Positions 1 to 28,030 of a DNA stretch of 28,030 nt are shown in pieces. The DNA comes from a virus. Every line of letters starts with the position of its first letter. Within the stretch, counting starts at the first letter, position 1. The position numbers and the translations under genes are program-made. The notes under the pieces are model-generated. The model saw nothing but the letters and a program-made list of their open reading frames with translations. It searched no databases and had not been told where the DNA came from. Location: positions 1 through 28,030 of IMG/VR virus record IMGVR_UViG_3300035670_001034. One strand, given 5' to 3'.

Positions 1-1054
1 TGTCGGTGATCATCGCGCCAGAACCGATAAGACCAGTAGCACCCAGACCCACGAGGTTAACCACACGCTCAACGGTGATTTCAGCGCGGACCACACGACG
101 CTCACGAATGTAGTACTCAGGGCGAACGGCAGGAGTGCCGGTCAGCTGGTAGGTGTAAGCGAAGGCAGGGGTAGCAGCGTTAGCGCCACCAGCAGGCATC
201 ACGGAATCAGAAGGACCATTCGGGCTGTAGAACAGCAGGATGCCGTTCTCAGGGAACACGGGCTGCAGGCTACCGTCGGTGGCCAGATAACGACCCTCGG
301 CCACACGCAGACCGCGCTCGAGACCGAAGTAACGGGCCAGCATGTCGGTGTCGATGCTGTCGGCGGTGGTGTACTTGATACGCTCAAGGATCGCCTGGTT
401 GGTCAGCAGCTGGTCGAACACAGCGGTACCAACAACCATCGAGTTAGGACGAATACCAATCTGGTTAGCGACGGAGCGCTTCAGAGTCAGAACGTCTTCG
501 ATCGGGTTGGAGGTCAGCGAGGACCAAGCAGAAGGACCGGAAGCAGCGCCGTAGGCAGTGTTGAAGGTGGTCCAGCTTACGAAGCCCAGACCGTCCTGAT
601 TACCAGCACCGGTGTTAGGCTCGTAAGGGTTGTAGCCAACGCCAGGAGCGCCGGTTACGGTAACAGCCTGGGAAACGGTGTACTCATAGGCGTTCATCAG
701 GCGGGACATTGCGTTGCGAGTTTCGATCGCACGCAGGTCAACCTGAGCGGGGCCTTCACCGGCGTTCTCGATGACTTCTTCCGGCAGTTCCCAAGCCACC
801 ACTTCTTGCTCGAGAGCATAGGGCTCCGAGTCGTAACGGCTTTGAACGTAAGGAATATTGGTGCCATATGCACGACGGAAGTCGTTAATGGCAAACTGCT
901 CTTTGCCGAAACGCAGAATGCGGCCAGCACGAGTGGGGGTGTCTACTACCGGAGCAATAAAGTTGGCGATATTGGTCGCCGGCAGCATGAAACCTTGGGC
1001 AAGTGTAGTCAGAATAGGATCTACACCTGCGTAGGTTTGTTGCAGGTTCATCAT
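1..1054 (-). CDS. Major capsid protein (partial, C-terminus beyond window)
   Basis: The minus frame is open from an ATG-ATG at 1054 to the window edge, giving 351 residues with no stop. I judge it to be the HK97-fold major capsid protein that builds the icosahedral shell. It is the last gene of a portal, protease-scaffold, MuF, small virion protein series. The protein is of plausible shell-protein length and has capsid-like features: an early segment ending FIAPVV, a mid-protein SRLMNAYEYTV segment, and a segment reading IRPNSMVVGTAVFDQLL, a strand-helix pattern common in phage capsid proteins. There is no signal peptide or membrane segment. A GGAG lies about 10 nt upstream of the first ATG. 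The upstream gap holds a stable hairpin, a 12-bp palindrome and a motif shared with the preceding gene. Family membership is inferred from context and sequence feel. Confidence 0.8.
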   Translation of the reverse strand, partial: MMNLQQTYAGVDPILTTLAQGFMLPATNIANFIAPVVDTPTRAGRILRFGKEQFAINDFRRAYGTNIPYVQSRYDSEPYALEQEVVAWELPEEVIENAGEGPAQVDLRAIETRNAMSRLMNAYEYTVSQAVTVTGAPGVGYNPYEPNTGAGNQDGLGFVSWTTFNTAYGAASGPSAWSSLTSNPIEDVLTLKRSVANQIGIRPNSMVVGTAVFDQLLTNQAILERIKYTTADSIDTDMLARYFGLERGLRVAEGRYLATDGSLQPVFPENGILLFYSPNGPSDSVMPAGGANAATPAFAYTYQLTGTPAVRPEYYIRERRVVRAEITVERVVNLVGLGATGLIGSGAMITD

Positions 1055-1077
1055 GGGAGGAGATCTCCGAAATCTTT

Positions 1078-1089
1078 GACTTCAAATGT
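1078..1089 (-). repeat. 5' leader motif ACATTTGAAGTC, copy 1
   Basis: This 12-base sequence lies 24 nt upstream of the capsid gene start. An identical copy sits at 1625-1636, 21 nt upstream of the preceding virion gene. It may be a translation enhancer, a promoter element or a regulator site. Confidence 0.5.
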
Positions 1090-1098
1090 GTATACACA
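1087..1098. promoter_or_regulatory. 12-bp perfect palindrome upstream of the capsid gene
   Basis: TGTGTATACACA is a perfect palindrome in the leader between the small virion gene and the capsid gene. Its symmetry suits an operator for a dimeric regulator. No function is known, and chance cannot be excluded for one site. Confidence 0.35.
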
Positions 1099-1099
1099 G

Positions 1100-1131
1100 G
1101 GCTGGGACTTACACCCGAAGGATGCCCAGCC
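1100..1131 (-). promoter_or_regulatory. Stem-loop in the leader of the capsid gene
   Basis: GGCTGGG and CCCAGCC form a 7-bp stem. On the minus strand the enclosed bases can form an inner stem capped by a TTCG tetraloop. No T-run follows, so this is more likely an RNA-stabilising or processing structure than an intrinsic terminator. Confidence 0.5.
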
Positions 1132-1142
1132 GATGTTAGTTA

Positions 1143-1604
1143 TCAGGCGAAGCTGACAAGTACCAGACGACGACCGCCGATGTTCACGTTCTCGCGAACG
1201 GTAGGCTGAGTGCCGTCCAGGGTCACAGGAGTGCCACCAGCAGTGGCCTGACCCAGAGCGTTAATCTGAAGTTGAGTATTCAGACCAATAACGGCGGAAG
1301 CAGGATCAACTTCAATCAGCAGCAGACCGGAAGTAGCCACAGTCAGCTGACGAGCGGTGTAAGGCTGAGCCAGAGTGGTGGGCATGTAGGCCTGGTTCAC
1401 ACCGCAGATTACGGTGGGCTGAACGGTGAAATAGGTACCAACGGCAGCCACGAAAGGGCCTGCCCAGGTGGCAGGGCTCACGGCACGCAGTTCACCGATC
1501 TCAACAACGCCGGGGGTACCGGCTTGGCTGTCAACAGCAGCTTCCCAAGTTTCGGCGTAGCGAATGTACTGCTTTCCGTAAATAGGTCCAGCATTAGTAG
1601 CCAT
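1143..1604 (-). CDS. Probable capsid decoration / head stabilisation protein
   Basis: This gene encodes 153 residues with no recognised catalytic motif, signal peptide or membrane segment. The protein is rich in Ala, Thr, Val and Gly and looks like a compact beta-strand protein. It lies directly upstream of the capsid gene, where many phages encode a small decoration or head-stabilising protein; that position is the main basis for the call. The ATG at 1604 has a good GAGGA ribosome site 7 nt upstream. Two upstream signals point to strong late expression: GGGTAAAAC at 1687-1695, and the 12-base leader motif shared with the capsid gene. It could instead be another minor virion protein. Confidence 0.5.
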   Translation of the reverse strand: MATNAGPIYGKQYIRYAETWEAAVDSQAGTPGVVEIGELRAVSPATWAGPFVAAVGTYFTVQPTVICGVNQAYMPTTLAQPYTARQLTVATSGLLLIEVDPASAVIGLNTQLQINALGQATAGGTPVTLDGTQPTVRENVNIGGRRLVLVSFA

Positions 1605-1624
1605 GTTTTTATCCTCAGAAAATG

Positions 1625-1636
1625 GACTTCAAATGT
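1625..1636 (-). repeat. 5' leader motif ACATTTGAAGTC, copy 2
   Basis: This is the second identical copy of the 12-base motif, 21 nt upstream of the small virion gene start at 1604. The position relative to the start codon is nearly the same as at the capsid gene. Confidence 0.5.
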
Positions 1637-1686
1637 TTAGGTTAGTTTGCTCTAGGACTTGTTTTGTCACCTAGTTAGAGTAACGA

Positions 1687-1695
1687 GTTTTACCC
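1687..1695 (-). promoter_or_regulatory. GGGTAAAAC element (candidate late promoter)
   Basis: This is one of nine matches to GGGTAAA(A/T)N placed before minus-strand genes. Here it overlaps the stop codon of the MuF-like gene and lies about 85 nt before the next start. See the finding on this motif for the full list and alternatives. Confidence 0.4.
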
Positions 1696-2459
1696 TAGCG
1701 GTATTCAATGTAGCAACGGCAACGATCATAGCAACGACAGCCTTTGCCAGGCATCGGTAGTTCACCAATCGGCGCCCACCCTTGTTCGCCGTAGTTCTTA
1801 CAGTCTACGCAAACTTTTTTGTCTCGTTTAGCAACCCTGCGCATTTCCTTGAAGCCCATGTCTCGGGCTACCATGTATTCACCAAGGTTGTAAAAAGCAA
1901 AAGTAGGTGTCGCTAGATAGCGGGATACTCGCTCCGCGAGGGCAGGCCAGCTACGGCCTTGGGCTCTTTGCTGAGAAGCCTCTTGGATTCCTTCCTCTTC
2001 GGGATTGATTCCTTCGAGTTCATCAGCATCGAGGTCGATTGCTCCGGGTACAGCACCAAGCAGGTCGTAGTCAGCGAAGTCTACGGTCTGGTCTCCAAGG
2101 CGCAACACACCGGAATCGATATATTCTTTAGTCTCTGCTAAAAACTTTGTAAGAGGCGGAAGCATGTCGCCTACAATAATGGGCCAACACTTTTCAAGCT
2201 TCTGATCGATTTTTCCATCTTTGATGCCAAGGATACAAGCGGCAAGAGCAGAAATGAGGGTTTTGTCCAAGATTGTTCTCTCGTACTCACCCCATTTCAT
2301 CAACTTGTCTCGTAATCCTTTCACGAGGCCAAGGGACTCTGCCTTCATCCGTTCTTCCAGACGAGGCTGCTCTTTGTATTTTCGAGCGAGAGTTTTGGCC
2401 TGTTCCATGTAGTCGGATCTCCGCTTGGTAGCCATTCCGACCATTGAGAGGAGATCCAT
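1695..2459 (-). CDS. MuF-like minor head protein
   Basis: This gene encodes 254 residues and probably a minor head protein related to Mu gpF, which acts in head assembly near the portal. The clearest evidence is the C-terminus: a CxxC pair (VCVDC) about 35 residues from the end, then two CRC motifs. This resembles the cysteine-rich end of many MuF-domain proteins, which usually read C..C then P..CRC. The N-terminal part is Lys/Glu-rich and helical. The gene sits between the protease-scaffold gene and the small virion gene, a usual place for this family. The ATG at 2459 is supported by GAGG 5 nt upstream; a second ATG eight codons in is possible. The protein is shorter than full MuF proteins. 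Confidence 0.55.
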   Translation of the reverse strand: MDLLSMVGMATKRRSDYMEQAKTLARKYKEQPRLEERMKAESLGLVKGLRDKLMKWGEYERTILDKTLISALAACILGIKDGKIDQKLEKCWPIIVGDMLPPLTKFLAETKEYIDSGVLRLGDQTVDFADYDLLGAVPGAIDLDADELEGINPEEEGIQEASQQRAQGRSWPALAERVSRYLATPTFAFYNLGEYMVARDMGFKEMRRVAKRDKKVCVDCKNYGEQGWAPIGELPMPGKGCRCYDRCRCYIEYR

Positions 2460-2466
2460 AACTACC

Positions 2467-5175
2467 TCAGCTAAACATAGCCTTCTTCAGAGCTTCCACG
2501 TAGTCCATTTGACCATCGGAGGCTTCCACCATCTTCAGAGCCTTGGCGTGGGGATCCAGGTCGGCTTCCTCAGCGTACTGGAAAGTACCACCGGCAACTT
2601 CACCGAAGTGAACCATCGGAGGCAGGTTGCTCAGCAGGTTCAGCAGTTTAGTAGCAGCGGTTTCACCCTCAGAGAATTCCAGGGTTCCAAACTCCAGACC
2701 CTCAACGTAAGAGAGAAGCTCTTGCTCGGGCATGATGCCGTCGGTCAAACGACCCTCGGTGTACAGATGACCAATGGCCTCGGCCATTTGCATCCGACGG
2801 AAGTTCATCTTTTCCTGACGGTTGCGGTTCTCCAGCTCAGCGTACTTTTGCTTGAGGTTGGCAAGCTCTTCGTACATGGCAGACATGTCCATCATGCCGG
2901 GGTTCATGCTACGATGACTCATGGAGCTCATTTGACCGTAGGCGGAATCACAGTGATCGGCACTGTAGCCTTCACCGTAGCTCTCTTCGCCCTCGTCAAC
3001 ACCATCATCGCCTTCGCCTTCCTCATAAGTGGAGCCGAAACCGGTCTTGGTGTAGGGATCTTTCTTACCTTCGGCATGCTCCTCAGCATAGACGCCGCCA
3101 GACTTTTTGGTGACTTCCGCAGGGTCAGTCAGAGAATCCTGAGCGCCAGGCTTCAGCTGCTTGTTCTTAGCGGGCTTGCCGTCACCGATGTTGTCGCGAA
3201 GGGACTGCAGGGAGGCCTCACCGTAAACACCATCGGGGCCGGTAATCTGATCGGGATCATCAACGCGATCCATAGCACCAGGTGTCAGTTGCTTGGACTT
3301 AGCCTTGGGCTCACCTTTGTAGGACTCAGCGTAAGCGCCGTCGGGACCAACGATCTCACCGGGAGTGTCGGTGTCATCCATAGCGCCAGGAGTCAGTTGA
3401 CGGCTCTTGGACTTCTTGCCGTCACCTATTTCGTGACGCAAAGTCTCCATACCGGCTCCGCTATCAGCGTCGTCAGTTTCGTACTCGGCGTGCTCAACGG
3501 TCTTGCTAGCGGTCATGCCCTTACGAGCAGTGGTTACGCCATCATCGCCGGTCATTTCATCGGCCTGAGGCTCAGCATAGAGCAAGTCGTGAGTTTTCAC
3601 AGACTTAGCGCGAGCATCAGAAGACTTCTGACGCAGAACACGCATATTCTTATCGCTCATGACGTTAGTCATGCCTACGGCAAAGACTTCATCATCGGGC
3701 ATTTCTTCCGACTCGGTCGGAATCTTGGTAGCGGTCTCGTCACGACCATAAGGGTCGGTGCCAGTGGACATTTTGGGCTTGTTGCCCTCGGGATAATCAT
3801 CCAGACCAGCGTCGTACTGATCCATGTTCTCCACTTGATCTAGGCCATCAGATTGACCGGCCCAGCGAGAGAAGCCGTCGCCGTCTGGACCAGCCTTGGC
3901 TGTGTGCATACGGTCGCGCTCTTGCTCCCCGTTCTCTGCGGTGTGCATACGATCGCGATCTTGCTCACCGGACTTGGCGGTCTTCATGCGACCCACGTTG
4001 CCATCAGCGCCTTGCTTACCGGTCTTCATCCGGTCAACATAGCCGTTATCGGCGGAGCGAGCGGTTTCGTAACGCCCAGTGGGATCTTCAGCGTGGTCAG
4101 CAGAACCAGGACCACCATCTCCACCGTGACGCTTCATTACGCCGGTGTCGGTCATGTCCTCATCCTCAGAATGCTTAGCTTCTTTGATGAGTTTGTCCTC
4201 TTCCTTACCAAAGCGCTTGACCTCTTTAGCTTCGGCACCCTTACCTTCCTTCTTCATGCGCTTGGCTTCGAAGGCACGGTCAGCGGCGGCTTTACGCTCG
4301 TCGGTCGATTCTTTGTGTGCTTCGTCGTAGACGTTTTCTACGACTTGCATGACTTGGCCGTGGGCACCTTTAGCGTGCTTCCGGCTGATTTTTCCTTGTT
4401 CCATAAATTCCTCTTCCGGAAATTGATCTTCGAGGTCAGCCGTCTGCTGAGCGATTTCAGTTCCTTCGCGACCCACGTTTTTGTTTGTTTCTTTAAACTG
4501 AGGAGCATCTGGGTTCGCCATTTGCCCGAGTTCGGGCTGCTCCGTCACAGACGAAGCGGCAACTTCTTGCAGATTCTCGGTAGGTTGTGCTTGTTGGTTA
4601 CCTTGTAGTTCTTTTACCGCACTTGACACATCCTGACGGACTTCGTCAAGCTTCTCTCGGAGCATCTCCAACGGACTTTTTTCCACGATGAGCGTGGGGC
4701 CAAGTTCCTCATCGAAGATATCCGAGGGAGCGAGAGCTACGGCAAAGTCGTAGACTCCCTCCGCCTCCGAGAAGGAGAAGGGTTCCAAGCCTTTTACCGC
4801 CGGGGGAGAGGCCCCCAGCAAGGCAAGGTGTCGGGCACTCCATTTACCCTTATGGGGATTTATTGCGGAGTCAGGGGAATAAAAAGAGATCGAAACCTTC
4901 CGGTAATGACCATCTTTTACCAGATCCTTGGCAGTATCCGTAAAGGCAACATCGGCATACAGATTGCCTCCCTGTTTGCTGAATCCTTTGATCCAGCCGT
5001 ATGCAGGAAGGCTGTCGTTGTCGCCAGCGTGACCGATTACAAGGGGAGCTTCATGGATCGAGGGATCATACGTTTCCACCACTTGTTGAAGGTCTTTCTC
5101 AGAGAAATGTCTCTGGACCCCTTGGGCAGATGTCTGGTCGCCAGACTTGAATACGTGAATGCGTTTCTGAAACAC
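2467..5175 (-). CDS. Prohead protease-scaffold fusion with repeat-rich linker
   Basis: This gene encodes 902 residues. Residues 1-135 match the phage I-like prohead protease pattern: APLVIGH (43-49), PAYGWIKGF (57-65), VSISFYSP (94-101) and RHLALLGASPPAVKGL (115-130). H49 and a serine at 95 or 97 are candidate catalytic residues. The C-terminal 150 residues contain a coiled coil (about 765-800) and look like a scaffold. A long charged linker (about 160-750) separates them. It has four RM(K/H)T units at about 382, 396, 409 and 422, and three Q-L-(T/K)-P-G-A units at about 593, 629 and 673. In related phages the protease cuts the scaffold away after shell assembly. The start is GTG at 5175; no ATG is near. 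The protein is much longer than usual for the family. Confidence 0.75.
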   Translation of the reverse strand: MFQKRIHVFKSGDQTSAQGVQRHFSEKDLQQVVETYDPSIHEAPLVIGHAGDNDSLPAYGWIKGFSKQGGNLYADVAFTDTAKDLVKDGHYRKVSISFYSPDSAINPHKGKWSARHLALLGASPPAVKGLEPFSFSEAEGVYDFAVALAPSDIFDEELGPTLIVEKSPLEMLREKLDEVRQDVSSAVKELQGNQQAQPTENLQEVAASSVTEQPELGQMANPDAPQFKETNKNVGREGTEIAQQTADLEDQFPEEEFMEQGKISRKHAKGAHGQVMQVVENVYDEAHKESTDERKAAADRAFEAKRMKKEGKGAEAKEVKRFGKEEDKLIKEAKHSEDEDMTDTGVMKRHGGDGGPGSADHAEDPTGRYETARSADNGYVDRMKTGKQGADGNVGRMKTAKSGEQDRDRMHTAENGEQERDRMHTAKAGPDGDGFSRWAGQSDGLDQVENMDQYDAGLDDYPEGNKPKMSTGTDPYGRDETATKIPTESEEMPDDEVFAVGMTNVMSDKNMRVLRQKSSDARAKSVKTHDLLYAEPQADEMTGDDGVTTARKGMTASKTVEHAEYETDDADSGAGMETLRHEIGDGKKSKSRQLTPGAMDDTDTPGEIVGPDGAYAESYKGEPKAKSKQLTPGAMDRVDDPDQITGPDGVYGEASLQSLRDNIGDGKPAKNKQLKPGAQDSLTDPAEVTKKSGGVYAEEHAEGKKDPYTKTGFGSTYEEGEGDDGVDEGEESYGEGYSADHCDSAYGQMSSMSHRSMNPGMMDMSAMYEELANLKQKYAELENRNRQEKMNFRRMQMAEAIGHLYTEGRLTDGIMPEQELLSYVEGLEFGTLEFSEGETAATKLLNLLSNLPPMVHFGEVAGGTFQYAEEADLDPHAKALKMVEASDGQMDYVEALKKAMFS

Positions 5176-5202
5176 CTTGTTATTTAGTGACCCATTGCTA
5201 AC

Positions 5203-5211
5203 ATTTTACCC
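5203..5211 (-). promoter_or_regulatory. GGGTAAAAT element (candidate late promoter)
   Basis: This element overlaps the portal gene stop and lies 28-36 nt before the GTG start of the protease-scaffold gene. A CTAAATA sequence, similar to T4-like late promoter cores, also lies just upstream of that GTG. Confidence 0.4.
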
Positions 5212-6812
5212 TATCTGCGCGTCATTTCTACAGCTTCGTCTTCGCTGATTCTTTCATCTCCAAATGGCTTTTCTTCTTCCTCTTCTTCGTCTCCCAATAA
5301 ATCCTCAAGAGACATGGTCGATTCTGAGTCAAGCTGAGACTCGGGCATTGCATCAATCGCCGATCCGAGTTCTTCCTCAGGAGTAGCTTCGCCTCCGGCA
5401 TCCGTTTGAGACTCTTCAGGTGTGGCGCCCATCGGAGCGTCCATTACATTGGCGGCGGCTTGCAAGTCGGAAGCTGCAGCCTGTTCCTGCTGCGGAGTGG
5501 GTTGTCCAGAGGCGGAACCTCCGAAGATCGAGCCCATGAGATCTTGATCTTTCTGCGGATCGTAAGTTGTTGCTTCCTCACCTTCCTGTGGCTTTTTCTC
5601 TTCAAGTTCCACGCGGAAGTGACGCTCGATCCATTCCTTACGGGGAGTGTATCCAGACTGAATCAGAAGGGAAACGTCAGGCATTGTAAGGGGGGATTCC
5701 TCAATGCGGAACTCACGTGTCAGATATGGAGCTGCAACATCCATACCGAAGTTAAGATCCACGATCCAGCGGACCAGAGTTTGAGATAAGGTCTGAGACA
5801 GCATCTCGGAGATTTCGCTGGCGCGAACTACACGAATAGTATTGGCGACCTGAGAAGATGCGCGGGAGCCTGCTTCGGCTTGCCCAGCTTCATCCTCTCC
5901 GCAAATAACCAGAGAAATCTCTTTATCAATATACTCAATCAGATTTTTAAATACTTCTGGGGATCCAGTAGGGACAACAAACTCCAGCTCATACCCCTCT
6001 GGCAAAATCATTGCCGTTTCTTGGGAGAGATTGGATAAATGACCGTAGAGCGTATCCAACTCTCGAGTGCTCGCTGAGAGCGGGGCTTTTGCAACAGCTG
6101 TCGGCGTCGCGTAACGGTCGCCGTAGAGCACGTAAGACTCGATGGCACGGCGCCGAAACTTGACGAGAGGATAAAGAATGCGACCGAGAGCAGCACCGTA
6201 TGGGTCGCCGTTGTGCGAAACCCAGTAACGGCTGACAATGAACTTCCGCTGAGGGAGCTCCACACCTTCAAACATACGGTTGAAAGTGAGACAACGCATT
6301 GTGAAGCCATTAACGGCATCTTGATCCTCCTGGAAAACAAAACGACGCTGATCACGCATGCGGACATCAAAAGGAATAACGCCGCGTTTCGTTTTCTTCC
6401 ACATGATTTCGCCGACCGAGAAACCAGCGATGAGTGCCTCGGCCATCCCCACGTAAATATCGTCAAGGGGCATTTCTTCCAGGACCTCAGCGACAAAGTC
6501 GCGCACTGCAAGGTCACCAGGCTTATCGGAATATTGCTGAACGTACCACGGGCGGGAAGTAACTTCCTGCATCAACTTACGAAAGCAAGATTGCACTTGC
6601 TCGTCGTAGAGCAGACGCTGATAGACAACGAGAGCACGATTACCGCCCTTCTGGATGAGTAAATCATCGTTAGGCCGTACAATGGTATTCCCCTGCCCTG
6701 TGAAGGGAGAGGAGCTACCGAACATGTAGATGGACGATAGATTATACGGGTCGCTTGTATACCTTGCGACCTCACCTGAGGGGACTGGTGCCGTCTTGAA
6801 TCTTTGTGCCAT
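5211..6812 (-). CDS. Portal protein, Mu gp29-like (DUF935 type)
   Basis: This gene encodes 533 residues and the head portal, the dodecameric ring through which DNA is packaged and to which the tail joins. The middle of the protein carries family features: an N-terminal segment with YDEQVQSCFRKLMQEV, then GFSVGEIMWKK, and the segment GDPYGAALGRILYPLV followed by YGDRYATP, which corresponds to the G.PYG..L...........ERYG.P pattern of Mu gp29-type portals. The last 110 residues are acidic and Gln-rich (a DEEEEEEK run), probably flexible. The ATG at 6812 has GAGAG 7 nt upstream. The protease-scaffold gene follows after 35 nt. The length is normal for the family. Confidence 0.85.
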   Translation of the reverse strand: MAQRFKTAPVPSGEVARYTSDPYNLSSIYMFGSSSPFTGQGNTIVRPNDDLLIQKGGNRALVVYQRLLYDEQVQSCFRKLMQEVTSRPWYVQQYSDKPGDLAVRDFVAEVLEEMPLDDIYVGMAEALIAGFSVGEIMWKKTKRGVIPFDVRMRDQRRFVFQEDQDAVNGFTMRCLTFNRMFEGVELPQRKFIVSRYWVSHNGDPYGAALGRILYPLVKFRRRAIESYVLYGDRYATPTAVAKAPLSASTRELDTLYGHLSNLSQETAMILPEGYELEFVVPTGSPEVFKNLIEYIDKEISLVICGEDEAGQAEAGSRASSQVANTIRVVRASEISEMLSQTLSQTLVRWIVDLNFGMDVAAPYLTREFRIEESPLTMPDVSLLIQSGYTPRKEWIERHFRVELEEKKPQEGEEATTYDPQKDQDLMGSIFGGSASGQPTPQQEQAAASDLQAAANVMDAPMGATPEESQTDAGGEATPEEELGSAIDAMPESQLDSESTMSLEDLLGDEEEEEEKPFGDERISEDEAVEMTRR

Positions 6813-6845
6813 CCAAGTCTCTCGTGATTTGCCCTATGTTGGTTA

Positions 6846-6854
6846 GTTTTACCC
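6846..6854 (-). promoter_or_regulatory. GGGTAAAAC element (candidate late promoter)
   Basis: This element lies just after the stop of the gp25-like gene and 34-42 nt before the portal start. Upstream bases can also pair with part of it as a weak hairpin (ACCC with GGGT, GGC with GCC). Confidence 0.4.
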
Positions 6855-6856
6855 GG

Positions 6857-7234
6857 CTAGTTGGCCAGGGTGAATGTTAGAGAAGGTTGTGGTACCCCTC
6901 CAACTGTATAGTTAATGAATACTTTGTACACTCCGTCTTCCCCCTCAGTGACCCAATCACCAAGTACGCTGAGTTCGTTGAGACCGGCTACATTCTGTAA
7001 TATGCTGTACTGGATTGCGGAGTTTATTTGCCCAGGATCTATAACCTCGAGCACGTAGTCACCAATCCCATAATCGGCTCTCATCACTCGCTCGTAATAA
7101 CGAGTTTCAAGAACGCTACGGATCTGTTGTGTTACCAGTGCGAAATCTGTACTGGTGGACAGGTTTCCGTTGACGACCGTCAGGGGATACGTTAATCCCC
7201 GAACATTTGGGGATAGAAGAGTAGGCTCACTCAT
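6857..7234 (-). CDS. Baseplate wedge protein, T4 gp25 / P2 gpW-like
   Basis: This gene encodes 125 residues, likely a baseplate wedge component that links baseplate and sheath. The central part fits the gp25/gpW family: ALVTQQIRSVLETRYYERVMRADYG, equivalent to the family's region of repeated hydrophobic turns ending in R..YG, followed by a strand-rich C-terminal half (VFINYTVGG, LTFTLAN). The length is typical of the family. It lies directly after the RHH-like gene, overlapping its stop by 4 nt (ATGA), and downstream of the sheath, which supports a tail role. AGG lies a few bases upstream of the start. Confidence 0.75.
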   Translation of the reverse strand: MSEPTLLSPNVRGLTYPLTVVNGNLSTSTDFALVTQQIRSVLETRYYERVMRADYGIGDYVLEVIDPGQINSAIQYSILQNVAGLNELSVLGDWVTEGEDGVYKVFINYTVGGVPQPSLTFTLAN

Positions 7235-7533
7235 CGGATATACCTGCGGGATATTTGAAACTCAAGGGCATTTACCCTTTTGCGAACTTCTTCTTTGGTT
7301 AGATCGCTTTCGATTACCTTGGGGATTTCTTTCCGAAGGACATCTAGCGTTAATGACTGATAATAGGTTGGATCCACGAGGGAGACCTCTTGTTTCTCAC
7401 CAGAGAGAAGAGAGAAGCAGAATGCTTCGAGTGAAACACCCTGCTCCTCAGCTTGTCGTTCTAGATGAAAAAAGAGAGTCTCGGGGAGCCGTAGGTTCAG
7501 ATCCCTATACATTGTTTGACTCTCTGTAATCAT
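7231..7533 (-). CDS. Ribbon-helix-helix-like small protein
   Basis: This gene encodes 100 residues. Residues 11-45 (DLNLRLPETLFFHLERQAEE, then GVSLEAFCFSLL) fit the ribbon-helix-helix pattern of CopG/HicB-type DNA-binding proteins: a short basic strand, a helix, a G-V-S turn, then a second helix. The remaining 55 residues are charged and helical. The gene is translationally coupled on both sides: its ATG overlaps the sheath stop (TAATG) and its stop overlaps the next start (ATGA). A DNA-binding protein between sheath and baseplate genes is unusual. It may autoregulate late genes, or the fold may have been taken over for virion assembly. Function not established. Confidence 0.6.
   Translation of the reverse strand: MITESQTMYRDLNLRLPETLFFHLERQAEEQGVSLEAFCFSLLSGEKQEVSLVDPTYYQSLTLDVLRKEIPKVIESDLTKEEVRKRVNALEFQISRRYIR
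7269..7277 (-). promoter_or_regulatory. GGGTAAATG element (candidate late promoter)
   Basis: This copy lies inside the coding part of the RHH-like gene, 35-43 nt before the gp25-like start. Because it is within coding sequence, its position appears tied to the next start rather than to a gene end. Confidence 0.35.
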
Positions 7534-10500
7534 TACTGACTCAGACCTTGAACTTCAAGTTCCTTCTGCATCTGACCGATCGCCACACGGATGAGGTCGA
7601 TCTGGATACGCTCGAGGGTCGGAACAGGAGTCACGAACACCTTAGCATTCACGATGCCGTTCTCAAGATCTTCCGGCGGGTTGATCCGAGGATCACAGAT
7701 CACCTGGAAGGCTTCGGAAGGCTTAGCTCCGAACAGAGCGCCACGGACGTACAGCTGGTTCAAGATGCTATTTCCAATCAGAACGATCTGGTTGTAAATC
7801 ACGTTGAAACCGTCGACCACGTTGAAGATCTGGTTGTCGAACGCCCGACGCAGCGAGCCATACACCACGTTGAGAATAACGCGAGTGTTGACGAACTGAT
7901 ACAGCTTCTGCTGTGCATCGTCGGGATTGAGCAGACGGGTGCGACCACCCCAGATGAATACCGCGTTGTCGGGGTATCCGGGGAGGGTACGAACCACGTT
8001 GCAACCCTTCGGATTGAGCAGGTTCTGCTGAGAGGAGTTGACGGGAATCTGAACAGCCTGAGCATCGCGCAGCTGATACTTAACACCGGCAGGCGGGAAC
8101 TGGTATCCCTCGGAACGGTAGCGGCGGATGGCCACACCGGTAACATAGGGCGACGGAGGAATCCACTGGCCAGCGCCGTTCTCGATGTAGGGACCGTAGT
8201 AGGCAATGAAGCCAAACGGGTTACCGTACAGTTGAGAATCGTCGAAGAGGCGGTTGACGTTATCCACACCAGCTTCGATGAACTCGGCCTGAGGCTCACC
8301 AGAGAAGCCAACGCCACGCAGAGCGTCGTCGATGATCTCGGTGGAAGTGATCGCATCAAAGCGCCACAGCTCCTTGGGAATGCCTTGCTCAGGGGTGAAC
8401 ACCAGCTCAACTTGGCTACCGTAGCAGGTCTGACCAGCGGAGGTCAGATCGCCACCGTTTGTATCGGCAGGTACAACAACCCAATCATAGCTGGATCCGT
8501 TGTAGGTCATGACGATGCGGTCGCCAACCACGACAGGGGTACCATCGGGAGCGAAGCCAGCGGTGTCTACTTGGAAGTAGCAACCAGTCAGCTTAGCCTG
8601 GTCGAAGTTCATCTGGTTGGAGCTATCGCCAATCTGGATGCCCAGAGCAGCGGCGTAACCGTAGTTGCCTACAGCAGCAACGTTCAGAACAGCACCACCA
8701 AAGGCAGCAGACAGGGTCACAGTGTCAGCAGCAGCATAACCGCGACCGCCATCAGAAATCACAGCGTTAGTGATGTTACCGCCGGAAACGGTGATGGTCA
8801 GAAGCAGGCCAACTCCAGTGCCGCTGGTGGAAGCGGGAGCTACGTTGGTGTAAATACCGTCGGTAGCGGGACCGGCTGCCACAGGGAAGCCAGAGATCAG
8901 TGTTGCAGCATCGAGACCTACAACGGCGCTGATAGAACCGTAGGTGGACAGCACGCCAGTGATGGGCAAGTTGCCACCGCCGAAGGGAGTAGTAGGCAGA
9001 GTTACAACGCTGGTATTAGTGTAACCTTCACCCGGATCGTTGATGTCGATCTGAGTGATCACACCACCACTAATCTTAACAGTCAGCACCAGGCCAGCGC
9101 CGGTTCCTGTGGTTGTGGTCGGAACCACATTGTTATAGATCCCGTCAGGAGCACCGGTAGCAGGGAATGCACCGAATGTGGCGGCGGGGCCAATGGTTCC
9201 AGATCCAACGGTTCCGTTGTAAAGACCGGCGAAGATCGGGTCAATCGCAGGCACGAAGTAAGCTTCGGACTGGAAGAACTGATCAACTGTGGGAACACAG
9301 TAGGCGTTCAGAACAGCGGGAACAGGAGTTCCATCAGGATTTACAGTGTTCAGCTTAGGAAGATAATCACACTGGGTGTTGGAGCTAATGTCCTCACCAT
9401 AAGGGGTGATTTGATCTTCGCCCAGAATCAGAGCACTGTTGTTCAGGTAGATGGAGGTCTCAGGGTTGGCGTATACAGTGTTACCTGTGGGAGCCAGAGT
9501 AGCATCCAGAGCCTGGTTCCAGATGGTGTTGGAGTCGAAAGCGTACTTCCGAGCGCGAACCATTGGAAGTGTAAGCAGCTCAACAGGATTGACAACGGTC
9601 TCTCCTTTACCCAGCACTTGGCTGTAGAAGATGGTCGGCAGAGAGCTTACGGTTCCGGTGGGGAACTGAAGGTAGTTATTGGTGGTATAGTTCGCCAGGG
9701 AGTTAGACAGGGCAAACGAATCCAGGTCAATAACCTTCACGTAGTAGGCACGGGTCACCAGTTTCGTGGTGGCACGAATCAGGTTGCTGGTCAGACCGCC
9801 GCTGGTTACAGTTACGGGCTGAGTGAAGTAGATCTTCTGACCGTTGCGCAGACCGTGAGAAATCACGTTGAAGGATGCGGTTCCAGCGGGCACGATTGTG
9901 CCAGCGTAAGAGGTGATCAGAGTAGAGGGGTTCAGGATCGTGCGGCTCACCCAGTTCAGAACATAGGTGTTGGTAGGATCCTGCAGAGTGCCGGGCAGGT
10001 GCTGAGTGTTCAGACCTACGGTTTCTCCCGAGATGTTCTCAACGAGGTCAGAAGTCTGACCGTTGATTTCCACAGGGAGATCCCAATAAGGATCGGCGTA
10101 GCGCAGAACTGCGGTGTCGCCAGATGCACCAGGGATGTAGATCGAACCTACAACAGGCTCACTAATATAGTCCGAACCGTTGGCCAGAACCACAGAGTTA
10201 TAGACGCTGGAAGCATCGGAACCGGTGGTAGCCAGCAGAACATAGTTCAGCGAGTAAGCCGAATCGGTGATCAGGTTGCGAGGAGCAGCGACCACAAACA
10301 CTTCGGTGCCAGACAGGTTCTGAGCTACGTCAACGTTGGTGACAGTGAGAGTAACTGTACCGAAGATGCCGCCAGGGACGAATGTATCGCCAGGGGCATA
10401 ACCGTTGCCGCCATTGACAACAACCACGTTCGAAACTTCGCCAGCAGCGTTGGTGGTGATTGTAAGAGTACCGCCAATACCTGCACCGGAGGAGGAAGCA

Positions 10501-12014
10501 ATGGGTACACCTGTAGTGGTGGTCGAGGCAGGGAAACCGGATCCAGGTACGGTGATCGAAGCCTGGTACACCGGACCTGTGATGGTCGGGTTGTCGTCGG
10601 CGAAACCACGAACGTAAACGTTAGTGAAGTCGTTACCAACGCTGATTCCAGACAGGTTCACACGCTGAATGGGCAGCTCGACAGGCCAGTAGGCGACGGT
10701 GTTCAGTTCGAACACACCCCAAGCGGCACTACCAACTGCAGCAATCGTGTAGCTAGCAGGATCGAGCAGACCGATCTTCACACTGTCGGCCACAAGGTTG
10801 GCGGACTCGTTGATGGCGGTTGCAGCGTTCTCACCAGGGACGATGTCCTGGTAGGTAGCCTTAGGGTAGCTAACGTCGTTACCAATCCACTTGTAGATGG
10901 CGTTATCGACCAGATACTTCTTGCCTTCCTCAAGGTCAGCAGCAGGCTTATGAGGTACGAAATCCTGATACTCGTTGATGTCGGTGACCAGGTAAGGACC
11001 GGGATCAGCCAGAGCCATCCACTTGAAGTTGTTATTCTCGCAATGTGCAGCAGCAGCAGCGCCAACCAGAGAACGACCATCAGCGTCGAACTGAGCATAA
11101 GCGGTAGGGGTGATCAGGTAGCCCTGGTCCTGTACGCCGTCAAACGCAGTGTTGATGCACTGAGTGTAGTCTTGGGGAACACGCTCGATAGCCACGCTAC
11201 CGCCAACAATATTGGCAACATCGTAAGCATTCTGCATAAACACGAAGTTGGTGCCAACGGGCAGCACTTCGGTGATTACAGAAACATCGGCGTTGAAAGT
11301 TGTAGCGGCGATGGTGATGTAGCTCAGTTCGGAGTTGCTGGCCGGATCAACATCGTTGACCATGCCCACCTTACGAACATAAACAGAGCTACGAACAGCA
11401 GGGTTGGTCTCAATGGCTTCGGCAACAGCAGCAGCGATAGCGGCAGAGATCTTACGGTTGTTGGCTTCATCGCCAGCAACGTAGGTCACAGGGATTTCAA
11501 CGGGAACACCCAGCCACTCACCGTCAGAGGTGTAGCCGGTGGAACCGTCGCCAGCAACCAGCTTCAAGCCGTTCAGGATCATCTGAACATACACCTTATT
11601 GCCAGCCTGCAGGGCAGAGGGCAGGTCGGTGCTGTTGAGTTTGGTAGCAGCAGGATTGAAAGAAATCTCGGTGATTTCGTTGGGGGTACCAACGCGAACC
11701 ACACGCAGATCACCGGTCACAGCGTTCTGGAAGAACTCGTTGACGCAGTTATAGCTCAGCAGGGGAATGCGGCTCTCGGGGACTGTGGAGTTGCCAATCC
11801 GAATGAGTTCTTTATAGTCATTCAGGGAAGAGATCGCAATCGGCTGGTTAAAGGGGAAGCGGGTAACGGGTACACCTTCCTCAGTTTCCACCAGCATGTA
11901 GACGGTGCTGAAATCAGCAATACCGCCAAAAGCAACCTTGCCAGGTTGCTCATTGATGTAAACGCCGGGAGCTCCAGGGGTGTTACCACTGGTCCCGAGG
12001 GAAAAAGTTGCCAT
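7533..12014 (-). CDS. Contractile tail sheath protein, greatly enlarged
   Basis: This gene encodes 1493 residues and the tail sheath, which contracts to drive the tube into the host. The N-terminus (GAPGVYINEQPG) and a C-terminal block of about 190 residues carry sheath signatures: VFIWGGRTRLL, then RVILNVVYGSLRRAF, then FQVICDPRINPPEDLENG. Typical sheaths have 400-700 residues. Here the middle is enlarged by glycine-rich beta repeats at about 476-566, 943-1025 and 1031-1118. Each reads roughly DGIY.N...TGTGAGL.LT..V.GG.I......G.GY. The same repeat occurs in the 399-aa gene at 17919-19118. Such inserts probably sit on the outer tail surface. The gene has no TTA, CTA or TCA codon over nearly its whole length, which suggests very high expression. 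A structured leader of about 110 nt precedes the ATG. Confidence 0.9.
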   Translation of the reverse strand: MATFSLGTSGNTPGAPGVYINEQPGKVAFGGIADFSTVYMLVETEEGVPVTRFPFNQPIAISSLNDYKELIRIGNSTVPESRIPLLSYNCVNEFFQNAVTGDLRVVRVGTPNEITEISFNPAATKLNSTDLPSALQAGNKVYVQMILNGLKLVAGDGSTGYTSDGEWLGVPVEIPVTYVAGDEANNRKISAAIAAAVAEAIETNPAVRSSVYVRKVGMVNDVDPASNSELSYITIAATTFNADVSVITEVLPVGTNFVFMQNAYDVANIVGGSVAIERVPQDYTQCINTAFDGVQDQGYLITPTAYAQFDADGRSLVGAAAAAHCENNNFKWMALADPGPYLVTDINEYQDFVPHKPAADLEEGKKYLVDNAIYKWIGNDVSYPKATYQDIVPGENAATAINESANLVADSVKIGLLDPASYTIAAVGSAAWGVFELNTVAYWPVELPIQRVNLSGISVGNDFTNVYVRGFADDNPTITGPVYQASITVPGSGFPASTTTTGVPIASSSGAGIGGTLTITTNAAGEVSNVVVVNGGNGYAPGDTFVPGGIFGTVTLTVTNVDVAQNLSGTEVFVVAAPRNLITDSAYSLNYVLLATTGSDASSVYNSVVLANGSDYISEPVVGSIYIPGASGDTAVLRYADPYWDLPVEINGQTSDLVENISGETVGLNTQHLPGTLQDPTNTYVLNWVSRTILNPSTLITSYAGTIVPAGTASFNVISHGLRNGQKIYFTQPVTVTSGGLTSNLIRATTKLVTRAYYVKVIDLDSFALSNSLANYTTNNYLQFPTGTVSSLPTIFYSQVLGKGETVVNPVELLTLPMVRARKYAFDSNTIWNQALDATLAPTGNTVYANPETSIYLNNSALILGEDQITPYGEDISSNTQCDYLPKLNTVNPDGTPVPAVLNAYCVPTVDQFFQSEAYFVPAIDPIFAGLYNGTVGSGTIGPAATFGAFPATGAPDGIYNNVVPTTTTGTGAGLVLTVKISGGVITQIDINDPGEGYTNTSVVTLPTTPFGGGNLPITGVLSTYGSISAVVGLDAATLISGFPVAAGPATDGIYTNVAPASTSGTGVGLLLTITVSGGNITNAVISDGGRGYAAADTVTLSAAFGGAVLNVAAVGNYGYAAALGIQIGDSSNQMNFDQAKLTGCYFQVDTAGFAPDGTPVVVGDRIVMTYNGSSYDWVVVPADTNGGDLTSAGQTCYGSQVELVFTPEQGIPKELWRFDAITSTEIIDDALRGVGFSGEPQAEFIEAGVDNVNRLFDDSQLYGNPFGFIAYYGPYIENGAGQWIPPSPYVTGVAIRRYRSEGYQFPPAGVKYQLRDAQAVQIPVNSSQQNLLNPKGCNVVRTLPGYPDNAVFIWGGRTRLLNPDDAQQKLYQFVNTRVILNVVYGSLRRAFDNQIFNVVDGFNVIYNQIVLIGNSILNQLYVRGALFGAKPSEAFQVICDPRINPPEDLENGIVNAKVFVTPVPTLERIQIDLIRVAIGQMQKELEVQGLSQ
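8660..9190 (-). repeat. Two adjacent glycine-rich repeat units within the sheath gene
   Basis: Two units of about 80 codons each share DGIY.N, a TGTG(A/V)GL segment, G.GY(T/A) and a terminal YG. A third, more diverged unit lies at about 10317-10585. They are related to four units in the gene at 17919-19118. Confidence 0.7.
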
Positions 12015-12125
12015 TTTATTATGGGGGGAATCCTTCCATTCCGTCTCCCTGTGATGGCGAAGGCGATTCCATCGTGGTGCCCGTAGGCCAGGGTTTCGGG
12101 TTATTCAACGAGTACTTTTACCCGG
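12015..12125 (-). promoter_or_regulatory. Structured 5' leader of the sheath gene
   Basis: This 111-nt gap contains GGGTAAAAG (12115-12123), a CGGGT/ACCCG pairing between that element and bases about 20 nt further on, and a hairpin at 12053-12073 (GATGG with CCATC). AAGGA lies 17 nt before the ATG and no closer ribosome site is evident. Confidence 0.4.
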
Positions 12126-12500
12126 TTACTGGATTCCCGTAATGGCTTGTGTGCTATCGAAAGTTATTCCGTTCAGTGATTCACGGTCTAATACGCCTTG
12201 TAGAGTATAGCGGTATAGTGCCGTGTTATATTCTTTTTGAGTATCGTAGGGGAAGATAGCGTCACTCGCATCGCCGGTTGACTCTCCGGTTATGAATGAT
12301 CCCTGAGTTAATCCACCAGGAGTGCCACTAGTGGTTGGGGCAGAAGTTAAGCGCATCTGCGCCCCGATTGGGGGAAGTTCCCAAACCGACCATTGCGGAT
12401 TCTGCTCCAGAACTTCTCTGTACTGCAGGGAGTTAGTGTACGCAAGATACCCCAGCTTTCTCCACGAATACTGCGGTTGCCACGGGAATGAGACTGTCAT
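12126..12500 (-). CDS. LysM-like small tail protein (P2 gpX-like?)
   Basis: This gene encodes 124 residues. The first 50 resemble the LysM-type tail protein X of P2-like phages: an aromatic N-terminus, YREVLEQNPQW, then LPPIGAQMRL, matching the family's vl..NP.l....lp.G..l.l pattern. The rest is Thr/Ser/Gly-rich. The position just upstream of the sheath and after other tail genes supports a tail or baseplate role. The start at 12500 is only 4 nt past the stop of the inserted GIY-YIG gene and lacks a clear ribosome site, so it may depend on translational coupling. The family call is tentative. Confidence 0.45.
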   Translation of the reverse strand: MTVSFPWQPQYSWRKLGYLAYTNSLQYREVLEQNPQWSVWELPPIGAQMRLTSAPTTSGTPGGLTQGSFITGESTGDASDAIFPYDTQKEYNTALYRYTLQGVLDRESLNGITFDSTQAITGIQ

Positions 12501-12504
12501 TTAT

Positions 12505-13116
12505 CTAAGGGGTCAGGTAACGGAAAGAGTAACCTTTGAGTTTCCCTTTGGTTTTGGTTCGGTTTTTTCTAGCTGCGTCAGCTACAGAGACTGGGTGAAC
12601 TCCGAGCAGTTTACCCGCCTCTTTTGTGGAACTGAAAGTTTTTTTCGCTCCATCCGGATAAGTCACTTCGACTTCTTTATTGAGGGGGTTATTCTCGCCA
12701 GATACGGAGCACGGGCTCTTTCCAACCAGGTTTTGGTTCCCCAACATTGCTTCTCTGAGTTTACGTCTAGTAGACGCACTCTTTTTACGTCCACGCCGTG
12801 CTAGGCTCTGCTTTTTGCGGGTTTCTAGAGAGACAGGTCTACCCGCTTGAGAAGGAGGTCTTCCTGCTACGGGGTTCAAGTTATAGCACTGTTCTGTTCC
12901 ATAGAACATATCTAGAAGTGCTTGCTCTAGTACTGGTTCTCCGCACTCATCGGACCGTACTTCCCATATGAAGTCTTCTGGACTCTTACGTAGAGCATTT
13001 TGGAAGGGGTAGTTTTGTTTGGACTGTAGGTGGCAGTATTTGCGCCATTCGAAGTTTATGGTGCTGCCAATATAGAATCTACCGTTTTTGGTGTTTGTTG
13101 CGATGTAGGTATCCAT
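12505..13116 (-). CDS. GIY-YIG homing endonuclease with NUMOD domains
   Basis: This gene encodes 203 residues, a free-standing homing nuclease. Residues 1-20 hold a GIY-YIG variant (TYIATNTKNGRFYIGST). A conserved glutamate follows in PVLEQALLDMFYG, and CYNLNPVAGR closes the catalytic domain. Residues 95-135 look like NUMOD3 DNA-binding repeats (SLETRKKQSLARRG, then STRRKLREAMLGN). The C-terminus (VTYPDGAKKTF.S..EAGKLLGV...SV..A.......KG..FRY) is a NUMOD1-type helix-turn-helix unit. These enzymes cut cognate genomes lacking the insert and spread by repair. The gene interrupts the tail assembly cluster, and I see no intron signature around it. Confidence 0.9.
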   Translation of the reverse strand: MDTYIATNTKNGRFYIGSTINFEWRKYCHLQSKQNYPFQNALRKSPEDFIWEVRSDECGEPVLEQALLDMFYGTEQCYNLNPVAGRPPSQAGRPVSLETRKKQSLARRGRKKSASTRRKLREAMLGNQNLVGKSPCSVSGENNPLNKEVEVTYPDGAKKTFSSTKEAGKLLGVHPVSVADAARKNRTKTKGKLKGYSFRYLTP

Positions 13117-13142
13117 AACTTGACCAACCTTCTCAATATAGG

Positions 13143-13157
13143 GATTTACCCGGCTGG
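13143..13157 (-). terminator. Hairpin containing GGGTAAAT after the acidic-protein gene
   Basis: On the minus strand, right after the TAA stop, ATTTACC pairs perfectly with GGTAAAT across a loop of about 5 nt. There is no strong T-run. The same GGGTAAATC matches the candidate late promoter element and lies 27-35 nt before the GIY-YIG start, so its role is ambiguous. Confidence 0.4.
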
Positions 13158-13161
13158 TAAA

Positions 13162-13527
13162 TTAGAAGCGTTTCTGAGAACGGGCCATCAGCCGGGCCCC
13201 GATGGAGGTACCACGGTTGAACTCAAAACCTTGTTCCTTAGCTACCTCGGCGGCGGCTTTCTCAAGGGCAACTGGGTTGGACGGAACAAACACATTCTCG
13301 TCTACGGACCTTTTGGAAAGTTTCTCACGGACATCCGTTTGAATCTTTTCGGCGGGAGTAGCTTCAGCAGGAGCTACAGGCTCATCCGAAGGGGTTTCAA
13401 CCTCAAGATTGACGGGAGCGGAAGCTTCCTCTACGACGGGGCTTTCGATACGTCCCTCTTCAGGGGTAACTTGAATGTCGCTTGCAACGGCGGGAGCGGC
13501 TTTGGAGCGTGTGGATCTGCGAGTCAT
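13162..13527 (-). CDS. Acidic low-complexity protein, unknown function
   Basis: This gene encodes 121 residues from the ATG at 13527 (MTRRSTRSK). Upstream in-frame codons exist, but they overlap the preceding gene and give an unlikely N-terminus. A basic N-terminus is followed by a long Ala/Pro/Glu-rich, probably disordered stretch (about 15-65), then a more ordered C-terminal third ending GTSIGARLMARSQKRF. The start is next to the stop of the gpG-like gene, so the two are likely translated together. I do not recognise the family. Its place in the tail assembly cluster suggests a minor virion or assembly protein. Confidence 0.65.
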   Translation of the reverse strand: MTRRSTRSKAAPAVASDIQVTPEEGRIESPVVEEASAPVNLEVETPSDEPVAPAEATPAEKIQTDVREKLSKRSVDENVFVPSNPVALEKAAAEVAKEQGFEFNRGTSIGARLMARSQKRF

Positions 13528-13529
13528 GA

Positions 13530-13943
13530 TTAGCGTTTGCGTGAAAGGATGTTTTTCCAGGAGATTGGGACTATTTGCTTGAGAGAAATATCCGGCACGC
13601 CCATCCACGGGCGAGCGACCATCTTAGAGGTACCAAACTGTTGATATTGACCGTAATCGGTGCTCTTTACGTAAAAAACATTGCCTCTGGTGTAGATGTA
13701 GGCAATATCTTGCATCAATCCGGTGGCCCTTAGGATTGGTTGGCCAGGGTAGTTTTGGCTTTTCCACTTTGCGTATTTGGGAGACAGCTGCTGCCAAGGA
13801 CGCTGATATGTGGGATCTACCTGACGTTTCCAGAACTGGGGGTGGTCATCTAAAAGTACGGGAGTCCACTCCCTTTTAGTGGGTTGCCACCAGTTTAAGT
13901 TCAGAGGAGTTAACCCGTTACCTTGAACTCGAATACGTAACAT
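13530..13943 (-). CDS. Virion morphogenesis / tail completion protein, Mu gpG-like
   Basis: This gene encodes 137 residues that fit the phage virion morphogenesis family (Mu gpG, P2 gpS), which completes tails or joins them to heads. Visible family features are WQQLSPKYAKWKSQ, then PILRATGLMQD, then YGQYQQFGTSKMVARPWMG followed by a short helical end. This corresponds to the pattern W..Ls..Ya..K....iL..tG.l.......Ya..hQfG.....aRPflG. The length is typical. Its ATG overlaps the stop of the frameshift-encoded chaperone frame (TAATG), so translation is coupled. Confidence 0.8.
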   Translation of the reverse strand: MLRIRVQGNGLTPLNLNWWQPTKREWTPVLLDDHPQFWKRQVDPTYQRPWQQLSPKYAKWKSQNYPGQPILRATGLMQDIAYIYTRGNVFYVKSTDYGQYQQFGTSKMVARPWMGVPDISLKQIVPISWKNILSRKR

Positions 13944-14365
13944 TACTTTTTCCTTGCGTTTTTCTTCATGGCTCTATCTTGCTCTTCGGCATGTTTTTTC
14001 ACAATCTCAATCATGGTTTGAACTTTGCTCATTGGTTGAGCTTCTAACCAGTCGATCGAGGAGTCCCAACGTTGTTTACACAGATGGTAGGCAACCTCCA
14101 GCCAGTTCTCAACAGTAAGGATAGTTTGATCTAGGAGAGTTTTCCCCGTCCACTGAATCACTTGTCGAAACTGTGTGGAGGTTACCTCATCAAGAACCTC
14201 GGGATTTAAAAGAAGCCTCAAGATTAGTTCAATCTGATTTTTCTCGGATTGACGTAAAATCTGAGCAAGATAAAAGTCTTTTGGAACAACTTCCCGGAAA
14301 TGAAGAGTAGGACCATTGGGAATATGCACTAAATAAGTGAAATCCTCCTGATCCTCAACTGTTAG
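13943..14365 (-). CDS. Tail assembly chaperone, downstream (T) frame reached by -1 frameshift
   Basis: This frame is open from the shift site at 14365 to the stop at 13943 and adds 140 residues to the 108-residue upstream protein, giving a fusion of about 248. A stand-alone start would be the GTG at 14329 (128 residues), and weak internal initiation there cannot be ruled out. The sequence is helical and charged (FYLAQILRQSEKNQIELILRL, then WLEVAYHLCKQRW). In phages from lambda (gpG/gpGT) to P2 and Mu, the minor frameshifted chaperone helps bring the tape measure and tube proteins together. The frame relation, slippery site and position make this the T partner. No tape measure gene follows in this window, which is unusual. 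Confidence 0.75.
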   Translation of the reverse strand, partial: LTVEDQEDFTYLVHIPNGPTLHFREVVPKDFYLAQILRQSEKNQIELILRLLLNPEVLDEVTSTQFRQVIQWTGKTLLDQTILTVENWLEVAYHLCKQRWDSSIDWLEAQPMSKVQTMIEIVKKHAEEQDRAMKKNARKK

Positions 14366-14688
14366 TTTGGGTCTTCGTCGTCGGTGCCGTTAGCTTTGGC
14401 TACCAGGTCGCTGAGTTTGCGGAAGTCTTTTACTCCGAGGTCGAGAATCTCATCATAAGTGATCTTGTCATCGCCTACAATCAGTCGCTCGATGATGCGC
14501 ATGCCTTTTTCGACATCGCCTGCCTTGGTAAGATCTTTCTCCATGTAAACCAGGTCACGACCGGTCATTTCCCGGATAGTGATTTCGCGACCGTCGGTCA
14601 GGGTGGTGCTGAATGTTTCCAGTTTAGGCATTGCTTTTTTCTTGGTTGCCGGTGTAGATTCGACCGCGTCGTTAGAGATTGTTCTCAT
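14362..14688 (-). CDS. Tail assembly chaperone, upstream (G/E/41-type) frame
   Basis: This gene encodes 108 residues resembling the Mu gp41 / P2 gpE tail assembly chaperone family: a short variable N-terminus, a beta segment LTDGREITIREMTGRDLVYMEK, then a helical part with YDEILDLGVKDFRKLSDLV, where the family has a leucine-rich segment followed by a conserved D. It ends DEDPN just before TAA. A perfect X XXY YYZ slippery heptamer ends exactly at the stop (see the site at 14365-14371). The start at 14688 overlaps the upstream gene by 17 nt and has GGGTAAAAC 25-33 nt before it. Confidence 0.75.
   Translation of the reverse strand: MRTISNDAVESTPATKKKAMPKLETFSTTLTDGREITIREMTGRDLVYMEKDLTKAGDVEKGMRIIERLIVGDDKITYDEILDLGVKDFRKLSDLVAKANGTDDEDPN
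14365..14371 (-). promoter_or_regulatory. Programmed -1 ribosomal frameshift site CCCAAAC
   Basis: On the minus strand the zero frame reads GAC CCA AAC TAA, so the heptamer C CCA AAC fits the canonical X XXY YYZ slippery pattern in the correct phase. The stop codon follows immediately. Slipping back one base gives CTA ACA GTT GAG and leads without a stop into the downstream chaperone frame. Confidence 0.85.
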
Positions 14689-14917
14689 TGGTTATGTGAG
14701 TGAGGTTGTCTAGTTTTACCCGTTGTTCGAAGATTCGATCTTCTAGAGCCATGTCTCCGTAGCCTGCAGGTAGGGACAGGTAGATCCCGTTTGCTTCCTT
14801 CCAACTGAACTCAGCATCTTGGTAAAGACCGAGTTCGATTCGATCGTCAACATCGTCAAGCCAGAACCCGACACAGACTTTGCGAAACTCAGGATCAATC
14901 GGAAGGGGGAAGGACAT
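14672..14917 (-). CDS. Small protein of unknown function
   Basis: This gene encodes 81 residues, acidic with several aromatic residues (CVGFWLDDVDDRIELGLYQD, FSWKEANGIYLSLPAGYGD). There are no cysteine pairs and no signal or membrane segment. The start is coupled to the upstream gene by TAATG, and the end overlaps the tail chaperone gene by 17 nt. It also carries the GGGTAAAAC element within its last codons. I do not recognise the family. Its position at the head of the tail assembly cluster suggests a structural or assembly role, but that is inference. Confidence 0.65.
   Translation of the reverse strand: MSFPLPIDPEFRKVCVGFWLDDVDDRIELGLYQDAEFSWKEANGIYLSLPAGYGDMALEDRIFEQRVKLDNLTHITNENNL
14713..14721 (-). 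promoter_or_regulatory. GGGTAAAAC element (candidate late promoter)
   Basis: This copy lies inside the coding sequence of the 81-aa gene, 25-33 nt before the tail chaperone start. Like the copy at 7269, it is at a fixed distance before a start rather than at a gene end. Confidence 0.4.
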
Positions 14918-15105
14918 TAGAGAGCGCGAAGCATGTTTACGGTTTGCTGAAGGGAGAAATACCGAGCATTATAAGCGCATTCCACAGAGGAAGGAATGAT
15001 TCGGTTCTTTTTGTCGTAAGGCACTGTCATATAATAGGTATCGAGGACTCCCTTGTAAAGGAGCACACCGACGTTTTCCACACGGGACTTCTTGACTTTT
15101 TTCAT
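14917..15105 (-). CDS. Small basic protein of unknown function
   Basis: This gene encodes 62 residues with a lysine-rich N-terminus (MKKVKKSRVENVG) and several tyrosines (YKGVLDTYYMTVPYDKKNR). It is coupled to the polymerase gene by TGATG at its start and to the next gene by TAATG at its end, which supports real translation. The pattern VGVLLYKGVLDTYYMTVPYDKK reads as alternating strands. I do not recognise the family. A helper of the polymerase or a transition gene between the replication and tail modules are both possible. Confidence 0.6.
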   Translation of the reverse strand: MKKVKKSRVENVGVLLYKGVLDTYYMTVPYDKKNRIIPSSVECAYNARYFSLQQTVNMLRAL

Positions 15106-17885
15106 CAGATTACTCCTTTTTGAATAGCGTTGTAACGGTTGGTAAGTTTGTCGATGGCTCCGATTTCATTGAGCTCATACATTGAGTATTCGGTGCCGAA
15201 CTCCTCGGTTTCACCTTTCGGGTTGGAGAGAGTCACGGTCTTCTCCTTAGGGGATTTGCGAAGGCGCTCGTCAATCGCAACCGAGGAGAAGTAGGCTCGA
15301 GAGAGGGGAAGATCTGGGATCCCCACTGCCGAGTGGAACAGGGACCAGGTATACATATGAGCGATTTGGAATAGAACAGCAAACTGTTCAGCGTAACGCT
15401 CCGGAGTCATAAACCAAATCTCGTCATGGATGCTCAGAACGAAACGAGCTGGGATTTTGTACTCTGCGGTTAGCCAGTGGACTGCTGTGAGCATAATGGA
15501 CAGGATCTCAGCACCAGAGGACTGAATGGTCCAGTTTACGCGGCCTGTCTTGAAGTCATCGCCGACGGCAGCGGGACGCATTGCCGTGGAGATTTTGGTT
15601 CCGAGACAAGGTAGCTGAGGCACACGGGACCGCATCGCAATCTCTTCCATGAAGTTGAAGCAGCCTGAGTCAGACCCTCCTTCGTACAACCCGTTCCGGA
15701 GCCTTCCTTTCTTACCTTCGAGAATACGATAAGCAAAGTTTTTTACTTCGTTCGGGGACTTCTCGGGGTATTTCCGTCGGATGTAGGTTTGCACGGCGCG
15801 GACCCCAGCCCCGTAGAGCACCGCGAAACCTGCGATTTTGGCGGTGTCCCGGTCCACGCCAGCCAGCTTAGCAAGAGCACTATGGGGATCAGTCCCCGCC
15901 TCTTTTGACCCGGAAAGAACGTTGTAACCAAACGGCGAACATCCAACATGACCACCTTCCCACTTGTCAGAGTAGATTGAAGCGATTTGCATCTCTTGAC
16001 CATCAAAGTCAGCGCCAACGATCTTCCAGCCATCGGGTGCTTGCACACGAGACTTCAACTCGGTGCCAATGCGCCAGTTTTTCGTTGAGCACATTGTCAC
16101 CATAAGAGATTCCACAGTGCGGCGGGTGACGGTTCCGTGGCAGAGAATCTCAGGGAGGGTGACAAGAGCATCTTCGCCATGGGGATTGGCAACGGGAAGG
16201 AAGATCCGGTCCATCACGCGCTTGCGAACCGAAGTCCAATATGAGACCGCGTTCGCGATCTCAAGTGCCCGTTTCGCCTCTGGTAGGTCGCTATTGAGCC
16301 GACCCACCTTCATATCGTCGACAAAGTCTTTCGAAAGCACCCCGCCAACATTTGCTCCTGTTCCTTTCGGGTGAGGAATCTTCTGTGCTTTGCCTTCTTC
16401 GTCATGATATTTCCAACCTTCACTCTTAGTGTGATACATTGGAGAGCCTTCCCAAGTTAGCTTGAGTAGAATGTGTGAAAGATTGCTCTTGACGCCGATG
16501 TGTTCGTTGGGGTCCTTAATGAATGGGCGAACCCAGTTTGGGATTCCAGCATACTTGCCTTTCTGTGTCTTAACCTCCCAGTCTAGTTGCGAGAGCCAAG
16601 GGTCCCGCGCAATCCAGGACTCGGCCATTCCCGGCTCAGCATAATAAAGATCACGCCACTCGTCATAATACTTCCAGACAAGATCTTGACACAGCTTCGT
16701 CATTTCCTTGTTGTGCTCATCGAAGACTCGCTCGACATTCTTGATCCAGTCTTCCCAGTCGGGGACGAGTGGGACGATGGAACCGTTCAGATGATAGTGA
16801 CCACAAAGTGCTGTGAGGCTTGGGGTCGCATCGACATACTTAGGCCACAGAGCCTGGAAGAGTTCGGCAGTGTAGAATGCGTCTTTGATGGCGTAATCGA
16901 CAGCATCGGTTAGCATCTGCCGAATCTGACTCAGATGAGTTGCTGATACGAAAATGTCCCGCACTGCCTTGTCCCCGGCGCCCAAAGGCTGAACATCGTC
17001 TCCGAAAAACTTACGCACTTCGTAAACGTGAAAGTTGTAAGTGGCCACCAGAGAGTTGGTGGAACCTTCGTCCAGCCACTTGGGGGCATACCTTAGCTTT
17101 CGTTTTTCTTCGTCAGTAAGGTTCTCAGGGTCCTTACCAGCCAGAACATATAACCAGCGCTGGCCACTGGCAAGACCAGATACGCCAATGTGTGCAGAGA
17201 GTGTGTCAAAATAGAAGTTTTCGGGTTTGGTGCGATCGAGTGAGTAACCCTCGCGGGCGCGGACTCGGTCGTAGGAAATATTGTGGCCAACTACAAAGCG
17301 ATTCTCACCAATCGGAATCAGCGAGTGTTGGTCCCACTGATCCTCCGGGATGCTCGGATCAATAAGTTCAGAAGCCAGCCAAATGTAAGCCGCTTTGGTA
17401 GATAGCGCAGTGCCAATAATCGGAAACGCGCCACCATGCACATAAGTCTCAGTATCGAACGTGAATGCTTTTTCCAGAGGATACGGTACAGATTCCGTCT
17501 TCCACTTGCCGCGTACCTTCGTGTAGCGCGTCCAGCCGGGCTTGAATACAAGCTCGGTTCTCGGCGGGATTTCTGGTAGTGTGCAAACTGCATAAACATC
17601 CGCGAGCTCCTTATACTCGCCTACTTGTTCTTTCGCAATCTCCTCAAAGTGTGCTCTGAGGTTGCCACCTTTGAGCTTCGGTAGAGGGAGGGGACCATCA
17701 TAAAGGTGATCAGGATAGTCAACGGGAGTGGCAATGTCGAACTCCTTCAGCAGGTTCTCGGCCCGTTGCATTTCCAGCCGAGACATTTTCTTAGGAGTTT
17801 CCTTACCAAAAATCCTCTCGTGAAGATCTTCAGAGAGGACTGGATAGCCGAGAGGTGTTTTCCGCATAGGCGATAGGTTTTGCAT
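15105..17885 (-). CDS. Family A DNA polymerase, mitochondrial Pol gamma-like
   Basis: This gene encodes 926 residues, a replicative DNA polymerase with 3'-5' proofreading. Exo I is FTFDTE (D144, E146). Exo II is VVGHNISYDR (D206), very close to the VVGHNVSFDR of Pol gamma. Exo III has Y331 and D335. Motif A is VGADFDGQEMQIAS (D626), motif B RDTAKIAGFAVLYGAG (R679, K683, F687, Y691) and motif C LSIHDEIWF (H820, D821, E822). Motif B matches the R..AKI.....YGAG of Pol gamma rather than the usual Pol I form. A long spacer (about 350-590) separates the domains, as in Pol gamma. There is no 5'-nuclease domain. F687 sits where human Pol gamma has Tyr951. The -10 box ends about 7 nt before the ATG, so the transcript may be leaderless. 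Confidence 0.93.
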   Translation of the reverse strand: MQNLSPMRKTPLGYPVLSEDLHERIFGKETPKKMSRLEMQRAENLLKEFDIATPVDYPDHLYDGPLPLPKLKGGNLRAHFEEIAKEQVGEYKELADVYAVCTLPEIPPRTELVFKPGWTRYTKVRGKWKTESVPYPLEKAFTFDTETYVHGGAFPIIGTALSTKAAYIWLASELIDPSIPEDQWDQHSLIPIGENRFVVGHNISYDRVRAREGYSLDRTKPENFYFDTLSAHIGVSGLASGQRWLYVLAGKDPENLTDEEKRKLRYAPKWLDEGSTNSLVATYNFHVYEVRKFFGDDVQPLGAGDKAVRDIFVSATHLSQIRQMLTDAVDYAIKDAFYTAELFQALWPKYVDATPSLTALCGHYHLNGSIVPLVPDWEDWIKNVERVFDEHNKEMTKLCQDLVWKYYDEWRDLYYAEPGMAESWIARDPWLSQLDWEVKTQKGKYAGIPNWVRPFIKDPNEHIGVKSNLSHILLKLTWEGSPMYHTKSEGWKYHDEEGKAQKIPHPKGTGANVGGVLSKDFVDDMKVGRLNSDLPEAKRALEIANAVSYWTSVRKRVMDRIFLPVANPHGEDALVTLPEILCHGTVTRRTVESLMVTMCSTKNWRIGTELKSRVQAPDGWKIVGADFDGQEMQIASIYSDKWEGGHVGCSPFGYNVLSGSKEAGTDPHSALAKLAGVDRDTAKIAGFAVLYGAGVRAVQTYIRRKYPEKSPNEVKNFAYRILEGKKGRLRNGLYEGGSDSGCFNFMEEIAMRSRVPQLPCLGTKISTAMRPAAVGDDFKTGRVNWTIQSSGAEILSIMLTAVHWLTAEYKIPARFVLSIHDEIWFMTPERYAEQFAVLFQIAHMYTWSLFHSAVGIPDLPLSRAYFSSVAIDERLRKSPKEKTVTLSNPKGETEEFGTEYSMYELNEIGAIDKLTNRYNAIQKGVI

Positions 17886-17891
17886 GTTTTT

Positions 17892-17918
17892 AGTATAGCG
17901 TGGTTTGATCCCGGTAAA
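17892..17918 (-). promoter_or_regulatory. Sigma70-like promoter of the DNA polymerase gene
   Basis: TTTACC, 15 nt, then TATACT (17892-17897). The expected transcription start, about 7 nt downstream, falls on the ATG at 17885. The gene before it ends at 17919, so the promoter fills the whole gap. Confidence 0.6.
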
Positions 17919-19118
17919 TCAGAGGGTGCCGATGGGAGGTGCGACAGGGTTGTCCTGTACAGGATACAGGAACGAATATTGAATCGCTTGCTGGTTGGCA
18001 TTCGGCGGAACGAAGTCGGCGACTTGGTTCTGGAAGAAGCGGTGGGGAACTTGGGCCCACTTGGGCTCGCTCGCGTCGGTGGTTGTGCTTACAGAGGTTA
18101 CGGTGATTACGAGGCCTGTTCCGGCCCCGACGGTGGTAGGGTCGGGAATCAGGGCATCGCCGGCAGCGTAACCAGTACCAGCAGCGTTCAGGATTACGCT
18201 AGTGATGCTACCGGAGGCTCCAACAATGATATCTAAGGTTGCACCAGAGCCAACGCCGGTTGTGGTTGTGGTTACCGCTGTGTAAGATCCAGGAGTGTAT
18301 CCTGTACCCGTTGTCCCCACTTGGAATGCAGTAATGGGACCGCCGATTGGGCCAACGGTGACGAAGAAACCAGTTCCAGAGCCCATACCGGCTGTCACGG
18401 TGAGGCCGTCTCCAGCAGTGTAACCAGAGCCTGCGGCATTGATGGAGGCTGCGGTAACGTAGCCATTAGCATCTACAGTGACATTCAGAGTGGCGCCTGT
18501 GCCACTACCACCTGCAGTGGGAAGTCCAGTGTAAGTGCCGGGAAGATAACCGCTGCCTGCGCCTAACGTAGTCAGAGAGGTGATGGGACCGGTTGCAAAG
18601 GTGTACGAGTGAACGTCGTACTCGAACATTGTCGGATCGCCCGGATTCACGTTATAGGCGTTCGGAGGAAGTTCGGTATAGTAATCGTAGTAGTTGGTAG
18701 TCCAACCTTTGAGAGCGGGGCGGACTGATTTGGTGTTTACAGTTGCAACTGTAACCGTTGCGCTGGTTCCTGCAGCAGTGCGAGGAATGTTGCCAAGAGT
18801 CAACACCTGACCAACGAAAAAGTTGCTGCCGCCAGCGGTGATTGTAACACCGGTTACAGCGCCTCCGGATACTGTTACAGTAGCATACCCGAAAGAGCCA
18901 ACTGCACCACCGAGATAGGTGTTTGGGTAAGTGCCGTCGGTGTAGTTGGTGCCTCCGGTGAAGGTGACTGTATCGATAGCACCGACAGTTCCAGCGACGG
19001 AAACTGCCGTGGCGGTGTCAAGGTAACCGTTTAGAATGATATTGCCGTAATTTTCGAGGTCGGGGGTGGTAAAGGTGGCCTCCACCGCCTTCGCCATTTG
19101 AACTGTGCGTGGAATCAT
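17919..19118 (-). CDS. Repeat-rich probable virion protein
   Basis: This gene encodes 399 residues from the ATG at 19118 (MIPRTVQMAK); an in-frame start at 19172 would overlap the upstream gene, and an ATG at 19097 is also possible. After about 45 residues come four glycine-rich units of 70-80 residues, with motifs GSGY(L/T)(P/A)G, GSGTGA, a V.G.(V/I)T.(A/V) segment and GTGYAAGD. They are related to the inserts in the tail sheath. The last 45 residues are different (WAQVPHRFFQNQVADFVPP) and may anchor the protein. Such repeats in cyanophage structural proteins are thought to form beta-rich surface modules. A tail fibre, sheath-associated or head surface role is possible. GGGTAAAAC lies 24-32 nt before the start, suggesting late expression. 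Confidence 0.75.
   Translation of the reverse strand: MIPRTVQMAKAVEATFTTPDLENYGNIILNGYLDTATAVSVAGTVGAIDTVTFTGGTNYTDGTYPNTYLGGAVGSFGYATVTVSGGAVTGVTITAGGSNFFVGQVLTLGNIPRTAAGTSATVTVATVNTKSVRPALKGWTTNYYDYYTELPPNAYNVNPGDPTMFEYDVHSYTFATGPITSLTTLGAGSGYLPGTYTGLPTAGGSGTGATLNVTVDANGYVTAASINAAGSGYTAGDGLTVTAGMGSGTGFFVTVGPIGGPITAFQVGTTGTGYTPGSYTAVTTTTTGVGSGATLDIIVGASGSITSVILNAAGTGYAAGDALIPDPTTVGAGTGLVITVTSVSTTTDASEPKWAQVPHRFFQNQVADFVPPNANQQAIQYSFLYPVQDNPVAPPIGTL
18080..18990 (-). repeat. Four tandem glycine-rich beta repeat units
   Basis: Four units of roughly 210-240 bp encode G..GY..G....., then GSGTGA, then a strand pair. They are homologous in pattern to the repeats at about 8660-9190 and 10317-10585 in the sheath gene. 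Confidence 0.65.
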
Positions 19119-19141
19119 CGTGCCACTCGGGAATATATTCG

Positions 19142-19150
19142 GTTTTACCC
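19142..19150 (-). promoter_or_regulatory. GGGTAAAAC element (candidate late promoter)
   Basis: The GGG TAA AAC contains the stop codon of the 88-aa gene and lies 24-32 nt before the start of the repeat-rich virion gene. Confidence 0.4.
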
Positions 19151-19411
19151 TCCAAAATCGCACTCCCAGCACAGTCGACCGGGTGCTTCATCGTAAAGAC
19201 CTAGGTTGCGAGCTTCGTTAATAGCGTCTAAGAGAGCCTTATCATTCTTGAGGCGCCGATGCAATCGCAAACGCCACATGCAATACGCTTTTGCGTTCTT
19301 TTCGTTGGGTTGAGTGCAATATCTTTGGTAATAGGACTCAACCGTTTGTACCATGCCGATGCCAACCTTGGCGATAAGGTGGTCGACGGGGTTAAGAGCG
19401 TGAACTTTCAT
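19145..19411 (-). CDS. Small protein of unknown function
   Basis: This gene encodes 88 residues, helical and basic in the middle (AKAYCMWRLRLHRRLKNDKALLDAINEARN), with a C-terminal RLCWECDFGG that contains a CxxC (CWEC). A single CxxC could hold metal together with the upstream cysteines or be redox-active, but that is speculative. The ATG overlaps the stop of the preceding gene (ATGA), so the two are coupled. The length and gene order do not identify a known family. Confidence 0.65.
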   Translation of the reverse strand: MKVHALNPVDHLIAKVGIGMVQTVESYYQRYCTQPNEKNAKAYCMWRLRLHRRLKNDKALLDAINEARNLGLYDEAPGRLCWECDFGG

Positions 19412-20208
19412 TGAGGGAAGGCAAACTGTTTGAGTTCGAACTGGCGGAGACCCGTTTTTTCGTACACCGCGTCTTTATTTTTGCGGTATACCTCGTAGGC
19501 GTCGAAGATGGCGCTGAAGTTTATGGGGCGTTCGGCGGGAATATCACGCCAGGTGAGCATTTCAGTGAGGGTAAGGGGCATGTCGATGTCCCATTGCTCA
19601 TCACGGGACCCGTATAGCAGGGGGAGAGCATCGTTCCGCCACCAATCGGTGACTTGATCAATGGCGGAGTCCCAAGTTTCGGGGTCAGTGAGGTGGGTGT
19701 CATATTCTTCGCGCACCCAGGCAACGTATTCACGCCCGCGAGAGACCACTACAGAGGCGGAAGCTGGAACTTCCTCAAGGAAGTAGGCGGAATCTTCGGC
19801 AGACATTACCCGCTCAATAACTGCAGGGAACAGAAATGCCTCCGAGATTAACCGGAAGTCATCAGCACTGTCGCAGATCAGTCGTAGAATACTCTCGAGG
19901 ATGGCAACAGTTGAGGCAATGCGAATCTCATTGTCTGTGGCTGTGGGCGCTGCTGCGACACCTTCTGGGCTCTTACGCAAAAGCGCCAGCTCACGCTCGA
20001 GCCGACGCACTTCACGACCCATCTCGCGTTCTAGTTTAGCCTTGTAAATCTCTGCTTGTGTTAAAATATTGTCGAACTTCCCTTCGATTTTGTCAAGTTC
20101 AGCGTCGAATAACTCGACTTGAACCTTGAGGTTAGACAGTTTCTTCTTCAAGGAGGAAACTGACGACCGCATACTGTTGGTTGCGAGTACGATGTTGTCA
20201 GCAGTCAT
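19408..20208 (-). CDS. Coiled-coil protein of unknown function
   Basis: This gene encodes 266 residues. Residues 10-85 form a long predicted coiled coil (SSVSSLKKKLSNLKVQVELF, then EIYKAKLEREMGREVRRLER), followed by a helical, acidic region with several Trp residues (TWDSAIDQVTDWWRNDALPL). There is no catalytic motif I can name and no signal peptide. It is coupled to the upstream gene by TAATG and to the downstream one by ATGA, so three unknown genes form one translational unit from the promoter at 20780. It could be a structural or DNA-organising protein; function unknown. Confidence 0.7.
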   Translation of the reverse strand: MTADNIVLATNSMRSSVSSLKKKLSNLKVQVELFDAELDKIEGKFDNILTQAEIYKAKLEREMGREVRRLERELALLRKSPEGVAAAPTATDNEIRIASTVAILESILRLICDSADDFRLISEAFLFPAVIERVMSAEDSAYFLEEVPASASVVVSRGREYVAWVREEYDTHLTDPETWDSAIDQVTDWWRNDALPLLYGSRDEQWDIDMPLTLTEMLTWRDIPAERPINFSAIFDAYEVYRKNKDAVYEKTGLRQFELKQFAFPQ

Positions 20209-20759
20209 TAGGAAATGGGTTTGTAAGTTGCCTTGAGAATGTCTTGTTGAACGTCAATGATATCTACATTGAAGGCGTATTGGCGCTCGGGGTCGCTTAG
20301 GAGGTGGAACGCTCCTTCGAAGCGCTCGCCATCGTCGGAACGCAGATAGCTATTGCCAGGTGTTGGCGGTGAGCACAAGGCGATGTCGCCATCGAAATCG
20401 GGGTTGGCTTCGACTAGAGATTTGACAATACGCTCGTAAATGGCGCTGGCTGCCGCCATTTCCATATCGTTTGTAATTTGCGCCTTAAACTCACCCTCAA
20501 CGGGTTTGAGAATGGAGGCGAGGCCCGTGTTCAGGGTAATTTGCACATCACCACTGTCAACGTCAATGGAGAAGCAAACCTCGTCCGCCTCAAACTCGAT
20601 ATCTTCAGGGTCCTCAATATCCGGGAAGTTGTACTCAAGGAGATCGTAAAACGTTTCCTTCAACACATCGGCATCCGGGCCTTCAAGAGCATTGGCAATC
20701 GCGAAGAAGACTCGGGGGTTGCCGAGCAAGCGGGCAACAGGGTAGAAGATTTCAGTCAC
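20208..20759 (-). CDS. Acidic protein of unknown function
   Basis: This gene encodes 183 residues, strongly acidic (FPDIEDPEDIEFEADEVCFS), with an alternating hydrophobic pattern suggesting beta strands (CFSIDVDSGDVQITLNTGL). There is no membrane segment or nuclease motif. The start is GTG at 20759, supported by GGAG 10 nt upstream and a promoter whose expected start lies about 14 nt upstream. Acidic proteins of this size are often inhibitors or DNA mimics in phages, but nothing specific supports that here. Family not recognised. Confidence 0.7.
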   Translation of the reverse strand: MTEIFYPVARLLGNPRVFFAIANALEGPDADVLKETFYDLLEYNFPDIEDPEDIEFEADEVCFSIDVDSGDVQITLNTGLASILKPVEGEFKAQITNDMEMAAASAIYERIVKSLVEANPDFDGDIALCSPPTPGNSYLRSDDGERFEGAFHLLSDPERQYAFNVDIIDVQQDILKATYKPIS

Positions 20760-20779
20760 GAGTATTACTCCAGCGTTGC

Positions 20780-20807
20780 AGTATAGTGACTTGCCTGTCC
20801 CGGTAAA
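20780..20807 (-). promoter_or_regulatory. Sigma70-like promoter, TTTACC-16-TATACT
   Basis: The -35 TTTACC lies at 20802-20807, the spacer is 16 nt and the -10 TATACT is at 20780-20785. The bases around the -35 (TTTACCGGGA) match those at the polymerase promoter. Confidence 0.6.
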
Positions 20808-20820
20808 GGGGGCTACCGGG
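20799..20820 (-). terminator. Hairpin CCCGGTA/TACCGGG after the 57-aa gene
   Basis: A perfect 7-bp stem with an 8-nt loop lies between the 57-aa gene and the next promoter; the -35 box is part of the stem. An alternative pairing CCGGG/CCCGG involves 20816-20831 and the GGGTAAAAC element. On the minus strand no T-run follows, so termination would be weak. Confidence 0.4.
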
Positions 20821-20828
20821 TTTTACCC
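20820..20828 (-). promoter_or_regulatory. GGGTAAAAC element
   Basis: This element overlaps the stop codon of the 57-aa gene, 61-69 nt before the GTG at 20759, and sits just upstream of the sigma70-like promoter. The gene may therefore have both an earlier and a later signal. Confidence 0.35.
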
Positions 20829-20996
20829 CGGAACCCGCCAATGCCGTTTTGCCTCTTCGGGAAGTTGAGCGTAGTACTGGTGCTCGCGACCTTGATGAGC
20901 AAAGAGAGGGAGGCATAGTGCGATTTCGTACGGAGTGATGTCGGGTTGAGGGTCCCAGATTAGCTCGTTGGGAATGTGGATGGTGTAGACAGCCAT
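20823..20996 (-). CDS. Small protein (57 aa) of unknown function
   Basis: This is a short gene from ATG 20996 to TAA 20823. The product begins MAVYTIHIPNELIWDPQPDI and ends HWRVPG, with a Tyr/Gln-rich C-terminal half (REHQYYAQLPEEAKRHW). It starts 5 nt after the topoisomerase stop, so it probably shares that transcript. An overlapping longer reading frame at 20752-21030 has an Arg/Ser-rich composition unlike a protein. I prefer this frame for its natural amino acid use and gap-filling position. No family is recognised. Confidence 0.6.
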   Translation of the reverse strand: MAVYTIHIPNELIWDPQPDITPYEIALCLPLFAHQGREHQYYAQLPEEAKRHWRVPG

Positions 20997-21001
20997 GACT
21001 G

Positions 21002-22948
21002 TTAGAGAGTGACGTCAGTGAGAGAGGCAACCTTTATACCCTTGCCGCCGGGTTTGCCTGCCTTGATTGTTAGATCAAGTTTCAGTGCTTTCTTGCGAGA
21101 GGAAGCCCAAGGAACCTGATAGGTGCTTTCGCCAAAGTGAATGATGCTAGCGCCCTCAGGCAGCAACGCCTTCCCTTTGCTGTTTGCACGTGACAGGTCG
21201 GCTCCGTTAAGTGCCATAGCTTTCAGAGAATCCTCCAGCTTGAATACAACGAGATACTTTCTCTCGGTGACTTCTGATTCTTTCTTAGCCAGAAGGACAG
21301 GGGAGTAGCCATTGCCAAGGGTTCCTTTGAAGTTGAACGGAAGTTTCTTCAGTGTGCCGTCTTCGGTCAGGGTGATTAACTTGTCGGATTTCTCGAGAAT
21401 GAGAGCACCGCGAGGACCTTTGGCGGACTCCACGACTCCGCGCTTCATGTCAATTTTCAAGAACTTTGGTTTAGCAGCCGGTGCCGCTTGCCTTTGGGAC
21501 CCTTTCTCGACGATGAGGCTTTCCGGCGGGTCAATAATGGCCGAGCGGCGTGCCTCACCGTGCCGGACGCCAATGGCCTTAATCTCCTTGACCATGTAAG
21601 CTTTACGAGCCTTGTCGTTTTCGATAAGGTCCTTAAGTGTTGCCAAGCGGGTCTCCAGTTCTGCTTTCTCTGCAAGTAACTCTTCCGAGTCCATGTTTGT
21701 AAGGGACCGGAGCTTCATTTCTAAGATTGCCCGAGCTTGCTCACTTGTGAACTTCAGAGAGCGGTTGGAGACGAGTTCGACCAGTGCTTCTTTGGGGCTT
21801 TTTGCTGCGCGGATAACTTTGATGACCAAGTCGATCTTATCGACTGCCTTTAGAAGGCCGAGGACAATCTCGTGACGGGTTTCCTTGGCGTCTAACTCGT
21901 AAGTGAACTTTCGACCAAGGCAACCCAGGCGCCACGTCTGCCATTTTGTGATAAGGTCACGCGAAGGGAGTTCGACTGGTTTACTCCCGTCAAGACATAG
22001 ATTCCTCGCGCTATACGTAGATTCCAAGTCAGTGTATGCGTACAGGTACTTGGTAAGGGCAGAGGCATCGACACCGGGTTTTGCAATAACTTGGATGCAA
22101 TCTCCGGTGTTACAAGAGAGATCGATGACTTCGTTGATTCCATCGAATTTACCTTTTTCAAGACCGTCTTTGATTTGTTGTCCGATTTTCTCAGGGTTTG
22201 TGTTTGGAGGCAGGTTGGTATAACTGAGCGTCGCTCTCTCTTTTGCTCGCCCGCTTTTTTCTTGCACACCAATTTCGAGTTTAGCTCGCAGACGCAAGGT
22301 GCCGCTACCTGTCTTGACGTACTCCTGAAGCCCTTCATCTCGAATAATGTGGCAGCCTGTGGGGAAGTCTGGATACAGATCAGCACCACTCACAACTGCG
22401 TTACAGATGTCGCGTAGGTTATGTGAAGCTAACTTAGTGCTGTATCCCACCGAGATCCCCTCAGTACCATTCAGAAGGATTGCGGGGATTTTCGCATTGA
22501 GTACAACCGCTTCCTTGCGAGAATTGTCGTAGTTGGGTCGAGTTTCCCATGTTTCCCGGTCTTGCAGGAGAATCTCGAGAGCCGAGGTTGTAAGACGGTT
22601 CTCCAGATATCTTTCTGCGGCAGGGGGATCTACGGTGCTTCCTACATTGCCGTGTACGTCGACCCAAGGAATCATGTTGTTCCATGAAGTTGCCATGGAG
22701 ATTAGCGAACCGTAGGCGCTACCGTGGGGGTGGTAGAATGCACTCGTGAGGCCGGTGGTTCGGGCACACTTGACGTAAGGTTTGTTTGGGAGAAGTCCCT
22801 CTTCGAGCATTGTTTGAAGAATGCGTCGGCGTGATGGGATTAAGCCGTCACGGAGATCTGGTAGTGCTCTTGTTAGAGTTGCAAGGCTGTACTCGAGGTA
22901 AGAGTTTTTCACCTCGTGGACGAGGTCGATCGGAGTGTCGTTTTGCAT
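21002..22948 (-). CDS. Type IIA DNA topoisomerase, A (breakage-reunion) subunit
   Basis: This gene encodes 648 residues. The N-terminus follows the GyrA/ParC/T4 gp52 pattern: SLATLTRALPDLRDGLIPSR, RRILQTM, FYHPHG (71-76), DVHGNVGS (97-104) and PPAAERYLENRLT with the DNA-linking R113-Y114. A tower region and a long coiled coil follow, with a shortened C-terminal domain. The usual GyrA has about 875 residues and six beta blades, so this version is more ParC-like or T4-like and may relax or decatenate DNA rather than add supercoils. No ATPase subunit gene is in the window. The -10 boxes lie so close to the ATG at 22948 that the mRNA is probably leaderless. Confidence 0.9.
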   Translation of the reverse strand: MQNDTPIDLVHEVKNSYLEYSLATLTRALPDLRDGLIPSRRRILQTMLEEGLLPNKPYVKCARTTGLTSAFYHPHGSAYGSLISMATSWNNMIPWVDVHGNVGSTVDPPAAERYLENRLTTSALEILLQDRETWETRPNYDNSRKEAVVLNAKIPAILLNGTEGISVGYSTKLASHNLRDICNAVVSGADLYPDFPTGCHIIRDEGLQEYVKTGSGTLRLRAKLEIGVQEKSGRAKERATLSYTNLPPNTNPEKIGQQIKDGLEKGKFDGINEVIDLSCNTGDCIQVIAKPGVDASALTKYLYAYTDLESTYSARNLCLDGSKPVELPSRDLITKWQTWRLGCLGRKFTYELDAKETRHEIVLGLLKAVDKIDLVIKVIRAAKSPKEALVELVSNRSLKFTSEQARAILEMKLRSLTNMDSEELLAEKAELETRLATLKDLIENDKARKAYMVKEIKAIGVRHGEARRSAIIDPPESLIVEKGSQRQAAPAAKPKFLKIDMKRGVVESAKGPRGALILEKSDKLITLTEDGTLKKLPFNFKGTLGNGYSPVLLAKKESEVTERKYLVVFKLEDSLKAMALNGADLSRANSKGKALLPEGASIIHFGESTYQVPWASSRKKALKLDLTIKAGKPGGKGIKVASLTDVTL

Positions 22949-22949
22949 G

Positions 22950-22981
22950 ATTATACTATAGCGTTGATTGATTCATGGTAA
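22950..22981 (-). promoter_or_regulatory. Promoter of the topoisomerase gene
   Basis: TATAGT (22955-22960) and an overlapping TATAAT (22950-22955) both fit a -10 box; TTACCA lies 15 nt upstream of the first. The expected start is at or next to the ATG. Confidence 0.55.
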
Positions 22982-22995
22982 GGGGTGGTTTACCG
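22978..22995 (-). terminator. Weak hairpin after the HNH-like gene
   Basis: GGTAA and TTACC enclose an 8-nt loop shortly after the stop at 23002. There is no T-run, and it overlaps the -35 region of the next promoter, repeating the terminator-promoter arrangement seen at 26.4 and 26.75 kb. Confidence 0.3.
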
Positions 22996-23001
22996 TTTCT
23001 T

Positions 23002-23499
23002 TCAATCTATGTCAATCCACCAACTCTCGGTTGTAGGTATTTCTCTTTTAGTCTGTTCCTTTAAAAAATGCCATTTAACTCTGAGTTCCTCCAGGCGACA
23101 GGGCAGAACATTTTTAGGGACCATGGCGTAACAGCATTTTTGTAAGCATTCGCTCTGCATTAATCCCGCAACCCAATGTTGATAAGTTGTTAAATACTGG
23201 GAGTTGCAAGGAGTGAGTAACCCTCCATCTCGCCGGGGTATCTCAATGTGATGCTCTTCTTTGCCATAGTACAACCAATCTTCTTCTGTCAGACGTTGAT
23301 TACAGATATAACAATCGTACAAGTAATCAGAGTAAACTTCCTCCATATACTCTGTTTTACTGCTTACGTTGTATCCAGGTAGGTTAAGGGGGCCGAAGTC
23401 AAGTTTAAACGGGAATCGGGGTGTCCTTACGTACATAACTCTAGTGGTGTGTTTGAGGAGGGCCATGTATGCCCTCTGGTTCACCGAGACCACATACAT
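23002..23499 (-). CDS. HNH-like nuclease
   Basis: This gene encodes 165 residues from the ATG at 23499 (MYVVSVNQ); an in-frame start at 23532 lies upstream of the -10 box and is unlikely. The centre has a CxxC (DCYICNQRLTEEDW), then EEHHIEIPRRDGG, then a C....Y.TTYQHW segment, close to the C..C...HHI.PR..GG...N....H pattern of HNH nucleases, including those fused to group II intron reverse transcriptases. Extra cysteines (CLQKCC) follow. It stands alone, is preceded by the 1-kb gene-free region and is followed by the topoisomerase gene. Likely a homing-type endonuclease; I see no intron structure. Confidence 0.7.
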   Translation of the reverse strand: MYVVSVNQRAYMALLKHTTRVMYVRTPRFPFKLDFGPLNLPGYNVSSKTEYMEEVYSDYLYDCYICNQRLTEEDWLYYGKEEHHIEIPRRDGGLLTPCNSQYLTTYQHWVAGLMQSECLQKCCYAMVPKNVLPCRLEELRVKWHFLKEQTKREIPTTESWWIDID

Positions 23500-23514
23500 A
23501 CCGTGCCTGGTTAA

Positions 23515-23541
23515 ATTATACAAGAATAGCAAGCTAGTAAA
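23515..23541 (-). promoter_or_regulatory. Sigma70-like promoter of the HNH-like gene
   Basis: TTTACT, 15 nt, then TATAAT (23515-23520). The predicted start lies about 9 nt before the ATG at 23499, which supports that start codon. Confidence 0.55.
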
Positions 23542-23870
23542 TTATCTTTATTATTTCTTTCTTTTTTATGCAGAAAAATCTCGCGAAAAATTTTTGTGAG
23601 TTGTGATTTTGATATTGGTGTCGTGCCTAAATAGTTGGGGCGGCCTGGAAGGGTCCCGCGACTTGGCGCCGTAATCTTACGGGTTCGGAGGAATACACTC
23701 TCGCATACCCGCCCGTAGCCGTCCGCCTGAACGCCCCCCTCCCTGAAAGTCAGGACAGTGGCAGGTAGGGACCCGAATAGTAGGAGTCCCTCAATAGTGA
23801 CGCGGTTGTGAAACCCAACCCATTCGCGAGGTTGATTGAATCAATGTGTGTGTGTGAGTGTTCGCGGATT

Positions 23871-24522
23871 GAACAACGAATGTGCGTATAAACAATCAAG
23901 AATAAGTTCAACAAATAACGAACAACATTGTACGAACAAACTATTATCAATGCGTACACTATCACGTTGGTATAGTATTGTTCAATCGCGCAATACTTGA
24001 CAGGTATTGGTTGTTGCATGTTGGTACACAATACTAGACAGTAAACAACTAATGTGTACACAAGTATGTAGGTACACAACAACAAATGCATTCGCATTCA
24101 TGCACAATAAAGTTCACAGAACTTTCAGAGTTTTCACGAGAATGCGGTAGAGAATACACATCAATATACACACGCAACATTGTGGATTGTGACAATTTCA
24201 TGGCAGGATAGGGGGGAAGGTAGGTAGGGTCAGTACGGTACGGATTCTCAATAAATCGAATAGTTCAACAAATGTTGAGTCATTCGTGAGTGCACAGTTC
24301 AACAAACGGTCAGCCCGAACGGCCCGGCCCAGGGGGGAGGCCCACTCCAGGGGACGCTGGTAGGGGAGAGGGATTGGGTGTCGCCCCAGGGTGAGGTGCG
24401 AGGGAGAAACGCTGTCAGAGACAGGGTTATTGAAAGAACAACAAATGAAACTGGTGGCCGTTGGAACCCAGGGCCCAGGGCCACGGGCAGAATCGCGCCT
24501 CAGGCGGAAAGTTCAACAAATG
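23871..24522. repeat. Eight interspersed copies of GTTCAACAAATG-like 12-mer
   Basis: The copies start at 23871, 23906, 24043, 24077, 24263, 24297, 24436 and 24511, all on the plus strand. The core CAAC..AATG is kept in six copies; the last bases vary in the copies at 23906 and 24297. Three pairs are 34-35 bp apart. The copy at 24263 is part of a 14-bp palindrome. Iteron-like binding sites are one reading. Confidence 0.65.
23974..23997. repeat. Inverted repeat AGTATTG/CAATACT
   Basis: A 7-bp perfect inverted repeat with a 10-nt spacer lies in the AT-rich part of the gene-free region. Confidence 0.45.
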
Positions 24523-24573
24523 GCCACGCCTACTAAAAAGCCCCGACCGCGAGGCCAGGGCAAGGTTCGTTAG
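24445..24573 (+). CDS. Possible plus-strand micro-ORF (doubtful)
   Basis: A 42-codon plus-strand frame starts at the ATG that ends repeat copy 24436-24447. It continues in phase through the ATG at the end of the copy at 24511-24522 and stops at 24573. Its last 17 residues, MATPTKKPRPRGQGKVR, are strongly basic and look more protein-like than the preceding part. No ribosome site or promoter was found, and all other genes run on the minus strand. It is listed because two repeat copies end in in-frame ATG codons; it may equally be chance in GC-rich DNA. Confidence 0.15.
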   Translation: MKLVAVGTQGPGPRAESRLRRKVQQMATPTKKPRPRGQGKVR

Positions 24574-24583
24574 CGAGCTAACG
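24568..24583. repeat. Perfect hairpin CGTTAG-CGAG-CTAACG
   Basis: A 6-bp stem with a 4-nt loop lies just past the stop of the 71-aa gene on the minus strand and over the end of the plus-strand micro-ORF. There is no T-run on either side; weak terminator or structural element. Confidence 0.35.
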
Positions 24584-24603
24584 GGTTAGTAAACCGTAAC
24601 GCC

Positions 24604-24819
24604 TCAAGTATTCTCTTCGAGGCAACCGTGAAAAGTTTCAAACTCGTAGTCCGTCATCAAATCTTGATACTTATCAACGCCAGCTTGCTTCACACAGAAG
24701 TCAACCGTTTCGATACGAGAAGGGCCGTAACCGGGCACGTTGGTCATCAATCCGTTATCAACCGGAGGCAGCGGTTGAAGGGGCAGCAGAGCGGCGAAGA
24801 CAGCAGCGAAAGTAGTCAT
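24604..24819 (-). CDS. Small possibly exported protein, unknown function
   Basis: This gene encodes 71 residues. The first 20 (MTTFAAVFAALLPLQPLPPV) form a hydrophobic stretch without a positive N-terminus, so it may be a weak signal or membrane anchor. The rest has two cysteines (VDFCVKQAG and FHGCLEEN) that could form a disulphide if exported, which would be consistent with a small periplasmic protein. The ATG at 24819 lies 40 nt after the previous stop and has no clear ribosome site. I do not recognise it. It is the last gene before the gene-free region. Confidence 0.6.
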   Translation of the reverse strand: MTTFAAVFAALLPLQPLPPVDNGLMTNVPGYGPSRIETVDFCVKQAGVDKYQDLMTDYEFETFHGCLEENT

Positions 24820-24859
24820 GAAAAGTTGTTTCGAGTAAGGGTTGGTAATTAGGCGACAC

Positions 24860-25150
24860 TCAGGCCGCAGCGAGCACGGTCAGGGCAGCTTCGGGGTTAG
24901 TAAACCAATCGACCGCAAGGTTGCCCTCAGCGATTTCATTCTGAACTTCGAACCAAGTTTCAACGACGAAGTCAACATTCAGGTCGTCGGGATCGCCCAG
25001 GTTTTCAACCACGGCATCAACCTCGGCGAGCAAGTTAGCAAAAGCATCAATCGTGCCTTCGTAACCGAGCCAGGCGTCACAACCGTTGATATCATTGTGA
25101 ATCGCGGTAGCGGCGTTCAGGGAGAGTGAGTTCAGAGTGTTTTCTTTCAT
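24860..25150 (-). CDS. Small acidic protein of unknown function
   Basis: This gene encodes 96 residues from the ATG at 25150 (MKENTLNS). A longer in-frame reading from 25249 would overlap the 49-aa gene and run through the promoter, so I reject it. The protein is strongly acidic, with Asn- and Asp-rich stretches (AVVENLGDPDDLNVDFVVET). There is no signal peptide, cysteine pair or known motif. Its promoter (TTGACT-17-AATAAT) places the transcription start at the ATG, so the message may be leaderless. Probably an early host-takeover protein by position; function unknown. Confidence 0.7.
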   Translation of the reverse strand: MKENTLNSLSLNAATAIHNDINGCDAWLGYEGTIDAFANLLAEVDAVVENLGDPDDLNVDFVVETWFEVQNEIAEGNLAVDWFTNPEAALTVLAAA

Positions 25151-25156
25151 GATTCT

Positions 25157-25185
25157 ATTATTGCACGGATCGGGCGGAAAGTCAA
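25157..25185 (-). promoter_or_regulatory. Sigma70-like promoter, TTGACT-17-AATAAT
   Basis: TTGACT at 25180-25185, a 17-nt spacer and AATAAT at 25157-25162. The predicted start falls on the ATG at 25150. Confidence 0.65.
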
Positions 25186-25195
25186 GGGGTCGTAA

Positions 25196-25212
25196 CCGAA
25201 CGTAACGTTCGG
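25196..25212. terminator. Perfect hairpin CCGAACG-TAA-CGTTCGG
   Basis: A 7-bp perfect stem with a 3-nt loop lies between the 49-aa gene and the next promoter. No T-run follows on the minus strand. GGTTCGGTTACCCG beside it nearly matches GGTTCGGTAACCCG at 27701-27714. Confidence 0.5.
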
Positions 25213-25223
25213 GTAACCGAACC

Positions 25224-25373
25224 TCACCGGTTGGCACTTTTGAGCTCACTCAGCTCGGCGTTCAGAACGCCCAGGCGCTTCTTGCTTGCGCCGTTAGCCG
25301 TCAGAATGCGAATCAGGGCTTCCAGCTCGGTGATCGCGGCTTCGTTGGTTTTCATCTCGTTTTTCATTTTCAT
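25224..25373 (-). CDS. Small coiled-coil protein (49 aa)
   Basis: This short gene runs from ATG 25373 to TGA 25224. The product starts MKMKNEMKTNEAAITELEAL and continues as a Leu/Glu/Lys-rich helix (LGVLNAELSELKSANR), a short coiled coil. An extended -10 box, TGCTATACT, lies directly upstream with its expected start at the ATG, so the transcript is probably leaderless. The natural helical composition, promoter fit and gap-filling position support it. The function is unknown; it may multimerise or bind another phage protein. Confidence 0.65.
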   Translation of the reverse strand: MKMKNEMKTNEAAITELEALIRILTANGASKKRLGVLNAELSELKSANR

Positions 25374-25375
25374 AC

Positions 25376-25606
25376 TTACAGTATAGCACCCCCAGCGCCC
25401 AGCCCGGAGTTCGCAGTGATACCGTTTTCACGATTCATTGATTGGAGTTGCTTTTCGGTTGGGGCTGCAACCATCGGGCGCGCTAATGATTCCTGAGATC
25501 CGTTCCAGTGGAAGGGACCGGGGTCTCCGAGTGTTTGCTGGAATATTTGCAATCTTGCGAGATTTTTGCTTTTTTTATTTGGCCAAATCCCTGTCAGAGC
25601 CAGCAC
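25376..25606 (-). CDS. Possible small protein (76 aa), uncertain
   Basis: This frame begins with GTG at 25606, overlapping the end of the 60-aa gene by 32 bp, and stops just before the 49-aa gene. The product has a plausible N-terminal part (WPNKKSKNLARLQIFQQTLG) and a Gly/Ala-rich end. There is no motif and no good ribosome site, and the next gene's promoter lies over its last codons. If it is not real, the stretch 25376-25574 is empty apart from that promoter. Confidence 0.35.
   Translation of the reverse strand: MLALTGIWPNKKSKNLARLQIFQQTLGDPGPFHWNGSQESLARPMVAAPTEKQLQSMNRENGITANSGLGAGGAIL
25380..25388 (-). promoter_or_regulatory. Extended -10 promoter TGCTATACT
   Basis: The -10 box TATACT with upstream TGC fits an extended -10 promoter; no -35 box is visible. 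The expected start is the ATG at 25373. Confidence 0.55.
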
Positions 25607-25757
25607 TCAACACCCGCACAATCTCCCTCAAAACTTCAACCGGCACCCAGGGATGAGCGTAGGGTTTGTTGTCACTATCGAGCGCGAATTGGTTGAGGTA
25701 AGGTAGCCAATATTCGGCAATTACCAAGGCCTCAGTTACTCTCTTCTTCGCCTTCAT
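25575..25757 (-). CDS. Small protein (60 aa) of unknown function
   Basis: This gene encodes 60 residues and overlaps the end of the coiled-coil gene by 26 bp, so it is probably translated from the same message. The sequence (ALVIAEYWLPYLNQFALDSD, then PWVPVEVLREIVRVLSAG) reads as two helices with a proline-rich turn. There are no cysteines, signal or membrane segment. Family not recognised. Confidence 0.55.
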   Translation of the reverse strand: MKAKKRVTEALVIAEYWLPYLNQFALDSDNKPYAHPWVPVEVLREIVRVLSAGSDRDLAK

Positions 25758-26259
25758 CTTCGCCTTCGATTGTCACTTCTTGTGAAATATAATCACTCAC
25801 CGCTTCAACGAACTCGGCTGGCTTCTGAGTCAAATAAACTTCACGCATGGCCTCAAGTGTGCCTTCAATGTCAACCTCAAGGCCCAATTCCGCATCAGTT
25901 TGCATTTGACCAAGGGCGACAAGAAACTGCTCACGACAAAACCGAAGCCAATATTTGTACTGATTGGGAGCAACTTTACCCACCCAATACGGGGAGATTG
26001 ACCTTAACCAAACGGGCAACCCTTCGCGCTCAAGTTTATTGAGCAACGACTTCGCTCGCGTTACAGCGTTACGCCAGTTGTCAACTTCCAGGGCATTAAC
26101 AACCTCCTGCAACTGCCCTTTTGTCCGCTCGAACTCTGCTCTTTCGCGGTCCAACTTTCGCTTGGCGTTGGGTACACTATTAGCACCAACATGCTCGAGC
26201 AGCGCATCATGAGCGTTGTATACTTTTTTGATTTCTTTGATCAGGTGTTCGCGTTCCAT
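25732..26259 (-). CDS. Helical protein of unknown function
   Basis: This gene encodes 175 residues, charged and helical, with a probable coiled coil over residues 35-75 (KRKLDRERAEFERTKGQLQE) and an acidic tail (EGEDEGEEESN). A central aromatic part (SPYWVGKVAPNQYKYWLRFC) may be a small folded domain. The ATG at 26259 follows a leader of about 100 nt containing a strong hairpin (26288-26328), and a promoter at 26368 drives it. No enzyme motif is seen. The long structured leader suggests control of translation or RNA stability. Confidence 0.7.
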   Translation of the reverse strand: MEREHLIKEIKKVYNAHDALLEHVGANSVPNAKRKLDRERAEFERTKGQLQEVVNALEVDNWRNAVTRAKSLLNKLEREGLPVWLRSISPYWVGKVAPNQYKYWLRFCREQFLVALGQMQTDAELGLEVDIEGTLEAMREVYLTQKPAEFVEAVSDYISQEVTIEGEDEGEEESN

Positions 26260-26287
26260 TTGTTACTCTTTCGCGAGAATATTTTGA

Positions 26288-26328
26288 CCACCCCGGAGCA
26301 GCACCGAGGTGCTCCCTGGGGGGGGTGG
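26288..26328 (-). promoter_or_regulatory. Leader hairpin of the 175-aa gene
   Basis: GGAGCA pairs with TGCTCC, extended by CCACCCC pairing with GGGGTGG. It lies downstream of the promoter, so it is in the RNA leader. It shares its GC-rich (G)GGTGCTCC/GGAGC words with the two hairpins upstream. Confidence 0.55.
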
Positions 26329-26367
26329 GTGAAAAAATCTGTCAGCAATTTGACCGAGTTTGAGCAC

Positions 26368-26395
26368 ATTATAGCACTAAGATCCCTGTAGTAAA
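26368..26395 (-). promoter_or_regulatory. Promoter TTTACT-16-TATAAT, with extended -10
   Basis: The -10 TATAAT (26368-26373) is preceded by TGC, and TTTACT lies at 26390-26395. The -35 overlaps the T-run of the terminator at 26393-26432. Confidence 0.65.
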
Positions 26396-26432
26396 AACCC
26401 CCAAGGGTCACCTCATTGGTGCTCCAAGGGGG
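26393..26432 (-). terminator. Intrinsic terminator with T5 run
   Basis: CCCCC/GGGGG plus inner GG/CC and CACC/GGTG pairs form the stem, followed on the minus strand by TTTTT. This ends transcripts from the small gene at 26497-26691 and beyond. Confidence 0.7.
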
Positions 26433-26445
26433 TCAAAACGTTTCA

Positions 26446-26478
26446 CCCATTAGGAGCTCCTCCGAGGAGCTCCATGGG
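26446..26478. terminator. Strong hairpin GGAGCTCCT-CCG-AGGAGCTCC
   Basis: A perfect 9-bp stem with a 3-nt loop is extended by CCCAT/ATGGG after a 2-nt bulge. On the minus strand GTTTTG follows some bases later. It acts as a first, tandem terminator or an RNA end protector. Confidence 0.6.
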
Positions 26479-26496
26479 GGTCAATTAGCTAGAAGT

Positions 26497-26691
26497 TCAC
26501 CAATAAGTAACTTCCACTTGAACACCTAACGAGGGAGCAAGTTCATTGAACGCTTCTTGCACCATGTATTGAGCCTGAGGGTCACCTGCTCGTGCAGCTT
26601 CAATCCAAGTTGCAATGTTGCGCTTATTCTGTTCAATTCGAGCGACACGTTGTTGCTTGCGGCGCTTGTTGTAGGAAGGGGTAACGGTCAT
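26497..26691 (-). CDS. Small basic protein (64 aa) of unknown function
   Basis: The gene runs from the ATG at 26691 (MTVTPSYNKRRKQQRVARIE). A TTG five codons upstream is possible, but GAGAG 8 nt before the ATG supports the shorter form. The N-terminal third is very basic (NKRRKQQRVARIEQNKRN) and could bind nucleic acid. The rest is neutral and helical (AGDPQAQYMVQEAFNELAPS). It has its own promoter at 26714 and two terminators after it, so it is an independent transcription unit. Function unknown. Confidence 0.7.
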   Translation of the reverse strand: MTVTPSYNKRRKQQRVARIEQNKRNIATWIEAARAGDPQAQYMVQEAFNELAPSLGVQVEVTYW

Positions 26692-26713
26692 GGATTCATC
26701 TCTCAATCTTTAT

Positions 26714-26742
26714 ATTATGCCTCAAGATCGCTCCCTTGAAAA
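26714..26742 (-). promoter_or_regulatory. Promoter TTTTCA-17-CATAAT
   Basis: TTTTCA at 26737-26742 and CATAAT at 26714-26719 with a 17-nt spacer. The -35 shares the T-run of the terminator just upstream. Confidence 0.5.
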
Positions 26743-26775
26743 GGGGGCAAACCGCCCATCGCAGTTCGGTTTACC
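26739..26775 (-). terminator. Intrinsic terminator after the P-loop gene
   Basis: GGTAAACCG pairs with CGGTTTGCC (9 bp, one G-T pair) across a 12-nt loop, followed on the minus strand by CCC then TTTT. Confidence 0.65.
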
Positions 26776-26788
26776 GCCCTCACTACAA

Positions 26789-27277
26789 TCAACCAATCAC
26801 CTCAACTTCGTGAGGATATGACTTACAAACGTTGGCAACACGGGTAGCCATTCCCTTCAACCACTTGGTATCTTGGGTATTGTTCCTTGCTTTGCGGCGC
26901 CTTTCTAACTCCGTTTCACTAACTTTCAAGCACACCAACTTCATGGACTCTTGTTGAAACAATGCCTCAAGGGTTGGAGCGTTCATGAACCGTTCGCCCT
27001 CCATGAGTACACCCCAATCTTTATACTTTTCCTCATTAGCAACAAGCCACTCGCGAAACTTGGGACCAACAGCTTTGCTCAGTTTGTCACAACCCGCGAA
27101 GGTCGAATCATCGTAAATACCGAGCACGATTGTCTTTTGCTTGTTAAATCTGTGGTACTTGACAAGACCGTCCTCGACAAACTCAGGAGCCTCAGCTTTA
27201 CTGTATTCAGCCATGATTTGCCTCATGAGCGTTGTCTTGCCCGTTCCGGGTTCGCCAACATAAAAAGTTACGCGCAT
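26789..27277 (-). CDS. P-loop NTPase, unknown role (kinase-like?)
   Basis: This gene encodes 162 residues. The N-terminus (TFYVGEPGTGKTTLMRQIM) is a clear Walker A motif with K14 and T15. A strand ending VLMEGERFM may supply acidic residues for Mg2+ binding. A later basic segment (ETELERRRKARNNTQDTKWL) resembles the lid of small nucleoside or nucleotide kinases. The size fits a small phage kinase or a reduced ATPase, but the substrate is unknown. The ATG at 27277 overlaps the stop of the endonuclease VII-like gene by 10 nt, so both share one transcript. A terminator follows directly. Confidence 0.7.
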   Translation of the reverse strand: MRVTFYVGEPGTGKTTLMRQIMAEYSKAEAPEFVEDGLVKYHRFNKQKTIVLGIYDDSTFAGCDKLSKAVGPKFREWLVANEEKYKDWGVLMEGERFMNAPTLEALFQQESMKLVCLKVSETELERRRKARNNTQDTKWLKGMATRVANVCKSYPHEVEVIG

Positions 27278-27648
27278 GACGTTTGTTTCAAATAAAGTAC
27301 AACTTTTTCTAGTGACTCTACTGTGTCACCTAACAGCCCGATTCCTTTGTTGCAACTGTTGCAGAGCCACCCTCGATGTTTCAACGTTGTGTGACAATGA
27401 TCGAACAAAAGTTGCTGATCCGTTCTCCCGCAAAGTTCACACGGAGAGCCCAACTCAGGGCTTTTCGGGTTGCCCGCGAGTTTTCTCGCTTGATTCCTCC
27501 CCTTCGTATCTTTACTACGGCAATCCTTACATTCGGGACGAAAGTATTGAAGAGTGCGAGTTTCATTCCAACCATTTGGTTGAAAATATTGTGCTGTGAG
27601 CGGATAAATCTCCGCGCATTTTGAGCACTTTCGGTTTTGGAGAAACAC
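27268..27648 (-). CDS. Endonuclease VII-like HNH nuclease
   Basis: This gene encodes 126 residues. The C-terminal half carries the recombination endonuclease VII pattern: CELCG, then LLFDHCHTTLKHRGWLCNSC, NKGIGLLGD and a helix ending YLKQ. The C..C...DHxH....RG.LC..CN....L order matches T4 gp49-type and related phage nucleases that resolve branched DNA or act as homing nucleases. The N-terminus has a further CxxC (KCSKC) and C.DC, a second zinc site. The start is GTG at 27648, 15 nt after the predicted transcription start; no ribosome site is clear. T4 gp49 has 157 residues, so this is a short form. Confidence 0.8.
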   Translation of the reverse strand: MFLQNRKCSKCAEIYPLTAQYFQPNGWNETRTLQYFRPECKDCRSKDTKGRNQARKLAGNPKSPELGSPCELCGRTDQQLLFDHCHTTLKHRGWLCNSCNKGIGLLGDTVESLEKVVLYLKQTSCA

Positions 27649-27669
27649 GGGGGCGTTTGAACTAGAGTT

Positions 27670-27698
27670 ATTATAGCTTGCTCTCAGGGCTCTGTAAA
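27670..27698 (-). promoter_or_regulatory. Strong sigma70-like promoter TTTACA-17-TATAAT
   Basis: TTTACA (27693-27698) with a 17-nt spacer and a consensus TATAAT (27670-27675). It drives the endonuclease VII-like and P-loop genes. Confidence 0.75.
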
Positions 27699-27714
27699 GT
27701 ACGGGTTACCGAAC

Positions 27715-28030
27715 CTAACTATAATATACTTTGAACCCTTGAAACTTTTTCACTAGCTTACCTTCCAACATTCTGTAAATTGATGGCCTTGAGATTGGAC
27801 TTTCACGTGCTGCTTCATTGACGGATCGGTACTCAATTACTTTTCCATCGGGGAATTCCACACACAATTTCTTTTCGTGAGGGTGGCCATTAGCTTCGTA
27901 AGATTGTTTCACTTTCTCTGACAATCTCTGTCTAAATGCAATATATTCTTCTGGATGTTCCTTCCAGTATTGTTGCAATTTCTGAGCGTTTTGACGCCTA
28001 ACAGGTTCCAATTTTTCTCTGTTGATAGAA
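27715..28030 (-). CDS. Homing endonuclease C-terminal part, NUMOD1-type (partial)
   Basis: The frame is open from the window edge to a TAG at 27715, giving at least 104 residues; the N-terminal catalytic part lies outside. A charged helical region (QYWKEHPEEYIAFRQRLSEK) is followed by a NUMOD1-like unit: VEFPDGKVIEYRSVNEAARE, then SRPSIYRMLEGKLVKKFQGF ending KVYYS. That order matches the DNA-binding tail of GIY-YIG and HNH homing nucleases and resembles the end of the GIY-YIG gene at 12505. Whether the missing domain is GIY-YIG or HNH cannot be seen. Confidence 0.75.
   Translation of the reverse strand, partial: SINREKLEPVRRQNAQKLQQYWKEHPEEYIAFRQRLSEKVKQSYEANGHPHEKKLCVEFPDGKVIEYRSVNEAARESPISRPSIYRMLEGKLVKKFQGFKVYYS

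Follow-up and report, generated by a model that had tools for sequence, protein, structure and literature searches.

The two overlapping open reading frames on the minus strand of the window (the whole 28,030-nucleotide stretch analysed, IMGVR_UViG_3300035670_001034) are best explained as a tail assembly chaperone pair expressed through a programmed -1 ribosomal frameshift, a reading that we consider very probable. We propose that most ribosomes would read C CCA AAC and terminate at the abutting TAA, yielding a 108-residue gpG-like chaperone, whereas a minority would slip back by one base as tRNA-Pro re-pairs with CCC and tRNA-Asn with AAA. In many lineages an RNA stem some 5-11 nt downstream would aid slippage, and ribosomes that have slipped would translate the -1 frame into a gpGT-like fusion of 248 residues. 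The initial annotation had proposed a -1 frameshift in this pair, and comparison of the sequences supports it: the heptamer is conserved, the constrained frame switches exactly at this point, the second frame has no conserved start codon, and structured RNA follows at the level of the family. Together they describe a well-supported -1 site with a conserved and unusual position of the stop, the mechanism itself being already well known. That slippage occurs, its rate and its tandem character are what we infer from these comparisons, and by analogy with lambda the two products would have the tail-assembly roles of gpG and gpGT.

The site and its two reading frames

An in-phase heptamer with an abutting TAA had been noted at the end of ORF1, which is borne out by the 3' end GAC CCA AAC TAA; the strand, omitted in that annotation, is minus for the whole feature. 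Both frames are open around the heptamer, which lies in the 0 frame with the X XXY YYZ phasing of a -1 frameshift site (Table 1). The -1 frame, open from 14389 after an in-frame stop at 14392-14390, has its next stop at 13943, and its translation through the heptamer is PKLTVEDQEDFTY... The reading after the slip begins with CTA ACA (Leu-Thr) at 14365, and the predicted fusion has 108 + 140 = 248 residues with the junction DEDPN-LTVEDQ; the next frame open through the site, the length of about 248 residues and the junction had all been given correctly beforehand.

Table 1. Features of the chaperone pair and its putative frameshift site in the window
Feature	Position	Strand	Remarks
ORF1, tail assembly chaperone (PF10109 TAC_7-like)	14362..14688	-	108 aa, 0 frame
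Slippery heptamer C CCA AAC, in phase	14365..14371 (read 14371-14365)	-	window sequence
TAA stop, adjoins heptamer	14362..14364 (read 14364-14362)	-	window sequence; abutting stop retained beyond Leu codon usage
-1 frame (ORF2), stop included	13943..14389	-	PHROG 9001 weak match; -1 frame constrained in relatives
Possible stimulatory hairpin, AGGAUCA/UGGUCCU closing stem, 9 nt after heptamer	14309..14355	-	predicted
GTG, listed ORF2 start, probably not the natural start	14327..14329	-	ORF list

Conservation of the heptamer

By itself the motif is weak evidence, since CCCAAAC recurs in other genes of the window (of four in-phase occurrences in the 26 ORFs scanned, three are in other genes) and GAC CCA AAC for Asp-Pro-Asn is expected from codon usage alone at a probability of about 0.11. 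As these other occurrences lie within three genes (15105-17885, 17919-19172 and 21002-22948, all on the minus strand), the heptamer as such is not strongly counter-selected here. In the sequences compared, the excess over chance comes from conservation and not from the motif.

Scanning viral contigs with ORF1 gave 52 loci, in which CCCAAAC (51/52) or CCCAAAA (1/52) is followed directly by TAA or TGA in every case (52/52) and no stop interrupts the -1 frame for 138-141 codons counted from the site. Scans with ORF2, two of which kept the best 80 of 150 and the best 80 of 149 relatives, widened the set, and no scan used the slip site as a search pattern. The 106 distinct ORF2 loci, window included, were reduced to 105 distinct junctions by the exclusion of L092, whose contig starts after the site. 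When CCCAAA was sought directly in the ORF2 frame, it was found in phase and followed by C, A or G at 104 of these 105 junctions, the window included, among the matches listed. CCCAAAC adjoins the stop in 84 and precedes it by one codon in 10, CCCAAAA precedes it by one codon in five and adjoins it in three, and CCCAAAG adjoins it in two; L143/L144 and L194 carry CCCAAAC plus stop. L173, the sole relative without the heptamer among the matches listed, reads GGGGGAATGA with an ATG overlapping the stop. Around position 2500 L173 has a G run as well as this ATG-stop overlap.

A scan of genome contigs yielded one relative from 34 matched stretches. L135 has a similar gene order on a contig assigned by binning to an uncultured Microbacteriaceae bacterium, which may reflect the host or a binning error. 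With bases 1-25000 of the window as query, no near-identical phage DNA was found in the phage collection.

Changes at the site were counted by parsimony on a tree of 104 ORF2 proteins from which the first three codons were omitted, a tree built from few columns in which many forks are weak. Within this count, which is limited to junctions with CCCAAA and leaves the one of 105 lacking the heptamer outside, no change falls on bases 1-6 of the heptamer and four fall on base 7, as against 25-39 changes at the five ORF1 third positions that precede it. The codon before Pro is GAC, GGC, TTC, AGC, GCC, CCC or AAC, so that the residue varies (Asp, Gly, Phe, Ser, Ala, Pro or Asn) and the third base is always C. 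As CCC and AAA are both kept, re-pairing of both tRNAs would be favoured over a single slip.

The frame under constraint and the start of ORF2

Upstream of the heptamer the variable positions are 0-frame third positions, and right after it they are -1-frame third positions. For the 89 sequences in which the stop abuts, pN/pS in the 11 codons that follow the slip is 0.196 for the -1 frame versus 1.35 and 1.51 for the others, and stops in the same codons occur in 0/89 sequences in the -1 frame versus 44/89 and 60/89. By these measures, protein-level constraint passes from the 0 frame to the -1 frame exactly at the heptamer.

In 82 of the 104 junctions the -1 frame holds no ATG, GTG or TTG over the stretch that starts two codons ahead of the heptamer and ends with codon 13, and this start-free stretch includes the conserved block EDF(T/S)Y. 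Given the constraint on the -1 frame and the lack of these codons, the stretch after the heptamer is probably translated, and a usual start codon cannot explain this in most relatives. As in G/GT-type pairs, the second ORF lies in the -1 frame and has no conserved start of its own, some relatives having an overlapping ATG. The GTG listed as the start of ORF2 was rejected, being located after the conserved EDFTY block and not conserved in relatives. CTA and CTG were also rejected as start codons, the same codon being also CGA, CTT, ATC, ATA or GTA.

Downstream RNA structure

A stimulatory RNA structure downstream of a -1 site is usual and not obligatory. Synonymous-codon shuffles, pairing and stem onset were analysed at 83 of the 104 junctions, thinned at 85% identity. 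The 66-nt RNA that begins 3 nt after the heptamer gave a mean z of -1.80, with 34/83 below -2, whereas 14 other windows along ORF2 gave means of -0.50 to +0.19 with 0-10/83 below -2 in the same shuffles. Dinucleotide shuffles on every second junction (52/104) gave a mean z of -1.45 versus -0.40 and 0.02 in control windows. Mean pairing exceeds that of the shuffles from about 11 nt after the heptamer, and in single sequences stem onset is mostly at 5-11 nt.

The signal, significant over the family as a whole, varies within it. It is strongest in the isolate S-CBWM1 (z -6.75), and in the clade around L114/L115/L163 the synonymous-shuffle test detected no downstream structure. The RNA of the window itself gave z values of -1.23 (80 nt), 0.41 (120 nt) and -1.50 (synonymous shuffles), none of them significant, and the consensus fold computed for 23 near relatives, at -2.46 kcal/mol, is a weak one. 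We also considered that the stem might be positioned by the stop and not by the heptamer; this was unsupported, the onset being at 6-9 nt in 7/9 representatives with CCCAAAC and one intervening codon and at 9-11 nt in 30/67 with CCCAAAC and an abutting stop.

Protein identities and neighbourhood

The ORF1 protein of the window scores 23.8 bits against PF10109 (Phage_TAC_7; E, 41 or 14), just under the curated cutoff of 25. Among 27 family members scanned, PF10109 is found at E<=0.01 in 26 and PHROG 344 in 22, and ORF2 weakly matches PHROG 9001 (tail assembly chaperone) in 11/27. For a low-confidence model of ORF1 (pLDDT 66), the best PDB match is the HK97 tail assembly chaperone 2ob9 (E 0.025) and the best viral fold matches are proteins of S-CBWM1 and S-TIM5. 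The label of a gp41/gpE-like chaperone given initially holds insofar as PF10109, PHROG 344 and the HK97 fold agree, and is less secure insofar as each match is weak alone; the profile and model matches, weak but consistent, suggest that ORF1 is related to a known tail assembly chaperone family. PF10109 is the family of the P2 E/E' and Mu gp41 chaperones, common to them and the ORF1 relatives, the window protein being under the cutoff.

Frameshifted chaperone pairs customarily lie just before the tape measure gene, which aids in locating them and does not define them. Here no tape measure gene was recognised in the ORFs scanned, and the pair is not just before a recognised one; it lies between a gamma-type DNA polymerase gene upstream and, downstream, genes for tail completion and then sheath, an order that recurs in the same or similar form in S-CBWM1. 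The polymerase (15105-17885, minus strand) has a mitochondrial gamma-type exonuclease domain (PF18136, E 8e-62), and its closest counterparts in the phage collection are S-CBWM1 and then S-TIM-type phages. A GIY-YIG homing endonuclease gene lies among the tail genes (12505-13116, minus strand), and a 1512-codon open frame (7548-12086, plus strand) runs antisense to the 1493-codon sheath gene, probably as a codon-usage effect.

Known systems and alternative arrangements

The G/GT-type frameshift of lambda and its counterparts in tailed phages was reportedly described by Xu et al. in 2004 (as cited in PMC5009743). The slippery heptamer of lambda is GGGAAAG. The window shares with lambda G/GT and its counterparts a short chaperone with a -1 extension and a heptamer near the end of ORF1; it differs in the CCCAAAC heptamer, the abutting stop, the place of the pair upstream of tail completion and sheath genes and the lack of a recognised adjacent tape measure gene. 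The tail-assembly role that we infer is taken from lambda gpG and gpGT, products which, according to PMC5009743, bind the tape measure and the tail tube and leave the virion.

A closer counterpart is the homologous pair gp79/gp80 of the Synechococcus phage S-CBWM1 (MG450654), which like that of the window has a gamma-type polymerase and tail completion neighbours. There CCCAAAA lies directly before TGA and strongly structured RNA follows (z -6.75), but an ATG overlaps the stop and the two are annotated as separate hypothetical genes. S-CBWM1 and L051 read CCCAAAATGA, that is, the heptamer together with an ATG overlapping the stop (ATGA), and slippage and reinitiation are therefore both possible there. 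In the more distant S-TIM5 (L203 9738-10512), taken as homologous from the fold matches and its place beside the sheath gene, the genes overlap, ORF2 starts from an ATG of its own in the +1 frame, and the overlap does not carry the heptamer. The group seems to hold fused, dual and separate versions, and in view of the arrangements in L173, S-CBWM1, L051 and S-TIM5 some lineages may be able to dispense with the fusion. We found no literature title on a frameshift in this phage group, in a coverage that leaves out most subscription journals, and the evidence for novelty is weak.

The stop codon adjoining the heptamer

TAA or TGA follows the heptamer directly in 89 of the 104 junctions and one codon later in 15. 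In SEA-PHAGES data the distance from slip site to stop has a mean of 26 nt (PMC10885494). The abutting stop, whose position the initial annotation had called rather extreme, is unusual. The same annotation called the site textbook. The -1 frameshift reading stands, and the epithet calls for qualification in a heptamer ending in AAAC: among the motifs measured in E. coli, C_CC.A_AA.G performs best, and after C_CC the efficient ones have AAR, not AAC (PMC4066793). The absence of C_CC.A_AA.C from these efficient motifs is a point against the frameshift reading.

The third codon of the -1 reading is CTA in 64 and CTG in 20 of the 88 cases with CTN (84/88), whereas these two make up 38% of CTN codons by usage in these genes, and at the third base of that codon 16 A/G changes are counted versus 3 to C or T. 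Because of the CTA/CTG excess and the A/G-biased changes, the abutting stop appears to be selected and seems not to be a by-product of a requirement for Leu; selection for prompt termination would look identical.

It is conceivable, and we offer it as speculation, that the abutting stop contributes to the function of the site: it would compensate for the weak AAC-ending heptamer and hold the heptamer in the E and P sites, so that the chaperone-to-fusion ratio would follow release factor activity. One or two substitutions, at position 7 of the heptamer and at the base that follows the T of the stop, would also convert this arrangement into ATGA reinitiation and back, forming a natural series from one fusion to two separate proteins.

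Alternative explanations

ORF2 might instead be a separate gene for which the heptamer is incidental, translated either by termination-reinitiation at the ORF1 stop or close to it, or from GTG 14329 with a ribosome-binding site of its own. Reinitiation would suit the ATGA of S-CBWM1 and L051, the ATG without a heptamer in L173 and the overlapping ATG in the +1 frame of S-TIM5, and the GTG of the window has an AGGAGG upstream. However, 82 of the 104 junctions hold no ATG, GTG or TTG up to codon 13 though this stretch is constrained as protein, GTG 14329 is not conserved, and a reinitiation site would have no need of the invariant silent bases C1 and A4 of the heptamer; we regard a separate gene as very improbable. 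Transcriptional slippage, or a sequencing or assembly error at the junction, would also leave two adjacent ORFs in different frames, but the runs consist of three C and three A only. As the same junction recurs in more than 100 distinct sequences and in the isolate S-CBWM1, error is already refuted, and the probability left to this class of explanations is next to nil.

A variant counted within the programmed frameshift concerns its timing, namely that the -1 slip is late, with the stop in the A site and the heptamer in the E and P sites, and that the level of release factor tunes the ratio. Known viral sites with an abutting stop differ from the window in using eukaryotic ribosomes, in their slippery sequences and in the fusion products made. 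Viral -1 sites with the stop directly after the slippery sequence, as in the window, were already known, and at an HIV site with an abutting stop, assayed in bacteria, -1 slippage was suppressed by RF2 (Horsfield 1995, as described in PMC4373837). A late slip is consistent with this suppression, with the prevalence of the abutting stop (89/104), with the CTA/CTG excess and A/G-biased changes described above and with the place of AAC-ending heptamers outside the efficient E. coli set (PMC4066793). Yet in 10/94 CCCAAAC sites the stop comes one codon later, stem onset is not shifted 3' with the stop, and plain selection for prompt termination fits the data too; we consider a late slip possible and rather doubtful.

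Implications

The programmed -1 frameshift would correct the reading of the chaperone pair in myophages with a gamma-type DNA polymerase, including the isolate S-CBWM1. The abutting stop retained across a large clade, together with the natural variants (one sense codon between heptamer and stop, A or G as the seventh base, an overlapping ATG), provides a ready series, which could be used to test bacterial -1 slippage with a stop in the A site, tuned by release factors.

Follow-up and report, generated by a model that had tools for sequence, protein, structure and literature searches.

Polymerase locus and neighboring genes

The window, meaning the whole stretch of DNA that was analyzed, is a linear virus record from IMG/VR of 28,030 bases; the contig represents a 28-kb fragment. 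At exactly the coordinates given in the original prediction, its minus strand contains an open reading frame that encodes a complete family A DNA polymerase of the Pol gamma type, the type that replicates mitochondrial DNA in animals and fungi. The enzyme resembles neither Pol I nor T7 polymerase in type. The features of this gene and its neighbors are listed below by window position.

14917..15105, minus strand: small protein, 62 aa, conserved downstream of the polymerase, with a one-base overlap between its start and the polymerase stop
15105..17885, minus strand: family A DNA polymerase of the Pol gamma type, 926 aa, ATG start
15420..15434, minus strand: motif C, SIHDE, residues 818-822 (D821); 134-row alignment
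15804..15851, minus strand: motif B, RDTAKIAGFAVLYGAG, residues 679-694, in which Phe687 corresponds to human Tyr951; sequence and 134-row alignment
15978..16022, minus strand: motif A, residues 622-636 (D626); 134-row alignment
16116..16838, minus strand: thumb and spacer region, residues 350-590; alignment and model
16869..16895, minus strand: Exo III motif, YAIKDAFYT, residues 331-339 (Y331, D335); sequence and 134-row alignment
17265..17294, minus strand: Exo II motif, VVGHNISYDR, residues 198-207 (D206); sequence and 134-row alignment
17436..17462, minus strand: Exo I motif, residues 142-150 (D144, E146); invariant in 134 sequences
17919..19172, minus strand: repetitive tail or structural-type protein, 417 aa
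19408..20208, minus strand: 266-aa protein, conserved throughout the S-CBWM1 clade on the upstream side of the polymerase
20208..20759, minus strand: 183-aa protein, conserved neighbor
21002..22948, minus strand: DNA topoisomerase II or gyrase A-like subunit, 648 aa; S-CBWM1 likewise has it upstream of its polymerase

From the topoisomerase through the 183-aa protein, the 266-aa protein, the polymerase, and the small proteins to the neck protein, the gene order agrees with that of Synechococcus phage S-CBWM1 and is kept in most of the clade around it. The 266-aa protein was present in 148 of the 275 polymerase loci, many of the others being too short on that side. It directly adjoins the polymerase in S-CBWM1 and is a candidate polymerase partner; in the window, the 417-aa gene, which S-CBWM1 does not have at this place, lies between the polymerase and the conserved upstream neighbors. 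The rest of the window encodes a Mu-type portal, a head protease, a major head protein, a tail sheath, and neck and baseplate proteins, and from these structural genes the window looks like part of a myovirus.

Three other places in the window deserve mention. The tail sheath-like gene (7533-12014, minus strand, 1493 aa) is faced on the opposite strand by an open frame of 1512 aa (7548-12086, plus strand), which is probably an effect of codon usage. A free-standing GIY-YIG homing endonuclease with NUMOD motifs is encoded at 12505-13116 and had matches in only five related loci. The protein encoded at 26789-27277 resembles P-loop nucleotide kinases and also matches a PHROG of phage terminase small subunits.

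Family matches, predicted fold, and catalytic residues

In Pfam, residues 67-350 of the polymerase matched the mitochondrial polymerase exonuclease domain (PF18136, E=8e-62, profile positions 6-282 of 282), and residues 608-840 matched the family A polymerase domain above the cut-off (PF00476, E=1e-10). The PHROG match was to phrog_22619, a phage DNA polymerase family (E=6e-225). The nearest solved structures in phmmer searches were those of human (3e-114) and yeast (1e-110) Pol gamma, whereas bacterial Pol I was found only near chance, with an E value of about 0.1.

The structure was predicted from a 42-row alignment, as the prediction from the single sequence reached a pLDDT of only 35. The resulting model has a mean pLDDT of 86.6 and a pTM of 0.86. 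The first 36 Foldseek matches in the PDB were all Pol gamma structures, with TM scores up to 0.85; the Klenow fragment and T7 polymerase came after these, at about 0.36. VIA-align superimposed the model on Pol gamma with a Z score of 42.4 over 846 residues (rmsd 3.3), compared to about 29 for yeast Mip1 and about 16 for other family A enzymes. As modeled, the fold tracks human Pol gamma over almost its whole length, including the stretch between the exonuclease and the polymerase. Residues 350-590, singled out in the original prediction for a structural check, were modeled with good confidence except for a short loop at 584-591, and they matched the Pol gamma fold.

The length of the interdomain spacer differs between the enzymes. 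In the alignment, the stretch from D428 to H505 comprises 77 aa in both the window polymerase and S-CBWM1, 94 in S-TIM5, 105 in Mic1, and 124 in yeast; by PDB chain numbering, the human equivalent comprises about 272 aa. The extra spacer sequence of human Pol gamma includes the part that binds POLG2.

The motifs quoted in the original prediction are present at residues 198-207 (VVGHNISYDR), 679-694 (RDTAKIAGFAVLYGAG), and 818-822 (SIHDE). Residues D144, E146, D206, Y331, D335, D626, R679, K683, Y691, and D821 are invariant in 134 aligned phage and eukaryotic sequences. The claim that the motifs follow the Pol gamma form was borne out for the catalytic residues, all of which are present, but not for residue 687, which is Phe in the window and Tyr (Tyr951 in human) in yeast, human, Mic1, and S-TIM5. 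Throughout the 134 sequences this position is Phe in 83 and Tyr in 51. The use of dideoxynucleotides by Pol I and T7 polymerase depends on this position; the window enzyme is therefore predicted to use dideoxynucleotides poorly and, unlike Pol gamma, should discriminate against them. Together with the short spacer, Phe687 indicates that the window enzyme is no copy of the mitochondrial one. That S-CBWM1 and A-HIS lack the tyrosine was already remarked upon in the paper describing Mic1 (PMC7156551).

Two further variations were seen in the polymerase domain. In 47 of the 134 sequences, including S-TIM5 and a member of its clade (locus L079, 9983-12667), motif C reads HDS and not HDE, a serine replacing the glutamate beside the catalytic aspartate. 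The loop between motifs A and B, just before motif B, is 38-68 residues long in 23 sequences, namely S-CBWM1 (47 residues), A-HIS1/2, and about 20 IMG/VR relatives; about 11 residues make up the loop in the enzymes of the window, yeast, and human. Long and short loops both occur within the S-CBWM1 clade.

Relatives, hosts, and phylogeny

Among 50,697 phage records, full-length relatives were found only in cyanophages, and the set recovered with the window polymerase as query was reproduced with Mic1 as query. Identity to the window polymerase was 58% for S-CBWM1, 38% for S-TIM5 and its kin, 33% for Mic1, and 28-32% for A-HIS1/2. In IMG/VR, the relatives number well over a hundred, with 178 confirmed stretches in one scan; the A-HIS2 query found no relatives there, so that the A-HIS branch remains two sequences. 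Eight out of 20 related phage records contained psbA, the photosystem II D1 gene, and this links the group to cyanobacteria. The window, a 28-kb fragment, yielded neither a tRNA nor a photosystem gene, and its host and the rest of its replisome are for this reason judged from the relatives.

A search for the polymerase in plasmids returned no match. A scan of 84,980 bacterial and archaeal genomes, which depends on short peptide patterns and may overlook remote members, returned a single match, on a contig in a Microbacteriaceae MAG (locus L142, CALGUV010000157.1). This contig carries the polymerase with its clade's usual neighbors, an RNA ligase-like gene, and phosphatases; these other genes suggest a phage contig that was misbinned, and no bacterial home for the polymerase was found in these genomes.

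The original prediction had seen no obvious gene for an accessory subunit nearby, and the search of relatives agrees: the POLG2-type anticodon-binding domain (PF03129) was detected in none of 20 related phage records, some of which may hide genes by being fragments, and in all 14 controls. Yeast Mip1 works without an accessory subunit. Since the other cyanophage records searched also yielded none and Mip1 does without one, its lack here is unremarkable. Searches of the related phage records for a T7-like RNA polymerase (with T7 matched as positive control) and for a DnaB/Twinkle-type helicase returned nothing. As none of these three components was found in the related records, there is no sign of a mitochondrial-type replisome as a set, nor that Twinkle or POLRMT accompanies Pol gamma as part of one module in these phages.

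We calculated a phylogeny from 31 Pol gamma-type sequences. The eukaryotes in it are two opisthokont sequences, yeast and human, both on long branches; their rows were assembled from PDB alignments, the human row without parts of the spacer. The phage enzymes fall into four groups, the S-CBWM1, S-TIM5, A-HIS, and Mic1 types, and the window polymerase lies inside the S-CBWM1 clade (support 100/100). With outgroups added, the Pol gamma group, including the window polymerase, was separated from Pol I and T7 polymerases by a branch with 100/100 support.

Yeast and human grouped with the Mic1 type (100/100). This grouping persisted with outgroups and with either eukaryote omitted, and was recovered from the exonuclease and polymerase halves separately. 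Residues found exclusively in both eukaryotes and one phage group number 18 for the Mic1 type, three for A-HIS, two for S-TIM5, and one for the window's clade; because larger groups are less often uniform, the two-member A-HIS type is the fair comparison. Alignment identity to yeast and human was 39-40% for the Mic1 type. The trees constraining the eukaryotes to group with the window's clade (AU-test p 7.6e-6, at a cost of 109 log-likelihood units), with the S-TIM5 clade (p 2e-7), or with A-HIS (p 0.015) were rejected. Every rooted tree draws the eukaryotes nested within the phages; however, a tree with all phage enzymes in a single clade and the eukaryotes outside was not rejected (AU-test p 0.305). 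A profile search with Mic1 plus yeast found no phage enzyme nearer to the eukaryotes than the Mic1 type. Judged from these sequences, the phage enzymes closest to mitochondrial Pol gamma in the present sample are those of the Mic1 type, and not those of the window's clade.

Role and relation to the mitochondrial enzyme

With a probability of about 0.9, the window protein is a Pol gamma-like replicative DNA polymerase of a cyanobacterial myovirus related to S-CBWM1. The analysis itself shows the sequence, the predicted fold, the catalytic residues, the phylogeny, and the gene neighborhood; the activity of the enzyme, its role in replication rather than repair, the action of its residues, and its cyanobacterial host we infer from the family. 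A single polypeptide would combine a 3'-5' proofreading exonuclease (residues ~67-350) with a palm-fingers-thumb polymerase (~520-880), joined by a Pol gamma-type spacer much shorter than the human one. The enzyme would copy the phage genome by primer extension: D626 and D821 would hold two metal ions, R679, K683, F687, and Y691 of the O-helix would grip the incoming nucleotide, and misinserted bases would be removed at an exonuclease site formed by D144, E146, D206, and D335. A POLG2-like clamp is probably not required.

The shared family A motifs A to C and weak matches to T7-like phage polymerases (phrog_17; CRP-171) speak for a conventional phage polymerase, Pol I-like or T7-like, that has only generic motifs in common with Pol gamma. 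We give this reading practically no weight, given that the Pol gamma-type exonuclease domain was matched at 8e-62 while PF18136 had no match in any of 14 control genomes, that the Z score of the fold is 42 against 16, and that the tree forcing the window polymerase together with the Pol I/T7 outgroup was rejected (p 0.013). The protein tree, which the original prediction had named as its own refuting test, came out in its favor, with the window polymerase outside the Pol I and T7-like clades. A polymerase for repair or recombination is also unlikely, if somewhat less so. Several cellular family A enzymes serve in repair, and S-CBWM1 has a separate annotated "polymerase" of 957 nt as well as a Pol III epsilon-like exonuclease; against this, the proofreading domain of the window enzyme is intact, mitochondrial Pol gamma is a replicase, and no second full-size DNA polymerase is annotated in S-CBWM1.

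A replicative Pol gamma-like enzyme could in addition belong to the very phage lineage that gave rise to mitochondrial Pol gamma, and across about 800 alignment columns the window polymerase is 33-35% identical to the yeast and human enzymes. With the present sampling, we consider such an ancestry highly improbable: uniting its clade with the eukaryotes has the likelihood cost given above (p 8e-6), and the Mic1 type exceeds it both in identity and in exclusive residues, 18 versus one. The original description of the window polymerase as close to mitochondrial Pol gamma is thus apt relative to other family A enzymes; among phages, Mic1 is closer. The suggestion that it could add a second branch beside S-TIM5 did not hold, as the window polymerase lies in the S-CBWM1 branch, which was known before, and the published phage Pol gamma enzymes already include those of A-HIS1/2, S-TIM5, S-CBWM1, and Mic1 (PMC7156551). 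Phage Pol gamma has been described before, as has its relevance to mitochondria, and the window adds a member to the S-CBWM1 branch.

Where the mitochondrial replicase came from has long been asked, and the main lead is phage Pol gamma. With the metagenomic sequences included, the phage side divides into at least four separate clades, linked to cyanobacteria as far as their hosts are known. We put at slightly less than even odds that eukaryotic Pol gamma came from a cyanophage-type enzyme and sits inside the phage part of the tree, the Mic1 type being its sister and the clades of the window and S-TIM5 more distant; were this true, the window's clade would be an outer branch that roots the transfer, not its source. 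As a useful by-product, the analysis places eukaryotic Pol gamma next to the Mic1 type and not next to the clade of the window or of S-TIM5. The little-sampled Mic1 type, rather than the S-TIM5 or S-CBWM1 type, is the place to look for the mitochondrial origin. The window enzyme, as a well-preserved member, could serve for enzymological comparison with Pol gamma.

Among the known enzymes, the S-CBWM1 polymerase (YP_009816435, annotated as "DNA polymerase gamma" in MG450654) is the most similar to that of the window, sharing identity over the full length, the neighboring genes, the Phe at the place of Tyr951, and the 77-aa spacer; it differs in its longer loop before motif B and in the absence of the 417-aa gene just upstream. 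S-TIM5 is also alignable over the full length and has the same domain plan, but belongs to a separate clade, with Tyr at the 951 place and HDS in motif C. Human POLG and yeast Mip1 share the whole fold, the exonuclease and polymerase motifs, and the interdomain spacer with the window enzyme, but fall into a different clade and have the tyrosine; the human enzyme, with its far longer spacer, uses the accessory subunit POLG2. The polymerase of the Microcystis phage Mic1 (ORF85/86) is likewise of the Pol gamma type, but sits in the separate clade with eukaryotic Pol gamma, and its gene is interrupted by an intron.

Several of the relatives also have interrupted polymerase genes. Those of L058, L067, and L076 carry inserts; the L067 insert holds an endonuclease-like ORF and the L058 insert sits just before motif B, and neither matches Rfam. 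The interruption at L215:7468-7686 gave a weaker match to a group I intron, and the one at L212:6779-7082, inside the polymerase gene, matched a group I intron above the Rfam gathering score.
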